DNA from: Gluconobacter potus
GTDB taxonomy: Bacteria; Pseudomonadota; Alphaproteobacteria; Acetobacterales; Acetobacteraceae
Direction: 5' to 3'
Length of the DNA stretch: 64,000 bases
NCBI RefSeq assembly: GCF_015244705.1
Contig: NZ_JABCQF010000009.1
Coordinates: 1 to 64,000, forward strand
Of this stretch, positions 1 to 64,000 are shown piece by piece (the stretch's first letter is position 1; each line of letters begins with the position of its first letter). The translations under genes were made by a program, and so were the position numbers. Below the pieces are notes generated by a model. It made no database searches, had not been told where the DNA came from, and saw only the letters and a list, made by a program, of their open reading frames with translations.

Positions 1-34
1 CACCACAAAAATCCCCAACATCATCACACACCAC

Positions 35-1792
<1,758 letters not shown>

Positions 1793-1804
1793 GAAGACCT
1801 CCTG

Positions 1805-1981
1805 TTAGTCCTCCGATCGTGTACGGATCGGTCCGTTTTCATGTTCAATGTAATCCCGCGCCGCCTGCCGGGCGAGGGCTCGTATCAGCGCCCGCAGACC
1901 CTCACCGTTACCGTCTCCATGACCGGTAGGGTCGAGAATGACACGGGGCGATGTCGACACTGTAGCGTCTTTTGCGCGCAT
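1805..1981 (-). CDS. Small protein upstream of recombinase, possible recombination partner
   Basis: A 58-residue frame from ATG at 1981 to TAA at 1805, ending 12 bp before the recombinase start, so the two are probably co-transcribed and translationally coupled. The C-terminal half, around LRALIRALARQAARDYIEHE, looks like one amphipathic helix. Small proteins of this kind often precede large serine recombinases in alphaproteobacterial phages and islands. A recombination directionality factor is one possible role, but no motif proves it. An AAGG lies about seven bases before the start. Confidence 0.6.
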   Translation of the reverse strand: MRAKDATVSTSPRVILDPTGHGDGNGEGLRALIRALARQAARDYIEHENGPIRTRSED

Positions 1982-2451
1982 CGTCCTGCCTTTTCTTGAA
2001 GCTCAGATGTGTGCCATCGTGCCTCTCATCGGCACGCAGGAAAATAGAAAACCGCAATAAAACAATGTGGTAAGGAGTATCGTGGCGGGTCGGGGCGTGC
2101 CCCTGTCGGTCGTGGCGTGGCGTTTTACGCTCGAAACATTCACGTTCTTGTGAGATTTCCCGCTGACTGGATCAGGAACAGAACAGTCAGTGCGATTCGA
2201 AGTGCCGCGGCTTTACGCTGCCTCCGACCACGGGGGGCTGTAAAACTACCTAAAAACAACATACTGCGCGGATCGTACTTTCACAAAAGCATTATACCTG
2301 CGGCTAGGCCTTCGGTTCTGCCTCTGCAATTATGACGAATACGCGTCAGTACGGTCTTTTTTCTTGACTCAAAACGGACCGTTTCGTCACTGTGCAACAT
2401 ACAGGTCGCGAGCTGTTTCCAGATTGTACACACATTGCAAGGAACTGCTTT
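1982..2451. other. Intergenic region between recombinase unit and redox gene
   Basis: About 470 bp that should hold the leftward promoter of the recombinase unit and the rightward promoter of the redox gene. Only the palindromic operator at 2372-2384 and the TTGACT box at 2364-2369 stand out. The short frame at 2117-2335 has no recognisable protein character. Confidence 0.5.
2364..2384 (+). promoter_or_regulatory. Promoter -35 box with palindromic operator
   Basis: TTGACT (2364-2369), a good -35 match, is followed at 2372-2384 by the perfect 13-bp palindrome AAACGGACCGTTT (odd centre). The same 12 bp, AAACGGACCGTT, recur at 17743-17754 before the PNPOx-like gene. The size and symmetry suit a TetR-family repressor, and a tetR gene lies 1.3 kb downstream. 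The assignment is inference. Confidence 0.6.
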
Positions 2452-3564
2452 ATGCTGACACATGCTGGCGGCGCTGCTTTTGCGCGACCGGAGATCAACA
2501 TCGCTGACGATACACCGCAGGCACTGCGCCGTCTGGTGAATGATGCACTTTCCAACGACAACGCGGATACGTTCCTTGCCTCTCGCGGAGCCTCGGGTCA
2601 GTTGGAGGCGCTCGCGCATCGGTGCTGTGATATGGCGTTTGCACAGAGCGACCTTGCCGCACGGAAGACCGTTCATCGCGTGCTGCATGACCTGTATGGT
2701 TTGCATCTCTCCCGGCCCCACCCGGGCCTTACTGATAACCAGTACAGTATCGAACTGTTGCGAGCTCGCCGTGCGATCGAAGTTTCGTGGATGGAGTGGG
2801 AATTGAGCCAGGCCAGCCCAATCCCGGCCGATGTCGAGCCGGAAGCAATTGGCGACGCCATCAAGTCCCTCTGGAAGAGCCATTCCGGGTATAACCATGC
2901 GGTATTCGATTTCATGAAGACCGACGCGTCACGACCGCAGATCATCAAGTATTTTACGACCGATTACGCGCTGAATATGCGTTTTTATGACCTGATCGTG
3001 CTGTCTCTTGTCGGTATCGACGAAGATGTCCGGATGGAAGTCGCGCATAATTTCTGGGATGAGATGGGGCAGGGTAACCCAGCCCGCACGCATGTGCGTC
3101 TCTACCGCGACCTGCTCGACTATCTCAAGATTGAAGATAATCCGACCCAGTTTGTCGATGCGTTGGGTTGGGAGGGCCTCTCGGGGTATAATCTGCTGCT
3201 TTATTTCGCCTTCAACCGGCGGGAATATTTCCGCTCGATCGGTGCGCTCGCAATTACGGAACTCTCGGATCCCGAGCAATACGCCAAATTGCTCTCGGGT
3301 TGCCGTCGCGTCGGTATTGGCAACGATCAACCGTCGATTCTGGATTATTACAGCGAGCATGTCGAGGTCGATGCCCTGCATGGCGATGGCTGGATTGACA
3401 ATGTCATTGTGCCTGTTCTTCGGCGGTATCCCGGTGAAGCGCGATCTGTGCTCGAGGGTGCGGCGATGCGCCTGAACTCCAGTGAAGCGTACTGGGACTG
3501 GCAACTGGCCGAAATGAAAGCCGTCAAACCAGTTCCGACCGCGGCCCTGGAGGCAGTCAACTGA
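2452..3564 (+). CDS. Iron-containing redox enzyme family protein (haem-oxygenase-like fold)
   Basis: 370 residues from ATG at 2452, chosen over the frame's first ATG at 2392 because AAGGA precedes it and the longer form would run over the operator region. The segment around EVAHNFWDEMGQGNPARTH and a second helix-rich half resemble the haem-oxygenase-like diiron family (Haem_oxygenas_2), whose members oxidise small amines, N-hydroxylate or cleave substrates. Conserved Glu/His pairs suitable for iron binding are visible (EVSWMEWE; HNFWDEMGQG). The substrate is unknown. The upstream palindrome and downstream tetR suggest an inducible enzyme. The protein lacks a signal peptide and is presumably cytoplasmic. 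Confidence 0.75.
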   Translation: MLTHAGGAAFARPEINIADDTPQALRRLVNDALSNDNADTFLASRGASGQLEALAHRCCDMAFAQSDLAARKTVHRVLHDLYGLHLSRPHPGLTDNQYSIELLRARRAIEVSWMEWELSQASPIPADVEPEAIGDAIKSLWKSHSGYNHAVFDFMKTDASRPQIIKYFTTDYALNMRFYDLIVLSLVGIDEDVRMEVAHNFWDEMGQGNPARTHVRLYRDLLDYLKIEDNPTQFVDALGWEGLSGYNLLLYFAFNRREYFRSIGALAITELSDPEQYAKLLSGCRRVGIGNDQPSILDYYSEHVEVDALHGDGWIDNVIVPVLRRYPGEARSVLEGAAMRLNSSEAYWDWQLAEMKAVKPVPTAALEAVN

Positions 3565-3723
3565 TCAGATAACGTCCCGTGTATGAACGACCGGTACATT
3601 TGATATCGCTTTATTAACTTGTGGAAAGGGAATTGCTGTGGCCTGATCTGTGCCTTGAACTTGTTGACGCACAAAACGTTCGGATTATGAATGAGACGGA
3701 TTGATGCGAATTCCTGTGAGGTC

Positions 3724-4347
3724 ATGGACGTGCCACAGCAAAAACTCCGCAGAAAGCGGAATGGTCCCGATAGTCGGGCTACTCTCTTGACGACAGCGGG
3801 CTCCCTCTTTGCCCGTTCGGGTTTCCACCAGGTCAGTGTCGATGACATCGCCGACACCGCGCAGGTCGCGAAGACGGCAATCTACTACCACTTTGGCAAC
3901 AAAGAGGGGCTAGTGACCGACTACCTTGAAGGACATATTGAAACGTTGGAGGCCTCGCTGATCGAGGCTGTCAGCGCGCATGCGGAGCCGAGAGCCCGCC
4001 TGCGCGCCGTATTCGACTGGCATACATCCTGGTTTCGTCAGCCCGATTTTGCGGGATGTGTGTTCTCTCGCGCGACTGAGGAATACAAGGGAAAGCAGGA
4101 TACTATCGCCGAGATTTCCCGACTACAGAAACGCAGCCTGCGGCACGCCATCCGGGCGCTTCTGGAGGCGAACGGCGTTCTGGAAGAGCGATCTGAACAA
4201 CTTGCCCACTTTATGATCTACCTGCTTGATGGCGCGGTAGTCTCAGCCAATGTTCTGGACGAGAAGGATGCTGCGGATCAGGCGTGGGTCGCTGCGGAAC
4301 GTCTGCTGGACGATGAAACCCACAGGCACCCACCCACAAAAAACTGA
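3724..4347 (+). CDS. TetR/AcrR family transcriptional regulator
   Basis: 207 residues from ATG at 3724, which is preceded by GAGG; the in-frame ATG at 3691 lacks a ribosome binding site. The N-terminal helix-turn-helix reads SVDDIADTAQVAKTAIYYHF, typical of TetR. The C-terminal helical domain should bind a ligand and dimerise. It lies 160 bp downstream of the redox gene on the same strand. It is the best candidate to bind the palindromes at 2372-2384 and 17743-17754, although its own promoter region lacks that motif. That region has AACGACCGGTA at 3587-3597, similar to the sequence before the glutathione transferase gene. Confidence 0.9.
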   Translation: MDVPQQKLRRKRNGPDSRATLLTTAGSLFARSGFHQVSVDDIADTAQVAKTAIYYHFGNKEGLVTDYLEGHIETLEASLIEAVSAHAEPRARLRAVFDWHTSWFRQPDFAGCVFSRATEEYKGKQDTIAEISRLQKRSLRHAIRALLEANGVLEERSEQLAHFMIYLLDGAVVSANVLDEKDAADQAWVAAERLLDDETHRHPPTKN

Positions 4348-4393
4348 CTCTTGCCGGGTCTGCCTGAAGCCAGAAGGCGTTTGGAAGTGCTAC

Positions 4394-4437
4394 TTACGCC
4401 CGCGCCAGTTTGTTTACGCCTCCGCACGCCCGTGCCG
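4394..4437 (+). promoter_or_regulatory. Conserved upstream element of traG
   Basis: TACGCC-type boxes recur at 4395, 4414 and 4424 around GCCAGTTTGT. Positions 4395-4431 match 8145-8181, upstream of trbB, at 30 of 37 bases. The two copies sit about 80 and 110 bp before the first genes of the two conjugation operons, so a common activator or repressor site is likely. Confidence 0.6.
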
Positions 4438-4484
4438 TCAGTTGACTGGGAAAAGTCTTGAACTGAAGGGCGTGTCGCCATGCA

Positions 4485-4511
4485 GAATTCCTCCCAACTC
4501 GGGAGGAATTC
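4485..4511 (+). promoter_or_regulatory. Hairpin enclosing the traG ribosome binding site
   Basis: GAATTCCTCCC (4485-4495) and GGGAGGAATTC (4501-4511) form a perfect 11-bp stem with the loop AACTC. The right arm is the Shine-Dalgarno sequence itself, and the ATG starts at the next base (4512). In mRNA this would hide the start site. It could alternatively serve as a DNA operator, since the palindrome is equally valid on DNA. Confidence 0.75.
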
Positions 4512-6533
4512 ATGTCTGGTTCTCGTATCCTGTGGGGGCAACTCGGCCTCTGTTTCCTGATTGTCATTATGGCCTGGTCGGCCGCAACGCAGTGGGTCGC
4601 GTGGCGGCTCGCATTCCAGCCAGAACTCGGTCCTCCGTGGACTGTGGTGGCCGGACGGTGGCCGCTCTATCCGCCATTTCTGTTTCCGTGGTGGTGGTAC
4701 GAGTTCGACGCCTATGCACCACACATTTTCGTAGAAGGCGGATGGATCGCCGGATCTGGCGGAGTGCTCGCCTTCCTGACAGCAGTGGTCCTGTCCGTCA
4801 GGCGCGCGCGGGAGCATAAACGCACAGCCACCTATGGATCGGCCCGCTGGGCCGAACGCGACGATATCGAGCAGGCCGGACTTCTCGGCCAGGATGGCGT
4901 GGTGCTGGGGCGTTGGGAGCGCGACTACATCCGGCATGATGGCCCGGAGCATGTGCTCTGCTTCGCGCCGACGCGCTCGGGCAAGGGCGTAGGGCTGGTG
5001 ATCCCGACGTTGCTGACCTGGCCCGGTTCAGCCATTGTCCATGATATCAAGGGCGAAAACTGGTCCATTACGGCCGGGTTCCGGGGCCGCTTCGGTAGGC
5101 TGATTCTGTTTGATCCCACCAATCTCGCGTCATGCGCCTACAATCCGCTGCTGGAAATCCGTCTCGGCGAGTGGGAAGTGCGCGATGCCCAGAACGTCGC
5201 CGACGTGCTGGTCGATCCCGAAGGCTCGCTGGAACGACGCAATCACTGGGAAAAAACCTCACATTCCCTGTTGGTGGGAGCCATTCTTCATGTCCTCTAT
5301 GCGGAACCGGACAAAAGCTTGCGTGGTGTCGCCAGCCTGCTGTCCGATCCGAAACGCTCGATCGCGGCCACCCTCGTTGTGATGATGGGCACGCGCCATC
5401 TTGGCGAGCGTGGCGTCCATCCGGTGGTGGCGTCGGCTGCGCGTGAATTGCTCAACAAATCCCCCAACGAGCGCTCCGGTGTGCTGAGTACGGCCATGTC
5501 GTTCCTTGGTCTGTATCGTGACCCTGTCGTGGCCGAGGTGACGAGCCGCAGCACCTGGCGGATTGGCGATCTCGTCAATCCGGCCCGGCCGACGACGTTA
5601 TACTTCGTTGTCCCGCCCTCGGACATCAGTCGCACCAAGCCGTTGATCCGGCTGATGCTTAACCAGATCGGGCGCAGGCTGACCGAGGATCTGTCCGGAG
5701 CAGAAGGGCGGCAGCGTCTTTTGCTGATGCTCGACGAGTTTCCCGCGCTCGGGCGGCTCGATTTCTTCGAAAGCGCGCTTGCTTTCATGGCTGGCTACCG
5801 GATCAAAGCGTTTCTGATCGCCCAGTCGCTCAACCAGATTGAAAAAGCCTACGGGCAGAACAACTCGATCATTGACAACTGCCATGTTCGCGTCAGCTTC
5901 GCGACCAACGATGAGCGGACAGCCAAACGTGTTTCCGATGCGCTTGGCACCGCAACCGAAATCCGCTCGCAGAAGAACTATGCCGGTCATCGGCTGTCGC
6001 CATGGCTCGGGCACCTCATGGTGTCCCGTCAGGAGAGTGCCCGACCACTGCTCACCGTCGGCGAGGTTCAGGAACTGCCAGCAACCGACGAACTGGTCCT
6101 GCTCTCGGGGATGTCGCCCGTTCGGGCAAAAAAGGCGCAATATTTTCGCGACAGCCGGTTTCGGGAACGGCTCTTGCCCGCGCCGGAGACGGGGACACGA
6201 GGATTACCGGTCGCACCCGACGACTGGACCTCGCGTCCGCAGCCATCAAAGCCTGAGGTCAAGCCCGACACACCAGAGGATGCGGTCAAGGAGGCGGGTG
6301 AGGAAGAAGATCCTGTCGGCACCGAGGCGCGCCGTCAGCCGGAAATGGACGTTTCCGAGGAGCCCGACCTGCCACCGCAGGGCGACGAGGACCCCGCGCG
6401 TGATGCGCCTATGCGCGAGCGTGAACGCGATCCGATGGAAGAGGAAGACCTTCATGCCGTGCTGACGGCGGATTTGGCCCGCAAAGCCCGTCAGGCGGCT
6501 CTTGATCCCGGCAATGATCTGGGGCTGTCATGA
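4512..6533 (+). CDS. traG: TraG/VirD4-type conjugal transfer coupling protein
   Basis: 673-residue type IV coupling protein that would link the relaxase-DNA complex to the Trb channel. Two membrane segments lie near the N-terminus (about 8-30 and 78-98). The Walker A motif APTRSGKGVG is at about 152-161, and Walker B LLLMLDEFPALG at about 402-413. The tail after about 560 is acidic and low in complexity. Its start codon follows directly on a hairpin that contains its ribosome binding site. The next gene starts inside its stop codon (ATGA). The length is normal for TraG of Trb systems. Confidence 0.96.
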   Translation: MSGSRILWGQLGLCFLIVIMAWSAATQWVAWRLAFQPELGPPWTVVAGRWPLYPPFLFPWWWYEFDAYAPHIFVEGGWIAGSGGVLAFLTAVVLSVRRAREHKRTATYGSARWAERDDIEQAGLLGQDGVVLGRWERDYIRHDGPEHVLCFAPTRSGKGVGLVIPTLLTWPGSAIVHDIKGENWSITAGFRGRFGRLILFDPTNLASCAYNPLLEIRLGEWEVRDAQNVADVLVDPEGSLERRNHWEKTSHSLLVGAILHVLYAEPDKSLRGVASLLSDPKRSIAATLVVMMGTRHLGERGVHPVVASAARELLNKSPNERSGVLSTAMSFLGLYRDPVVAEVTSRSTWRIGDLVNPARPTTLYFVVPPSDISRTKPLIRLMLNQIGRRLTEDLSGAEGRQRLLLMLDEFPALGRLDFFESALAFMAGYRIKAFLIAQSLNQIEKAYGQNNSIIDNCHVRVSFATNDERTAKRVSDALGTATEIRSQKNYAGHRLSPWLGHLMVSRQESARPLLTVGEVQELPATDELVLLSGMSPVRAKKAQYFRDSRFRERLLPAPETGTRGLPVAPDDWTSRPQPSKPEVKPDTPEDAVKEAGEEEDPVGTEARRQPEMDVSEEPDLPPQGDEDPARDAPMRERERDPMEEEDLHAVLTADLARKARQAALDPGNDLGLS

Positions 6534-6982
6534 GCGGCGCGCGCCAGAAGAAGAAGCGGCTTTCGGTCTATCTCGAGCCGCATCTGTGGAAGGGGCTGCG
6601 GACGCAGGCCGCCCGACGGTCGATGTCGGACTCCCTGCTGGCCGAAGCCGCGATTGCGGCGTGGCTCGACCCGGAAGGCGCTGGTGGCGATCCCAAAGCG
6701 TCGCTGGAAGCCGCCGTGCAGCGGCTCGATCGTCGTCAGGCGCGGATCGAGCGCGACCTGTCGATCTCGGTCGAGACGCTCGCGCTGTTCATCCGGCTCT
6801 GGTTCACCAGTATGCCGGGTCTTTCGGACAGCATGGCCGCAGCGGCCCGTGCCCAGGGGGCGGAGCGCTACGACCGTTTCGTCGAGATGCTGGGGCGACG
6901 GCTGGCCAGCGACAGGCGGTTCCGGACAGACATTGAGCGTGAGGCGAATGAAAGCAGCGACGCCGCTGTTAAAAAGGACTGA
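6530..6982 (+). CDS. Small CopG-like (ribbon-helix-helix) conjugation protein
   Basis: 150 residues, overlapping the traG stop by 4 bp, so translationally coupled. The N-terminus is basic, and the segment RLSVYLEPHLWKGLRTQAAR followed by a short helix resembles a ribbon-helix-helix fold. The rest is helical with coiled-coil character at about 60-75. Genes of this type are usually annotated CopG-family and sit between traG and trbB in alphaproteobacterial Trb operons. It may regulate transfer genes or assist TraG at oriT. Its function is not proven. Confidence 0.75.
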   Translation: MSGARQKKKRLSVYLEPHLWKGLRTQAARRSMSDSLLAEAAIAAWLDPEGAGGDPKASLEAAVQRLDRRQARIERDLSISVETLALFIRLWFTSMPGLSDSMAAAARAQGAERYDRFVEMLGRRLASDRRFRTDIEREANESSDAAVKKD

Positions 6983-7009
6983 CAAATCAACCTAACGCGT
7001 CACCCCGGA

Positions 7010-7684
7010 TCATCGAGAGAACGCGTTGGCCAGTCGATGTTCATCGGCTTTTCCGGCTGACCGTTCCTTTAGGCCACCCTTGGCCTTGTTTCGTGTAGGT
7101 GATGGTGTTCCCGGGGCCGACCGCGCAGACGCATCGGTGCCGTCCGTTTTGTCGTCACTCTGGGAAGCACGCTTTCCAAGGCCGATCTTTTGTGCCACCT
7201 GACGCCGCATTTCCGTATAATTCGGCGCGACGGTCGGATATTCTTCAGGCAGCCCCCATTTGGCCTTGTAATCCTCAATGGTCATGTCGAAGGCAGCCGC
7301 GAGGTGCCGTTTGAGCGATTTCAGCTGTTTCCCATCTTCCAGGCAGATGATGTAGTCGGGAAAGACAGATTCCTTGATCGGGACGGCTGGCTGCTGCTGT
7401 TTCTCGACGGCCAGAATTGTGGGCGACGTCGCCTCCGCCGGTGTCTCGTCGAGAGTCACGGACGGTTCTGTCTTTTCAGCAGGCGAGGGAACATTGCTGG
7501 TTGTCCGGGCTGCTGCCAATCCTGCCGTGTTCGGCACAGGCTGTTCCTCTGAAAGCGACGCATAAAGCCGACGTACGAGTTCCGGAAGCTGGTCGGTCTC
7601 CACTTTCGTCGTTGCAAGATGCGCCGTTACGATCTGCGTCATCGCATTCAGACGACCGAGAATGATGTCCTTGTCGCTGCTCAA
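7010..7684 (-). CDS. MucR/Ros family transcriptional regulator
   Basis: About 224 residues from a TTG at 7684, which has GAGGA eight bases upstream; later ATG (7642) and earlier (7747, 7795) starts are possible. The N-terminal part is helical and the middle is low in complexity. The C-terminal MucR domain contains the segment CLEDGKQLKSLKRHL followed by KWGLPEEYP. The second zinc cysteine of classical Ros fingers is Asp here (CLED), as in some Rhizobiales MucR homologues that do not need zinc. It is convergent with the traG unit and diverges from trbB, so it may govern the conjugation operons. Confidence 0.9.
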   Translation of the reverse strand: MSSDKDIILGRLNAMTQIVTAHLATTKVETDQLPELVRRLYASLSEEQPVPNTAGLAAARTTSNVPSPAEKTEPSVTLDETPAEATSPTILAVEKQQQPAVPIKESVFPDYIICLEDGKQLKSLKRHLAAAFDMTIEDYKAKWGLPEEYPTVAPNYTEMRRQVAQKIGLGKRASQSDDKTDGTDASARSAPGTPSPTRNKAKGGLKERSAGKADEHRLANAFSR

Positions 7685-8290
7685 TAGGGTAGTCCTCAAT
7701 ATAGGGTGTGAATCGTTATAAGCTTCGGAACGCAGGCATTTCATCATTAAGAGCACGCCGTGTCGATTCAAGCACGGGTCACACCTTCGGAGCAACTTTT
7801 TGACGGTGTGTGACTTCGATATTTAGCGCAACGACAATATTGTCAATCCGCCGTCTTCGTCGATGTAAAGTGTGTCGGGTCCAATCATGCGTTGGTTTGT
7901 AGTTCCAAACACAGTAAAAACTTGCCTCATCCAAGTATCGTATTGTGCGCATTGCCGTTGATGAGCGGGGCCTGACACTCGCGTCCATAACTTAATATTT
8001 GGCCCGGCTCAAAAGTTTCACGCTCGCGAAGTCAGTCATCGCCATCGTTGCCATCGGTTTCTTCGGATCACCGCAATTCCTGACAACGTCGGATTAAAAG
8101 TTTCAAGCCTAATGCACTGATAATACGCCAAATTTTTAGCCGTCTACGCCTCTGCCAGTTTGTATACGCTTTCGTACGCCCCGGTACGATGATGGCCGAA
8201 TTTCTTGTTGCGATCTAGAAACGCGTGCCTCCTCTATTTGTCCCCGTTGCGGTCCGGAATGGCCGGACCCGCTCGACAACGGGAATGACA
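7685..8290. other. Regulatory region between mucR-like gene and trbB
   Basis: About 600 bp with no convincing gene. It holds the divergent promoters of the MucR-like regulator and the trb operon, the perfect palindrome GACAATATTGTC at 7833-7844, two copies of AAAAGTTTCA (8011-8020, 8096-8105) and the traG-like element at 8144-8187. A 69-residue minus-strand frame here has no recognisable features. Confidence 0.5.
8144..8187 (+). promoter_or_regulatory. Conserved upstream element of trbB
   Basis: Second copy of the TACGCC-box element found before traG: CTACGCC, then GCCAGTTTGT, TACGC and TACGCCC in the same order and spacing (30 of 37 bases identical over 8145-8181). It lies about 110 bp before the trb operon. 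Confidence 0.6.
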
Positions 8291-9313
8291 ATGTTCAGCC
8301 ATGTGACAACGAACGACGCGGCGGCACGTGGTTTTTCCATGCTGCGTACGGCTTTGGGAGCGGCCATCACAAGACATCTCGCCGATCCGGCTGTTGTCGA
8401 GGTGATGCTCAACCCTGATGGACGCCTCTGGATCGACCGCCTGTCAGAGGGGCTGTCCGACACCGGGGACACGGTCGGCCCCGCCGATGCCGAACGCATC
8501 GTGCGTCTGGTCGCGCACCATGTCGGCGCGGAGGTTCATGAGGCCGCGCCCCGGATCTCGGCCGAACTCCCGACAGGCGAGCGTTTCGAGGGATTGCTGC
8601 CGCCGGTCGTGACAGCGCCCAGTTTCGCGATCCGCAAGCCCGCTGTCGCGGTGTTCACGCTGAACGATTATATCGACGCCGGGATCATCACCGTCGCACA
8701 GGCGGCCTATCTCCGCGAGGCCGTCGTCCAGCGCAGGAATATCCTGGTTGCGGGCGGCACGTCTACCGGTAAGACGACGCTGGTCAACGCCCTGCTGGCC
8801 GAGGTGGCGAAGACCAGGGACCGCGTGATCCTCATCGAGGATACACGGGAATTGCAGTGCACGGCGCCCAATCTCGTCGCCCTGCGGACCCGGGAAGGGA
8901 TCATCACGCTTTCTGACCTCGTTCGGTCCAGCCTCCGTCTACGTCCTGACCGCATTCCCATCGGAGAGGTGCGCGGCGCCGAAGCGCTTGATCTGCTCAA
9001 GGCGTGGGGCACCGGTCATCCCGGCGGTATCGGCACGCTGCACGCCGGCTCAGCGCTCGCAGCCCTGCTCCGTCTGGAACAACTGATCCAGGAGGCCGTG
9101 GTGACGGTGCCGCGCGGCATGATCGCGGAAACCATCGATGTGATCGCGGTGCTGTCCGGACGCGGTACTGCCCGGCGGCTGACGGAACTCGCAACGGTGG
9201 ACGGACTGGATCCGGCAACAGGCCTTTACCGCATGACCTCGCTGGATTTCCCGATCGGCGAAGCACGGCGTCCACATTCCTTCAACCTCTCCAGCATTGA
9301 GGACACACTCTGA
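8291..9313 (+). CDS. trbB: TrbB, conjugal transfer ATPase (VirB11-like)
   Basis: Hexameric secretion ATPase that powers pilus assembly and DNA transfer at the inner membrane. From ATG 8291 it has about 340 residues; an upstream extension to 8225 is open but does not look like TrbB sequence. Walker A GGTSTGKTTL lies near 155-164, an Asp box ILIEDTREL follows, and Walker B lies near IPIGEVRGAEA. It starts the operon trbBCDEJLFGI, and its stop overlaps the trbC start by one base. Confidence 0.95.
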   Translation: MFSHVTTNDAAARGFSMLRTALGAAITRHLADPAVVEVMLNPDGRLWIDRLSEGLSDTGDTVGPADAERIVRLVAHHVGAEVHEAAPRISAELPTGERFEGLLPPVVTAPSFAIRKPAVAVFTLNDYIDAGIITVAQAAYLREAVVQRRNILVAGGTSTGKTTLVNALLAEVAKTRDRVILIEDTRELQCTAPNLVALRTREGIITLSDLVRSSLRLRPDRIPIGEVRGAEALDLLKAWGTGHPGGIGTLHAGSALAALLRLEQLIQEAVVTVPRGMIAETIDVIAVLSGRGTARRLTELATVDGLDPATGLYRMTSLDFPIGEARRPHSFNLSSIEDTL

Positions 9314-9666
9314 TGTCGCAGACCCTGTCCGCGCGCGTCATGACGCGCGCCCATACCAATCGCCTGTCCCGTCTGACCAGCATGGCGGGTATCGCGCTGT
9401 TTGCCGCAACTTCCTCCGCCTGGGCGTCCGGCTCCGGAATGCCGTGGGAGGAGCCGCTCAACCAGATCCTGGAATCCATTCAGGGACCCGTCGCGCGCAT
9501 CGTGTCGGTGATCATCATCACCGTCACCGGCCTGACCCTTGCGTTCGGTGAAACTTCGGGAGGCTTTCGTCGCCTGATTCAGATCGTCTTCGGTCTGTCC
9601 ATCGCTTTTGCGGCGTCCAGTTTCTTCCTGTCCTTCTTCTCCTTCTCCGGGGGAGCATTGATCTGA
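9313..9666 (+). CDS. trbC: TrbC, conjugative pilin (VirB2-like)
   Basis: 117-residue prepilin. A signal peptide ends near SSAWASGSG, followed by two hydrophobic segments (about 60-80 and 85-108). This is the normal TrbC layout. In IncP systems TrbC is cut by host and TraF peptidases and cyclised; a TraF gene is present at 50457-51086. Start and stop overlap both neighbours by one base, which indicates tight translational coupling. Confidence 0.93.
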   Translation: MSQTLSARVMTRAHTNRLSRLTSMAGIALFAATSSAWASGSGMPWEEPLNQILESIQGPVARIVSVIIITVTGLTLAFGETSGGFRRLIQIVFGLSIAFAASSFFLSFFSFSGGALI

Positions 9667-9941
9667 TGGTGGGATATGACGACGACGCGGTGCCGGGCTT
9701 TCATGTCCCCGTGCATCGCTCCCTGACCGATCCGATCCTGCTCGGCGGCGCCCCACGGACGCTGGCGATCGCCAACGGCACGCTGGGCGCGGCGATCTCG
9801 CTGGGTCTGCGGCTCTGGCTGGTCGGCGCGGTGTTCTGGATCGTAGGCCACAGCCTCGCGGTCTGGGGTGCAAAACGCGATCCGCTGTTTGTCGAAGTGG
9901 GGCGGCGGCATCTCCGCTATCCCGCTTGGTTCCGGGCATGA
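9666..9941 (+). CDS. trbD: TrbD, conjugal transfer protein (VirB3-like)
   Basis: 91-residue inner-membrane protein with the conserved N-terminal PVHRSLTDPILLGGAPR and two short hydrophobic segments. VirB3/TrbD works with the VirB4-type ATPase TrbE, whose start lies 13 bp downstream. Length and gene position match the family. Confidence 0.92.
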   Translation: MVGYDDDAVPGFHVPVHRSLTDPILLGGAPRTLAIANGTLGAAISLGLRLWLVGAVFWIVGHSLAVWGAKRDPLFVEVGRRHLRYPAWFRA

Positions 9942-9954
9942 GGAGGGCAGGGCG

Positions 9955-12399
9955 ATGATGTCCCTTGGCGAATATCGCAATCGTGCAGCACTTCTCTCGG
10001 ATTACCTCCCTTGGGCAGCGCTGGTCGAAAAAGGTATTGTCCTGAACAAGGATGGCTCCTTTCAGCGCACCGCGCGCATTCGTGGTCCGGATCTGGATTC
10101 CGCCACGCCGGCCGAACTTGTCGGCGTGACTGGCCGGTTGAACAACGCCCTGCGGCGTCTCGGTTCCGGCTGGGCCGTGTTCGTGGAAGCGCAGCGAACA
10201 CCTGCCACGCTCTATCCCGAGAGTGATTTTCCCGATGCCGCCAGCCAGATGGTGGATCTGGAGCGCCGGGAACAGTTCGAGGATGAGGGCGCGCATTTCG
10301 AGAGCCGGTATTTCCTGACCGTGGTATGGCTACCACCGGCGGAATCATCAGGTCGTGCCGAGCGTTTTCTCTATGAGGGTCGGGAACACGACGGACCGGA
10401 CCCGCATGGCATACTGAATTCTTTCATTGATCGCAGCGACCGTCTTCTGGCATTGCTCGATGGATTCATGCCCGAGGCCGCGTGGCTCAATGACGGCGGG
10501 ACGCTGACCTACCTGCACAGTACCATTTCGACCCGCAATCAGCGGGTCAGGGTACCGGAAATCCCGATGCATCTGGATGCGCTGCTGGTGGATCAGCCGT
10601 TGTCAGGGGGGCTGGAGCCGAAACTTGGTGATGCGTACCTGAAGACCCTGACCATCACGGGTTTTCCCAGCCGGACCTTCCCCGGAATTCTGGACGATCT
10701 CAATCGGTTGGCCATGCCCTATCGCTGGTCAACGCGCGCGATCCTGCTCGACAAGACCGACGCGACCAAGGTTCTGACGAAGATCCGGCGTCAGTGGTTC
10801 GCAAAACGCAAAAGCATCGCGGCCATTGTTCGCGAAGTCATGACCAACGAAGCATCCGTGTTGGTGGACAATGATGCCGCCAACAAGGCGGCCGATGCCG
10901 ATCTGGCGTTGCAGTCCCTCGGGGCGGATGATGTGGGGCAGGCCTACATCACTGCGACCATCACGGTCTGGGATGGCAGCGCCAGCATCGCCTCTGAAAA
11001 ACTCCGCCTTGTGGAAAAAATCATTCAGGGTCGCGACTTTACCTGTATGACCGAGACTCTGAACGCGGTCGAAGCATGGCTCGGCAGCCTGCCTGGGCAC
11101 GTCTACGCCAATGTGCGCCAGCCCCCGCTTTCGACGCTGAATCTGGCGCACATGATCCCGTTCTCCGCCGTCTGGGCCGGGCCGGAGCAGGATGTCCATT
11201 TCAAGGCGCCGCCGCTCTTCTACGGCAGGACCGCCGGGGCCACGCCGTTCCGGTTTTCTCTCCATGCCAGCGATGTAGGTCATACGCTGATCGCGGGACC
11301 GACGGGAGCGGGGAAGTCTGTGCTGCTGGCGCTCATAGCGCTTCAGTTCCGGCGCTATGTGGGGTCGCAGATCTTCGCCTTCGATTTCGGTGGCTCCATG
11401 CGCGCCGCAACGCTCGGCATGGGCGGCGACTGGCATGATCTCGGTGGTGGCCTGACGGACGAGAACGGGTTGGGCGTGGACGGCTTTCCCGGTGTTTCAC
11501 TCCAGCCTCTGGCTCAGATTGACGATCCGGACGAGCGCAAATGGGCCAGCGAATGGCTGGGCCAGATTTTTGTCGGTGAAGGGATCGCGCTGACGCCGGA
11601 GGTGAAATCCTATCTCTGGTCGGCCCTGAATTCCCTCGCGTCCTCGCCGGAGGAGGAGCGCACCCTGTCGGGCCTGGTCGCTCTTCTTCAGTCCAACGCA
11701 CTGAAACAGGCGCTCGCACCCTACTGTCTCGGCGGTCCCTACGGTCGCCTGCTTGATGCTGACACCGAGCATCTGGGTGATGCCGATGTGGTGGTGTTCG
11801 AAACCGAAGGACTGATTGGCTCTGGTGCCGCCTCGTCCGTGCTGTCCTATCTGTTCCATCGCATTGAAGGACGGCTGGACGGACGACCCACCTTGCTGGT
11901 GATCGACGAAGGCTGGCTCGTTCTGGATGACGGGAATTTCTCCGGTCAGTTGCGTGAATGGCTGAAAACCCTGCGCAAGAAGAACGCCAGCGTCATCTTT
12001 GCCACGCAGTCTCTGTCGGACATCGCGAACTCTCCTATTGCGCCTGCGGTGGTAGAAAGCTGCCCGACACGGATATTCCTGCCCAACGAGCGCGCCATCG
12101 AACCGCAGATCATGGCCCTCTACCGGGATTTCGGCCTCAACGACCGACAGACCGCCATCATCGCCCGCGCTGCGTCGAAACGGGAATATTACTGCCAGAC
12201 CCAGCGCGGGAACCGCCTGTTCGAACTGGGGCTCGGGCCGGTCGCGCTCGCGCTGTGTGCGGCGTCGGGGAAAGACGATCATCGGCTGATTGACGCCGTG
12301 CTGGGGGAGCATGGGCGGGAGGGTTTTCTGCCCGCGTGGTTTGAGGCGCGTGGTGTGACGTGGGTCGCGGACCTTCTGCGTCACGGAGGCGTGCCATGA
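9955..12399 (+). CDS. trbE: TrbE, conjugal transfer ATPase (VirB4-like)
   Basis: 814 residues from ATG at 9955, preceded by GAGGAGGGC; the frame opens further upstream, but that part overlaps trbD and is not TrbE-like. Walker A GPTGAGKSVLL lies near 447-457, and Walker B LLVIDEGWLVL near 645-655. It is the largest ATPase of the Trb secretion apparatus, needed for pilus biogenesis and substrate transfer. Its stop overlaps the trbJ start (ATGA). Confidence 0.96.
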   Translation: MMSLGEYRNRAALLSDYLPWAALVEKGIVLNKDGSFQRTARIRGPDLDSATPAELVGVTGRLNNALRRLGSGWAVFVEAQRTPATLYPESDFPDAASQMVDLERREQFEDEGAHFESRYFLTVVWLPPAESSGRAERFLYEGREHDGPDPHGILNSFIDRSDRLLALLDGFMPEAAWLNDGGTLTYLHSTISTRNQRVRVPEIPMHLDALLVDQPLSGGLEPKLGDAYLKTLTITGFPSRTFPGILDDLNRLAMPYRWSTRAILLDKTDATKVLTKIRRQWFAKRKSIAAIVREVMTNEASVLVDNDAANKAADADLALQSLGADDVGQAYITATITVWDGSASIASEKLRLVEKIIQGRDFTCMTETLNAVEAWLGSLPGHVYANVRQPPLSTLNLAHMIPFSAVWAGPEQDVHFKAPPLFYGRTAGATPFRFSLHASDVGHTLIAGPTGAGKSVLLALIALQFRRYVGSQIFAFDFGGSMRAATLGMGGDWHDLGGGLTDENGLGVDGFPGVSLQPLAQIDDPDERKWASEWLGQIFVGEGIALTPEVKSYLWSALNSLASSPEEERTLSGLVALLQSNALKQALAPYCLGGPYGRLLDADTEHLGDADVVVFETEGLIGSGAASSVLSYLFHRIEGRLDGRPTLLVIDEGWLVLDDGNFSGQLREWLKTLRKKNASVIFATQSLSDIANSPIAPAVVESCPTRIFLPNERAIEPQIMALYRDFGLNDRQTAIIARAASKREYYCQTQRGNRLFELGLGPVALALCAASGKDDHRLIDAVLGEHGREGFLPAWFEARGVTWVADLLRHGGVP

Positions 12400-13166
12400 C
12401 GGAAAGATCTTTTCGTATTCGGGCAAAATATTTCCGTAGCGGTTATGCCGCAGCTGTGGGCGCCGTTCTGCTTTTTCTCATGCCAGTCAAACCTGCCTGT
12501 GCGCAGTGGGCGGTCTATGACGGAGCCAATCACGTACAGAGCGTCCTGATTGCAGCACGCGAACTCCAGCAGATCGACAACCAGATCACATCGCTCGCCA
12601 ACCAGGCGCAGATGCTGGTCAATCAGGGTCGCAATCTCGCGACGCTCCCGCTCTCGACATTGTCGACGCTGCAATCGACGGTTTCCCAGACCACCGCCCT
12701 TCTGGCCCAGGCGCAGAACATTGCCTACAGCGTCCAGTCCGTCGAGCAGCAGTATCAGCAGGCGTACACATCCGTCTCGTCCGGCATGTCTGACAGCACC
12801 CTTTTCAGTCAGGCACAGACGCGGTGGCAGAATTCCGTCGGTGGGTTCGAGGATGCCCTGAAACTGCAGGCCCGGGTGGTCGGCAACATCCCAACCGACA
12901 GTTCGGCCGTGACGCAACTGGTCTCGGCCAGCCAGAACTCTGCGGGTGCGTTGCAGGCGGCGCAGGCCGGAAACCAGCTTATGGCCCTGCAATCCCGTCA
13001 GTTATCTGACATTCAGGCGGAACTCGCCGCCAACGGTCGGGCTGCTGAACTGGAACGTGCCCGACAGGCTGCGAACGAAGCCGGGGCCGAGGCACAATAC
13101 CAGCATTTCGCGCAGTACGACGCCTATGTTCCCGAGACTGTCTCCGTTCCCGGTTCGGGAGACTGA
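12396..13166 (+). CDS. trbJ: TrbJ, conjugal transfer protein (VirB5-like)
   Basis: 256 residues from ATG 12396, which overlaps the trbE stop. A signal peptide (about 1-37, ending KPACAQW) leads to a periplasmic, Gln- and Ala-rich helical protein with coiled-coil segments around 50-120. TrbJ/VirB5 is a minor pilus-tip component. trbK, the entry-exclusion lipoprotein gene that often follows trbJ, is absent: trbL starts 3 bp after the stop. Confidence 0.93.
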   Translation: MTERSFRIRAKYFRSGYAAAVGAVLLFLMPVKPACAQWAVYDGANHVQSVLIAARELQQIDNQITSLANQAQMLVNQGRNLATLPLSTLSTLQSTVSQTTALLAQAQNIAYSVQSVEQQYQQAYTSVSSGMSDSTLFSQAQTRWQNSVGGFEDALKLQARVVGNIPTDSSAVTQLVSASQNSAGALQAAQAGNQLMALQSRQLSDIQAELAANGRAAELERARQAANEAGAEAQYQHFAQYDAYVPETVSVPGSGD

Positions 13167-13169
13167 TCG

Positions 13170-14576
13170 ATGGACGCCAGTAATGTCGGGATTATTGACG
13201 GGTTCCTCAACACCTTCGAGACCACCATCGATTCCGGTTTTGGATTGCTGCGGGGCAGCGTCGTGTCCCTCGCCGGATCGCTCTCCGTCCTTGATATGCT
13301 GCTGGCCGGGCTGTTCTGGGCCTGGGCGGTGGACGAGGACATTGTCCAGCGTCTGGTCAAAAAGACGCTTTATGTCGGCTTCTTTGCCTTCGTCATCAAC
13401 CATTTCAGCCATCTCTCGAGCGTCGTTTTCAACAGCTTCGCCGCGCTCGGTCTTAAAGCGGGTGGGGGAACGCTGACACTTGCCGATTTCATGCATCCGG
13501 GACGGCTGGCCGCGACCGGCCTCTCCGCCGCACAACCGCTGCTTGATGCGGCCAGCAAACTGGCGTTTTCCTTCGGCGCAATTGCCAGCATCGTACAGAT
13601 CCTCGTGCTGCTTCTGTGCTGGTTCATTGTGCTGGCGGCCTTCTTCATCCTCGCGGTGCAGCTTTTCGTCGCGATTGTCGAATTCAAGCTCACCAGCCTC
13701 GCCGGGTTCGTGTTGATCCCGTTCGCCCTGTTCAACCGGACGGCCTTTCTGGCCGAGAAGGTTCTCGGGAACGTCGTTTCGTCCGGTGTGAAGATCATGG
13801 TGCTGGCCGTCATTTCCGCCGTCGCCTCCGGCCTCTTCAAACAGTTCACGACCTCCTACGGGAACAGTTCGCCCACCATCGGACAGGCGCTGTCCGTGGT
13901 TCTGGCCTCCCTGTGCATGGTCGGGCTTGCGATTTTCGGCGGTTCACTGGCCAACGGCCTGATCTCCGGCGCCCCACAACTTGGCGCGGGTGCTGCTGTC
14001 GGCACCGGTATGGCGGTCGGCGCCATGGGAGCGGCGGCTGTCGCCGCCCCTGCCGCCATCGCCTCCGGTGGTGGCGCGGCTCTGGCCGCCACGGCAGCAG
14101 CCGCTCGTGGCGGGGCCGCTGCGGCGGGGGCGGCCTCAAGCGCCTATTCCATGGGAGCCATGAGCGCCGCGGGTGGGAGCGCGGGCGCGCGCATGGCCGC
14201 CGGGCTTGGTGGTGTCGCCCGCGCACCAGGTGCCGCAGCCATGAACGCAGCAAAGAGCAGGGCGTCCGGGGCCGCAGCGTCCATGAAACAGAGTTACGGC
14301 GCCGGTGCTCGTGGCGCCTTCACCGCAACAGGGGGGCGCTTTACCGGCGGAGCCGCTTCCGAGGCGGGTGGCGGGAATTCTGCCGGCCCGTCAGACAGCG
14401 CCGGCAAAGGTCAAGGCGGCGGCGCCGGCTCTGCTCCCGACAGCAAGCCCCCACGCTGGGCACAAAAAATGAAGCGTCGCAATGCCGCGACCCACGCGGC
14501 CGAAGCGGCCCATGTCATCCGCTCCGCCGATGGCGGCGGTGGATCGGCAGCCATCGATCTTTCGGAGAAACAATGA
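13170..14576 (+). CDS. trbL: TrbL, conjugal transfer membrane protein (VirB6-like)
   Basis: 468-residue polytopic inner-membrane protein. At least five hydrophobic segments are visible between about 28 and 265. After that comes an Ala/Gly-rich stretch (about 270-360) and a low-complexity hydrophilic tail. This is the standard TrbL architecture; the protein forms part of the inner-membrane channel. It ends in the ATGATG start of trbF. Confidence 0.94.
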   Translation: MDASNVGIIDGFLNTFETTIDSGFGLLRGSVVSLAGSLSVLDMLLAGLFWAWAVDEDIVQRLVKKTLYVGFFAFVINHFSHLSSVVFNSFAALGLKAGGGTLTLADFMHPGRLAATGLSAAQPLLDAASKLAFSFGAIASIVQILVLLLCWFIVLAAFFILAVQLFVAIVEFKLTSLAGFVLIPFALFNRTAFLAEKVLGNVVSSGVKIMVLAVISAVASGLFKQFTTSYGNSSPTIGQALSVVLASLCMVGLAIFGGSLANGLISGAPQLGAGAAVGTGMAVGAMGAAAVAAPAAIASGGGAALAATAAAARGGAAAAGAASSAYSMGAMSAAGGSAGARMAAGLGGVARAPGAAAMNAAKSRASGAAASMKQSYGAGARGAFTATGGRFTGGAASEAGGGNSAGPSDSAGKGQGGGAGSAPDSKPPRWAQKMKRRNAATHAAEAAHVIRSADGGGGSAAIDLSEKQ

Positions 14577-15259
14577 TGTTCCGTCGCTCTACCACACGCT
14601 ACGGGATCACACCCGAACCCGTGACACCCTATCAACACGCAGCCCAGATCTGGGATGACCGGATCGGCTCCGCCCGTGTGCAGGCCCGTAACTGGCGGCT
14701 GATGGCTTTTGGCAGTCTGTTCCTCTCGGCAGCACTCGGGATCGGCCTGGTCTGGCAGTCCGCGCGTGGCACCATCGTCCCCTGGGTCGTGCAGGTCGAC
14801 AAACTCGGCCAGACACAGGTGATCGGCCCAGCGACCTCGGCCTATGTTCCGACCGATCCGCAGGTGTCGTGGTATCTGGCGCGCTTCATCGAAGATGTGC
14901 GTGGCCTGTCCGCCGATCCTGTCGTTGTGCGGCAGAACTGGCTGCAGGCCTACGAGTTCACCATGATTTCCGGCGCACAGGCGCTGAACGACTATGCCCG
15001 CCTCAACGACCCGTTCTCACGGGTCGGCCACGAACAGGTCGAGGTCGATGTGTCGTCGGTCATCCGGGCATCGCCCGGCAGTTTCCGCGTGGCCTGGACC
15101 GAACGGCATTACCGCGACGGCGCCTTCACGGGAACCGAACGCTGGACCGCTATTCTCACGGTCATGATCGTCACCCCACGCACGGCCGATCGCCTGCGGA
15201 AAAACCCGCTTGGCATCTATGTCACCGCCATCAACTGGTCGAAGGAACTCGGACAATGA
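14573..15259 (+). CDS. trbF: TrbF, conjugal transfer protein (VirB8-like)
   Basis: 228 residues from ATG 14573, overlapping the trbL stop by 4 bp. One membrane anchor (about 44-62) is followed by a periplasmic VirB8 domain with the conserved start RGTIVPWVVQVDKLG. VirB8 proteins are bitopic assembly factors. A longer open frame upstream in the same phase is only a shadow of trbL. Confidence 0.94.
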   Translation: MMFRRSTTRYGITPEPVTPYQHAAQIWDDRIGSARVQARNWRLMAFGSLFLSAALGIGLVWQSARGTIVPWVVQVDKLGQTQVIGPATSAYVPTDPQVSWYLARFIEDVRGLSADPVVVRQNWLQAYEFTMISGAQALNDYARLNDPFSRVGHEQVEVDVSSVIRASPGSFRVAWTERHYRDGAFTGTERWTAILTVMIVTPRTADRLRKNPLGIYVTAINWSKELGQ

Positions 15260-16263
15260 TCCGCATGGTCTTGCGCGCCCTGCCGCTGGTGCTGCTCACC
15301 CTGTCCGCCTGTGCCGGACAGTATCATCCGCCCGCCATTCGCTATGATGATGCGGCGCGGGCTACACGCCTGCCCGATCCACCCAAACCGGTGCAGGTGG
15401 TGGAAATCGCCAGACCTTTGCCGCTGCCGGGCCAACTGAAACGCCTGCCGTCGCGCAGCGTCCAGGCCCGGCGAGGTGCGCCGGAGGTTGCCGATCCGAC
15501 CGTGCGTGTGATTCAGGCGAACGTCGCCGCCCGGATCCAGCCGACGCGGGCGGGATTTATCAATGCCGTGCAGGTTTATCCCTACAGTCCCGGCGCGCTC
15601 TATCAGGTCTACGCGTCGCCCGGTGACATTACCGACATCATGCTCCAGCCCGGCGAAAAGCTGGTCGGAAGCGGGCCGGTTGCCGCTGGTGACACCGTCC
15701 GGTGGGTGATCGGGGATACATCGAGCGGCAGTGGTACTGCCAAGCGTGTCCATATCCTGGTCAAGCCGACCCGTCCCGATCTCACGACCAATCTGATCGT
15801 CAATACCGACCGCCGGACCTACCTGGCGGAACTGCGTTCCACACCGGCGACCTACATGGCGTCCGTGTCGTGGGACTATCCCGAGGACGATCTGATCGCG
15901 CTGCACCGTCAGAATGACGACGCCGAAGAAGAGGCTCCTGTGGATGCGGGGCTGAATCTCGACGATCTGCATTTTCGCTACGCCATACAGCCAGCAAAAG
16001 GCGGGGTGCCCCCGTGGCTGCCCTCGCGGGCTTTCGATGACGGACGCAAAGTCTATATCGCTTTCCCGAGCGGGATCGGGCAGGGGGATCTGCCACCTCT
16101 TTTCGTGCTGGGGCCGGACGGGAACCCGGCTTTGGTCAATTACCGGGTCCGCCAGAACTGGATGATCGTTGACCGCTTGTTCGCCGCGGCCGAGCTGCGT
16201 CTCGGCGACAAGACCAGCGAGCAGCGCGTGCGCATCGTGCGCACTGACGGGCGGCCGTCATGA
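15256..16263 (+). CDS. trbG: TrbG, conjugal transfer outer-membrane complex protein (VirB9-like)
   Basis: 335 residues from ATG 15256, overlapping trbF by 4 bp. A lipoprotein signal with lipobox LSAC places the lipidated cysteine at residue 19, as in many TrbG proteins. The conserved VirB9 C-terminal part includes FPSGIGQGDLPPLFVLG and YRVRQNWMIVDRLF. It forms the outer-membrane core with TrbI. Confidence 0.95.
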   Translation: MIRMVLRALPLVLLTLSACAGQYHPPAIRYDDAARATRLPDPPKPVQVVEIARPLPLPGQLKRLPSRSVQARRGAPEVADPTVRVIQANVAARIQPTRAGFINAVQVYPYSPGALYQVYASPGDITDIMLQPGEKLVGSGPVAAGDTVRWVIGDTSSGSGTAKRVHILVKPTRPDLTTNLIVNTDRRTYLAELRSTPATYMASVSWDYPEDDLIALHRQNDDAEEEAPVDAGLNLDDLHFRYAIQPAKGGVPPWLPSRAFDDGRKVYIAFPSGIGQGDLPPLFVLGPDGNPALVNYRVRQNWMIVDRLFAAAELRLGDKTSEQRVRIVRTDGRPS

Positions 16264-17495
16264 GCGAGGACAGAGAAGAGGGGGCAGGGCAGGACACCGC
16301 TCCACGCCCTGATCAGAATGCCCCGCCCAATGGGGGAAACCCGGCCCCACCGGCGACGCCTCCCGATCTGCGCCTCCGTGCCGAGCGTCCACGCGTCGTG
16401 CGTCTGTCGCGGACGGTGATCTGGTCACTCGGGGGGATCGGCGTCATCGTCGTGGCGTTCGCCCTCGGATATGCGTTGGAAGCCAGCCATCGAGCGCCGT
16501 CAGCATCAGTCGGTCCGGACAATGCGTCCCCACCATCTGCGGCAGGTCTGGACAACCTCCCGAAAGATTATTCCAATGTGCCCAGGCTCGGACCCGCGCT
16601 TCCCGGTGATCTGGGCAGGCCAATCCTCAACGCGCAGCGGCAGGGCAAATCAATCCCTGCCAATGCGATCGGCAACGAGGATGCGCGTCGGGCTCAGCAG
16701 GAAATTGATGCCGCCATTGGCAGCAAACTGTTTGCCTCAGTCGATGTGCGTGATCAGCATGACGTGCAGCCGGCTTCATCTGCGACCTCAGCGTCCCCTG
16801 GCCAGGGTGCAGGAACGACCAGCACCGGACCACAGGCAGAGAACCGGGCCTTTCTCGCGGGTCAACCTGACCGGCAGACCATCAGCCCCGATCGGATTTT
16901 GCCGCTCCTCTCCCCTTACGTGCTTCAGGCCGGAACGGTCATTGCGGGCGCGCTGAACACGAAGATCAGTTCCGATCTTCCGGGCCAGATCGTCGGGCAC
17001 GTCACCCAGAACGTCTATGACAGCCCGACAGGGCGCTATCTCCTGATCCCGCAGGGCAGTACGCTGTTCGGTGCCTATAACAGCGGCATTTCCTTCGGGC
17101 AGCAACGCACCCAGATCATCTGGACCCGGCTGATTTTCCCGGACGGCGAAAGCCTCGTGCTGGAGAAACTGCCCGGCGCCGACGCGATCGGCCAGTCCGG
17201 CCTGTCGGACGAGGTGAACAACCACTGGGGCCAGTTGTTCAAAGCCGCACTGGTGACCACGCTGCTCAGCGTCGGGTCGGAAGCTGGCACGAGCCAGAGC
17301 GAGAACAATCTCGCCCAGGCCATTCGCAGTGGCGCCAGCAACGGGTTCTCTCAGGTGGGATACCGGCTGGTCGACCGCTCACTCGATATTCAGCCAACCC
17401 TCACCGACCGTCCCGGTCTGCCGTTCACGCTTCTGCTGGGGCGCGACCTGATACTCAAACCTTATGTTGCGAAAGGAGAACATCGCAATGGATAA
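16260..17495 (+). CDS. trbI: TrbI, conjugal transfer protein (VirB10-like)
   Basis: 411 residues. A Pro-rich cytoplasmic N-terminus, one membrane helix (about 56-75) and a periplasmic VirB10 beta-barrel domain starting near 215 are visible, with typical motifs LQAGTVIAGALNTKISSDLP and YLLIPQGSTLFGAYNS. It bridges inner and outer membranes. It overlaps trbG by 4 bp and the DUF2274 gene by 8 bp. Confidence 0.96.
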   Translation: MSEDREEGAGQDTAPRPDQNAPPNGGNPAPPATPPDLRLRAERPRVVRLSRTVIWSLGGIGVIVVAFALGYALEASHRAPSASVGPDNASPPSAAGLDNLPKDYSNVPRLGPALPGDLGRPILNAQRQGKSIPANAIGNEDARRAQQEIDAAIGSKLFASVDVRDQHDVQPASSATSASPGQGAGTTSTGPQAENRAFLAGQPDRQTISPDRILPLLSPYVLQAGTVIAGALNTKISSDLPGQIVGHVTQNVYDSPTGRYLLIPQGSTLFGAYNSGISFGQQRTQIIWTRLIFPDGESLVLEKLPGADAIGQSGLSDEVNNHWGQLFKAALVTTLLSVGSEAGTSQSENNLAQAIRSGASNGFSQVGYRLVDRSLDIQPTLTDRPGLPFTLLLGRDLILKPYVAKGEHRNG

Positions 17496-17727
17496 GCTTC
17501 GTATCACCGCAATTCCCGACAGTCGTCCTGTCCGGATGACGATTGCCTTTCCCGCGGACATTCATCGTGACCTTCTTCTGTATGCCCGTTTTCTCGCGGA
17601 GGAGAATGGCGACGACACCAATGTCGGCAAGAACCCGGCCCGTCTGGTTCCAATTATGGTGGCCCGGTTCATCGAACGTGATCGTGTGTTCCTCAAGAAA
17701 CGGAAGGAGGAAGGCGAAAAACCCTGA
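17488..17727 (+). CDS. DUF2274 family protein
   Basis: 79 residues from ATG 17488, preceded by AAAGGAGAA inside the trbI tail. DUF2274 genes habitually close trb operons in alpha- and gammaproteobacterial ICEs; their role is unknown. The sequence RPVRMTIAFPADIHRDLLLY suggests a ribbon-helix-helix-like fold, so a DNA-binding or autoregulatory role is possible. The C-terminus is strongly charged (Lys/Glu). Confidence 0.85.
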   Translation: MDKLRITAIPDSRPVRMTIAFPADIHRDLLLYARFLAEENGDDTNVGKNPARLVPIMVARFIERDRVFLKKRKEEGEKP

Positions 17728-17741
17728 AAGTGAATAGCCAA

Positions 17742-17761
17742 TAAACGGACCGTTCTGTATT
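17742..17761 (+). promoter_or_regulatory. Palindromic operator before PNPOx-like gene
   Basis: AAACGGACCGTT at 17743-17754 is identical to the operator core at 2372-2383, and is followed by a -10-like TGTATT (17756-17761). It lies 70 bp upstream of the flavin-binding gene. A shared TetR-type repressor is inferred. Confidence 0.6.
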
Positions 17762-17824
17762 GTTGCTCGGAGATGCTACGTGGCATGTTTGCCTCATTCA
17801 GTTCCGACATGACGGATCACGACG

Positions 17825-18715
17825 ATGGATAACACGGCGACCGCATTTCACGAGGGCGAACGGCGTGCGCAGGCACTGGCTGGCGTGGCCGCACCTTCGA
17901 GCACTTTCATTCGCTCCTTCATGACAGAGCAGCATCGCACGTTCTTTGCATCGCTGCCTTATGTCGTGCTGGGTGCCCTTTCTCCCGACGGCTGGCCGGT
18001 TGCAACGCTTGCTACCGGCGTGCCCGGCTTTCTCTCAAGTCCTGACGAGATAACACTTCATCTCGCCTGGCATCCCCTATCAGGAGATCCTGTGGCTGAA
18101 GCGCTGGCGCCGGAACGCCCGATCGCGATCCTCGGGATCGAGTTTGCGACACGCCGACGCAACCGCGCCAACGGCACCGTTCTGGCGAACGACGCGGACG
18201 GCATCCGGATGCGCGTTCTGCAGAGTTTCGGAAACTGTCCAAAATATATCCGCCCACGTGAGCCACGATCGCTGCTTCGATTACCCGGTGCCGTGGAGAG
18301 ATATCCGGCACCAGACGCTGAGGCGCGCGACGTCATCATGACCGCCAGCACATTCTTCATCGCCTCCTGCGCATCGTCTGTCGTCCACGGCGGCATGGAT
18401 GTCTCGCATCGCGGCGGACCATCAGGTTTTGTGCAGCTCAACGGTGATGTCCTGACTGTTCCGGATTACCCAGGTAATCGTTATTTCAACACGTTTGGAA
18501 ACTTTCTGGAAAATCCTCGGGCTGGTCTTCTCTTCATCAATTTCGACAACGGTGATCTTCTGCATCTGACGGGTGAGGCGTCTGTTTCGTGGAGCGGTGC
18601 AGGGCGTTCGTTTGATGTGCGTATTCGAGAGGTGATCCGACGCAGGAAGGCTCTGTCGCTCGGTTGGGTGGAGGGACCTGATATTGGGATCGTATCGTCG
18701 AGCCACGACGTATGA
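17825..18715 (+). CDS. Pyridoxamine 5'-phosphate oxidase-like flavin-binding protein
   Basis: 296 residues with two split-barrel-like halves. The central QSFGNCPKYI motif is typical of the PNPOx-like family that binds FMN and often acts as an oxidoreductase. The N-terminal half carries RTFFASLPYVVLGALSPDG, and the C-terminal half has PDYPGNRYFNTFGN. The ribosome binding site is weak. It is followed, with a 4-bp overlap, by an EamA transporter, so the pair forms one operon behind an operator shared with the redox gene at 2452. Enzyme substrate unknown. Confidence 0.8.
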   Translation: MDNTATAFHEGERRAQALAGVAAPSSTFIRSFMTEQHRTFFASLPYVVLGALSPDGWPVATLATGVPGFLSSPDEITLHLAWHPLSGDPVAEALAPERPIAILGIEFATRRRNRANGTVLANDADGIRMRVLQSFGNCPKYIRPREPRSLLRLPGAVERYPAPDAEARDVIMTASTFFIASCASSVVHGGMDVSHRGGPSGFVQLNGDVLTVPDYPGNRYFNTFGNFLENPRAGLLFINFDNGDLLHLTGEASVSWSGAGRSFDVRIREVIRRRKALSLGWVEGPDIGIVSSSHDV

Positions 18716-19677
18716 CCGCAAACCGCATTCGTACTCCACGCATCGTAGAGCGTGTTATGGCGTATGCGTCACTTGGATTGCCACCGCTGTTCTGGGCCGG
18801 AAATTTTATCGTCAGCCGTGCGGTTCGCGATCTGACCGCACCCCTGACCCTGTTGACCGTCCGCTGGGTCGTTGCTTTTGTCTGCCTGTCGCCGTTTGCG
18901 CTCCCTATCATGCGCCGTGATGCTCCTCGTTATTGGCAGCATCGCTGGCTTATGCTCGGGACGGCGCTTACAGGGATCGTCGGCTTCAATGCCCTGATCT
19001 ATGTTGGTGTACGAACGACCACGGCGAGCAACGCCCTTCTGATGAACGCGCTGATACCACTCATGATTGTTTTCTTCGGTGCGATCTTTTACCGGCAGCG
19101 ACTTACACTCGCTCAGGGCGCTGGTCTGATACTTTCGTTGTTGGGCGTGTTCACGCTGGTTCTGCACGGCCAATGGTCACAATGGAGCGCCCTCGCGCTC
19201 GTGCCGGGAGATGCTGTTGTCCTTGCTGCGATGGCTTGCTTTGCGTTTTACACGCTCTGGATCCGTCGCCTGCCGGCAGACCTCGACCGGTTGGGTGTGC
19301 TGGGTGCTCATATCACGATCGGCGTCTGCCTCCTGTTGCCGCTCTGGTTCATCGCTCCGATAAGTGCGACATCTGCTCATTGGACGATTTCATTTGCCGC
19401 AGCTGCCTTATATGTGGGCATTTTTCCGTCCGTTCTGGCCTATTTACTCTACATGCGCGCTGTCAGATTTTTTGGTGCGGAACGTGCAGGCCTGAGCATT
19501 CATCTGATCCCGGCCTTTGGAGTCATACTCTCGACGTTGTTTCTTCACGAACGTCTGCATCTCTGGCACGCTACAGGCATTGTAGCGATTGCTTTGGGTC
19601 TGGTGTGTTCGTCTTTCCGGCAGGCCTCTGCACCGCCGACCAATGGCGGCGATGTCTCGCACGTTCGGGAAGTATGA
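18712..19677 (+). CDS. EamA/DMT family transporter
   Basis: 321-residue inner-membrane permease with about ten hydrophobic helices in two EamA repeats (about 15-145 and 165-300). It resembles RhaT/YdcZ-like exporters of metabolites or small toxic compounds. It is coupled to the PNPOx-like gene by an ATGA overlap. This suggests that the enzyme modifies and the transporter exports the same class of compound, which is inference. Confidence 0.9.
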   Translation: MTANRIRTPRIVERVMAYASLGLPPLFWAGNFIVSRAVRDLTAPLTLLTVRWVVAFVCLSPFALPIMRRDAPRYWQHRWLMLGTALTGIVGFNALIYVGVRTTTASNALLMNALIPLMIVFFGAIFYRQRLTLAQGAGLILSLLGVFTLVLHGQWSQWSALALVPGDAVVLAAMACFAFYTLWIRRLPADLDRLGVLGAHITIGVCLLLPLWFIAPISATSAHWTISFAAAALYVGIFPSVLAYLLYMRAVRFFGAERAGLSIHLIPAFGVILSTLFLHERLHLWHATGIVAIALGLVCSSFRQASAPPTNGGDVSHVREV

Positions 19678-19806
19678 GCCCAACGATATGGAGATCACCA
19701 CACGATTAACTCTGATTGATGAGAGATCAGCATACTTGGGATTTTTGTTGCACTCGTCTTTTCTACTTATATCCGGGATGAAAAATGCAAGAAGTATGAT
19801 CCCATT

Positions 19807-20464
19807 TTAGCTTCCATTTTCCACGAGGTAGGGTGGTTCACGACGGGCCAAATGCCCATCTGACAGAGGCCGTTGAAGCCCCAGCGCCTCCTCTGCTGGC
19901 GCATTCATCCACACATCCAGCTCATCCGGCTGCGTCAGAATCACCGGCATGGCTTTCGGATGGATGGCTCCAACTTCCCGGTTTGCCTCGGTGGTCAGAA
20001 ATCCAAACAGGTCATCCGTTGTCTCTCCATCAGCCAGTTTCCGCACGGATGTCCATCGGCACCAGATACCGGCAAAGAAAGCCAGCGGCTCTCCGTCGCT
20101 GCGGGCAAACCACACAGGCTGTGATTTCCCATCAGGCAAACGCTCGGGTTCCGAGAACGCTGTCAGCGGCACCAAACAGCGGTGCTCCACCCCTTCCCAG
20201 CGCTTCCACCATGCAGATCCCGGATTGCGGATATTGGTCACACCGCGATCCACCTTATGGCCTTTCAGGTAACCGGGGGGGAGTCGGCATACCCCAGCGG
20301 GCCATGAGCAGTTCACGACCGCCTTCCCCGTTCCTCACAATCGGCGCCATCGTATTCGGGTAGATCTCCGGCAGCGGCTGGAGATTGCCCGTGCGATCCT
20401 CAAGAACTTTCGCGATCTCGCGGATCGCCTGCGGGTTGGAAGTCATGGAATAGAGATTGCACAT
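19807..20464 (-). pseudogene. yedK: Frameshifted SOS-associated peptidase YedK/HMCES
   Basis: The N-terminal frame (20464 down to about 20275) starts MCNLYSMTS, with the catalytic Cys2. The body continues in another phase as GYLKGHKVDRGVTNIRN to about 19807, including the region around HRCLVPLTAFSEPE and the AIHPKAMPVIL motif. The join is a run of seven C's on the coding strand (20275-20281). Six C's would restore one frame of about 218 residues. So either a +1 slip has inactivated the gene or this is a sequencing error. HMCES proteins crosslink to abasic sites in single-stranded DNA, which suits the SOS cassette next door. Confidence 0.85.
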
Positions 20465-20476
20465 CCGCCTGCTCCC

Positions 20477-22579
20477 TTACGACCACATGCCGCGTAATCT
20501 GGCTGCCATATCGATCCGCACCGACTTCACCGCCTCCTGCCTTGCCTGCTCTTCCGGTTTCACGACAGGCCATGACACGGCTTCGAACAAAGGCAGCATG
20601 TCCCGGTCGATGAAGCGTGTACGTGAAGCATAGACATGTCGGTCGCCCCGGCTGTGCTGGCCATGCACATAGAAACGCTGCGGCACCATGATATCGAGAC
20701 TGTCTTTCGCCCTCGTCATGGCCACATAGAGCAGGCGGCGTTCCTCCTCGATATCGTCCTGCTCGCCCGTCGCCAGATCAGACGGAATGCAGCCATCGAC
20801 TACGTTCATGAGGAACACATTCTTCCACTCCTGCCCCTTGGCGGAATGAATGGTCGAGAGGATCAGATAGTCTTCATCCAGCAACGGCACGCCAGCCTGA
20901 TCGGACGTGGCATCCGGCGGGTCCAGCGTCAGTTCGGTCAGGAATTTCTCGCGTGACGGGTACCCTCCGGCAATCTGCTCAAGCTGCACCAGATCGGCCA
21001 GACGGGTGGAGGCGTCCTCGTGCAGCCGCTCCAGATGTGGCTCATACCAGTACCGCGCGGCTGCAATCTCGCCCGGCCAGCCGACCTGATGGCTGCCGAG
21101 AGCGGTCAGCATATTCACGAAACCCGCCCAGACCTCACCACTCCGCTGTGGCGCTTTGACATCCTTCAACGCCTCGAAGGGATGGGCATTCTCGCCCATC
21201 GTATCCAGCACGCGCCGGGCTGAACCCGGCCCCACGCCCGGCAGAAGCTGCAATACCCGAAAGCCCGCGATGCGGTCGCGTGGGTTCTGGGCAAAACGCA
21301 ATAGCGCCAGCATATCTTTCACATGCGCACTGTCGAGAAACTTCAGGCCACCGAATTTCACGAACGGAATATTGCGCCGGGTCAGTTCCACCTCCAGCGT
21401 GCCGCTATGGTGCGAAGCCCGGAACAGCACAGCCTGCTGCTTCATTGGTGTTCCGGCCTCACGCTCTTCCAGCACTCGATCGGCAATGTAGTTGGCCTGC
21501 GCCGTGTCATCCCAGATAGTGACCAGTCGTGGCTTTTCCTCCGAAGCCCGCTCGGTCCACAGATCCTTGGTGAACCGCTCCGTCGCCTCGCCGATCACCG
21601 CATTGGCGGCATCCAGAATGGGTTTCGTGGAACGATAGTTCCTATCCAACGTCACGATGCGCGCCGGGGAATCGAAAGACACTGGAAAATCCAGAATGTT
21701 GCGCACGGTCGCCGCCCGGAAGGCATAGATGCTCTGCGCGTCATCACCCACCACCGTCAGGCCTCGGCCATCGGGCTTCATGCCCAGCAGCATCTCCGCC
21801 TGCAGCCGGTTGGTGTCCTGATACTCATCGACCAGCACATGATCCCATTTGCCGCCGATATCTGCGGCCAGAACCGGGTTGCTGACCATTTGCGCCCAGC
21901 ACAGCAGCAGATCGTCATAATCCAGCACGCTCTGCTCCTGTTTCGCCGTGACATAACCGGCGAAAAGCTGTTTCAACTGGGCTTCCCAGCCCGCGCACCA
22001 CGGATAGTGCTTCAGCAATACATCGGCGAGCGGCGCGCCTGAATTCACCACACGGGAATAGATGGCAAGGCACGTGCCCTTGCCGGGGAACCGCTTCTCG
22101 GTTTTGGAAAATTCCAGATCATGGCGGATCAGATTCATCAGGTCAGCGGAATCTTCGCGGTCATGGATCGAAAACGCCGGATCCATGCCGATCTGCTGGG
22201 CATACTCCCGCAGCAGCCGCGCACCGATGGAGTGGAACGTCCCAGACCAGGCCAGCGCGTCAGCGAGAGGTCCGGCCTTGTCGCCCAGCACGGTTTTGCA
22301 GATGCGTTCTACCCGCCGCGTCATCTCCACACTGGCGCGGCGCGAGAAGGTCAGCAACAGGATGCGGCGCGGATCAGCCCCTGAGGCGATCAGATGCGCG
22401 ACCCGATGGGCCAGTGTGTTGGTCTTGCCCGAACCAGCCCCGGCGATGACCTGCAGCGGGGATGAATCCGCCCCGCCTGTCGAGACTCCGGTCCCGTGCG
22501 TGACAGCCTGTCGCTGGGCCTCATTCAGACGGGACAGATAATCATCGCTGCCCGAAGCAGGAGAAGGTTCTGGATTCAA
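20477..22579 (-). CDS. UvrD/Rep-family ATP-dependent DNA helicase
   Basis: 700 residues; the start is a TTG at 22579, with AAGGAA unusually close. Walker A VIAGAGSGKTNTLAHRV lies near 44-60. Motif Ia LLLTFSRRA, motif II VDEYQDTN and later motifs such as STIHSAKGQEW and LYVAMTRAKD are all present. It is an SF1A 3'-5' helicase. It is divergent from the imuA-imuB-dnaE2 cassette (157 bp apart) and close to yedK, which suggests a DNA-repair cargo block. Confidence 0.93.
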   Translation of the reverse strand: MNPEPSPASGSDDYLSRLNEAQRQAVTHGTGVSTGGADSSPLQVIAGAGSGKTNTLAHRVAHLIASGADPRRILLLTFSRRASVEMTRRVERICKTVLGDKAGPLADALAWSGTFHSIGARLLREYAQQIGMDPAFSIHDREDSADLMNLIRHDLEFSKTEKRFPGKGTCLAIYSRVVNSGAPLADVLLKHYPWCAGWEAQLKQLFAGYVTAKQEQSVLDYDDLLLCWAQMVSNPVLAADIGGKWDHVLVDEYQDTNRLQAEMLLGMKPDGRGLTVVGDDAQSIYAFRAATVRNILDFPVSFDSPARIVTLDRNYRSTKPILDAANAVIGEATERFTKDLWTERASEEKPRLVTIWDDTAQANYIADRVLEEREAGTPMKQQAVLFRASHHSGTLEVELTRRNIPFVKFGGLKFLDSAHVKDMLALLRFAQNPRDRIAGFRVLQLLPGVGPGSARRVLDTMGENAHPFEALKDVKAPQRSGEVWAGFVNMLTALGSHQVGWPGEIAAARYWYEPHLERLHEDASTRLADLVQLEQIAGGYPSREKFLTELTLDPPDATSDQAGVPLLDEDYLILSTIHSAKGQEWKNVFLMNVVDGCIPSDLATGEQDDIEEERRLLYVAMTRAKDSLDIMVPQRFYVHGQHSRGDRHVYASRTRFIDRDMLPLFEAVSWPVVKPEEQARQEAVKSVRIDMAARLRGMWS

Positions 22580-22675
22580 TTCCTTAGCGCACTTTCATCA
22601 ACGATACTGATCGAACATCGCTAACCAGCATGCCGGATACAGAGCGAATTTGCATTGACTTGCGTAGCATGATTG

Positions 22676-22690
22676 GAACAAATCAGGAAC
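22676..22690 (+). promoter_or_regulatory. LexA box (GAAC-N7-GAAC)
   Basis: GAACAAATCAGGAAC lies 46 bp before imuA. Its reverse complement is GTTC-N7-GTTC, the direct-repeat LexA site of Alphaproteobacteria. It implies SOS control of the mutasome operon, and possibly of the divergent helicase. Confidence 0.85.
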
Positions 22691-22735
22691 ATATAATCAG
22701 GAAATTTGCCTGCATAAGGGACGCCGAGCCGTGAC

Positions 22736-23551
22736 ATGACTGCTGAAACCCATAAAAAACCCGGTCTGGAGACGCTGCGGGCCGCGATCAGTCGTCTCGA
22801 AGGACAGACCAGTCGCAAGCGTGCCACACTGCCCTTTGGGTTAGCGGAGATCGACCGGAGACTTCCCGGTGGAGGGCTGACTCTCGGAGCCCTGCATGAG
22901 ATCGCTGGAGGCGGCAACGACGCCCTCAACGCCGCTGCCGCCGCCCGTTTTGCTGCCGGTATCGCCGCACGTACACAAGGTCAGGTGTTATGGATTGTGA
23001 CAGTTGCCGATCTGTTTACTCCCGCACTTCAGCAGGTTGGCCTTCCACCCTCGCGGGTGCTTTTTGTCGAGAGTGGCACCGATCGTGACGTGCTGGCCTG
23101 TTTCGAGGAAGGACTGCGTCATCCGGGCCTGGGCGCGGTGGTCGCCGAAGTCGGTCGCCTGACCATGACGGCTTCGCGCCGGTTGCAACTCGCGGCTGAA
23201 AGCGGTGGCGGCATCGGTCTCGCCCTCCGACGGTGGAGACGACAGAGGGATGCCGCTGATTTCGGGCAGCCGACGGCGAGCACCACACGCTGGCGGGTCT
23301 CGCTTCTGCCATCGGCGCCGCTGCCGGTTCAGGGGGTAGGGGAGAGCCGCTGGTTGCTGGAACTGATCCGGACACGATCCGGCGAAAGCGCCGACTTCGA
23401 GGTGGAGGTACGAAATGGACAGGCAGGATTGCGGATTGCCGGAAGTCCGGACAAAACAGCAGGAGCCGAGGCGAACCACGGTGATCTGGCTTCCGTTCTG
23501 GGCCACCGACCGGCTCCGCCGCGAACGGGGCGACGGCGCGCCTCCGCCTGA
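22736..23551 (+). CDS. imuA: ImuA, SOS mutasome RecA-like protein
   Basis: 271 residues of the ImuA family, distantly related to RecA/SulA. It starts with a helical segment, then LPFGLAEIDRRLPGGGLTLGALHE and the GRLTMTASRRLQLAAE region. ImuA works with ImuB to recruit DnaE2 for error-prone translesion synthesis. A LexA box lies 46 bp upstream. The 3' end overlaps imuB by 137 bp, a long but common overlap in this cassette. Confidence 0.93.
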   Translation: MTAETHKKPGLETLRAAISRLEGQTSRKRATLPFGLAEIDRRLPGGGLTLGALHEIAGGGNDALNAAAAARFAAGIAARTQGQVLWIVTVADLFTPALQQVGLPPSRVLFVESGTDRDVLACFEEGLRHPGLGAVVAEVGRLTMTASRRLQLAAESGGGIGLALRRWRRQRDAADFGQPTASTTRWRVSLLPSAPLPVQGVGESRWLLELIRTRSGESADFEVEVRNGQAGLRIAGSPDKTAGAEANHGDLASVLGHRPAPPRTGRRRASA

Positions 23552-25001
23552 ACAGCCACTGGTCCTCGCGGGGCGCGAGGGCAGTCGTCGCGTCGTGCTG
23601 GCCGCCGACCGCGCTGCCCGTAAAAGCGGGGTGGTGATCGGAATGCCAGTTGCCAAAGCGCAGGCGCTGATTCCGGGCCTGGCGGTTCAGGACGGTCAGC
23701 CCGAAGCGGACCGTGCGGCGCTGGAACGGCTGGCGCTGTGGCTGCAGCAGCGGGTCAGTCCCATCGTGGCGGTCGATGCGTCCGGCAAGTCGGCGGACGG
23801 GCTGGTTCTCGACACCACCGGAGCCGATCATCTCCTGGGCGGTGAGGCCACAATGTTACGTGACATTGTTCGTCGCCTGAACGGATCCGGTATCACGGCG
23901 AGAGCCGCCGTCGCTGATACGCTCGGAGCAGCCTATGCTGTCACGCGCACCACGCCGGGCACGGCGATTGTCGTTCCACCCGGAGAGCACGTCGCTACTC
24001 TGGCGGATATGCCGATCGCTGCTCTCCGCCTCCCGACCAACGTCGTTGCCGGAATGGCCGACCTCGGCCTGACTCGGGTCCGCGATCTCGAGAACGCACC
24101 TCGCGCCCCGCTGGTGCTGCGCTTCGGTCCGGAAATCACACGAAGGCTGGATCAGGCCTATGGCAGGGTGGAGGAACCCATCCTGCCGATCCGTCCGGTC
24201 GATCCCGTCGCGGTGTCGCGCAACTTCGCCGAGCCAATTGCCGCCGCCGAAACCATCGCGCGCTATATAGGCAAACTGGTGCCGCCGCTCTGCATCGGCC
24301 TCGAAGAACGCGGCCTCGGTGCACGGCGACTGGATCTCCTGCTGCATCGTGTCGACAACGCCGTGCAGGCGGTGCGTCTCGCGCTGGCTCGGCCCGTCCG
24401 CGATCCGAAGCATCTGCTGCGTCTTCTGTCTGACCAGATTGAGACCATCGAACCCGGGTTTGGCATCGAGCGTATGGAACTGATTGCCATGCTGGCCGAA
24501 CCAGTGGAGCGGCGCCAGCAGGTCTCATCCCTGATTGAAGAACCGGAGGCCGATCTGTCCGGACTGGTCGATACACTGGCCAACCGGCTGGGCAGCGGGG
24601 CGCTTTACCGCGTTGTGCCAGTGGAAAGCGATGTTCCCGAGCGTTCAGTTCAGCGAGTACCGCCGCTTGCGCCAATTCAGGATACGACCTGGCCCGAAGG
24701 CTGGCCGCGACCGACCCGTCTGTTGCCGCGACCCGAGCCGATCGAGACCATGGCCATGCTACCCGACCATCCTCCGGTATTTTTCGTCTGGCGAGGCCTG
24801 CGCCACAAGGTGAAATGCGCAGACGGGCCGGAGAGAATATTCGGAGAATGGTGGAAAGGTGATGCGGAGCTGACCACGGCGCGGGATTATTTCCGCGTCG
24901 AGGATACGTCTGGCGAGCGATTCTGGCTGTTCCGCGCCGGTGACGGCGAACACGGCGAGACCGGATCGCAACGTTGGTTCCTGCATGGGCTCTTCGCATG
25001 A
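23415..25001 (+). CDS. imuB: ImuB, Y-family polymerase-like mutasome protein
   Basis: 528 residues of the DNA polymerase Y family. The N-terminus [18 protein letters not shown] and [14 protein letters not shown] fit ImuB, which lacks the catalytic acidic residues of active Y polymerases and acts as a clamp- and DnaE2-binding adaptor. The first ~20 residues may not be translated if a later start is used, because they overlap imuA. Its stop overlaps dnaE2 (ATGA). Confidence 0.93.
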
Positions 25002-28000
25002 GCGCTTCGGCACCGCGCTACGCCGAACTTCAGGTCACGAGCTATTTCTCCTTTCTGCGCGGCGCGTCGTCGCCCGGTGAACTGTTCGGGCAGGCGAAGG
25101 CGCTCGGGATCACGGCCCTCGGTGTTACCGACAGGAACACGCTTGCCGGCATCGTTCAGGCGCATCTTGCCGCAAAGGAATTCGGGGTGCGCCTGGTTGT
25201 CGGCTGTCGCCTCGATTTGGAGGACGCGCCGCCCGTGCTGGTCTATCCGACCGACCGGGTCGCGTATGGCAAGCTGTGCCGCCTGCTGACGCTCGGCAAG
25301 GCCCGGGCGGGGAAGGGGAAGTGCCGCCTGCTCTGGCGTGATCTGGTGGAATGGGGCGAAGGACTGCTCGCCGTGCTGGTGCCGGATGTCGCCGACGAGG
25401 AGTGTGCGGCGCATCTGCGGCGGTTGCGGGAGGCGTTCGGTGACCGCGCCTATATGGCGCTCACCCTGCGCCGCCGCCCCAACGACCAGATGCGGCTTTA
25501 CGACCTGGCCAATCTCGCCCACGCCCAGCGCGTGAAGACTGTCGTCACCAACGACGTGCTGTTCCATACCCATGATCGCCGCATCCTGCAGGACGTCGTC
25601 ACCTGCATCAGGCACAACACCACCATCGAGCACGCAGGCTTTGCCCGGGAGCGTCACGCCGACCGTTACCTGAAACCACCGCCGGAGATGGCGCGGCTGT
25701 TTGCGCGGTATCCTGAGGCGATCGACCGCACGATGGAGATCGTCGAACGTTGCCGGTTCTCTCTGGACGATCTGGCCTATCAGTATCCCGACGAGATCGA
25801 GATTCCGGGCCAGACCCCGCAACAGGCGCTGGAGGACCTGACATGGCAGGGGGCGCGGGAGACCTATGGCGGCATAATCCCGCCGGACGTCGAGACGATT
25901 TTGCGCCATGAACTCACGCTCATCGGGCGCATGCAATACGCGCCGTATTTCCTGACGGTGCATTCCATCGTTCGTGAAGCGCGGCGACGGGACATTCTCT
26001 GCCAGGGACGGGGCTCGGCGGCCAATTCCGCCGTGTGCTTCGTGCTCGGCATCACCGCCATCGACCCATCGCGCACCACGCTCCTGTTCGAGCGGTTCAT
26101 TTCCGAGGAACGGGGCGAACCACCGGATATCGACGTGGATTTCGAGCATGCTCGACGCGAGGAGATCATCCAGTGGGTCTACGATCATTACGGTCGCGAC
26201 CGCGCGGCGCTGACCGCCGTGGTGATCCGCTACCGCGCCAAGGGCGCGTTGCGCGACGTCGGCAAGGTGATGGGGCTACCGGAGGACGTGATTGCTCTGT
26301 TGAGCAAACAGATCTGGGGCTGGTCGCGGCATGTCGAAGCAGAGAAATTTGCCGAGACCGGGATCGATCTGACCGACCGGTGCATCCGCCTGACGCTGGA
26401 CCTCGCGCGCTGTCTGATCGGTGTACCGCGCCATCTCTCGCAGCATCCCGGCGGGTTCGTGCTGACCCGCGACCGGCTGGACGAGCTGGTGCCCATCGAG
26501 CCGGCGGCGATGGATCAGCGCCAGATCATTGAATGGGACAAGGATGATATCGACGCCCTGAAATTCATGAAGGTCGATATCCTGGCGCTCGGCATGCTGA
26601 CCTGCATGAAAAAAGGGCTGGACCTGCTCGCTGCGCACAAGGGCCAGCATTTCACGCTTCAGACCATCCCGGCCGAAGACCCCCGGACCTACGCCATGAT
26701 CCGCAAGGCGGACACCATCGGCGTGTTCCAGATCGAATCCCGCGCGCAGATGTCGATGCTGCCGCGCCTCAAGCCGCGTACCTATTATGATCTGGTGATC
26801 GAGGTCGCAATCGTGAGACCCGGCCCGATACAAGGAGATATGGTCCATCCGTATCTACGGCGCAGGGAGGGGCTGGAAGAGCCGGATTATCCGACACCGG
26901 AACTGGAGGAGGTGCTCAAGCGCACACTCGGCGTACCGCTGTTTCAGGAGCAGGTGATGCAGGTCGCCATGGTCTGCGCGGACTTCACCGCCGCCGAGGC
27001 GGACGGGCTGCGTCGGGCAATGGCGACGTTCAAGAACACCGGCACCGTGTCCCATTTCCAGACCCGTCTGCTCGAAGGCATGACGCGCAAGGGCTATCCG
27101 GAAGAGTTCGCGCAGCGCATTTACCAGCAGCTCGAAGGTTTCGGCTCCTACGGTTTTCCGGAAAGCCATGCGGCCAGTTTCGCCATTCTCGCCTATTCGT
27201 CGTCCTGGATGAAATGCACCCATCCGGACGTGTTTCTGGCCTCGCTTCTGAATTCCCAGCCGATGGGTTTCTACGCGCCCGCGCAACTGGTGCGCGATGC
27301 CCGGGACCACGGCATTGAGGTCAGACCGGTCTGTATAAATTCTTCCCGCTGGGACAGCACTCTTGAAGGCGAGGATGACGATCGCGGCTGTTTCGCGGTG
27401 CGGCTGGGGATGAGCCTGGTCAAGGGGCTGGCCAACGCCCATGCGGCGGCGCTCGTGGCGGCGCGGCTACGGCGGCCGTTCGCCTCGATCGACGATCTGT
27501 GGCGTCGGGCCGGGGTGCCGCAGGAAGCGCTGGTGCGTCTGGCAGAGGCCGACGCTTTCCGGCCGGCGTTCGGGCTGGCACGGCGCGAGGCGCTGTGGGC
27601 GATCAAGGGCCTGCATGACGAACCGCTGCCGCTCTTCGCCGCGGCTGCGCAGTCCCGCGAAACCGACGAGCCGGCGATGGCGCTGGTCCCGATGACCGAC
27701 GGCGCCGAGGTGGTGGGCGATTACAACCATCTTGGGCTGAGTTTGCGCGCCCACCCCGTGTCGTTCCTGCGGGAGGATCTGCGGCAACGCCGGATCGTGC
27801 CCTGCGGCACGGCCATGGTGCTGCGTGACGGTAAACGGGTCGAAGCGGCCGGACTGGTGCTGGTGCGCCAGCGGCCCGGATCCGGCGAGGGGGTGTGTTT
27901 CATCACGCTGGAGGACGAGACCGGCATCGCCAATCTGGTCATCTGGCCCGACATCTTCGAGAAATACCGATCGATCATCCTCTCGGCCAGCATGGTGGCC

Positions 28001-28165
28001 GCCAGGGGGCGCGTCCAGCGCGAGGGGGATGTCGTGCATCTGGTGACGCTGGAACTCACCGATCTGTCCGGATTGCTCCGTCAGGTCGGAGCGCGGGGAG
28101 GGGACGACGATCCGGCCAGTTCGGGTCTCGACAGGCTCAGTTTCAGGTCACGGAATTTCCATTAG
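24998..28165 (+). CDS. dnaE2: DnaE2 (ImuC), error-prone DNA polymerase III alpha subunit
   Basis: 1055 residues from ATG 24998, overlapping the imuB stop. The N-terminal PHP domain begins [19 protein letters not shown]; the polymerase core has [17 protein letters not shown] and PDIDVDFEH. The C-terminal OB fold includes [19 protein letters not shown]. DnaE2 lacks the epsilon/tau-binding tail of replicative DnaE and does SOS mutagenesis. The full length argues for function. Confidence 0.96.
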
Positions 28166-28532
28166 AAGCACCTTCAGGCTTTTCCTTGACACCCATTTTG
28201 GCTACCGTGGTCAGTGGCGTGTGGAAACGCTTTTTGCACTGGGCGGCCTCCTATGTCGGGTGGCCTGCCAAATAGAACACCTGGACCTATGGTCTCGCGG
28301 TGAACGGCTTCGGTTGTCCACTGTAGGGAAATAGGCAGGAGGTGGATACGCCCAGCGCAAAACACCTTTCCAACCGCCCGACGCCAGGGAATGGCGGGGT
28401 GAATTGCGCGTTAACAGAATTGTACCGACCGGTCACTCCTTGCGTCGATCATTGATTTCGTTTTGTCTCCAAACTTGATGCGCCGGGGACAGGTGATCTG
28501 CTCCGGCGGAAGAAACCAAGGAACGACCGGTT
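28166..28532. other. Intergenic region before glutathione transferase
   Basis: About 370 bp with no supportable gene. The GACCGGTC palindrome at 28427-28434 and the repeat AACGACCGGTT just before the next start codon are the only regulatory-looking features. Confidence 0.5.
28421..28440 (+). promoter_or_regulatory. Candidate TetR-type operator
   Basis: ACCGACCGGTCACT contains the perfect 8-bp palindrome GACCGGTC, about 100 bp before the glutathione transferase gene. AACGACCGGT recurs at 28523-28532 and at 3587-3596 upstream of tetR. The match is short, so the link is tentative. Confidence 0.35.
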
Positions 28533-29132
28533 ATGACATTACCAATACTCTACAACTGTCCCCCATCGGGAAACTGCTACAAGGTTCGGCTGTTCGCAGC
28601 GCTGACGGGCATTGAACTTGACATTCAGGATGTCGACCTTGTGGCAGGAGCACATAAAACAGCCGCGTTCACCGCCCTCAACCCCTGGCAGCAGGTACCG
28701 GTCCTGCAGGACGGAGAGACCGTGATCTGGGATTCTCAGGCCATTCTCGTCTATCTGGCGGAAAAATACGGCAAGACAGACTGGTGGCCGGCAGATCCGG
28801 CAACCCGGGCAGCCGTCATCGAGTGGCTGTCGGTGAGCGTCAATGAAATCCAGCATGGTCCGGCAGACGCACGGCTTGTGAAATTGTTCGACTATCCCCT
28901 GCGTTACGACGATGCCGTACGTAACAGCCAGCGAACGCTCAAGGTCATTGACCAGCATCTGAGCACCCAGAAATGGCTGTCAGCAGACCGACCCACTATC
29001 GCGGATTGTGCCGCCTATCCGTATCTCGCACTGGCGCCGGAGGGCGACATCGCCCTTGATCCTTACCCGTCATTACGGCGCTGGATCGATAACATGGAAA
29101 AGCTGCCGGGCTATGTTCCCGTTGATCACTAA
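28533..29132 (+). CDS. Glutathione S-transferase family protein
   Basis: 199 residues. The N-terminal thioredoxin-like domain (about 1-80) has the GSH-site region SGNCYKVRLFAALTG, NPWQQVPVLQDGETVIWDSQ with the cis-Pro, and the Asp-Ser pair that binds the gamma-glutamyl group. The helical C-terminal domain shows the hydrophobic-staple region SADRPTIADCAAYPY. It probably detoxifies electrophiles in the cytoplasm. It stands alone behind a possible TetR-type palindrome. The coding sequence is typical of the neighbouring cargo. Confidence 0.93.
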   Translation: MTLPILYNCPPSGNCYKVRLFAALTGIELDIQDVDLVAGAHKTAAFTALNPWQQVPVLQDGETVIWDSQAILVYLAEKYGKTDWWPADPATRAAVIEWLSVSVNEIQHGPADARLVKLFDYPLRYDDAVRNSQRTLKVIDQHLSTQKWLSADRPTIADCAAYPYLALAPEGDIALDPYPSLRRWIDNMEKLPGYVPVDH

Positions 29133-29292
29133 GCGATTTTACGCATGGCTACATCCGTGCCCGTTCTTTCCTCATGGGGAAAGCCGTGCACCTCGAAGCG
29201 GCTATGAAGAGGGAAAGTGAAGTTGGGAATTCCGTGACGGGTTGAGAGGGTAGGAGAGAGTCTCCTGTCCGCCCGTCATGGAGTTTTTCGCC

Positions 29293-31383
29293 ATGGCAAC
29301 CGCCGTTTCCAAAATCGCGCTCAGTTCCTCGCGTGACATTCCGTTCAACAAGCTGGTCCTGTCCCAAGCCAATGTCCGGCGTGTGAAGTCCGGTCTTTCG
29401 ATCGATGAACTGGCCAAGGATATCGAGCGCCGCGGGCTGTTGCAGAGCCTGAATGTCCGCCCCGTCCTCGACGACAGCGGGGCCGAGACCGGCACCTACG
29501 AAGTCCCGGCTGGCGGGCGACGTTTTCGCGCGCTCGAACTGCTGGTGAAGCAGAAGAAGCTGAACAAGACCGCCCCGGTGCCCTGCGTCGTGCGCGAGGC
29601 AGGATCGTCCATACTCGCCGAGGATGATTCTCTCGCCGAAAACGTCCAGCGCGTGGCCCTGCATCCGCTGGATCAGTTCCGGGCCTTCCGCGACATGCTC
29701 GAAAAAGGCATGTCCGAGGAGGAAATCGCGGCGGCGTTCTTCGTGCCGGTCACGGTCGTCAAGCAGCGTCTACGCCTGATGAGCGTCTCCGAAAAGTTGC
29801 TGGACGTCTACGAACAGGATGGCATGCGGCTTGAGCAACTCATGGCGTTTTCCATCAGCGATGATGCGGCGCGTCAGGAGCAGGTCTGGGAAATCGTCGC
29901 CCAGAGCCATAATCGCGAACCTTACGTCATCCGGCGGATGCTGACCGAAAAGACCGTCCGGGCGTCGGATGCCCGTGCGCGGTTTGTTGGTCTGGACGCC
30001 TATGTCGCGGCAGGCGGCCATGTCATGCGCGATCTGTTCGAGGACGATGATGGGGGCTGGCTGCAGGATCCCGCTATCCTCGATCGTCTCGTGATAGAGA
30101 AACTACAGGCAGCCGCCGAGGAGGTCAGGGCCGAAGGCTGGAAATGGGTCGAGACAGCCCTGTCGTTCCCCTGGGGGCACACCCGCCATCTGGTCGAGAT
30201 CGACGGGACGCCGGCGCTGCTGTCCGAGGACGAGGCCGCGCGTCTGGCCGCCCTGCGTGCGGAGCAGGAAACCATAGAAGCGGAATACGCCGAGGCCGAC
30301 GAACTGCCCGACGAAATCGATCATCGCCTTGGCGAGATTGAACAGGCCATCGAAGCCCTTGAAACCCGTCCTGCAATTTTCGATCCGGGCGACATCGTGC
30401 GGGGAGGAGCCTTCGTCAGCCTCGACAGCGACGGCACCCTGCTGATCGAGCGCGGGTTTGCCCATCCGGAAGACCTTGAAGATGAAAACCTCTCCGACGC
30501 GCACGATCCTGCGGCAGCCCTGGAAGACGGCGCCACTTCCGAGGACCATGCTGACGACACGACTGCCGGCACGACGGGACAGCACACTGCGCCCGACGAC
30601 GCCGAAGACGAGGATGATCTCCGCCGCCCCATCCCGGATCGCCTGCTCTCCGAACTGACGGCGTGGCGGACACTGGCCCTTCGTGATGCGTTTGCCAGCA
30701 ACCCCGATGTGGCGCTGACCGAATTCCTGCATACGCTCTGCCTCAGCCTGTTCCGCGACGATCGCAGCGGTGCCTGCCTCGAAGCCGGGGTGCGCGTTGT
30801 CGGGTTCCCGATCCAGGCGCCCGATCTGGGCAGCAGTCTGGCGGCCCATGCCCTGCGCGCGCGGCACGAAGGATGGAAGCAGGATCTCCCGCAGGACGAG
30901 GACGAACTCTGGGCGTGGCTGGATCGGCTGGATGAGACCAGTCGTTCGGCCCTTCTCGCGCACTGCCTCTCTTTCGGGGTGAATGCCCTGTTCGAGAAGG
31001 TCAATCCGCACGGGTCAGTTTCTCCGCGCGCGATTGAGCGCCGACTGGCCCGCAGCAACCGGCTGGCATCGGCCCTGCGCCTTGATCCGGTCGAGGCGGG
31101 CTGGCAGCCGACGGTCGAAAACTATCTCGGTCGCGTGACCAAGCCGCATATTCTGGACGCCGTGCGCGAAGCACGCGGTGAACAGGCGGCGGGGCTGATC
31201 GCGCATCTCAAGAAAGCGGATATGGCCCGTGAGGCGGAACGGCTGCTCGAAGGTTTCGGCTGGTTGCCCGAAGCACTGCGTGCGGGGCTGCCTGAGCATG
31301 CCGCGCCTGACGAGGAACAGAACCACACAGCGGAAGACGTGGAACTGCCGGCCTTCCTGAACGCCGAGATCGCCGCTGAATAA
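29293..31383 (+). CDS. ParB/RepB/Spo0J-like partition protein
   Basis: About 696 residues from ATG 29293, with GGAG upstream; ATG 29278 is the alternative. The N-terminal ParB nuclease-like domain shows ANVRR, EVPAGGRRFRALE and DDSLAENVQRVALHP, followed by the helix-turn-helix around EEIAAAFFVPVTVVKQRL. The long C-terminal half (about 270-696) is acidic in the middle, with further helical domains. This long ParB form is typical of large plasmids and ICEs. No parA partner is found beside it, and none is seen elsewhere in the window. Confidence 0.88.
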   Translation: MATAVSKIALSSSRDIPFNKLVLSQANVRRVKSGLSIDELAKDIERRGLLQSLNVRPVLDDSGAETGTYEVPAGGRRFRALELLVKQKKLNKTAPVPCVVREAGSSILAEDDSLAENVQRVALHPLDQFRAFRDMLEKGMSEEEIAAAFFVPVTVVKQRLRLMSVSEKLLDVYEQDGMRLEQLMAFSISDDAARQEQVWEIVAQSHNREPYVIRRMLTEKTVRASDARARFVGLDAYVAAGGHVMRDLFEDDDGGWLQDPAILDRLVIEKLQAAAEEVRAEGWKWVETALSFPWGHTRHLVEIDGTPALLSEDEAARLAALRAEQETIEAEYAEADELPDEIDHRLGEIEQAIEALETRPAIFDPGDIVRGGAFVSLDSDGTLLIERGFAHPEDLEDENLSDAHDPAAALEDGATSEDHADDTTAGTTGQHTAPDDAEDEDDLRRPIPDRLLSELTAWRTLALRDAFASNPDVALTEFLHTLCLSLFRDDRSGACLEAGVRVVGFPIQAPDLGSSLAAHALRARHEGWKQDLPQDEDELWAWLDRLDETSRSALLAHCLSFGVNALFEKVNPHGSVSPRAIERRLARSNRLASALRLDPVEAGWQPTVENYLGRVTKPHILDAVREARGEQAAGLIAHLKKADMAREAERLLEGFGWLPEALRAGLPEHAAPDEEQNHTAEDVELPAFLNAEIAAE

Positions 31384-31401
31384 CCATTTCCCAACCACTC
31401 A

Positions 31402-31444
31402 GGGCCGTGATCCCGAGGTTCGCGGAGTCACGGCCCGCCCTTTC
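31402..31444 (+). terminator. Possible terminator after ParB-like gene
   Basis: GGGCCGTGA (31402-31410) and TCACGGCCC (31428-31436) form a perfect 9-bp stem with a 17-nt loop, followed by GCCCTTTCTT. The long loop and weak T-tract lower confidence. Confidence 0.5.
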
Positions 31445-31474
31445 TTCCAACTGTATGATCCGATGGAGCTTGTC

Positions 31475-31975
31475 ATGTCAGAAACATCAGGCGTCCCCGC
31501 CACCCCTGAAGCTGCCCCGGTTGACTATACGCTGCGCTGGCAACGTCACGAAGCAGCGCAGAGAGATGCGGCGGTGCAGAACCGGCGGATTGTATTCGCC
31601 ACACTCGCCCTTCACGGCATCACCCAGGTCAAGGTCTCCTTTAATGGCGAGGGGGACAGCGGCCAAATAGAGGATATCACTGTCACGCCCGAAGACCAGG
31701 CCGACATTCTTCAGCGCGAAATTGCCATGAAGACCACGTCATGGCCCGATGCTGACGTTACCCAGGTGTCCGGCTCCCTCAACGATGCGATCGAGAATGT
31801 CTGTTACGACGCCCTTGCACAGACGCATGGCGGCTGGGAAAATAATGATGGCGCATATGGCGATATCATTTTTGACGTGCCTGAGCGAACCGTCACGCTT
31901 GAATTCAACGAGCGCTATACGTCCTCGGAATATTACGAACATAGCTGGACAGAGGAGGCCGACCATGGCGCATAG
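31475..31975 (+). CDS. DUF6878-like conserved plasmid/ICE protein
   Basis: 166 residues from ATG 31475, chosen because GGAG precedes it; the frame opens at 31463. The sequence NRRIVFATLALHGITQVKVS followed by GEGDSGQIEDI matches a conserved but uncharacterised plasmid protein family as I recall it (DUF6878). The protein is acidic with no membrane segment. It overlaps the next gene by 11 bp, so the two are coupled. Confidence 0.7.
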   Translation: MSETSGVPATPEAAPVDYTLRWQRHEAAQRDAAVQNRRIVFATLALHGITQVKVSFNGEGDSGQIEDITVTPEDQADILQREIAMKTTSWPDADVTQVSGSLNDAIENVCYDALAQTHGGWENNDGAYGDIIFDVPERTVTLEFNERYTSSEYYEHSWTEEADHGA

Positions 31976-32327
31976 TTATCATCATGCCCTCTCTTCCGTG
32001 CGGCAGTGGGGTGGAACGGTAGACGATTTCCTGCCAATTCATGACTTCTTCGACGAGTCCAAGCGGATATCGGCAGACTTCCGTCACAGGGCCTTGCGGC
32101 ATCATGCTGAAGGGATCTACCTCGCGGAGCGGATATTTGGTGTCACCCTTACGCTTTCAACGGGCAGGGTCGTGCCCGTCCGGCTGATCGGTGAGCAGCA
32201 TATGCGCGAAGATTTCGGCTTTATCCCGAGTTTTGTAGACTGGCTGAAGGAAATCCGGCCGCAACCGTGGATGGGACGGGCGAAGTCTCCGCATCAGATG
32301 CTGGAGACCGACCTCGACAACTCATGA
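31965..32327 (+). CDS. DUF6915-like conserved plasmid/ICE protein
   Basis: 120 residues from ATG 31965, with AGAGGAGG upstream and an 11-bp overlap with the previous gene. The conserved pattern is MAHSYHHALSSVRQWGGTV, then FRHRALRHHAEG and the end PQPWMGR. The histidine-rich motif hints at metal binding, but no function is known. A strong terminator follows at 32367-32398. Confidence 0.75.
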   Translation: MAHSYHHALSSVRQWGGTVDDFLPIHDFFDESKRISADFRHRALRHHAEGIYLAERIFGVTLTLSTGRVVPVRLIGEQHMREDFGFIPSFVDWLKEIRPQPWMGRAKSPHQMLETDLDNS

Positions 32328-32366
32328 TAACGTTCTGAACACTCTATTATTCTCTATGGTCATGAC

Positions 32367-32398
32367 GCGGCTTTCGGTCTCCGGAAGCCGCATTTTTT
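32367..32398 (+). terminator. Rho-independent terminator
   Basis: GCGGCTTTC (32367-32375) pairs with GGAAGCCGC (32383-32391) through nine pairs including one G:T, with a 7-nt loop, then A and six T's. It closes the 31475-32327 gene pair. Confidence 0.85.
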
Positions 32399-32476
32399 CA
32401 TGTTGGTCATGCCCTGAAGAGGGAGAGGGCGGCTTCGCCTTTTGTGCCGAATATCCGGCGCAAGAGGAGAGTTTCC

Positions 32477-33664
32477 ATGACCATGACCGTTCTTCCTTCA
32501 GCCCGTCCCGCCAGCGGGTTTCGTATTGATCCTTCCCGTGGCCGGGTTGACCACCGTGTGGCGTCCGAGTGGTATTCCCGGCCCGATGACGAGCGTTATC
32601 TCTCACTCGCTGATCTGCACGCGGCGACCCTGAGCCGTGCGGAACGGGCGACAGCGCGCACGGTGGAGAGCCGCGCCATCCGCGTGGACGCGTCACGCGA
32701 CAACGCCGAGCGGCTGACCCTGTCTGTCCCCGGCCAGAGTGCGCCGGTTGCGCCGACCCATTGGTCTTTCGGGCAACTGTGCAGCCTTGTTAGCGCGCCG
32801 TCGTCTTACCTGCGTAATCTTCCGGCTCCGCTAGCCGCGATCAACTTACAGCATGGGTTGCTGTCCCATCGGGCGGAACTGGTCAAGACGCTGGAGACCG
32901 GCGACGGCCGTGTCGAATTGCGGGCCGTGACCGGGCCGGATTACGGCCGGATCTGGGACCACGAGCTTGTGGGTGCGGTGCGAAAAATTGCCGGTAATGG
33001 AACAGGGGATACGAACTGGAAAGTACCGGGTGTCATTGACTGGGCGACCATGACCCATAATCCGCATGTGGACATCACGAAGGAAACCACAACCCTGTAT
33101 GCCTCGGACAGGGACGTTTTCCTGTTTCTCGTCGATGATACGCATCCGATCGAGGCGGGACGGCTGCCAAATGGCGATCCTGATCTTTTCTTCAGGGGGT
33201 TTTACGCATGGAATTCCGAAGTCGGTAGCAAAAGCCTCGGTATTGCCTCTTTCTACTTGCGCGGTGTGTGCCAGAACCGGTTGATCTGGGGGCAGGAAAA
33301 TCTGCAGCAGATCACGATCCGGCACAGCAAGTTTGCGGCCTCCCGCTTTGTCCAACAGGCTGCACCTGCGCTGCGGAATTTCGCAAACGCCAGCACAGCA
33401 TCGTTCGTTTCCGGAATTCAGGAATCACGCAAGCAGATCGTAGCCCGTGACGAGGACGACCGCGAGCGTTTTCTGCGCCGACAGGGCTTCTCGAAACCCG
33501 AGACGGCGAAAATCATCGAGACGGTCCTGCATGAGGAAGGCCGGCCACCGGAAAGCGTGTTCGATTTCGTGCAGGGTATTACGGCCTTTGCCCGCACAAA
33601 GAGCAATCAGGACACGCGGCTCGATCTGGAAGGCAAGGCCCGCAAGCTCATGGAGCGGGTCTGA
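32477..33664 (+). CDS. DUF932 domain-containing protein
   Basis: 395 residues from ATG 32477, preceded by AAGAGGAGAG; the frame extends to 32444 without a ribosome binding site. The DUF932 core includes RAVTGPDYGRIWDHELVGAV and RGFYAWNSEVGSKSLGIASF. DUF932 proteins occur on plasmids and phages, where some are suggested to take part in DNA recombination, but the biochemical role is unknown. It is followed by a strong terminator. Confidence 0.85.
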   Translation: MTMTVLPSARPASGFRIDPSRGRVDHRVASEWYSRPDDERYLSLADLHAATLSRAERATARTVESRAIRVDASRDNAERLTLSVPGQSAPVAPTHWSFGQLCSLVSAPSSYLRNLPAPLAAINLQHGLLSHRAELVKTLETGDGRVELRAVTGPDYGRIWDHELVGAVRKIAGNGTGDTNWKVPGVIDWATMTHNPHVDITKETTTLYASDRDVFLFLVDDTHPIEAGRLPNGDPDLFFRGFYAWNSEVGSKSLGIASFYLRGVCQNRLIWGQENLQQITIRHSKFAASRFVQQAAPALRNFANASTASFVSGIQESRKQIVARDEDDRERFLRRQGFSKPETAKIIETVLHEEGRPPESVFDFVQGITAFARTKSNQDTRLDLEGKARKLMERV

Positions 33665-33698
33665 TCTTCCAGCTGCATTTTTCATCGTTGCCTTTGCG

Positions 33699-33725
33699 AA
33701 AGCCCGGATTTGTTCCGGGCTTTTT
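33699..33725 (+). terminator. Rho-independent terminator
   Basis: AAAGCCCGGA (33699-33708) and TCCGGGCTTT (33714-33723) make a perfect 10-bp stem with a 5-nt loop, running into five T's. It ends the DUF932 transcript. The next gene's ribosome binding site follows 7 bp later. Confidence 0.92.
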
Positions 33726-33744
33726 CTGTATGGAGGGTCCGAAA

Positions 33745-34155
33745 ATGGCCGATTATTTTACGCATTTCTCCTGCCTTCTCGACGTAAGAACACATGAAAA
33801 CGCGCTCAAAGCGCTGGAACTCTATCGGAACGAGACGGAGGATGAAGATGGTTTTTGTCTCTCTGACGGGTTCTCCCTTCTGCTGTCTAGGGAAGGCTCT
33901 TCTGAATTGTGGATCCATGATGAGTCTGGCGGCGACCCGGAATGCGTCATCGCATTCGTGCTGAAATGCGCGGAAGCGTTTTCACTCTCCGGTTTGTGGG
34001 GAATGGAGTATGCAAATACCTGTTCGCGTCCCCGTCTCGACGCTTTCGGGGGTGGCGCGCATCTCATTGATCTTGGGGCGGGTAAATCCGTCGGCTGGAC
34101 CAGCACCAACGAGTGGCTGGCCGGTGCTCTCGAAGGAGATGATCCTGATGCCTGA
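33745..34155 (+). CDS. Conserved hypothetical protein
   Basis: 136 residues from ATG 33745, with GGAGGG about ten bases upstream. It is acidic and soluble, with no recognised domain; the C-terminal half contains YANTCSRPRLDAFGGGAHLI. Similar genes appear next to DUF932 on alphaproteobacterial mobile elements. It overlaps the next gene by 8 bp. Function unknown. Confidence 0.6.
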   Translation: MADYFTHFSCLLDVRTHENALKALELYRNETEDEDGFCLSDGFSLLLSREGSSELWIHDESGGDPECVIAFVLKCAEAFSLSGLWGMEYANTCSRPRLDAFGGGAHLIDLGAGKSVGWTSTNEWLAGALEGDDPDA

Positions 34156-34792
34156 GATCCTCTCCGTCACCGTTTATCAGATCGATGAACTGTCCGCTGC
34201 CGCTCGCGAAAAAGCCCGTTGCTGGTATCGGGATACTCTGGACGCTTTTCCCTGGTGGGATGCTGTCTATGAGGACTTTCTGCGCATATGCGCCGTAATC
34301 GGGGTGGACGTTGCGACGGTATCACGGCGTTCGACAGGCCCGTCCAGCGTATGCGATCCCTGCATCTATTTCCGGGGGTTTTCCAGTCAGGGGGACGGCG
34401 CCTCGTTCGAGGGTGTCTACAAATATGCGCCGCGTGCGTCCCATAAAATCCGTCAGTACGCGCCGCAGGACGAGGCGCTTCATGCCATTGCAGACCAGCT
34501 AACTGCGCTCCAGAGGTGGAATTTCTACCAGCTGACCGCGCGGATTACCCAACGCGGCCTCTATTACCATGAATATACGATGCGGATCGACGTCAGTCGC
34601 GACAGCCCGTCGGATCAGGATATGACGGCTGACGCGGAGGAAGGGGTTACCGAGGCCCTGCGCGATCTGGCACGCTGGCTGTATCGTTCTCTTGAACGCG
34701 AATGGGACTATCAAACCACCGATGGGGTGATTGATGACGCCATCCGCGCCAATCGATATACGTTTACCGTAGGAGGAGACCGGTTTTCATGA
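34148..34792 (+). CDS. Conserved ICE/plasmid protein, labelled antitoxin-like in relatives
   Basis: 214 residues from ATG 34148, with AAGGAGA nine bases upstream. The conserved N-terminus is PEILSVTVYQIDELSAAAR, then CIYFRGFSSQGDGASFEG and QLTARITQRGLYYHEY. Relatives are often named antitoxin of a toxin-antitoxin stability system, but no toxin partner is evident here, so I treat that name with caution. It is coupled to the upstream gene by an 8-bp overlap. Confidence 0.65.
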   Translation: MPEILSVTVYQIDELSAAAREKARCWYRDTLDAFPWWDAVYEDFLRICAVIGVDVATVSRRSTGPSSVCDPCIYFRGFSSQGDGASFEGVYKYAPRASHKIRQYAPQDEALHAIADQLTALQRWNFYQLTARITQRGLYYHEYTMRIDVSRDSPSDQDMTADAEEGVTEALRDLARWLYRSLEREWDYQTTDGVIDDAIRANRYTFTVGGDRFS

Positions 34793-34808
34793 TTGGCAAA
34801 GATGCAAG

Positions 34809-35597
34809 CTAGATACGTGGAGACAATAAATGCGCGAGACTGGAGAGCATGTGCCAAAAATGTATCCCGGATATTTTAGCCGAAAAATATCCCACCCCCC
34901 ACACAGTAAGAGCGGCACGTAACAAAATAATAAAAGCGCATAGCAGAGGAGGAAATCCCTCCATAGATTTTGATGTAGTAAGTAAGCACAAGAATAAATA
35001 GAACTGAGATCCTAGGTATTTTATAAATCCAGAGAATGAGGAATATGTGTTGGACCACGCATTAAAATTAATGCCTCGGGCAAATATTTCTTGGCGTCGT
35101 ATACGTCCTTTTTCCCACTGATTTTCTGTCGTTAATAGAAACTCGCGCGCGATAGCTGAAAGCGCATGGGCGAAGAAAAACATGTCCATGCCCATGATGA
35201 TCATATTACCTGATATGGAAGACCATTCCTGCGGCTGCGCAATATGAGGCAAGCAAAGGTAGAGCGCGATCGTGGTCAGGCCGCTCGTCAAGATGCCCCT
35301 GAAGAAGGGGCGGATAAATTCAGGCCCCCCTCTGACGAGACCGTACCAGGTTCCGGCTGCAGCTACGGAGGCGACATAGACCCAGATCGGAAACTGGCCG
35401 CAATCCGGATGTTTGTCAGTCCACAGGAATGCCATAAGTGTAAGGACGGCGGGTGCGGTGACAGTTTCATCAACGGTTTCAGACCGCTTGCCAATGCGGA
35501 GCAGCCAACGGACGATCCTGCCGGTTTTTCCTTTGGAAAAGTGATAATCTTTATCGTCGTTGTCTTTATTTCGGTCGTTTTCTATTTGGTTCGACAT
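34809..35597 (-). CDS. Predicted multi-pass membrane protein, third gene of the AbiE unit
   Basis: 262 residues from ATG 35597 (ATG 35609 also possible). About five hydrophobic segments lie between 40 and 250, after a charged, Asp/Lys-rich N-terminus. No family is recognised. The start lies inside the 3' end of the AbiEii gene, so it is probably co-transcribed and coupled. The DNA is AT-richer than the core genes. A membrane partner next to a toxin-antitoxin pair could act in phage defence, which is inference. Confidence 0.6.
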   Translation of the reverse strand: MSNQIENDRNKDNDDKDYHFSKGKTGRIVRWLLRIGKRSETVDETVTAPAVLTLMAFLWTDKHPDCGQFPIWVYVASVAAAGTWYGLVRGGPEFIRPFFRGILTSGLTTIALYLCLPHIAQPQEWSSISGNMIIMGMDMFFFAHALSAIAREFLLTTENQWEKGRIRRQEIFARGINFNAWSNTYSSFSGFIKYLGSQFYLFLCLLTTSKSMEGFPPLLCAFIILLRAALTVWGVGYFSAKISGIHFWHMLSSLAHLLSPRI

Positions 35598-36549
35598 CGT
35601 TCTTTTCATCTACATGATTTTCGGTTTCTTTAATGGCGGCATAGAGACTCTGTACTGACGCCATTGCCGTGTCGTAGGTGAAATGTTCGCCGTAAACCAT
35701 GGATGCCTGAAACCGATCGAAGGAATCACGACATTCTGAATTCGTCATAAGATAGGCTAACGCCTGTTCGGTGCCTGCCTCCGGGTCTGCGGCATACGCA
35801 GGGAACCACCTCTTAAACTGCTCTGCGTCACTGACCATGATCTGTCTGGCAAGTGTCGAGACGCGAGGCAGATCGAGATGGGGTAGGATGCAATGCAGGT
35901 CGTAGACGTGCCGGATCAGGAAGCGGTCATAAGCGTCTGTTTTCCGTCCTTCCAGATAACCTGCTGTCCGACGGGTCAGGGCCACGAATTTCTCTGCAGC
36001 GGTCTCGTCCACGGAAATGCAGGTGATCTGCTGTATCTCTGGTTCGCAATTCGTCGCCTCGCTGACGAACGACCGGACCGATCTTTCGACGGTCGGGAGA
36101 GCGGCGGGGGCATATGTCAGTTCGACGAGAAGGTGCGGGCGCAGTTCGACGTCTTCGCCCGTGCTGTCCGCATAGCTCAGCTCGGCGCAGATATAGTGGT
36201 TTTCATTTTTCGCGGAAATGACCGGATCGGGAAACCCGAGGTCTGCGGTGATTTTTCTGATGGTCTCCTTCAGGGCGCCCAGAATTTTCCGGGCCGCATT
36301 CTTACTCGACGGCAGCGGTGTAATCGCGATCTTCAGATCCACGTCTTCCGACATTCTGGCGACCAGCCGATGAGCACGAGCAAGGCACGTGCCGCCAGCA
36401 AAAACCAGACTTATCCCTTGAGGGAGGTCCGTATGCTGAAGTGCTGCCAGCACCTCGACAACGCGGTAGTCCTTTTCCACGAGAGATGCTGATGACAGGT
36501 CAAGCGCATCGGCAACCTCAGCGAGCAGATCAGGCGTAAGGCTTTTCAA
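35566..36549 (-). CDS. AbiEii/AbiGii-type nucleotidyltransferase toxin
   Basis: 327 residues from a TTG at 36549, with GAGG six bases upstream; a longer in-frame ATG at 36663 lies well inside the partner gene. The nucleotidyltransferase signature is GGTCLARAHRLVARMSEDVD, with the GG(T/S) and DxD-like residues. A later EDVELRPHLLVELTY and a KFVALTRR segment fit the AbiEii family. Family members transfer nucleotides to tRNA and arrest growth, for abortive infection or plasmid stability. It overlaps the antitoxin by 20 bp. Confidence 0.88.
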   Translation of the reverse strand: MKSLTPDLLAEVADALDLSSASLVEKDYRVVEVLAALQHTDLPQGISLVFAGGTCLARAHRLVARMSEDVDLKIAITPLPSSKNAARKILGALKETIRKITADLGFPDPVISAKNENHYICAELSYADSTGEDVELRPHLLVELTYAPAALPTVERSVRSFVSEATNCEPEIQQITCISVDETAAEKFVALTRRTAGYLEGRKTDAYDRFLIRHVYDLHCILPHLDLPRVSTLARQIMVSDAEQFKRWFPAYAADPEAGTEQALAYLMTNSECRDSFDRFQASMVYGEHFTYDTAMASVQSLYAAIKETENHVDEKNDVEPNRKRPK

Positions 36550-36961
36550 ACCGCGCCTCGAGGTTTCGGTAGCGCAGTTTCCGGTTGAACCGGCTCTGGA
36601 CTTCGAAGACCGGATTGGCCTGAACCTGTGTCGTGCGTCCGTTATTGTACTGTTGGACCGCATCGGACTCCCGCCAGTTGACCTTCAGTTTGCTGAGAGT
36701 CTGACGTACGGCTCCATCAAAGCCGCCGCGGACGGCAAGCATCGGGCGACCAGTCAGGCCGTTCGTTTTCACGCGGGCGTAGACCCCGTAGCCCAGACGC
36801 GCGATCTCGCCTTCGACAATGAGCTGTCGAAGGGCTCTTTTGACACTGTCATATTCGCCAAGGTCGGCGAAGTCACGCGGCACGAAGACGTCGCTGCGTG
36901 CGCGGCGAATGCGTGTCTTCAGCCGATCTTTCAGTGTTCTGGTGCGACGTGGCTGGGTCAT
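36530..36961 (-). CDS. AbiEi-like (DUF6088) antitoxin
   Basis: 143 residues from ATG 36961, with GAGG upstream. The N-terminal winged-helix segment contains VFVPRDFADLGEYDSVKRAL and RQLIVEGEIARLGYGVYAR, typical of AbiEi/DUF6088 regulators that bind their own promoter. A basic C-terminus follows. It precedes and overlaps the AbiEii toxin gene, as in type IV toxin-antitoxin systems. Tandem repeats at 37002-37040, just upstream, are a candidate autoregulatory site. Confidence 0.88.
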   Translation of the reverse strand: MTQPRRTRTLKDRLKTRIRRARSDVFVPRDFADLGEYDSVKRALRQLIVEGEIARLGYGVYARVKTNGLTGRPMLAVRGGFDGAVRQTLSKLKVNWRESDAVQQYNNGRTTQVQANPVFEVQSRFNRKLRYRNLEARFEKPYA

Positions 36962-37001
36962 GATGACCTCAATGGACCTCCCTGATGCTCCTGCACAGTA
37001 A

Positions 37002-37040
37002 CAGAAACAGGACATTCCGATCCACAAAAATAGGACATCC
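37002..37040 (-). promoter_or_regulatory. Tandem repeats upstream of the AbiE operon
   Basis: CAGAAACAGGACAT (37002-37015) and CAAAAATAGGACAT (37025-37038) share 12 of 14 bases and are spaced by 23 bp, about two helical turns. They lie 40-80 bp before the antitoxin start. They may be a binding site for the AbiEi-like winged helix protein. Confidence 0.5.
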
Positions 37041-37075
37041 TGCTGTTTGTCAGGACCATCGGAGAGGGCGCGTTT

Positions 37076-37351
37076 TCAGTCGTTCAACGCGTCTTTCAGG
37101 GCCTTGGCGGGCGTAAACGTCAGCTTGCGGGAGGCAGCGATCTGGATCTTGTCACCGGTCGCCGGATTGCGTCCTTCCCGGGCCGGCACGTCCTTGACCT
37201 TGAATTTGCCGAAGTCGGGCAGGGAGATCTCCTCGCCTTTTTTGGCTGCGGCGGTCATCGCCTCCACGAGCGCATCGAGCACCTTGCGGGTGTCGGTCTT
37301 GCTGGCGTCGGTTGTCTCGGCGATCTGATCGACCAGTTCGGAAATTTTCAT
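37076..37351 (-). CDS. HU-family DNA-binding protein
   Basis: 91 residues, the standard HU length. The N-terminal helices start MKISELVDQIAETTDASKT, and the beta-arm contains VPAREGRNPATGDKIQIAAS with the DNA-intercalating Pro. HU proteins bend DNA and support recombination, replication and relaxosome assembly. It diverges from the giant helicase gene at 37550. Confidence 0.95.
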   Translation of the reverse strand: MKISELVDQIAETTDASKTDTRKVLDALVEAMTAAAKKGEEISLPDFGKFKVKDVPAREGRNPATGDKIQIAASRKLTFTPAKALKDALND

Positions 37352-37549
37352 GTGCAATGCCTTCTGTAGGAATGGTTCAGGCGTAAGCCTCGCAAAACCG
37401 TTACGAAGAGATTGTGGCGGCTTCAAGCCCCGCGTGCCCCGGATGTGCGGCAGCGGAGAGGGAAAGGGTGGTTCTGAACCGGGTGGTTCCGGTGCGGGAG
37501 AGGGAGGCGTGCCGGGACCGTCCGTCTTTTTTCCCCGGAGACTTCCGTC

Positions 37550-40500
37550 ATGGATTGGCCTGTAACCCCTATCGGTGAGACGAGCGGTCACGCCGCCGCA
37601 CGACTGCTTCTCGCCCATCTCGAACGCGGTGAGAAACTGGACGCCAGCCGGTTGCGCCAGGCGATGGAGAGCGCCTTCAAGGCCCCTGATGCGACAGGCG
37701 CGTGGGACTGGAAAATGGCTTATGACGCTGCCGAAGCCGCGTCCGTCCTGTTCCTGCGCCGCTATGGACCGGCCCTGATGGCCCGCGCCTCGGGCGATGC
37801 GGATCTCCTCACCAGCATTGCACGGCTTGCGTCCCTTATGCCCTCGCAGACGCGTCGGTCGGACGACAGCCAGACCTGGCAGCAGTTCTCAACGCCTCTG
37901 CCACTGGCGTTCTGCCTGATGCGGGCGGCGGGTCTCGCGCGCGGCGAGCACGTACTCGAACCGTCCGCCGGGACCGGTCTTCTGGCCATCTTCGCCGAAC
38001 TGGCCGGTGCCTCGTTGACCCTCAATGAATTGGCGCCGGGCCGTGCTGACCTGCTGGCAGCGCTCTTTCCGGCAGCCCGCCTGTTCCGGCATGACGCCGC
38101 ACAGATCCACGACTATCTGCCGCAGACCATCCAGCCGGATGTGGTCATTATGAATCCGCCCTTCTCGGCGACGGTGCATGTGGCCGGTCGCGCACCTGAC
38201 ACGACCTTCCGGCACATCGCCTCAGCACTGGACCGGTTGCGGCCCGGTGGTCGGTTGGTCGCCCTGACCAGTCTGTCCTTCTGCCCTGATAACCCGCGCT
38301 GGACCGATGGTTTCTCCACTCTTCAGGCCAAAGCCCGTCTGGTGTTTTCGGCGGGTGTCGCGGGGCAACTCTATCGGCAGCATGGCACGAGCGTTGAAAC
38401 GCGGCTTCTGGTGTTCGATCGCACACCTGCTTCCGAGCCATCGCACTTCGTTGCGGCCCACGGCACGGCCCCGGATGTTTCGACCCTGCTGGGCTGGATC
38501 GCCGGTGATCTGCCGTCCCGTCAGCCGCAGACCCGCCAATCGTCGCCAGTGTCACGCTCTGCTGCTCTTTCCTTGTCCCGCACTGTGCGCGGCTATCTCG
38601 GGCGCAAGGCCGCCGCGGGTCACAGGACGGTCTCTGAGATGCAGGGCGCACTTTTGTCGTATGACATCCTGCCGCCGGATAAGCATGAAACTGCGGCGAC
38701 ACGTCTATCTGATACTCTTTATGAGGATTATCGTCTCCAGACCATCGCAATTCCCGGCGCCCGGTCGCATCCCACTAAACTGGTCCAGTCGGCCGCCATG
38801 GCCTCGGTGCGCCCGCCCGGGCCTTCCCACAAGCCAACCCTCCCTGACGCCGTCATCCATGACGGCCTGCTCTCCGACGCTCAACTGGAATCCGTCATCT
38901 ATGCTGGCCAGGCCCATGATCGCTTTCTGGCAGGTCGGTGGAAAGCCGATCAGACATGGGACATCCTCACCCGTGTCGGTGAGGACGATCCCGATGGTGT
39001 CCGGTTCCGCCGCGGCTGGTTCCTTGGCGATGGCACCGGCACCGGAAAGGGCCGCCAGGTCGCGGGTATCATTCTCGACAACTGGCTTAACGGCCGCAGG
39101 CGCGCGGTCTGGGTGTCGAAGTCGGACAAACTCCTCGAAGACGCGCAGCGCGACTGGTCGGCATTGAGAATGGAACGGCTGCTGGTCACACCCCAGTCGC
39201 GTTTTTCGCAGGGCATCGCTATCCGTCTGACCGAGGGCATCCTGTTCACCACCTATGCCACGCTCCGGACCGAAGAGCGCGGCGCGAAAGCCTCCCGCGT
39301 CCAGCAGATCGTCGAGTGGCTCGGGGCTGATTTCGACGGGGTCATCATCTTCGATGAAGCGCATTCCATGCAGAACGCCGCTGGCAGCAAGGGAGAGCGG
39401 GGCGATCAGGAAGCCTCCTTGCAGGGGCGTGCCGGACTGCGCCTGCAACATGCCCTGCCGGATGCGCGGGTGGTCTATGTCTCCGCCACGGGTGCGACCT
39501 CGGTCCATAATCTGGCCTATGCCCAGCGTCTGGGCCTCTGGGGCGGGGAGGATTTCCCCTTCGTCACACGGGCCGATTTCATTGCCGCCATCGAGGCCGG
39601 CGGTGTGGCGGCCATGGAGGTCCTGGCGCGCGACCTCAAGGCCATGGGACTCTATACCGCCCGGTCGCTCTCCTATGATGGCGTCGAATATGAACTGGTC
39701 GAGCATCAGCTTACGCCAGAACAGATCCGCATCTATGACGCCTTCGCCCAGGCGTTTATGGTCATCCACAACAATCTCGACGCCGCCATGCAGGCGGCCA
39801 ACATCACCGGAACGGACGGCACGCTGAACCGGCAGGCCAAGGCTGCCGCCCGCTCGGCCTTCGAGAGCACGAAACAGCGGTTTTTCAACCATCTGATCAC
39901 GGCCATGAAAACCGTGACCCTGATCCGCGCAATCGAGCGCGATCTGGACGAGGGCCATGCGGCCGTCATCCAGCTTGTCTCCACGGGGGAGGCCCTGACC
40001 GAACGGCGGCTGGCCGAGATCTCGCCGGAAGACTGGAATGACCTGCGGATCGATGTGACGCCGCGCGAATACGTTCTTGGGTATCTGGAACATTCTTTCC
40101 CGGTCCAGCTTTATGAACCCTATAGCGACGGGTCGGATCATGTGTATTCACGGCCGGTCTTTCACGACGGCAGGCCTGTCCTGAGCCGTGAGGCCGTGGC
40201 CCGGCGGGATGCGATGATCGAACAGCTTGCAGCGCTCCCGGCACTGCCTGGCGCGCTCGATCAGATCATCCAGCATTTTGGCACCGATGCCGTTGCCGAG
40301 GTGACCGGCCGCTCGCGGCGCGTGGTGCGCAAGGGGGATCGGCTTGCCGTGGAAAGCCGACCCGCCGCCGCCAGCCTGATCGAGACGCAGGCGTTTATGG
40401 ATGATGCCAAGCGCATTCTGGTCTTCTCGGATGCCGGAGGTACCGGCCGGTCCTATCACGCCGAGCTTTCCGCTGCGAACCGCCGTTTGCGGGTGCATTA

Positions 40501-41848
40501 CCTGCTGGAACCCGGCTGGAAGGCGGACGCCGCCATTCAGGGGCTGGGTCGCACCAACCGGACCAATCAGGCGCAGCCGCCTCTGTTCCGGCCGATTGCC
40601 ACGGACGTGAAGGCGGAAAAACGCTTTCTCTCCACCATCGCCCGCCGGCTGGACACGCTGGGCGCCATGACCCGGGGCCAGCGTCAGACGGGCGGGCAGG
40701 GGCTGTTCCGCCCGGAAGACAACCTCGAAAGTCCTTATGCGCGCGATGCGCTGCGGCAGTTCTACCGTCTTCTCGCCCGGGAGAAGGTCGAAGGCTGCAC
40801 ACTGGCGCAATTCGAGGATGCGACGGGTCTGTCTCTGGTCGATGATACGGGCCTGAAAGACAAGCTTCCACCGATTTCCACGTTCCTCAACCGGATGCTC
40901 GCCCTGCCGGTGGCGTTGCAGAACCTGCTGTTCGCGACATTCGAGGATCTGCTGGCTGGACGTGTCGAGGCGGCGGTGGCGGCTGGTGTTTATGATGCGG
41001 GGCTGGAAACCCTGCGTGCGGACAGTTTCACCATTCTCGCGCGCCAGACCATCCACACCCATGCCGAAACCGGTGCGGACACGGAATTGCTGACCATCCG
41101 GGAACGTCGGCGCTCGGAACCCGTTACGCTCTCGCAAGCACTGGCTCTGGGACGGGAGCGGGAGTCCGGTCTTGTGCGCAATACCCAGTCGGGGCGGGTC
41201 GCGGTGCGTGTTCCGGCACCCGGCCTGGTGACCGAAGACGGGGAATTCGAATGGCGCGTCCGCCTGGTCAGGTCCATGGACACGCAGATCCTCTCGCGTG
41301 ACGCCTTCGCGGCGAGCCACTGGAAGGCTGTGGATGAGGCCACTTTCGCGGCTTTGTGGGAGGCGGATCTGCGTACGGTCGATGAATTCGTCGAGACCGA
41401 GTTCCATATGGTGACGGGGCTGCTGTTGCCGGTCTGGAAACGTCTGCCGACAGATCATGCACGGGTCTATCGGCTGCAGACCGGTGACGGCGAACGCGTG
41501 CTCGGCCGGCGCGTACCTGTGGCATGGGCCACCAGTGCCGGAGTGACCGGCAGTCTGTCGCTATCCGGGCAGGACGCACGCAGGGCTATGCTGGACGATG
41601 GAACGGTCCTGCATCTGGCCGAACGCATGCAGGTGCGGCGGGTGCGGGTGATGGGACGGGCGCGGATCGAACTGACCGGCTTTACCGAAGGGATGCGGGA
41701 ACGTTTGCGGGCTTATGGCCTGTTTTCGGAAATCATCTCGTGGACATTGCGGTTTTTCGTGCCGGTCGATGAGGCGGGCGATAAGGTTCTGGAACGGCTC
41801 TTCGAAACCTGGCCGATTGAGCGCGTGACGGAAAGGGAGGCGGCATGA
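37550..41848 (+). CDS. Fused SAM methyltransferase and strawberry-notch-like helicase
   Basis: 1432 residues. An N-terminal class I methyltransferase domain has motif I HVLEPSAGTGLLAIFAE near 136-150 and the catalytic NPPF near 200-204, as in N6-adenine methyltransferases. The SF2 helicase part has Walker A DGTGTGKGRQ near 492-501, DEAH near 601-604 and a C-terminal GLGRTNRTNQAQPP motif near 1001-1014. This combination, called strawberry notch family, is carried by many conjugative plasmids and ICEs, with unknown role in DNA processing or protection. Its last 4 bp overlap the Toprim gene, indicating joint action. Confidence 0.9.
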   Translation: MDWPVTPIGETSGHAAARLLLAHLERGEKLDASRLRQAMESAFKAPDATGAWDWKMAYDAAEAASVLFLRRYGPALMARASGDADLLTSIARLASLMPSQTRRSDDSQTWQQFSTPLPLAFCLMRAAGLARGEHVLEPSAGTGLLAIFAELAGASLTLNELAPGRADLLAALFPAARLFRHDAAQIHDYLPQTIQPDVVIMNPPFSATVHVAGRAPDTTFRHIASALDRLRPGGRLVALTSLSFCPDNPRWTDGFSTLQAKARLVFSAGVAGQLYRQHGTSVETRLLVFDRTPASEPSHFVAAHGTAPDVSTLLGWIAGDLPSRQPQTRQSSPVSRSAALSLSRTVRGYLGRKAAAGHRTVSEMQGALLSYDILPPDKHETAATRLSDTLYEDYRLQTIAIPGARSHPTKLVQSAAMASVRPPGPSHKPTLPDAVIHDGLLSDAQLESVIYAGQAHDRFLAGRWKADQTWDILTRVGEDDPDGVRFRRGWFLGDGTGTGKGRQVAGIILDNWLNGRRRAVWVSKSDKLLEDAQRDWSALRMERLLVTPQSRFSQGIAIRLTEGILFTTYATLRTEERGAKASRVQQIVEWLGADFDGVIIFDEAHSMQNAAGSKGERGDQEASLQGRAGLRLQHALPDARVVYVSATGATSVHNLAYAQRLGLWGGEDFPFVTRADFIAAIEAGGVAAMEVLARDLKAMGLYTARSLSYDGVEYELVEHQLTPEQIRIYDAFAQAFMVIHNNLDAAMQAANITGTDGTLNRQAKAAARSAFESTKQRFFNHLITAMKTVTLIRAIERDLDEGHAAVIQLVSTGEALTERRLAEISPEDWNDLRIDVTPREYVLGYLEHSFPVQLYEPYSDGSDHVYSRPVFHDGRPVLSREAVARRDAMIEQLAALPALPGALDQIIQHFGTDAVAEVTGRSRRVVRKGDRLAVESRPAAASLIETQAFMDDAKRILVFSDAGGTGRSYHAELSAANRRLRVHYLLEPGWKADAAIQGLGRTNRTNQAQPPLFRPIATDVKAEKRFLSTIARRLDTLGAMTRGQRQTGGQGLFRPEDNLESPYARDALRQFYRLLAREKVEGCTLAQFEDATGLSLVDDTGLKDKLPPISTFLNRMLALPVALQNLLFATFEDLLAGRVEAAVAAGVYDAGLETLRADSFTILARQTIHTHAETGADTELLTIRERRRSEPVTLSQALALGRERESGLVRNTQSGRVAVRVPAPGLVTEDGEFEWRVRLVRSMDTQILSRDAFAASHWKAVDEATFAALWEADLRTVDEFVETEFHMVTGLLLPVWKRLPTDHARVYRLQTGDGERVLGRRVPVAWATSAGVTGSLSLSGQDARRAMLDDGTVLHLAERMQVRRVRVMGRARIELTGFTEGMRERLRAYGLFSEIISWTLRFFVPVDEAGDKVLERLFETWPIERVTEREAA

Positions 41849-42909
41849 TGGCGGAGCATGATGCACGGGACCTGTCACGCCGTCTGGCGGAGAACGCCGA
41901 GGCGGTGTGCCGTCATTACCTCTCGGCCGGGCGACGGCATGGCAATTACTGGCTGGTCGGCGATGTTCGTAACACCCCCGGCCGCTCGCTTTATGTCCGC
42001 CTGCATGGCCCTTCGGAAGGGCGCGGGGCCGCCGGGCGCTGGACGGATGCCAGCACCGGTGCGTTCGGCGATCTGCTCGACCTGATCCGTGATTGCCTCG
42101 GTCTGATCGAATTCCGCGACGTTGCTGACGAGGCGCGCAGCTTTCTGGCGCTGCCTCAGCCTGAACCTGACCGGGCGGCGGATCGCCCGCGAACGTCCCC
42201 GTCGCACCGGCCCGGGACGGGAGGCAGCAGCACGGACGCCGCACGCCGCCTGTGGGATGCCAGCCGGCCCCTGTCCGGTGTCGCGGCTGTCTATCTGCGG
42301 GGACGCGATCTGACGCGCTGTTCCCCTTTGGCTGCCCTGCGTTTTCACCCCGACTGCTACTATCGCGCTGATGCCGACAGTCCGCCCGAGACCTGGCCCG
42401 CGATGATCGCCGCCGTCACCGATCTCGGAGGTCGCGTCACCGGCGTTCATCGCACCTGGCTGGCGTGCGATGGACGCGGCAAGGCGCCTGTCGCCATACC
42501 CCGTCGGGCGATGGGCGATCTGCTCGGCCATGCCGTGCGTTTTGGCGCAGCCTCTGACGCTCTGGCGGCAGGCGAGGGGATCGAAACGGTGCTGTCGCTC
42601 CGCGAGGTCATGCCCGATCTGCCACTGGCCGCCTGCCTGTCCTCGGCGCATCTCGCCGCCATGGCGTTTCCGCCTGCCCTGCGCCGCCTCTACGTGCTGC
42701 GCGATGACGACCCGGCCGGCGACCATGCGGTGACGACCCTGCTCGCCCGGACGCAGGAGGCCGGGATCGAGTGCCTTGTGCTGTCACCGCGTCTGGCGGA
42801 TTTCAACGATGATCTGCGCTATCTCGGGCGCGGGGCGATGCGGGCGATCCTGCATCCCCAGCTTGCCCCGCAGGACGTGGCGCGGTTCCTGCAACCCGTC
42901 GCGCACTGA
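41845..42909 (+). CDS. Toprim-domain protein (primase-like)
   Basis: 354 residues. The N-terminal part resembles primase-associated zinc-less domains of plasmid proteins (GNYWLVGDVRNTPGRSLYVR). A middle region, VTGVHRTWLACDGRGKAPV, leads to a Toprim_3-like domain with the Glu in AAGEGIETVLSLRE and the Asp pair in YVLRDDDPAGD. Such proteins are thought to prime or nick DNA. It overlaps the helicase gene (ATGATG), so both likely handle the transferred strand. Confidence 0.85.
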   Translation: MMAEHDARDLSRRLAENAEAVCRHYLSAGRRHGNYWLVGDVRNTPGRSLYVRLHGPSEGRGAAGRWTDASTGAFGDLLDLIRDCLGLIEFRDVADEARSFLALPQPEPDRAADRPRTSPSHRPGTGGSSTDAARRLWDASRPLSGVAAVYLRGRDLTRCSPLAALRFHPDCYYRADADSPPETWPAMIAAVTDLGGRVTGVHRTWLACDGRGKAPVAIPRRAMGDLLGHAVRFGAASDALAAGEGIETVLSLREVMPDLPLAACLSSAHLAAMAFPPALRRLYVLRDDDPAGDHAVTTLLARTQEAGIECLVLSPRLADFNDDLRYLGRGAMRAILHPQLAPQDVARFLQPVAH

Positions 42910-43234
42910 GGCGGGCCGGGAAGGGGGTGTGGGGGCATCGTTTTTCCTTGTCGTGCGGGGCTGTCCTGCCTTGCTTCCGGGTGGGGCACGCCCGCGGGCC
43001 TTTTAAGAGGGGGAGCGGGCGTCAGCCAGGCCGGGCCTGCAATGGCGGAGCCGGCTATTTTCCGCCGCGCGGGACTGCGTCCGCGCTTTGCATCGCGAAA
43101 CAAAATAGCCGTCTCCCTGCCATCCTTCACTGCGTTCCGGCCGCGCGTTGCGCGGTTCCGGCCCGGCCTTCGTCTGCCGCTATCCGCCCCCGGAAAGGCC
43201 GCGAGTGGCGCGGCCAGAACCGGAGGACAGACCC
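42910..43234. other. Leader region of the DUF2493 gene
   Basis: 325 bp, GC-rich and without a convincing gene. It contains the nested hairpin at 43052-43111. A GC-rich inverted section (CCGCGCG around 43141-43153) follows. Confidence 0.5.
43052..43111 (+). ncRNA. Structured leader element A (nested hairpin)
   Basis: Outer stem CGGCTATTTT (43052-43061) with AAAATAGCCG (43102-43111), 10 perfect pairs. It encloses an inner GC-rich hairpin, GGAC-TGC-GTCC (43072-43082), extended by four more pairs around a bulged G. Elements B and C have the same plan with different stem sequences. It lies 124 bp before the DUF2493 start. A cis-acting RNA is likely; a DNA-level single-strand origin or binding site is an alternative. 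Confidence 0.55.
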
Positions 43235-44170
43235 ATGACCCGCACACAGGACGATTTCGAACCCGCCCACGCCACCTCTTCAACCGCCCATGTGCTGGCG
43301 GAACTCCAGCTTTACGGCCACCGTCCCTTCGAGGATGAGCCGGACCCGCGGCCATTGCCCGAAGCACCCCGCATCGGTGGCGCGGTCGCCGACATCTTCG
43401 ATGCCCTGTCAGCCACGCTGACCGACACAAGGCTGGAACCCGATCTCGAACCGCTGCTCTGGTCCACGGTCAACGTCTTTCACCGCATGGTCGGGCAGGT
43501 CGAACGGGATCTCGATCGCAACGAGGCAGCGCAGAAGCGCAGCCAGCAGGAACAGGATGGCAGCGAGATCCGCTCGGTGGAACTGGAACGTCTCATCGCC
43601 GAGGGCCTGACCCTGCTGGAGCGACGCAACGCCTACGAGATCTTCCGCGCCCTCGCCTGCGACCAGTTCGAACGCCTGACCATGTCGCCCTGGCGACCGC
43701 GCTCCGGTTCGCTGGTCAGCCGCAGCACCCTGACGGCATCCATGATCGACAGCCGCGATTTCCTCAACGCCCGCCGCAAGGCCGAAACCGAACTGCTCGT
43801 GCCTCCCGGACCCAAGGTCGCGGTCACTGGCGGGCTCGATTACGAGGACCATCACCTGATCTGGAACCGGCTGGACAAGGTGCGGGAGAAGCATCCCGAC
43901 ATGGTGCTGCTGCACGGCGGTTCACCGAAGGGGGCGGAATTCATCGCCTCCCGGTGGGCCGATCATCGGCAGGTGGCGCAGATCGCCTTCAAACCGGACT
44001 GGAACCGGCACGGCAAGGCCGCCCCGTTCCGGCGTAACGACGCTCTGCTGAAAGTCCTGCCAATCGGGGTCATGGTATTCCCCGGATCGGGCATTCAGGA
44101 CAATCTGGCCGACAAGGCCAAACAGATGGGTATCCCGGTCTGGCGGTTCCGCAAGGACAGTGGCGCGTGA
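43235..44170 (+). CDS. DUF2493 (SLOG-like) domain protein
   Basis: 311 residues from ATG 43235, preceded by GGAGGA; the frame extends upstream into the leader. A helical N-terminal half is followed by the DUF2493/YspA-like Rossmann domain, with PKVAVTGGLDYEDHHLIW, LLHGGSPKGAEFIASRWA and GVMVFPGSGIQDN. The SLOG superfamily binds nucleotides or nucleotide-derived ligands, and some members sense signals in defence systems. On plasmids and ICEs the role is unknown. Its leader holds structured element A. Confidence 0.88.
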   Translation: MTRTQDDFEPAHATSSTAHVLAELQLYGHRPFEDEPDPRPLPEAPRIGGAVADIFDALSATLTDTRLEPDLEPLLWSTVNVFHRMVGQVERDLDRNEAAQKRSQQEQDGSEIRSVELERLIAEGLTLLERRNAYEIFRALACDQFERLTMSPWRPRSGSLVSRSTLTASMIDSRDFLNARRKAETELLVPPGPKVAVTGGLDYEDHHLIWNRLDKVREKHPDMVLLHGGSPKGAEFIASRWADHRQVAQIAFKPDWNRHGKAAPFRRNDALLKVLPIGVMVFPGSGIQDNLADKAKQMGIPVWRFRKDSGA

Positions 44171-44220
44171 GCGCCATCGTTCTCCAAGAAGGGTATATCA
44201 ACATCCGTGGTGAGAAGAGT

Positions 44221-44577
44221 TTATTCTTTCGATATGCTTTTATAAATGCAGGAGATGCTCTGAACGCCGCTATAGGCACCGTCGATATGAAATGGTTTCC
44301 CCTCTTCGCAAAGAAGACGCCGATAATAGTCGCCATCTCCCGATACTCGACCCGTGCCTATTTCGGGAACTGGCTGAATTTTTTTGATTTCAATCCGATG
44401 TCCGGAATAGCAGGTATGTGCCTTGAATTCTTTGTCCAGATCCTCCGCGCTCCTGTTCTTTCCGATCTCGTTTACAGCATCGACAGAACAGGACGATACG
44501 CTCTGAGCACTCGCCGCAGATATATTGGCCAGCATAAATCCAGAAAAAATGGGAAGAACGAAAAGACCGGCCTTCAT
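44221..44577 (-). CDS. Small secreted protein with conserved-looking cysteines
   Basis: 118 residues from ATG 44577, with GAGGA eight bases upstream. A signal peptide of about 24 residues ends near NISAASAQS, leaving a mature part with four cysteines and a central EIGTGRVSGDGDYYRRL. It is encoded opposite to the surrounding genes in AT-richer DNA, so it looks like an independent insert. No family is recognised. It could be periplasmic or secreted. Confidence 0.6.
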   Translation of the reverse strand: MKAGLFVLPIFSGFMLANISAASAQSVSSCSVDAVNEIGKNRSAEDLDKEFKAHTCYSGHRIEIKKIQPVPEIGTGRVSGDGDYYRRLLCEEGKPFHIDGAYSGVQSISCIYKSISKE

Positions 44578-45345
44578 GATAACGAGTTCCTCTTTTCTAT
44601 ACGAAAGCATTGAGTCGATCGCACAATGTAGAAATGCAAAATAGAGATATATCAACATATGACTTCGATAAAGTGCGCCTTCGCAACCTGTTTCCACACT
44701 GAAGGAGATTAAGCCGGACTGCCCCACCCCTCACGCCGGACTGGAGGAGGGAAGAACTTTTCCCCGTTCCGGCTGCGGGGACGATGGATGAGGGAGGCGG
44801 TGGTCCCCTTCCGCGTCGGTGAACAGGTCGAAACTGCAGTGGCGAAGCAGGGATCGTCCAGCGGACAACTGGCTGCCCAGCCTTCGTTGAAACGACGGGT
44901 CCATAGAATGCGGCTCGAACCGTTTGTAGCAGGGACGCGGCAGATAGGGGCGGGTGTCTCTAGCCGCGATCCGCGCCAACAGCAGGTAAGACGGTCGCAC
45001 CGGGCGAGCGCGATATCCTCCTATGTCGCACGTTCCCCACCTGTCGGACCGGTCATGCCGGCATCGTCTCTCCATGGGGCTGGCGGGTCCGCACACCATG
45101 GCCTCTGTCGGATGGCTGATCTAGCCGAAGACCGGCTGCGCCTCGATCGGCTGGCCGCAACGGCGTTCCAGAACTTTCTTCCCCTGACGGCTGCGCCGTC
45201 ATTCCTCGCGAGACAAGAAAGTTCCGGCCCTGCCGTCCTCCGCTGCGCTTCGGCCCTGAAGGGTGCTCTGCCGCTCGCCTCCGGCTGGTCGATCGCCATC
45301 GAGGCCACGGTGGTCGCGGCCCGATAACAGCATGGAGATACGACA
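44578..45345. other. Leader region of the first DUF736 gene
   Basis: About 770 bp without a supportable gene. The first ~150 bp are AT-richer, as in the secreted-protein gene; the rest is GC-rich and carries structured element B at 45171-45224. Open frames here on both strands look like compositional shadows. Confidence 0.5.
45171..45224 (+). ncRNA. Structured leader element B (nested hairpin)
   Basis: Outer stem GAACTTTCTT (45171-45180) with AAGAAAGTTC (45215-45224), 10 perfect pairs. The inner hairpin TGACGGC-TGC-GCCGTCA (45185-45201) has 7 pairs and a TGC loop. The bases after the outer stem (CCCTGCCGTCCTCCGCTGCG) resemble those after element A. It lies 121 bp before the DUF736 start. Confidence 0.55.
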
Positions 45346-45669
45346 ATGGCTAACATCGGTTCCTTCAAGAAGGTGGGCGAAGGCTTCGAAGGCGAGATCG
45401 TCACCCTGGCCCTGCAGGCCCGCAACGTCCGCCTGGTGGCGGAAACCAACCGGGCCAACGACAACGCCCCCAACTACCGCGTCTACCTTGGACGGGTTGA
45501 ACTCGGCGCCGCATGGACCCGCCGCTCCAACGAAGGCCGCACCTATCTGAGCCTGAAGCTGGACGATCCCTCCTTCGCCGCCCCGATCTTCGCCAACCTG
45601 TTCACCGACGAGGAAGGGGAAGGCTACACCCTCATCTGGACCCGGCCCCGCAGCCGGAACGGGGAGTAA
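45346..45669 (+). CDS. DUF736 family protein (copy 1)
   Basis: 107 residues, starting MANIGSFKKVGEGFEGEIVT, with RRSNEGRTYLSLKLDDPSF and the ending TLIWTRP typical of DUF736. The family is nearly confined to conjugative elements of Proteobacteria and has no known function. A second, diverged copy lies at 51141-51482. A GC-rich terminator follows directly. The start is preceded by GGAG at 45332-45335, with a spacing of about ten bases. Confidence 0.93.
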   Translation: MANIGSFKKVGEGFEGEIVTLALQARNVRLVAETNRANDNAPNYRVYLGRVELGAAWTRRSNEGRTYLSLKLDDPSFAAPIFANLFTDEEGEGYTLIWTRPRSRNGE

Positions 45670-45684
45670 GCTCCCCACCACCAA

Positions 45685-45709
45685 CCCCGCCCGGTCTTCC
45701 CGGGCGGGG
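45685..45709 (+). terminator. Terminator after DUF736 copy 1
   Basis: CCCCGCCCGG (45685-45694) and CCGGGCGGGG (45700-45709) form a perfect 10-bp stem with a 5-nt loop. The following sequence (CCTTCC, later TTCTTTT) has no clean T-tract, so termination strength is uncertain. Confidence 0.65.
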
Positions 45710-46010
45710 CCTTCCGGCACTTCTTTTCCCACGTGCTCTTCCGGGCGCGGGCGGCAGCGCTGGTCGCCCGACGTGAGACGCAAGAGGAACACGAGGCTTT
45801 CCCTCAGCCTTCCCATTGTACCATGCGCGAGGGCAAACCGCGTCAAGGACGCGTGGTCCCCCCAATTTTGCCCGACGCACCCCTGCGGGCGCGCCGAACA
45901 AAATCGGCTCCCCCACGCGCCGGCGAGCCGGTCGCCTGCGGCGATCCCTGACCCGGTCCACCCCGGCATGAGCCGGCGGCCTGTCTTCAAGAAACGAAAG
46001 GAGCAGGACG
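45710..46010. other. Leader region of the 48-residue gene
   Basis: 300 bp without a gene between the terminator and the small frame. It carries structured element C at 45862-45907, followed by GC-rich inverted repeats (CCGGCGAGCCGG). Confidence 0.5.
45862..45907 (+). ncRNA. Structured leader element C (nested hairpin)
   Basis: Outer stem CCAATTTTG (45862-45870) with CAAAATCGG (45899-45907), eight pairs and one mismatch. The inner GC-rich hairpin has CCC-TGC-GGG at 45881-45889 plus a three-pair base. It has the same architecture as elements A and B but a less perfect outer stem. It lies about 100 bp before the 48-residue gene. Confidence 0.45.
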
Positions 46011-46157
46011 ATGACCACGCACCACGGCCACATCCAGATGCTGCGCGCCGAACTGACCAGCTTTCACCTGAGCCGTCGCGAGCGCCAGCAGATCGAGCGC
46101 GAACTGGAGCATGCCATGGCGCAGATCGCAGCGACGCACCGGCGCTCGGACGAATGA
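46011..46157 (+). CDS. Small helical protein, 48 residues
   Basis: ATG 46011 to TGA 46157, with AAAGGAG eight bases upstream. The product begins MTTHHGHIQMLRAELTSF and continues with RRERQQIERELEHAMAQIA, a strongly amphipathic helix rich in Arg and Glu. It is too short for most gene callers. GC-rich third codon positions and a good ribosome binding site support it. Function unknown; a small DNA- or protein-binding helix is conceivable. Confidence 0.6.
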   Translation: MTTHHGHIQMLRAELTSFHLSRRERQQIERELEHAMAQIAATHRRSDE

Positions 46158-46275
46158 GCCGGGCGGAACGGCAGTCCCATGCATGTAGGCGGGGAACACT
46201 TCTGGTAAGCCTGTTTGAGCAAAACATCCCCGCCAGATCATATCGGGTACGTCTTTTTTTCTGGAATAACTACAG

Positions 46276-46306
46276 AACAGTACGTATTATAATGTCCCGT
46301 ACTGTT
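46276..46306 (+). promoter_or_regulatory. Palindromic operator around a -10 box
   Basis: AACAGTACG (46276-46284) and CGTACTGTT (46298-46306) form a perfect 9-bp inverted repeat with a 13-bp centre containing TATAAT (46288-46293). The start codon at 46321 lies just downstream. A dimeric repressor bound here would cover the -10 region. Confidence 0.6.
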
Positions 46307-46320
46307 TGCCGGAGGTGGAG

Positions 46321-46758
46321 ATGATTGTCATCGGGCTCATCTCGTGGGTCTTGGGGATCGCACTGCTCTGTTGGGTCTTCTTTAGCCTTGTATCCATTGT
46401 CGTGCCCACAATGGCGGGACTGATCGTCTTCTTCTGGACATATCGCATGGGTGCCGGATTGGCGGCCGTTCTTCCTGCCATTATTGCTGGTAGTCTCGTA
46501 CTATGGCTATTTCGGGTAGCGCTGACGACGGCCCGGCGTCCCGAAATCAGACTTGCCGTCGTGCTTGCCTTCTGTTTTCCGGCCTCTGTTGCGGGATACT
46601 TCGCCACAACTGGATTGGCCGAGATCGGCATTTCTTCTCCGCTCATGCGGATCATCCTCGGAGTGTTGGGTGCCGCTGTCGTCGGGGCGGCCTCTTTTGC
46701 GCGGCTTGCCCCTGACGCTGATCTTGTGACCGGAACATTCCCTTCTCGACGCAATTAG
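46321..46758 (+). CDS. Small integral membrane protein
   Basis: 145 residues from ATG 46321, preceded by GGAGGTGGAG. Four hydrophobic segments (about 3-22, 25-45, 50-68, 77-125 in two parts) make up most of the protein. No family is recognised. It stands alone behind a promoter with a palindromic operator. It could serve in entry exclusion, since trbK is missing from the trb operon, but this is speculative. Confidence 0.6.
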   Translation: MIVIGLISWVLGIALLCWVFFSLVSIVVPTMAGLIVFFWTYRMGAGLAAVLPAIIAGSLVLWLFRVALTTARRPEIRLAVVLAFCFPASVAGYFATTGLAEIGISSPLMRIILGVLGAAVVGAASFARLAPDADLVTGTFPSRRN

Positions 46759-46874
46759 CGCGTCCCTGGCGCTGTTCGGGCGCAACGGACGTTTGCCGAC
46801 ACGAACCGATCAGATGCTGCTTGTGATTGATCTTTGGATGACGCGTCCACGTGATGACAGGAGATTGACCGACG

Positions 46875-47087
46875 ATGGAGACACGACCCGATTGGTATAG
46901 TCCCGGATTTCTGGACAGGGCGTTCACGCTCGACCTCCCTGATTTTGCGCAGGAGTTCCTCTCCCTGAATCAGGATTATGTGCGTGGATACCATGCATTT
47001 ACCGGACTCTCCGACTCAGACGAGACGGTCCGCCAGCGCAATCTCGATGCTTTTGCACGTCAGTGGGGCCTCCGATTTCCCTGTTGA
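46875..47087 (+). CDS. DUF6499-like small protein
   Basis: 70 residues, with the conserved pattern RPDWYSPGFLDRAFTLDLPDFAQEFL and ending QWGLRFPC. Sequences like this form the N-terminal domain of DUF2285 regulators on ICEs. Here the frame stops and the DUF2285 part continues in the next phase, overlapping by about 40 bp. It may be a natural split with translational coupling or a frameshifted fusion. AGGAG lies upstream of the start. Confidence 0.75.
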   Translation: METRPDWYSPGFLDRAFTLDLPDFAQEFLSLNQDYVRGYHAFTGLSDSDETVRQRNLDAFARQWGLRFPC

Positions 47088-47694
47088 CCCGTCCATCCCT
47101 GCGTGGGCTGCCCCTGCGCTTTGGGCGGCGGAGGCTCTCTCTGCCATCATCGCGCTGGTCCGCGCCCCTGAAATCTACACAGCCGCCACATTTACACCCC
47201 TGATCCTGACACCACACATTCATGCCGCAACCGCCGATGACGGCCTTCACGTCATCATGGGAGATCGGGCCGGACCGCTGCGGTTATGGATCGCCGATGA
47301 CTGCCACGGCAGACCCGCTGTCGTGATTCCTCTTGATGAATCCTGTTGGGTACGTCTTCATCATTTGCGTCGCTTCATCGAGCATCTGTATGGCAGGAGG
47401 AGCGGTCCGTTGCCCAACGTCTTTCGCCCCACACGCTATAGAATCAGGCGTCTTGCCCACGCCTTGCAGGCGCTCACCGCCAAACGTTCCGGCGCCACGG
47501 CGCGTGACATCGCGGCCCTGACGGACCCCGAAGTGAAGTCTCTGAGCGGCTCTCTGTGGAAAGACGTTCACCAGCGTGCCCGCGTCGAACGCCTGCTGAC
47601 GCTTGGGGAGCAACTTGCCGCCGGCGAATACCTCGCCTTGCTGCAATATGGTCGTCGTGCATTTCCGCAGACGACATCGCACACTCCCTGCTGA
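47047..47694 (+). CDS. DUF2285 domain-containing protein
   Basis: About 215 residues from ATG 47047; the frame is open from 46978. The C-terminal DUF2285 domain covers about 130-205 (RPTRYRIRRLAHALQALTA and GATARDIAALT, with KDVHQRARVERLL). DUF2285 proteins accompany AlpA/RepA genes in Trb-type ICEs and are thought to be DNA-binding regulators. It overlaps the DUF6499-like gene and is followed by a terminator-like hairpin. Confidence 0.85.
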   Translation: MLLHVSGASDFPVDPSIPAWAAPALWAAEALSAIIALVRAPEIYTAATFTPLILTPHIHAATADDGLHVIMGDRAGPLRLWIADDCHGRPAVVIPLDESCWVRLHHLRRFIEHLYGRRSGPLPNVFRPTRYRIRRLAHALQALTAKRSGATARDIAALTDPEVKSLSGSLWKDVHQRARVERLLTLGEQLAAGEYLALLQYGRRAFPQTTSHTPC

Positions 47695-47788
47695 AAACAA
47701 CCGTCTTCTCCATAAGGTGTTCTGATTCGCCTCGCCAGTAAACGCGACGCGGCGCCCACTGAACATAGTCTGTCTGCCGTGCTGATGG

Positions 47789-47845
47789 GGTGGACGATTC
47801 CTTGGGAGCCCCCTGTTTTCGTCCACCACCCCCGGCCTTTTTTTT
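47789..47845 (+). terminator. Possible terminator after DUF2285 gene
   Basis: GGTGGACGA (47789-47797) and TCGTCCACC (47819-47827) pair perfectly across a 21-nt loop, followed after CCCCCGGCC by eight T's (47838-47845). The loop is long and the T-tract is not adjacent to the stem. Confidence 0.5.
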
Positions 47846-47905
47846 CGCCAGTCTCCGCCCCGGTACGCGGCGTTACGCCACGTCCTGTTTCAGTGGAGAA
47901 TAGTC

Positions 47906-48172
47906 ATGGTCAGGAAAAGGCCCCAACCGAGACCGGCCCGGCATCTGCGGACCCCACAGGCTGCTGAATGGCTCGGTATTTCACCAAGAACACTTGAACG
48001 ATACCGCACAATTGGCGGTGGTCCTGTCTTCTACAAGCTCGGTAACCGCGTCACCTATACAACTGGAGATCTGAAAACATGGGTCGAAAACGGCCTTTCA
48101 AAGTCTATTTTCTCTAAAAATTACATCCTCATGCGCGCGGGTGTCGCACGGCGCGGAAAGGGGCGATCATGA
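47906..48172 (+). CDS. AlpA/MerR-like helix-turn-helix protein
   Basis: 88 residues. The segment TPQAAEWLGISPRTLERYRT and GGGPVFYKLGNRVTYTTGDL is the winged helix of AlpA/excisionase-type regulators. In related ICEs this gene directly precedes repA and probably controls it or acts in excision. The start is preceded by GGAGAA. The stop overlaps repA by 4 bp. Confidence 0.88.
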   Translation: MVRKRPQPRPARHLRTPQAAEWLGISPRTLERYRTIGGGPVFYKLGNRVTYTTGDLKTWVENGLSKSIFSKNYILMRAGVARRGKGRS

Positions 48173-48996
48173 CCCCCTGCATGCCCCGTCTCTTCATGTC
48201 CAACGCGTTCTTTGCGCTGGGGAAGGGACGCCGTCACGCCCCGCTGCGCTTCAGGCAGGGCAGTCAGAACATCCTCGTTTCGTCTCCGATGGCGCTTGCG
48301 ACCATATGGGACGCTGACATCCTGATCTGGGCAACATCGACGATGATCGCGGCGCAGCGTTGCGGCGCCCCGATCCCGACAGTCCTTCAGGCCACACGGT
48401 ATGAGATCCTCGGCTTTCCGGGGCGCTGCGTTTCGGGTGGGTATTACGAGCGTCTGCCAGACGGGCTCGAACGCCTCAGCCGGACCAATGTCGTCATGAG
48501 CGCGTCAGAATGGACTGATGAGCAGACCGGCGCGCCGTGGATCGAAGACTGGCGGATCTCCGCCGGCTTCGTCCAGATCCGTCTCGCCGGCTGGGTGCGC
48601 GAAGCGGTTCTCACGCCAAGGGCCGTGCTCGCGCTTGACCCGGCGTATTTTACCCTCACCAGCGGTCTCGAACGACTGCTCTACCTGATCGCACGCCGCC
48701 ATGCCGGGCGGCAACGTGACGGCTGGGTTTTTGAGGTCGCCCATCTGCACCGCAAGACAGGAATTACCCAGACGCTCACAGCGTTCGTGGCGATCCTCCG
48801 GCGCATAGCCCGCAGCAACCCGCTTCCCGGTTATCGCATCGAACTATCCGATCTGAACTGGCCGGAACGGGTGCGCCTGAGGCCCGCTCCCGATGCGTCT
48901 GTGGATAAGTCTGTTGATATCCCTGTCGATAATTTTGTGCGGACACGCCTATCGACCAGTGAATCCACGCCTATCGCGTGCGAAAACCATCGATAA
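48169..48996 (+). CDS. Replication initiator protein A (RepA-like)
   Basis: 275 residues of the RPA family. Hallmarks are FMSNAFFALGKGRR, SPMALATIWDADILIWATS and LTSGLERLLYLIARRHAGR. It would initiate plasmid-like replication of the excised circular ICE. ATG 48169 overlaps the upstream gene; ATG 48181 is an alternative start. In relatives repA is followed by parA, but here a methyltransferase gene follows after about 250 bp. Confidence 0.9.
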   Translation: MTPCMPRLFMSNAFFALGKGRRHAPLRFRQGSQNILVSSPMALATIWDADILIWATSTMIAAQRCGAPIPTVLQATRYEILGFPGRCVSGGYYERLPDGLERLSRTNVVMSASEWTDEQTGAPWIEDWRISAGFVQIRLAGWVREAVLTPRAVLALDPAYFTLTSGLERLLYLIARRHAGRQRDGWVFEVAHLHRKTGITQTLTAFVAILRRIARSNPLPGYRIELSDLNWPERVRLRPAPDASVDKSVDIPVDNFVRTRLSTSESTPIACENHR

Positions 48997-49243
48997 GGGA
49001 CTGCAAAACAATGACAAATCGTCTCTCTCTAAAGAGTCTAAATAGACTCTCTTTGTACATGTGTACCGCGCGCGACCCTATGCATGGCCCATGGCGTGCG
49101 ATCTTCTTCGTGCCGCAGGGCTGCGACATACGCCGAACCAATATCGGGAACGGTCCGTTTTTCCCGTCTCCTGTTCCACCTCGTCAGAGCCGTGGCCGCC
49201 AATTGAGCGGACGACGCGGGCAGGGCGCTGCGGAGACATCGCC

Positions 49244-49987
49244 ATGACGCTGCTCTGCGGCGACTGCCGCGACCTCATGCCGGCGCAGGGACCGTATGAC
49301 CTGATCCTTGCCGACCCGCCCTACGGCGAGACCTCCCTGTCGTGGGATCGGCGGGTCGAGGGCTGGCTGCCGCTGGCAGCACAAGCCCTGACGCCGTCCG
49401 GTTCGCTGTGGGTGTTCGGTTCCCTGCGCAGCTTCATGGCGACCGAGACGGACTTCCGGGTCGCCCGGCTGCGGCACGCGCAGGAAATCGTCTGGGAGAA
49501 GCAGAACGGCAGCGTGTTTCACGCTGACCGCTTCCGGCGTGTTCACGAACTGATCGTGCAGTTCTATCCCGCGACCGCCCGATGGCAGGACATCTACAAC
49601 GAAGTGGCTACCACGGACGACGCCCGGGCGCGGACGGTGCGCCGTAAGCACCGGCCGCCGCACACCGGCGCCATCGCGGCATGCACCTATCGCAGCCTCG
49701 ACGGCGGCCCGCGTCTCGCCCGCTCCGTGCAGCGTTTCCGCAACGTTCATGGTCGTGCCATCCACCCCACCGAAAAGCCGGTGCCGCTGCTCGACCTGCT
49801 GGTGCGCGTGAGCTGCCCGCCTGACGGCCTCGTCGGCGACTGGTTCGCCGGGTCCGGCGCGGCCGGCGTCGCCTGCCGGCTGGCCGGCCGCCGCTATGTC
49901 GGTTGCGAAATCGACCCGGACATGGCGCGGCGCGCCCGCGATCGCCTTGCCACCATCCTTCCCTTTCCCGTCGGAGAACCGTCATGA
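49244..49987 (+). CDS. DNA methyltransferase (N6-adenine/N4-cytosine type)
   Basis: 247 residues from ATG 49244, with GGAG upstream; an upstream extension to 49061 lacks methyltransferase character. The catalytic DPPY motif (LILADPPYGETSLSWD) lies near 25-40, before the SAM-binding DWFAGSGAAGVACRLAG near 200-216, so it is a beta-type order. HPTEKPVPLLDLLVR is typical. No restriction enzyme is nearby, so it is an orphan, perhaps protecting the ICE on transfer. It overlaps the next gene by 4 bp. Confidence 0.92.
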   Translation: MTLLCGDCRDLMPAQGPYDLILADPPYGETSLSWDRRVEGWLPLAAQALTPSGSLWVFGSLRSFMATETDFRVARLRHAQEIVWEKQNGSVFHADRFRRVHELIVQFYPATARWQDIYNEVATTDDARARTVRRKHRPPHTGAIAACTYRSLDGGPRLARSVQRFRNVHGRAIHPTEKPVPLLDLLVRVSCPPDGLVGDWFAGSGAAGVACRLAGRRYVGCEIDPDMARRARDRLATILPFPVGEPS

Positions 49988-50460
49988 ACGATCTTCGCGC
50001 TCCTACCGGTGCGCAGCTCGATCTGGTCTGGATCGAGACCCGCATCGAACACTGGCTGCGTTTCGGCATCCCCGAGACCAGCGTCAGAATTGATCGCCAC
50101 AGGCGCCGCGTGAGTTTCGCAGCAGGCGATGTGTTTGCCCTGATGCGCTGGCTTGCCAGCGACACGGGCGCCGTCACGGTGTCCATCGACATTGTGCGAG
50201 CCATGCCGCCGGGCGAGCCATGCGCCGTTCTGCCATGGATCACGGGCGCTGCCGACAGGCTGCTGCGTCAGACCGGCGACGGGCCGGTTCGCGCGGTGCT
50301 CGATGCTATCACTCGCATCGAACGGCAGCCGTTTGACCCGCGCACTGTCTGCCCGGACTACTGGCGCGATCTCGACGCGCGACTGCGGGCCGGGCTGCCG
50401 CCCCCTCTTTACTGCCGCGCCCGCCATGAGGCGTGGCTATGGCGGAGAACCGCGTCATGA
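49984..50460 (+). CDS. DUF2840 family protein
   Basis: 158 residues from ATG 49984. Conserved segments are LVWIETRIEHWLRFGIPE, VFALMRWLASDTGAV and the end YCRARHEAWLWRR. DUF2840 genes regularly sit just before traF in Trb-type ICEs; the role is unknown. Overlaps of 4 bp with both neighbours indicate one tightly coupled operon from the methyltransferase to the transglycosylase. Confidence 0.88.
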   Translation: MNDLRAPTGAQLDLVWIETRIEHWLRFGIPETSVRIDRHRRRVSFAAGDVFALMRWLASDTGAVTVSIDIVRAMPPGEPCAVLPWITGAADRLLRQTGDGPVRAVLDAITRIERQPFDPRTVCPDYWRDLDARLRAGLPPPLYCRARHEAWLWRRTAS

Positions 50461-51086
50461 CCCGGCGCGGCTGGTTGTTCACCACCTATTTCGCAGCACT
50501 CACGACACTGGCGACGATCGGTATCTCGCCCACGCCACACTGGATGTGGAACGCCACCGCCAGCGTGCCGGTCGGGCTGTATCGGGTCACGCCGACGGCC
50601 GCTCTGCGCGTCGGCGACATCGTGGCGCTGCATCTGCCCGAGCGCGACGCGACGCTGCTGGCGACGCGCGGCTATCTGCCCTTCGGCGTGCCGCTGCTCA
50701 AGCCGGTTGCAGCACTCGCCGGTCAGACCGTCTGTCGTGTCGGCCTGCGTGTCACCATCGACGGGAAGACGGTCGGAGAGGCCAAAGCCGTTGACCATCG
50801 GGGGCGTCCGCTACCCGGGTGGCGAGGGTGCCGTCATCTCGCGCCGGGGCAGGTCTTCGTCATGAACTCGGCGGTCCCGGCCAGTCTCGACGGACGCTAT
50901 TTCGGTGTCCTGTCGGCCGACACCGTGATCGGTCGTGCCACCCCTGTCTACCTGCGCACGGGCGAGGCAGAGCCACCGCCTCCGCAGTTCGCAGCGCTTC
51001 CGGATCTGCCGGACCCGCGACCACGGTTCCCCACGATGCTGGTGCGTCCAGCGGTTCAGCGGCCGCCCGAGCCGCCGCTCGAGTGA
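50457..51086 (+). CDS. traF: TraF-type S26 signal peptidase for conjugative pilin
   Basis: 209 residues from ATG 50457, overlapping the DUF2840 stop; ATG 50439 is a possible alternative. An N-terminal membrane anchor (about 8-28) leads to the catalytic serine motif ASVPVGLYRV near 36-45. The candidate lysine lies in VPLLKPVAALAGQTVC. In IncP systems TraF processes and cyclises TrbC. The C-terminal tail is Pro-rich. Confidence 0.92.
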   Translation: MTRRGWLFTTYFAALTTLATIGISPTPHWMWNATASVPVGLYRVTPTAALRVGDIVALHLPERDATLLATRGYLPFGVPLLKPVAALAGQTVCRVGLRVTIDGKTVGEAKAVDHRGRPLPGWRGCRHLAPGQVFVMNSAVPASLDGRYFGVLSADTVIGRATPVYLRTGEAEPPPPQFAALPDLPDPRPRFPTMLVRPAVQRPPEPPLE

Positions 51087-51140
51087 CGTCGTGACGTCGC
51101 CAGACCTTTTCACAATCCCTGACACGAAAGCTCTCAACCC

Positions 51141-51482
51141 ATGACCCACATCGGTGTCTTCACGCGCACGGCGAGCGGCTTCGCCGGCCGCCTGCGCACA
51201 CTCTCCCTCGACGCGGAACTGACCTTCGCGCGAGCCGAGAACACGGACGCGGAGAACGCGCCCGACTATCGCATCCATCTCGGTGACAACGCCGAGGCGC
51301 CCGAGATAGGGGCAGGCTGGACCCGCACCGGGGAACGCGCCGGCGAATACGTCGTGGTGCTGTTGGACGATCCGTCGCTCGCCCAGCCGATCCGCGCCAC
51401 CCTGTTTCAGGCCGGTCGCGGCGGTCGTGTCTGGAACCTCGTCTGGACGCGCGCCGCCAAGCGTCAGGGAGGCCGGGAATGA
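51141..51482 (+). CDS. DUF736 family protein (copy 2)
   Basis: 113 residues with DUF736 landmarks MTHIGVFTRTASGFAGRLRT, NAPDYRIHL, WTRTGERAGEYVVVLLDDPS and NLVWTRA. It is a clear but diverged paralogue of 45346-45669. It overlaps the next gene by 4 bp, so it belongs to the traF-slt operon. No structured leader was noticed before this copy. Confidence 0.9.
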   Translation: MTHIGVFTRTASGFAGRLRTLSLDAELTFARAENTDAENAPDYRIHLGDNAEAPEIGAGWTRTGERAGEYVVVLLDDPSLAQPIRATLFQAGRGGRVWNLVWTRAAKRQGGRE

Positions 51483-52075
51483 CGCGCGTCCGTCTCCGGC
51501 TCGGCTATGCCGACCCGCCCTACGTGAACTGCGCCCACCTCTATCGCGGACAGCCGGACTACGCGGGCGAGGTCGATCACGCGGCACTCGTGCGGCACCT
51601 CGACGCGACCTATGACGGCTGGGTGCTGCATGCCGCCGCGACACCGGCGTCGATCGCCACGCTGGCGCCGCTCGTCATGGACACCGGCGCGCGCTGGATG
51701 GTGTGGGTCAAGGGCTTCGCCGCCTTCAAGCGCAATGTTCCGGTCGCCTATGCGTGGGAGCCGGTCATCATCAAGGCGGCGCGGCGTCCTGTCGTCAGCC
51801 GTCGCCTGGTGATGCGGGACTGGATTCAGGAGAGCATCACCCTGCGTCGCGGACTGACCGGCGCCAAACCCGACGCCGTGTGTCACTGGGCGTTCGAGTT
51901 GCTGGGCGCCCATCCGGATGACGCGCTGGACGATCTCTACCCCGGCACCGGAGCGGTGACCCGGGCATGGGAGTCGTGGCGACGGAACTTCGTCCTGCCA
52001 CAACTCTCCCTCTCGCCGCCGAAACGTCACCCGGATGATTCACCGCTGGACATGCTCATGCCGGAGGATTTGTGA
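51479..52075 (+). CDS. DNA methyltransferase-like protein
   Basis: 198 residues. The N-terminus GYADPPYVNCAHLY contains a DPPY motif, and DDLYPGTGAVTRAWESW near 165-180 resembles a SAM-binding motif, with Pro in place of the usual Ala/Cys. The spacing and the short length make it an unusual or degenerate methyltransferase. The gene is coupled to DUF736 and to the transglycosylase. Activity is uncertain. Confidence 0.7.
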   Translation: MTRVRLRLGYADPPYVNCAHLYRGQPDYAGEVDHAALVRHLDATYDGWVLHAAATPASIATLAPLVMDTGARWMVWVKGFAAFKRNVPVAYAWEPVIIKAARRPVVSRRLVMRDWIQESITLRRGLTGAKPDAVCHWAFELLGAHPDDALDDLYPGTGAVTRAWESWRRNFVLPQLSLSPPKRHPDDSPLDMLMPEDL

Positions 52076-52740
52076 TGTCGAGAACGGTTTACTGTCGATG
52101 GGGCGCCCTGACGGTCGCCCGGTTCGGGCTCGCGCTGGCGCTCTCGCCGGTTCCGGGGCATGCACAGGATTTCGACGCGCTGGTGCGGGAGGCGGCCCGT
52201 CAGGCTGCTATCCCGCCGTCATGGATCCGCGGCGTGCTGCGCATCGAGAGCGGCGGCGATCGGCATGCCATATCGTCGGCGGGCGCTATGGGGCTGATGC
52301 AGATCATGCCCGGCACGTGGCGTGACCTGCGCCATACCCTCAATCTCGGCGCCGATCCGTTCGACCCGCACGACAACATCGTCGCCGGCGCCGCCTATCT
52401 GCGCTGGCTGCACGACCGCTACGGGGACGCCGGGTTTCTGGCCGCCTATAACGCCGGTCCCGGACGCTATGACGAGCATCTGGCGACCGGTCGACCGCTG
52501 CCCGACGAGACGCGGGCTTACGTGACTGCGGTCGCACGGCGGATGGGGGACAACGCTGTTTCGACATTTCTTCGTCAACTGCCGGAGGCTTCGCCAGTCT
52601 CGCACATTCCCAGTGAGAAGCTGTTCGTCGGTCCTGTGCGGGCTTCAACGAGTGGGACGATGACGACCGGTGTGAGCCTTGTCCCACCAGCTTCACCATC
52701 GGATCTCTTCGTTTCGGTCGGCTGGAGGGATGGACCATGA
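52075..52740 (+). CDS. Lytic transglycosylase (VirB1-like)
   Basis: 221 residues from ATG 52075, with GGAGGA seven bases upstream. A signal peptide ends near PVPGHAQDF. The SLT domain (about 32-150) has the catalytic Glu in RIESGGDRHAISSAGAMG, then GLMQIMPGTW and LAAYNAGPGRYDEHL. It opens the peptidoglycan for the Trb channel. A low-complexity C-terminal tail follows. Confidence 0.94.
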   Translation: MSRTVYCRWGALTVARFGLALALSPVPGHAQDFDALVREAARQAAIPPSWIRGVLRIESGGDRHAISSAGAMGLMQIMPGTWRDLRHTLNLGADPFDPHDNIVAGAAYLRWLHDRYGDAGFLAAYNAGPGRYDEHLATGRPLPDETRAYVTAVARRMGDNAVSTFLRQLPEASPVSHIPSEKLFVGPVRASTSGTMTTGVSLVPPASPSDLFVSVGWRDGP

Positions 52741-52987
52741 CGGCATGGTGCATGCTGGCTCCTGCCTCGTTGCTACGTCCGGGTTTGGATGGGCACAGAA
52801 GGACGCTGGGGGAGGGGGTTGCGTATAGGCAGGATAAAAGCCGCGATGTGCGTCTCGGTTGGGGGTGGTTTTGTGGCGAATTTCTGCGGATTTCTGGCCC
52901 CCTCTGCGAGGTGCGGGCCGCTCTGAAGCCTGCTTCTCCCCGTTTCTGGCGGTTTCCGGCCATTTTGCGCACCTCGCGGGGATTTCC
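52737..52987 (-). other. oriT: Candidate oriT upstream of the relaxase gene
   Basis: On the minus strand TATCCTGCC (complement of 52829-52837) matches the IncP/VirD2-type nick consensus YATCCTG|Y, predicting a cut between the bases opposite 52831 and 52830. A perfect 10-bp inverted repeat, GCGAGGTGCG (52906-52915) and CGCACCTCGC (52968-52977), lies between the nick site and the relaxase gene. Codon use here is unlike the flanking genes. A VirD2-like relaxase starts at 52988. An 84-residue frame covers the region and is listed separately. Confidence 0.6.
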
Positions 52988-52991
52988 ATGA
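52737..52991 (+). CDS. Possible 84-residue protein overlapping oriT region
   Basis: The frame begins in an ATGA overlap with the transglycosylase stop and ends in an ATGA overlap with the relaxase start, an arrangement typical of coupled genes. Against it, codon use is not GC3-biased, no domain is recognisable and the stretch holds the candidate oriT. It may be a read-through coupling device rather than a functional protein. Confidence 0.3.
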   Translation: MTAWCMLAPASLLRPGLDGHRRTLGEGVAYRQDKSRDVRLGWGWFCGEFLRISGPLCEVRAALKPASPRFWRFPAILRTSRGFP

Positions 52992-54724
52992 CAAAAGACG
53001 ACGATTTCCGGGTTCGACCGGGTCGCATCCGCTCGCCCGGCACCCAGCGGGCACGGCCCTTCATTGCCCAGGCGCTGGCGGCCACTCAGCGGGCGGGGGG
53101 CATGGGACGAGGGAGGCAGGGCGGTGGTGGTCGCTCGACCTTCGGGCGCGGCCGTGTGGCGAGCGCGCATGCCAACCGTTTCCTCACCAGTCGCTCACGC
53201 GGGGTGGTGATCAAGGCGCGCGTTGTGAAGCATGGACCGCGCGCAGCACCACTGACTCCGCATCTCCGGTATCTGCGGCGCGAGGGTGTGACACAGGATG
53301 GCGAGAAGGCGAAGCTGTTCGGCCCCGAGCAGGACGAGGTCGATCCCAAAGCTTTCGCCGAGCGGTGCGCCGATGATCGTCATCATTTCCGCTTCATCGT
53401 TTCCCCGGATGATGCCGTGGAGATGCAGGATCTGAAGCGCTTCACGCGCGACCTGATGACGCAGGCTGAGCACGATCTTGGCACGAAGCTCGACTGGGTG
53501 GCCGTCGATCACTGGAACACTGAGCATCCCCACATTCATGTCATCGTGCGGGGCAAGGCCCAAGACGGCGAGGACCTGGTGATCGCGCGCGATTACATCC
53601 GGGAAGGCATGCGGGGTCGTGCGCAGGAACTCGTGACCCGCGAACTCGGTCTGCGCAACGATGTGGAGATTCGGCGCGCCGTTGAGCGCCAGGTCGAGGC
53701 CGACCGCTGGACGCAACTCGATCGGCAGCTTCAGCGCGATGCGGGTGAACATGGACTCATTGATATGCGCCCCTCACCGGATCGGCGGCCCGACACGTTC
53801 GAGGTGCTCAAGGTCGGCCGTCTCCGGCGCCTGGAAGGACTGGGGCTGGCGCGGCAGATCGAACTGGGCCGCTGGGCGCTGGAGGAGCACGCCGAGGCGA
53901 CATTGCGTGAAATGGGGCAACGCAACGACATCATCAAACGGATTCATCGTGGCCTTGCCGAACAGGGTGTGGAACGACCGCAAGCGTCGTGGGTGCTGGC
54001 GAGCGACGAAGCGGAGCATCCTGTCCTCGGCAGACTGGTCGGGCGCGGGCTTGATGACGAGTTGAAGGGCACGGCCTTTGCGGTAGTAGACGGGATCGAC
54101 GGACGAACCCATCATGTGCATCTTCCCAGCCTGGAAGCGACCACCGACGCACCGATGGGAGCGATCCTCGAACTGCGCCGGTTCGAGGACGCGAAAGGGC
54201 GAAGTCGGATCGCGCTGGCGGTGCGGTCGGACTTCACGCTGGAGCAGCAGGTAGAGGCGCAGGGGGCCACATGGCTGGACAGACAGGCCTTGGCCAACGA
54301 ACCGCCAGAACTGGGTGGCGGCTTCGGGGCGGAGGTGCGGGACGCGATGCGTCGACGTGCGGATCATCTCGTGCGGGAAGGGCTCGCGCAGCGGGACGGG
54401 GAACGTGTCAGGTTCGAGCGGGGTTTGCTGTCCACGCTTCGAGAGCGCGAGCTGAGGGCTGCCGGGGAGAAACTCGCGCGGCAGGAAGGAAGGCCGTTCG
54501 ATCCCGTTGCGCCGGGTGACAACGTGGCTGGTGTTTATCGTCAGCGCATCACTCTAGCGTCGGGACGATACGCGATGATCGACAACGGACTGGGGTTTCA
54601 GTTAGTTCCATGGACGCCAGCGATTGACAAGCAAATCGGAAAGGCGGTCTCCGGAACAACGCGGGGAAGTGGGGCAATCGCGTGGGAATTTTCAAAAAAG
54701 CGAATAATAGCGATCGGGATGTAA
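52988..54724 (+). CDS. VirD2-like relaxase with DUF3363 domain
   Basis: 578 residues from ATG 52988 (GGGGA upstream). After an Arg/Gly-rich N-terminus, the relaxase domain shows RHHFRFIVSPDDAVEM and the histidine triad region VAVDHWNTEHPHIHVIVRG near 174-192. The large C-terminal half is the DUF3363 domain. It would nick oriT and pilot the strand into the recipient. The C-terminal 30 codons become AT-rich, right where the foreign-looking segment starts, but the reading frame ends in a normal position. Confidence 0.93.
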   Translation: MTKDDDFRVRPGRIRSPGTQRARPFIAQALAATQRAGGMGRGRQGGGGRSTFGRGRVASAHANRFLTSRSRGVVIKARVVKHGPRAAPLTPHLRYLRREGVTQDGEKAKLFGPEQDEVDPKAFAERCADDRHHFRFIVSPDDAVEMQDLKRFTRDLMTQAEHDLGTKLDWVAVDHWNTEHPHIHVIVRGKAQDGEDLVIARDYIREGMRGRAQELVTRELGLRNDVEIRRAVERQVEADRWTQLDRQLQRDAGEHGLIDMRPSPDRRPDTFEVLKVGRLRRLEGLGLARQIELGRWALEEHAEATLREMGQRNDIIKRIHRGLAEQGVERPQASWVLASDEAEHPVLGRLVGRGLDDELKGTAFAVVDGIDGRTHHVHLPSLEATTDAPMGAILELRRFEDAKGRSRIALAVRSDFTLEQQVEAQGATWLDRQALANEPPELGGGFGAEVRDAMRRRADHLVREGLAQRDGERVRFERGLLSTLRERELRAAGEKLARQEGRPFDPVAPGDNVAGVYRQRITLASGRYAMIDNGLGFQLVPWTPAIDKQIGKAVSGTTRGSGAIAWEFSKKRIIAIGM

Positions 54725-54964
54725 AGCCTGCGACATTAAGTCACTTGCGCATCTAAGCTGACCTTCTACCTCTAGAGCGTGGATGACAAAAATTTTCGTG
54801 GGACAAAAAAGAACATTGCTGACTTGCTTTTAAGCCATTCACCGGCTCATGCCGCCCGTTGACAACAGCGCAATTCATTCCATAAATTTCGCTTATTCCG
54901 CAGATGCTGAAATCTAGCTAGTTAATGCCTGCTGCTTCCCGCAGAATTACATGTACAAATATCA
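54725..54964. other. Composition boundary after the relaxase
   Basis: 240 bp without a gene. From here onward the DNA is clearly AT-richer than the conjugation core. A short TCTAGAGCG at about 54771-54779 resembles the end of the palindromic element at 58888-58993, but the rest of that element is absent. Confidence 0.4.
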
Positions 54965-55717
54965 CTAATCACCGACCTCGCCGTCCCGACGTGACGGTAA
55001 TCTTATATTATTCCCCACAATTTCTTGCAGTCTCCGCATTAGAATCCAACCATGTTGTTCTAGCTTCTTCCTGTCTAACAGACGGCGAGACCCGTATAAA
55101 CCTACAGCTGCGACAACTTCTCCGTGCTGCCATACGGGTGATGCGACCCCGTGGACATCTGCGACGGAGTATCCCAAATCCAACGCGTAACCCTTCGCCT
55201 CAGCTGAAGCCAAGCGTGCTTGCACAGCCGGTGTCGACAAAAGACCTCGTAGATCTGCATGACATCTCATAACCCGTATGTGAGCCAAAAATAATATGGC
55301 TGACGCAGAATGTATGCCTATACTTTCACTATAGAACGCAGTGTTACGCGGATCGTTATGGCCGTCGACAAAGGAATTCGCATAGCGCACTAAGTGTAGC
55401 TCCGGGAGGGCTATATATGTGTTAAAACCCGGTGTTCGAGAGTAATCCCGAGCTATACATGCGATGTCCTCTAGGAGATTAAGATCGTGAATGCCTAAAG
55501 AAGTAGGCTGGCCAAACTTGCCTGCAATTTTATAATTCCGTGTAACGCCATCTCGAATGACATATCCGCGAGTCACTAAGGTTTTTAGCAGATTATGACA
55601 AGTTGATACTTCGAGTTCCAGAGCGCCAGCAAGTTCACTGAGTTTGAAGCCCTGATCTTGGGTCGCGAGTGATTCAAGGATTGCGAGAGCTCGACTCACC
55701 GATTGGATAATCGCCAT
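54965..55717 (-). CDS. IclR-family transcriptional regulator
   Basis: 250 residues. The N-terminal winged helix has SVSRALAILESLATQDQGF and LSELAGALELEVSTCHNLLK, and the C-terminal effector domain shows YALDLGYSVADVHGVASPVW and VVAAVGLYGS. GAGG lies seven bases before ATG 55717. It diverges from the UDP-GlcNAc epimerase gene (175 bp apart), so it may control it. Confidence 0.93.
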   Translation of the reverse strand: MAIIQSVSRALAILESLATQDQGFKLSELAGALELEVSTCHNLLKTLVTRGYVIRDGVTRNYKIAGKFGQPTSLGIHDLNLLEDIACIARDYSRTPGFNTYIALPELHLVRYANSFVDGHNDPRNTAFYSESIGIHSASAILFLAHIRVMRCHADLRGLLSTPAVQARLASAEAKGYALDLGYSVADVHGVASPVWQHGEVVAAVGLYGSRRLLDRKKLEQHGWILMRRLQEIVGNNIRLPSRRDGEVGD

Positions 55718-55892
55718 ATCAAAACCTCAGCATTCAAGCGAGAGGTTACGTTTAATATATCCATACCGGTCCGTACGCAATAAAAATTGACATTCTTCCG
55801 TTCTTCAGAGTAGGGTGGGTTTGTGCCGTATTGGTCGGCACAGTTCTGTTCCTGGATGAGCACCTAGGTAATCAAGCAGAACGGAGAGACCA

Positions 55893-57041
55893 ATGATCAA
55901 CATAGCTTTCATTATCGGAACACGGCCTGAAATCGTAAAATGCGCACCGCTTTACGCGGCGCTGCAGGAAGACAAAAATTTCTGTCCTCGAATTATAGCG
56001 ACGGGGCAGCATCGTGAGATGGCGGATGAGACGTTTGAGGCGTTCGGTATAATTCCCCAAATTAATCTCGGAATAATGCGAGCAGGACAGAGTCTCACCC
56101 AGGTTACTCAGAGAGCTCTCGAAGGTCTCGACGCGACTGTAGTACCTGGAGAACTTGACGCAGTTATAGTTCACGGTGACACAGCATCCACGCTTGCTGG
56201 CGCCATATACGCATTTCAAAATAGGATACCACTGATCCATGTCGAAGCTGGACTTCGCAGTCACCATGCAGGATCTCCATTTCCCGAGGAGGCTAATCGT
56301 AAATTAGTCGGGCAAATAGCTAATCTACATTTAGCTCCCACGGAGGGCGCCAGAGCAAACTTGCTAAGAGAGGGCATTCACAGCGATGCTATATTTGTGA
56401 CAGGAAATACGGTAGTTGATGCACTACAGAATTTTATCAGTAATAATAGAACACCGCGCTCGGAACAAATCGAATTTATAGTATCGCGTCAAAAGCCAAT
56501 AATAATAGCCTCCGCACACCGACGCGAGGGTTGGCATGACTTGGCAGAAGTCGCCAGCGCGCTACGGGAAATTGCAAGGCTAAACGACGTCAGTTTAGTT
56601 GTTCCTCTCCACAAAAACCCCATCGTTCGCGAGGCTTTTGTTCCGGCGCTTTCAGGATTAGAAAACGTGTTCCTCATTGAACCGCTTTCCTATCCAGAAT
56701 ACGTAGATCTTCTCAATAATTCTTCCCTTATTATCTCGGATAGTAGCGGCGCTGAAGAAGAGGGACCTACCCTTGGAATACGAACTCTGGTCCTGAGGAC
56801 AGTAACCGAACGTCCTGAAGCCGTCTCAACGGGGGTAGCGAAATTAACTGGCCGTGATCTGAAAAGTATTTTGAACAATGCCACTGATGCGCTGGTAGAG
56901 ATACACAATCAAGGAGATCGCGTTCATCTGGGACAGCCCTATGGGGACGGCAACGCCTCGGCACGGTGTGTTGCTGCGATTGCAAAATATTTTGGGAAAC
57001 TGCCAGCGGACCATATCGCGTATCAATGGAGCATTATATAG
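55893..57041 (+). CDS. UDP-N-acetylglucosamine 2-epimerase, non-hydrolysing (WecB-like)
   Basis: 382 residues. Key motifs are FIIGTRPEIVKCAPLY at the start, VIVHGDTASTLAGA, HVEAGLRS near 119-126, the EE pair in PFPEEANRK, SAHRRE near 213-218, and ISDSSGAEEEGPTLG near 288-302. These are the UDP-binding and catalytic residues of the GT-B-fold epimerase. It interconverts UDP-GlcNAc and UDP-ManNAc or a related sugar. The usual partner dehydrogenase (WecC) is missing, so a cell-envelope pathway is not implied; a role in a special metabolite is possible. Codon use is AT-rich. Confidence 0.93.
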   Translation: MINIAFIIGTRPEIVKCAPLYAALQEDKNFCPRIIATGQHREMADETFEAFGIIPQINLGIMRAGQSLTQVTQRALEGLDATVVPGELDAVIVHGDTASTLAGAIYAFQNRIPLIHVEAGLRSHHAGSPFPEEANRKLVGQIANLHLAPTEGARANLLREGIHSDAIFVTGNTVVDALQNFISNNRTPRSEQIEFIVSRQKPIIIASAHRREGWHDLAEVASALREIARLNDVSLVVPLHKNPIVREAFVPALSGLENVFLIEPLSYPEYVDLLNNSSLIISDSSGAEEEGPTLGIRTLVLRTVTERPEAVSTGVAKLTGRDLKSILNNATDALVEIHNQGDRVHLGQPYGDGNASARCVAAIAKYFGKLPADHIAYQWSII

Positions 57042-57089
57042 AGCCCAACATTTAGCAATATCTCTCGACAAATATGAAGGGAATATACA

Positions 57090-57794
57090 ATGTCTCGAAC
57101 GGTAAATGACCAGTTAGAGATCTCTGCTGACCACGGTATCAAGTTGTCATTCGCTGCGCGCGCGCAAGAACTCCTCATGAATCACCAAATGATTGTCGTT
57201 AATATAGGCGAAGAGACGGCTTACGCAGAAGGGTCTCCTCCAAGTGCGCTTAGGCCATTCTCTTCCCGCCACTACCAACGCGGGAGCCGATTAACAGGAA
57301 ACAACTTGTTATTAGTAGATTTAGATGTGATCCCAAAAAAAATGAGCTGCGTTAAGCAGTTAGGATGGAAAGAATTTAAACTTGATCCCGCCACAAACGG
57401 TTATGGCGAGCTTTGGAAGTCGCCGCGAATAAAAATCGGAACGATTCCAATTGATCTCGATATAATAACAATGCCTCAAAAGGGAAACCTTGGTCCGCGC
57501 CTATTTACTGTTTATGCAAATTTTTGGTTCGCGTCTGCCGGAAGCCATTGTGGAATTCACGACAAACATGATTTCTTAGAAATACACACTCAATTATACG
57601 GAGTCGGAATTATGCAAAAATTTCGTTCCCAGAAATATAATTCAATTATCGAGCAAGATATACTGGCACCAGGCACAACAACTTCTGAACCATTCTGCTC
57701 AGAGATCGCCGAAGGAGAGTTTTCATACCCTTTTCATCAGTATTTTGCTGAAACAGATTGTGTTTGGATGGCACTGGAATACTTTCTGATTTAA
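57090..57794 (+). CDS. Cupin-like protein of unknown function
   Basis: 234 residues. The central part GSHCGIHDKHDFLEIHTQLYG and the later FHQYFAETDCVWMALEY, with an intervening PGTTTSEPF, suggest a cupin or related beta-barrel with metal-binding His and Glu. I do not recognise a named family. AAGGGAA precedes the start. It lies 48 bp after the epimerase on the same strand, so they probably form an operon. Strongly AT-rich coding sequence. Confidence 0.55.
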   Translation: MSRTVNDQLEISADHGIKLSFAARAQELLMNHQMIVVNIGEETAYAEGSPPSALRPFSSRHYQRGSRLTGNNLLLVDLDVIPKKMSCVKQLGWKEFKLDPATNGYGELWKSPRIKIGTIPIDLDIITMPQKGNLGPRLFTVYANFWFASAGSHCGIHDKHDFLEIHTQLYGVGIMQKFRSQKYNSIIEQDILAPGTTTSEPFCSEIAEGEFSYPFHQYFAETDCVWMALEYFLI

Positions 57795-58395
57795 AAAAAA
57801 TAATTTGTTGCGAATTATTATCTGATAACTAGACTCGTTACGGAAACAACATACCTGATTTTGCGAAATTATGCGTATAATATTATTTAAACCAAGATTA
57901 TCTCATTACAAATGCCGAATTAATGGCGGTTTATATCATATGGCCCCCTCAATAAAATATGTATAAAAAAATAAATTGATCACTTTCCGTGCTATATTTC
58001 CCGACTGAAACCTAGTTTTTTGGCAATTGTCAATGAGATGCAAATGTAAGAGATATTCTCCAAATTTAGTCGTTAGTTTTTCTGATCCTTGTGCCGTTAA
58101 ATTCAGTAGTTTAGTACATCTCCCTACATGATTTTTATAGTTTAAAGGGATTAAGACGAAAATCGTAACCGGAAAGTAGCTTTGGTATTTCGTGTAGTAT
58201 CAAGAAACCAACGTATTTGTGCCATTCAGAGAGTTTTTATCGCTGCTCCCGTCTTTTTCCACATTATGGAAATTATTAAGAAATCACGTTCTCTCCATGA
58301 ATAGATGGTGTTCTATGAGAGGTGCTCACCAGGGACAACCCAACATCTTCCAGAACAATAGTTCCTGGAAGTTCTTTCCAAGAAGGACAACATAA
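57795..58395. other. AT-rich intergenic region
   Basis: 600 bp without a supportable gene. An AATAATT/AATTATT inverted repeat at 57799-57819 next to A8 could be a weak terminator for leftward transcripts. The imperfect inverted repeat at 58347-58371 lies just before the next gene. Confidence 0.5.
58347..58371 (+). promoter_or_regulatory. Inverted repeat before the monooxygenase gene
   Basis: CTTCCAGAAC (58347-58356) and GTTCCTGGAAG (58361-58371) are complementary except for one bulged C, with a 4-nt spacer. It ends 25 bp before the start codon, so it could be an operator or an mRNA leader hairpin. Confidence 0.45.
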
Positions 58396-58713
58396 ATGAC
58401 GAGAATAGTAACGGTGGTAGCACAACTTACCGCGAAGCCTGGACAAGAGGAAGAGCTGGGGAAGCGTCTTCGTTCGGGTATCAAACCAACTCTTGCTGAG
58501 GACGGGTGCATCACATATGATCTGCACCGTTCCACAGATAACCCCGCTACATGGATGTTTTATGAACATTGGGCGACTCAAGCGGACCTCGACCGACATA
58601 CAAAATCGCCTCATTTTCTGGCGTTTAGGGCATCGAAAGACGAAGTCCTTGCTGAAGAGATGAGAGTGGAATATTTTCAGCCTGATATCAGTATGAATAT
58701 TTATAATACGTAA
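58396..58713 (+). CDS. Antibiotic-biosynthesis-monooxygenase (ABM) domain protein
   Basis: 105 residues, the normal size of a single ferredoxin-like ABM domain. It has VVAQLTAKPGQEEELGKRLR, GCITYDLHRS and WMFYEHWATQADLDRHTKS. Such YgiN-like enzymes are cofactor-free quinol monooxygenases or act on polyketide-type aromatics. AAGGA lies about ten bases upstream of the ATG. It is isolated between AT-rich DNA and transposase remains. Confidence 0.88.
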   Translation: MTRIVTVVAQLTAKPGQEEELGKRLRSGIKPTLAEDGCITYDLHRSTDNPATWMFYEHWATQADLDRHTKSPHFLAFRASKDEVLAEEMRVEYFQPDISMNIYNT

Positions 58714-58734
58714 GCATAAAATCTTCGTATGCGA

Positions 58735-58773
58735 GACCGGACATGGTCGCAATTACTAAAATCATGTCCGGTC
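58735..58773. repeat. Perfect 11-bp inverted repeat beside transposase remnant
   Basis: GACCGGACATG (58735-58745) and CATGTCCGGTC (58763-58773) with a 17-nt spacer. It lies where the similarity to the transposase ends, so it may mark an insertion end or a terminator; there is no T-tract. Confidence 0.5.
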
Positions 58774-58794
58774 CAAACAGATTTTGTGGATATA

Positions 58795-59460
58795 GAATGT
58801 CCTTCAATGCCATAGGCGCAGACTTCCGGTCTTTCGAGGCGATGAAATCCAGCGAATGGCGCAGCAGATGAACGATACAGTCTGCACTAGAGCGTTTTCC
58901 GCTCAAAACGGTTCGCGAAAAACGTTCCGGTTGTTTGTTTTTGCGAGCATCTTCACCCGTTCAGATGATTCCATCTGAACGGGATCTGCTCTAGGGTTTC
59001 GGAGAAGGCGGTACGGATGGCATCGAGGAAGCCTTTTAGCCCGTCGATGAGGACGAAGATATCCTCATGGTCGCGATGGTGTAGTTCTTTCATGACACGG
59101 AGTCAGAATTTGTCGCGTTCGTTCTGCTCGATCCACAGGTCGATGACTTGCTTGGTACCGTCGACGGGTACGCCCAGTGCAATGGGCACCGCCTTGTTGC
59201 GCACCACGCTCTCGTCTCGGGTCTTCACCCGGAATGCATCGAAGAACACGACTGGGTAGACTGTCTCCAGCGACTGGTTCTGCCGTCCCGTCACATCTCC
59301 AGCACGGCGTCGGTGATGACGCTGATTGGGCCCGGCGACGCTTCCAGGCCATAGATTGCAAGTAGATGGCCGTGGATCTCGCCCGCGTTCATCCCGTGTG
59401 CTTACATCGAGATGATCCTGTTGTCGAAGTCGTGGGTCCGCCGGCCTCTCCTCGTGAAGG
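58795..59460 (-). pseudogene. IS256-family transposase remnant
   Basis: Read on the minus strand, pieces in several frames give the IS256/mutator order: IISM-stop-AHGMNAGEIHGHL, IYGLEASPGPISVITD, YPVVFFDAFRVKTRDE, ALGVPVDGTKQVIDLWIEQ, then VLIDGLKGFLDAI, and finally HLLRHSLDF and ALKDIL. A TGG-to-TGA change follows ERDKF, frameshifts are present, and a 106-bp palindromic element splits the gene before the HLLRHSLDF part. The N-terminus is missing. It cannot encode an active transposase. Confidence 0.85.
58888..58993. mobile_element. 106-bp palindromic (MITE-like) insert
   Basis: The element starts TAGAGC (58888-58893) and ends GCTCTA (58988-58993). Inside, CCCGTTCAGATG (58956-58967) and CATCTGAACGGG (58972-58983) form a perfect 12-bp hairpin with a 4-nt loop. 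It interrupts the IS256-type reading frame exactly between conserved segments, which shows that it is a later insertion. The TAGAGC...GCTCTA layout is like dispersed non-autonomous repeats of Alphaproteobacteria. Confidence 0.65.
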
Positions 59461-59476
59461 ACGACGAATAGCGGAT

Positions 59477-59573
59477 TGATGTCGCAGAGGCCATGATCCA
59501 CATCGCCATGGGAAGCCTCATGCTCAGCAGAAACGTTCATCCGTGGCTTCCCCAAAAAGGCTCCGAGACCTGA
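59477..59573 (+). pseudogene. Possible IS5-type transposase C-terminal scrap
   Basis: The + strand encodes DVAEAMIHIAMGSLMLSRN after a stop codon, ending at TGA 59571-59573. This resembles the C-terminal end of IS5-group transposases. It abuts the IS256 remnant in opposite orientation, which suggests nested or fused insertion-sequence debris. Only about 20 residues support it. Confidence 0.4.
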
Positions 59574-59640
59574 TATTACGTCGCAAGAGATAAGGATAGA
59601 GGTAGAGGAAGTTCAGTATTGTTTTGAATTATTTCATAAT

Positions 59641-60564
59641 TTAGAGAGTGTTTTGTTTGTGCCGCGATGATTCATTAAGAGAATTCTTCAGGAATGTTAT
59701 TAATAACTTAATGTTACGATTGTGTCTATGTTTTCCGTGATACACTACATTTACCTGTTCAGCCATTTCTGTTCTGAATTCGGAAAGCAATTCGACAAGT
59801 TTTCCTTCTCTTATTTCATCATCAACGTGAAAACGGGCTAGCCGCGTAATCCCTACGCCCATCAATGCAAATTGCCGAGCAGAATCACCATTGTTCACAC
59901 GAAGACGAGGCGATGTCGGTATGAAGCGATATATTTTTTTCTCGACTTGAAATGGCCAACTCATCGTTTTTCTTTTGAAATTATAAGCGATGCAATCATG
60001 GTTATTAAGATCGGTCGGTTTCTCGGGGAATCCCTCCCTATGTAAGTAATCGGGCGAAGCGACAACAATGTAAGGGCTATCTAGCAGCCGTTGAGCAATT
60101 AACGTGGAATCGCGGAGTGGTCCCACCCGTACTGCCAAATCGACTTGAGCCTCTACGAGATCTACGACAGTGTCATCTAGATAAATATCAAGATTAACGT
60201 GCTGATGAATTCTGCAAAATTCTGCGAGCAGCGGTGATAGTAAAAGACGTCCAAAAGGTATGCTCGACGTGATCTTAATCGTCTGCCCGGGAGAACTAGA
60301 AGAATATCCTCGTATTTTCTTGTCGAGTTCGCATAGGTCATCTAGAATATTCTTGGACTCCTCATAATAATAAGCCCCGATTTCTGTTATCCAAATTTTT
60401 CTCGGAGATGTATGGACTAGAGTAGCTCCTAGTCTTGCCTCAAGCCTGGATAATGACTTGCTGACAGCAGAGGGCGTAAGCCCAAGCTTCCTAGCAGCCT
60501 CGGACAAACTGAGATTTTCAACTATTGCAACGAAAACACGCATTTCCGCGATATCTTGAGTCAT
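59641..60564 (-). CDS. LysR-family transcriptional regulator
   Basis: 307 residues. The N-terminal helix-turn-helix is LSEAARKLGLTPSAVSKSLS, with LEARLGATLVHTS following. The substrate-binding domain (about 90-295) has AQVDLAVRVGPLRDSTLIAQ. It belongs to the group close to DsdC/PecT-like regulators. GGAG lies seven bases before the ATG at 60564. It diverges from the MFS gene, the classical arrangement for LysR control of a transporter. Confidence 0.94.
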   Translation of the reverse strand: MTQDIAEMRVFVAIVENLSLSEAARKLGLTPSAVSKSLSRLEARLGATLVHTSPRKIWITEIGAYYYEESKNILDDLCELDKKIRGYSSSSPGQTIKITSSIPFGRLLLSPLLAEFCRIHQHVNLDIYLDDTVVDLVEAQVDLAVRVGPLRDSTLIAQRLLDSPYIVVASPDYLHREGFPEKPTDLNNHDCIAYNFKRKTMSWPFQVEKKIYRFIPTSPRLRVNNGDSARQFALMGVGITRLARFHVDDEIREGKLVELLSEFRTEMAEQVNVVYHGKHRHNRNIKLLITFLKNSLNESSRHKQNTL

Positions 60565-60753
60565 GGATTACTCCGGTGTTGCTCTCAATTCACTTTAATT
60601 ATGCCGACGCGGCACGAGTCAACGGAACTCAGTCGATGTAGCATGACATACGCAACCTATCGCAAAGGACGAACCAGTACGTCCATTAATACCTTCAAAA
60701 GGTCGAAGTAGCCAGTACTGCCTTTGCGGTCTCTTAGATACTCTCGGAGAAGA

Positions 60754-61944
60754 ATGATGAAGTTTGCACTATTGGCAATGGCACTGGCGTCGTTCGCGAT
60801 CGGAACCAGTGAATTCGTATTGGTGGGAGTGATACCGGTCATTTCACAATCCCTCCAGGTATCTCTCTCACTTGCATCGCTTCTGGTGAGTTTATACGCA
60901 TTTGGCGTTGGGATTAGTGCCCCAGTGTTAACCGCTTTTTGTCAGAAAGTGGATCGCCGGAAGCTGATGTTGGGCTTGATGACGTTATTCACCGCAGGGA
61001 ACGCGCTCGCACCACTGGTGGGCAACTTCGAGGCGTTATTGGTTATTCGTATTGCAACCTCAGCAGCGCACGGTGTCTTTTTTGCCACAGCGGCAACGTT
61101 CGCTGCAAATTTAGTTCCACCAAACAAACGTGCCTCTGCCATAGCAACGGTTTTCTCGGGGCTTACTATAGCCATAGCACTAGGCGTCCCGTTAGGAACA
61201 ATCATTGCGCAACGTGCCGGCTGGAGAGCTACGTTTGTGCTTGTAACGCTCCTCGGCGCGGTTTCGGTTGCCTGCATGGCAAGATGGCTTCCCGGTGGTG
61301 TTCGCACAGATGAAGATGTGAGCATTCATGAGCAGTTATCCGTTCTCAGTAGCGGTAGGCTGCTTGTTGGGTTCGCTATGAATTTCTTTGGGTATGGAGG
61401 TACATTCGTTGCTATTACGTTTCTCTCGGAAATTATCACTGAGGTTGCGCACATGCCTACGTGGACTGTGGGGCCGATATTGTCATTGTACGGGGTGTCG
61501 GTAATCATAGGGAACATGGTCGGAGGATATCTTTCCAACCGCACGCCGATAAAAATCTTAATTCCATTATTTCTAATTCAAGGGGTTTTATTGTCGCTCC
61601 TGTATATAACCGATCTGCATCCATATTTGTTGCTATTAAATATCGCATTTGTCGGAGTTTTTTCATTCGCAAATGTGCCTGGACTGCATTTATATATTGT
61701 CGATCTCGCGAAGACCTTTCGGCCAAATGGAGTAGATGTAGCTTCAGCGCTCAACATATCGGCGGCGAATTTTGGCATCGCTTTCAGTTCGTTCGTTGGG
61801 GCGAAGATCGTCAGTTCTGGTGGTGGCGTGGGAACGACACCCGTTGCCGCTGCTGCGGTTGTCGTGTGTGCCTTTGTTTTGGCGGTCTTGAGTTACGCCT
61901 TAGATAAGAAAAAAAAATTTCGTGATGGCTATGCCGCTCAATGA
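60754..61944 (+). CDS. MFS efflux transporter (AraJ/DHA1-like)
   Basis: 396 residues from ATG 60754 (GGAG just upstream; ATG 60757 is equally possible and TTG 60724 less so). Twelve hydrophobic helices are visible, with FAIGTSEFVLVGVIPVIS in helix 1 and RIATSAAHGVFFATAATFAA in the region of helices 4-5, typical of sugar- or drug-exporting DHA1 transporters. The divergent LysR gene probably controls it. It precedes the flavin monooxygenase gene on the same strand by 75 bp. Confidence 0.93.
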   Translation: MMKFALLAMALASFAIGTSEFVLVGVIPVISQSLQVSLSLASLLVSLYAFGVGISAPVLTAFCQKVDRRKLMLGLMTLFTAGNALAPLVGNFEALLVIRIATSAAHGVFFATAATFAANLVPPNKRASAIATVFSGLTIAIALGVPLGTIIAQRAGWRATFVLVTLLGAVSVACMARWLPGGVRTDEDVSIHEQLSVLSSGRLLVGFAMNFFGYGGTFVAITFLSEIITEVAHMPTWTVGPILSLYGVSVIIGNMVGGYLSNRTPIKILIPLFLIQGVLLSLLYITDLHPYLLLLNIAFVGVFSFANVPGLHLYIVDLAKTFRPNGVDVASALNISAANFGIAFSSFVGAKIVSSGGGVGTTPVAAAAVVVCAFVLAVLSYALDKKKKFRDGYAAQ

Positions 61945-62019
61945 GGTGCGGTCGAAGAATACGCGGTCGGCACGGTTTTTTCTCTCTGTCGTTAGGCCCA
62001 CTTTTCCAGGATTACCAAT

Positions 62020-62967
62020 ATGAATGCGTTAGATAAACTTTGCAGGAACTGCCTTACTATCGGCATCGAGCTTCCGATCGACAATGACTGGGCCAGGAGT
62101 TCCCCTACGGAGGCTCGAGGTGTCGCTGATATAAGCCGACAAGGGTATCTCGTGAAATTGGCCGAAGAAGGAAATTTTGCAGCCGTGTGGCAGAGAGATG
62201 TTCCGGTGTTTGATCCTATTCATTTCGGAGACGCGGGAAGCATCTTTGATCCCTTCGTTAACTACGGCTACCTCTCCGCGATCACCTCGCGAATTGTAAT
62301 TGGGACTGCCGGGGTGGTGCTACCATTGCGAAGTGCGATTGATGTGGCGAAAGCAGCGGCGTCCGCAGACGTTTTGTCAGGAGGGAGGATCGTTTTGGGC
62401 CTTGCTTCCGGAGATCGAAAACTCGAATATCCTCTCTATGCCGTCAATTACGATGAACGCGGGGCGATATATCGTCGGTCATTCGTCGCGCTTGAAAAAT
62501 TGTGGCGTTCAGGCGACATGGAGTCAATGGAACAGGGCGCCGTTATTTTACCTCGGTCTATCCAGCCGTTAATTCCGAGGGTAGTGATAGGGGGAGCCCA
62601 GCAAAGTACATCTTGGATTGCGCGCCATGCTGACGCATGGTTCGTATATCCTGGGCCTATTGAGCACTTGGCAAAAAAAGTTTCAGACTGGGAGCACGAA
62701 CGTCAACTTATTGGTCGAAGTACTCGTGGGGTAATAACGGCACTTCACTTGGATCTAGATAGAGATCCTGATTGCCCGCTGCAGCCATTTCGATTCGGTG
62801 GACGCATGGGGCGAAATACATTAATGGATTATTTAAAAATTATGAATGAAGTGAAATTATCACATGTTGCTATATTGCTCCGGCCTAGTCAGCGTCCACC
62901 TGACGAGGTTATATACGAATTATCCCAGTATGTAATACCAAAATTCCACATTGATGTTTCGGAATAA
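62020..62967 (+). CDS. LLM-class flavin-dependent oxidoreductase
   Basis: 315 residues of the luciferase-like monooxygenase fold. Landmarks are GIELPIDNDWARS at the N-terminus, PVFDPIHFGDAGSIFDPFV, ITSRIVIGTAGVVLPLRS and GGRIVLGLASGDRKLEYPLY. These enzymes use FMNH2 to oxidise small substrates such as alkanes, sulfonates or aromatic amines. It lies downstream of the MFS gene, so a detoxification or scavenging unit is plausible. AGGA precedes the ATG. Confidence 0.92.
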   Translation: MNALDKLCRNCLTIGIELPIDNDWARSSPTEARGVADISRQGYLVKLAEEGNFAAVWQRDVPVFDPIHFGDAGSIFDPFVNYGYLSAITSRIVIGTAGVVLPLRSAIDVAKAAASADVLSGGRIVLGLASGDRKLEYPLYAVNYDERGAIYRRSFVALEKLWRSGDMESMEQGAVILPRSIQPLIPRVVIGGAQQSTSWIARHADAWFVYPGPIEHLAKKVSDWEHERQLIGRSTRGVITALHLDLDRDPDCPLQPFRFGGRMGRNTLMDYLKIMNEVKLSHVAILLRPSQRPPDEVIYELSQYVIPKFHIDVSE

Positions 62968-64000
62968 CAAGATTGAGATATTAACGATTATTACTGCGTA
63001 AAATTATTATCTATTAAAAATATCTCGTCTATAGTAAGTAGATTATATTGTATGTTTTTAAAATCAAAAACTTATAAGGTGAGCTGTTGGTAATACCGGC
63101 TCAAAAGTTTTGAGATGCATGACTGTGCATGTCGGTGACGCCATAGCACAAAAAAAGCGACTTCCCTTTTATTGCTGATGGTGCAAGGTGAAATTGATGT
63201 TCCTTGCGCCAGCCCATTCGGCACAGCCATGCATCCCGCAAGAGTTGGCAAACTTTCAACGCCTTCGCTCGCAAGGCGGGCCACTATTTTGATGAAGTAA
63301 TCCGCGGAGGCTGCCCTTTCTGGATCATCGCATTGTCTAGACAAGGGACTGTCGTATGACGACCATGAAGATGGTTCTCGGCATCTTGTCTGTCGTGCCC
63401 ACCGGGGCTGCCAGTCCTGCGCCCGCGATCGCGTTGTCCTCGGTAATCAAACTTTGATACGCTGGACGATCGCTGACAGCTTGCGCGAGAGCAATGTTAA
63501 TATGGCCTACCCTGTGGCAACACAGCTTCTCGGTCTGGCGGATGTCAACCAGTTGCCTGCGTCCATGAAAGAAATCGGACATGTCACACTGGTCGGCCTG
63601 ACTTGCGGCATGACAGGCGAGGCCCTCGCGCATCATCAACAAACAAGGGGGCGTGACACCATGCGGAGTTAGTTGGTGGCTAGCACCAGTGTTTGGGGCG
63701 GCTGAGATGAAGTTCCCCGCCCGTTGTCTCGGTTCTCGGCGTCTATGGTCGTACACTATGAATTTCATAAAGTTGGCGAGATGTAACGAGGTCGTAATCA
63801 TGCATGGGTGCCAGTGCGTTGAAGCTATTCTACCATCGAAAAAAAACATAGGTCGAAGCAGGTTAGGCCATGCCCTCAAGTGGCGCGCTGGGTTATTAAG
63901 TAATATTGGATCAATTTTCGCGTATTCATGCTCACGGACCTTGCTATTCTATTATAATATAATTCGCTTTACTAATAAAATGAGGAACGATTACGGAAAG
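62968..64000. other. Right end of window without supportable genes
   Basis: About 1 kb. The first 120 bp are AT-rich. Open frames at 63072-63344 (minus), 63337-63879 (minus) and 63454-63672 (plus) overlap one another and show no recognised family, so I do not call them. GC content is higher between about 63110 and 63700, which may be decayed coding sequence. Confidence 0.4.

What the first reader, a model, noticed from the sequence alone, without database searches (positions are those of the whole stretch)
43052..45907. Three nested hairpins with the same plan and different sequences
Elements at 43052-43111, 45171-45224 and 45862-45907 each have an AT-rich outer stem (TTTT/AAAA core) around a GC-rich hairpin with a TGC loop, upstream of DUF2493, DUF736 and a 48-residue gene. 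The outer stems differ almost completely (CGGCTATTTT versus GAACTTTCTT) yet stay paired, which is covariation. A and B also share the sequence just after the stem. This is the best candidate here for an undescribed structured RNA or single-strand DNA element.
Basis: partly seen in the sequence, partly recalled or inferred. Interest (0 to 1): 0.75.

Follow-up and report, generated by a model that had tools for sequence, protein, structure and literature searches.

The report
Folding switches on incoming conjugation DNA
Three look-alike hairpins in a mobile DNA element belong to a large, apparently undescribed family that folds best on the DNA strand sent into a new cell during conjugation, and they probably switch on the first genes the newcomer needs before its second strand is made.

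Summary
A, B and C are nested hairpins set in folded leaders (roughly 140-250 nt) before leading-region genes of alphaproteobacterial ICEs and conjugative plasmids: DUF2493, DUF736 and a 48-56 aa gene here; for the A/B family elsewhere also ArdC, ArdA, SSB and ParB. No Rfam family matches. A covariance model of A/B shows strong covariation (124 double-changed cells against 34.5 in shuffles), finds 137 elements in 93 searched stretches (many fetched because they hold one) and rings in 35 of 299 Pseudomonadota genomes.

The key finding is strand asymmetry: outer-stem mispairs read on the sense strand are A.C 44, G.T 5 (17:1 after collapsing relatives), so wobble is tolerated almost only on the complementary strand. 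Likely nick sites make that the T-strand, transferred in conjugation. In 48 of 48 elements with a relaxase on the same stretch, the element's sense direction points at the relaxase. The known single-stranded DNA promoter Frpo shows the same signature.

Best reading: T-strand elements that work like Frpo, most likely as single-stranded DNA promoters, but not homologous to it. Promoter activity is inferred; no sigma-70 consensus was found, and some strand tests were weak.

The parts
42990..43234 (-). type A folded leader upstream of DUF2493 (ends approximate), long-range stem GGCCTTT...AAAGGCC included; structure read on the minus (T-) strand
   Evidence: consensus fold of 14 relatives: minus -145.0, plus -135.3; minus more stable 14/14 with DNA parameters
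43048..43115 (-). element A, nested hairpin: AT-rich outer stem, core TTG-nnn-CGCGATG / GGCGGAA on the minus strand, GC-rich inner hairpin
   Evidence: model R1 match E 4e-13
43235..44170 (+). DUF2493 / YspA-SLOG protein gene (PF10686); start chosen by eye from the sequence
   Evidence: Pfam E 1e-29 for the longer ORF 43148-44170
45115..45345 (-). type B folded leader upstream of DUF736 (ends approximate)
   Evidence: 655 plasmid records hold a relative; consensus fold of 46 relatives minus -52.9, plus -45.6
45167..45228 (-). element B, nested hairpin with core TTG-nnn-CGCGAGG / GGGGAA on the minus strand
   Evidence: model R1 match E 2.7e-15
45346..45669 (+). DUF736 gene (PF05284)
   Evidence: Pfam E 9.8e-35
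45820..45960 (-). type C folded leader, minus strand (ends approximate)
   Evidence: 39 relatives, most of them close: consensus fold minus -207.4, plus -167.9; minus more stable 39/39
45862..45907 (-). element C, hairpin fully paired only on the minus strand (G.T counted)
   Evidence: fold z -4.82 minus against -1.76 plus; conserved in relatives
46011..46157 (+). 48-residue gene of unknown function; 56-aa look-alikes behind C-type leaders in L083 and L086
   Evidence: no Pfam match
52829..52835 (-). likely nick site ATCCTG^C; would make the minus strand the T-strand and the left side the leading region
   Evidence: of eight ATCCTG[CT] sites listed for 41-56 kb this one shares its context (CGCACATCGCGGC..TTTATCCTGCC) with L084 26936 and lies just before the relaxase gene; nick motif recalled
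52988..54715 (+). relaxase gene (VirD2/MOBP type, RlxS-like), ahead of A and B on the same strand

Best explanation
A, B and C are single-stranded DNA elements of the transferred strand. In conjugation the minus strand is nicked near 52.83 kb and enters the recipient 5' end first. The region to the left of the nick goes in early, and each leader folds on that single strand into a long-range structure capped by an AT-rich stem and a GC-rich hairpin. The fold makes local duplex DNA. Most likely RNA polymerase then starts on it and transcribes towards the nick, using the T-strand as template, so that DUF2493, DUF736 and the small gene (elsewhere ArdC, ArdA, SSB, ParB) are expressed before the second strand is made. 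Shown here by sequence: family, covariation, strand asymmetry, polarity, gene set. Inferred: that the fold forms in the cell, that RNA polymerase uses it, and that expression is early and transient. My confidence in the T-strand DNA element alone is about 0.85; the value given is for the promoter function.
For: Outer-stem mispairs found by a scan that scores A.C and G.T alike: 44 A.C to 5 G.T in 109 distinct elements, 17 to 1 in 48 clusters; other mismatches, which the scan penalises more, 42 and 17. Innermost model pair on the minus strand T.G 22, C-G 20 of 48. Minus strand more stable with DNA parameters in 14/14 type A, 42/46 type B and 39/39 type C. Composition-controlled z lower on minus in 41 of 60 type A+B leaders, p 0.0014. 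Covariation score 0.602 against 0.208 in shuffles, at most 0.215 when slid. 48 of 48 elements (31 stretches) with a relaxase match: element's sense strand equals the relaxase strand and the relaxase lies ahead. Likely nick sequences on the same minus strand in four Ti-type plasmids, the window and L084. Downstream genes of 137 hits: DUF736 68, DUF2493 37, ArdC 8, SSB 2, ParB 2, 20 unresolved, one of these ArdA; Pfam confirms ArdC in 5, ParB and ArdA in 1 each. Median hairpin-to-start distance 119 (DUF736, range 74-155), 122 (DUF2493, 95-286), 131.5 (ArdC, 112-484). Positive control: Frpo copies of F-like plasmids, A.C 15 to G.T 2 at pairs shared by both strands' folds, T-strand more stable 11 of 11 (12 of 12).
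Against: The asymmetry is clear in the outer stem but weaker over the whole leader: at pairs common to both strands' consensus A.C:G.T is 42:23 (type A, p 0.025) and 60:42 (type B, p 0.09), and at the plus-strand consensus pairs it vanishes (47:58 and 61:56). Composition-controlled z is not significant for type B alone (28 of 46, p 0.06). A blanket test of leading-region intergenics showed no T-strand bias: minus better in 22 of 39, controls 8 of 14, F stretches 1 of 4 including only one of two Frpo copies. No sigma-70-like boxes beyond chance, though the same scan also fails on Frpo. The type C and Frpo sets are close relatives, so their cell counts are not independent. A mutational bias on an exposed T-strand could add to the A.C excess. 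No transcript or in vivo data.
Confidence: 0.6

Rival explanations
1. T-strand single-strand element of another use: a priming (ssi) site for complementary-strand synthesis, or a landing site for a plasmid protein, primase or similar factor, without promoter function.
For: Same strand and polarity evidence as the main reading; no promoter consensus; the title of the 1997 Frpo paper, seen as a reference, names both transcription and primer RNA synthesis.
Against: Fairly constant position before particular genes (median 119-131.5 nt to the start for DUF736, DUF2493 and ArdC), and recurrence with the gene classes named for F and ColIb-P9 leading regions (ssb, ard genes), fit a promoter better than a free-standing priming site.
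Confidence: 0.25
2. Structured mRNA leader on the sense strand (riboswitch, attenuator or protein-binding leader).
For: Leader position, strong covariation, conserved core; the sense strand also folds, and over plus-consensus pairs the mispairs are balanced.
Against: Outer-stem G.T 5 against A.C 44; type C 23 against 93 at shared pairs; minus consensus fold better in all three types; no sigma-70 consensus in 42850-46200.
Confidence: 0.06
3. Antisense RNA transcribed from the minus strand, whose fold is what is conserved.
For: The better-folded strand is the minus strand.
Against: Does not explain why all 48 testable elements point at the relaxase or the leading-region gene set; no sigma-70 consensus on either strand of 42850-46200.
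Confidence: 0.05
4. Ordinary double-stranded dyad: operator, cruciform or terminator.
For: Inverted repeats upstream of genes.
Against: Dyads and cruciforms are symmetric between strands, so outer-stem A.C and G.T should be about equal (44 and 5); stem sequence varies with pairing kept; the two terminator-like sites found in 42850-46200, fewer than in shuffles, lie elsewhere.
Confidence: 0.04

Closest known systems
Frpo / ssi single-stranded DNA promoters of F and ColIb-P9 (1997 Cell paper seen only as a reference; PMC9849209 passages; PMC11541004 passages)
   Same: leading region, upstream of early genes including ssb and anti-restriction genes, long imperfect fold with an AT-rich apical stem, T-strand fold better than the complement and wobble mostly on the T-strand, genes point towards oriT
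EGeRS1 of Bacillus plasmid pLS20 (PMC8708921, passages)
   Same: repeated structured sequences directly upstream of ardC and other establishment operons
   Different: its authors judged an ssDNA promoter highly unlikely, for length, for lack of a promoter in the fold, and for a reason about the nicked strand (passage cut off); here the polarity fits
Rfam RNA families
   Same: covarying structured leaders
   Different: no match at gathering score; up to E 5 only four rows far below their cut-offs
ICEMlSymR7A-type ICEs (PMC8627217, passages)
   Same: conjugation genes trb, rdfS, rlxS, fseA, traF; DUF736 genes on all such elements, often in duplicate
   Different: leaders are not mentioned in the passages seen

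Membership tests
Frpo-type ssDNA promoter | lies in the leading region upstream of early genes | tested here: met
   gene tables; downstream genes of 137 hits, 20 unresolved
Frpo-type ssDNA promoter | fold belongs to the T-strand rather than its complement | tested here: met
   with the weaker results told under evidence against; control
Frpo-type ssDNA promoter | T-strand is the template of the driven gene (nick strand and relaxase direction) | tested here: met
   48 of 48 testable elements towards the relaxase, 89 of 137 not testable; likely nick motifs on the minus strand in six loci, not identified in L054 and L087 (motifs recalled)
Frpo-type ssDNA promoter | sequence homology to known Frpo/ssi | tested here: not met
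   (only Frpo of F tested, not ssi of ColIb-P9)
Frpo-type ssDNA promoter | -35 and -10 boxes rebuilt in the folded duplex | tested here: inconclusive
   no clear excess over shuffles in types A-C, nor in Frpo with the same scan
Frpo-type ssDNA promoter | RNA polymerase transcribes from the single-stranded form; early expression in transconjugants | not testable with these tools
   no expression data
cis-regulatory RNA leader | structure conserved on the transcript strand, G.U tolerated there | tested here: not met
   outer stem G.T 5 against A.C 44
described Rfam family | score at or above a family's gathering threshold | tested here: not met
   only a tRNA at 35-108
ssi priming site | primes complementary-strand synthesis | not testable with these tools
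   needs an M13-type assay

The most novel reading that the evidence does not exclude
Alphaproteobacterial ICEs and conjugative plasmids (Ti-type and RlxS-type) carry their own independent system of single-stranded DNA promoters, in at least three structural types with new cores, that switch on establishment genes from the incoming strand without a canonical sigma-70 promoter. DUF736, DUF2493 and the 48-56 aa protein would then be unrecognised establishment or anti-defence genes.
Probability: 0.5. Interest if true: 0.88.

Novelty: new variant of a known kind. Interest (0 to 1): 0.8.

Why it matters
In the passages read here, single-stranded DNA promoters are described from F-type and ColIb-type plasmids and sought mainly by similarity to a handful of sequences or by -35/-10 consensus. 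A second, sequence-unrelated family in alphaproteobacteria would suggest that early expression from the incoming strand is a general strategy, give a covariance model to find it, and mark genes of unknown function (DUF736, DUF2493, the 48-56 aa gene) as likely establishment or anti-defence genes. The A.C/G.T asymmetry is itself a cheap test for whether a conserved hairpin works as RNA, duplex DNA or transferred strand.

Tried and rejected
Sense-strand RNA leader: considered first, rejected on outer-stem wobble. Dyad or cruciform: rejected for the same reason. Rfam: no family. A blanket idea that all leading-region intergenics fold on the T-strand: not supported, 22 of 39 against 8 of 14 controls; with the 280-nt cut used there one of the two Frpo copies of F failed too, three of the 14 controls (L084) lie on the leading side of the relaxase, and 2 of 16 listed controls were too short and dropped. 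Sigma-70 scans: nothing beyond chance, uninformative because Frpo fails too. The raw pattern searches (88 of 385 genomes, 18 of 385) contain many matches without the hairpin and were used only as sources of loci, not as counts. First automatic choice of downstream reading frames was wrong for many of its 51 'other' rows and was replaced. Rows dropped before counts: one search had 125 distinct elements, 109 passed stricter core rules; 5 of 53 references were left out of the model alignment; 2 of 139 model hits were anti-strand copies of other hits; 89 of 137 elements had no relaxase match on the fetched stretch. One model hit, L193 26792, lies on the other strand of its locus than the rest (18 of 19) and had no relaxase match, so it is untested. 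Model searches over more than 40 genomes use stricter filters and lose weak matches.
Full report
WHAT WAS CHECKED. Each has an AT-rich outer stem around a GC-rich inner hairpin with TGC in the loop, upstream of DUF2493 (43235-44170, PF10686), DUF736 (45346-45669, PF05284) and a 48-residue ORF (46011-46157, no Pfam match). No Rfam family matches. A first fold of 101-126 nt stretches already showed an oddity: all three fold better on the minus strand by shuffle-controlled z (-3.05, -2.33, -4.82 minus; -2.49, -0.35, -1.76 plus), and C is fully paired only on the minus strand, with G.T pairs.

A FAMILY. The leader of B has relatives in 655 plasmid records (mostly Agrobacterium, Rhizobium, Bradyrhizobium, Sinorhizobium), that of A in 73. 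Leaders upstream of DUF736 homologues show two core forms: type B, TT-CCCC[inner hairpin]CCTCGCG-nnn-C-AA, and type A, TT-CCGCCG[inner hairpin]GCATCGC-nnn-C-AA, as read on the sense strand; DUF736 genes of another context (for example L066, L068-L070) lack them in the stretch shown. Type C has its own relatives: 27 distinct hairpins and 39 distinct longer sequences, nearly all from acetic acid bacteria, with C-type leaders also before 56-aa genes in plasmids of Rhizobium (L086) and K84 (L083). In type A a further pair covaries: CCG[X]CG...TTT[Y]CATCGC with X-Y as C-G, T-A or G-C (read). Long-range stems enclose the hairpin.

COVARIATION. A model of the A/B hairpin (R1, 48 sequences, minus strand) has 12 pairs, 9 with changes on both sides; 93.4% of cells pair against 71.7% in shuffles; 124 double-changed cells against 34.5; covariation score 0.602 against 0.208, with 0 of 500 shuffles as high; slid controls reach at most 0.215. 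R1 finds 137 elements in 93 stretches (1.6 Mb; 139 rows, 2 of them anti-strand copies), 134 of them at E below 1e-5 (many stretches were fetched because they hold elements, and model E-values are rough). It rings in 35 of 299 Pseudomonadota genomes, 4 of them outside the window's class.

WHICH STRAND. If a hairpin works as RNA in the mRNA, G.U on the sense strand should be the common tolerated mispair. If it works as duplex DNA or a cruciform, A.C and G.T should be about equal. If it works on the complementary strand, A.C (read on the sense strand) should dominate. A scan that scores the two alike gave, in the outer stem, A.C 44, G.T 5, other 42 in 109 distinct elements; after collapsing to 48 clusters 17, 1 and 17. 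On the model alignment, minus-strand G.T is 22 and A.C 1 in 44 clusters without the innermost pair (that alignment leans towards the model). The innermost pair alone reads T.G 22, C-G 20 of 48 on the minus strand. Over whole leaders the picture is weaker: at pairs common to both strands' consensus A.C:G.T is 42:23 (type A) and 60:42 (type B, p 0.09); at minus-consensus pairs 69:26 and 123:46; at plus-consensus pairs 47:58 and 61:56. Type C at shared pairs is 93:23, in 26 against 16 pair columns (close relatives). Consensus folds are better on the minus strand in all three types: A -145.0/-135.3, B -52.9/-45.6, C -207.4/-167.9. Single folds with DNA parameters: minus better in 14/14, 42/46 and 39/39. 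With composition controlled by dinucleotide shuffles: A 13 of 14 (p 0.0002), B 28 of 46 (p 0.06), together 41 of 60 (p 0.0014).

THE STRAND IS PROBABLY THE T-STRAND. In four Ti-type plasmids (L053, L083, L086, L088) the traC-traA gap holds, on the sense strand, CCAAGGGCG followed by CA in three and TA in L053 and then a shared AT-rich stretch ending ATACGTCGC; its complement reads like an RSF1010-type nick, CG^CCCTTGG, on the minus strand (motif recalled). In the window (52835) and L084 (26936) a conserved context ends in TATCCTG^C on the minus strand just before the relaxase gene; other ATCCTG sites exist on both strands, L085 has one on the minus strand at 21676, and none stood out in L054 or L087 (motif recalled). 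Either way the T-strand would start at the nick and run into the region with the elements. Independently, in 48 of 48 elements whose stretch contains a relaxase match (31 stretches; queries TraA of L083, relaxases of L084 and L085), the element's sense strand is the relaxase's strand and the relaxase lies ahead. Gene tables of annotated plasmids show leading-region content in the same direction: among them ParB, SSB, DUF932, RadC, ArdC-type zincins, strawberry-notch helicase, toprim, DUF2493, DUF736 (not every gene in every plasmid).

GENES DRIVEN. Of 137 elements: DUF736 68, DUF2493 37, ArdC 8, SSB 2, ParB 2, unresolved 20. Pfam confirms ArdcN in five of the proteins given, ParB in one, and ArdA in one of the unresolved; the SSB match of L229 is just below Pfam's cut-off (24.7 against 26). 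The start codon lies at a median of 119 nt (DUF736, 117 for five more distant ones), 122 (DUF2493), 131.5 (ArdC), 111 (SSB) and 87.5 (ParB) from the hairpin.

POSITIVE CONTROL. Frpo, the known single-stranded DNA promoter, was read from F (two copies) and ten related plasmids. T-strand fold better in 12 of 12 with RNA and DNA parameters; at pairs common to both strands' consensus A.C 15, G.T 2, in 11 and 2 pair columns. Without one plasmid that should not have been used: 11 of 11, 15 and 2. PMC9849209 reports no significant rise of reporter fluorescence in transconjugants when Frpo1 or Frpo2 is deleted (passages).

MECHANISM. Best reading: on entry the T-strand folds; RNA polymerase uses the fold and transcribes towards the nick, giving early products that protect the incoming DNA. 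Shown: family, covariation, strand, polarity, gene set. Inferred: fold in vivo, polymerase use, timing. The nearest rival keeps the T-strand element but gives it a priming or protein-landing role. I found no sigma-70 boxes, but the same scan fails on Frpo.

NOT GENERAL. Leading-region intergenics as a whole do not show the bias: minus better in 22 of 39, controls 8 of 14, F stretches 1 of 4. So only some operons carry such elements, or the test is weak: one of the two Frpo copies failed it at the 280-nt cut, and three controls lie on the leading side.

IN PRINT. Searches of the held library. Other papers were seen as listings; passages were read of PMC11541004, PMC9849209, PMC12826799, PMC8627217 and PMC8708921. 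The main texts of PMC11541004 and PMC12826799 do not contain 'Agrobacterium' or 'Alphaproteobacteria'; they find Frpo by BLAST with known or candidate sequences, the former also by -35/-10 and UP consensus in four islands. No passage seen describes these leaders; supplements and most subscription papers were not open, so prior description cannot be excluded.

Noticed in passing
L087 (Sulfitobacter plasmid) 6347-6626: Leader of the SSB gene folds far better on the T-strand (z -4.52 against -0.63) without the AT-stem core: perhaps a further type of single-strand element.
   Followed up: partly
window 51141-51482: The second DUF736 gene, beside the signal-peptidase (traF-like) gene, has no model hit upstream.
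   Followed up: partly
L012, L015, L027, L041 type B hairpins: About 38 nt of extra GC-rich inverted repeat sits in the inner loop, as if a mobile repeat had landed in the tip without breaking the outer stem.
   Followed up: no
L065, L073, L108, L111, L158, L166: An optional longer insert (such as GACGCTTCGCTTC) replaces the three variable bases between the CGCG core and the 3' arm.
   Followed up: no
L205, L206, L207, L208: Model hits in four genomes outside the window's class, one with ArdC downstream (L206), one with an RlxS-type relaxase ahead (L205).
   Followed up: partly
window 46978-47694, 47906-48172, 48169-48996: RovC/DUF2285-type protein, a small HTH-like gene and an RPA replication initiator between the elements and the relaxase, as in ICEMlSym-type cores (the small gene was not scanned).
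   Followed up: no
L193 25916-26854: Bradyrhizobium pNK6c has elements on opposite strands 0.8 kb apart; a 62-aa DUF736-like reading frame follows one of them.
   Followed up: no
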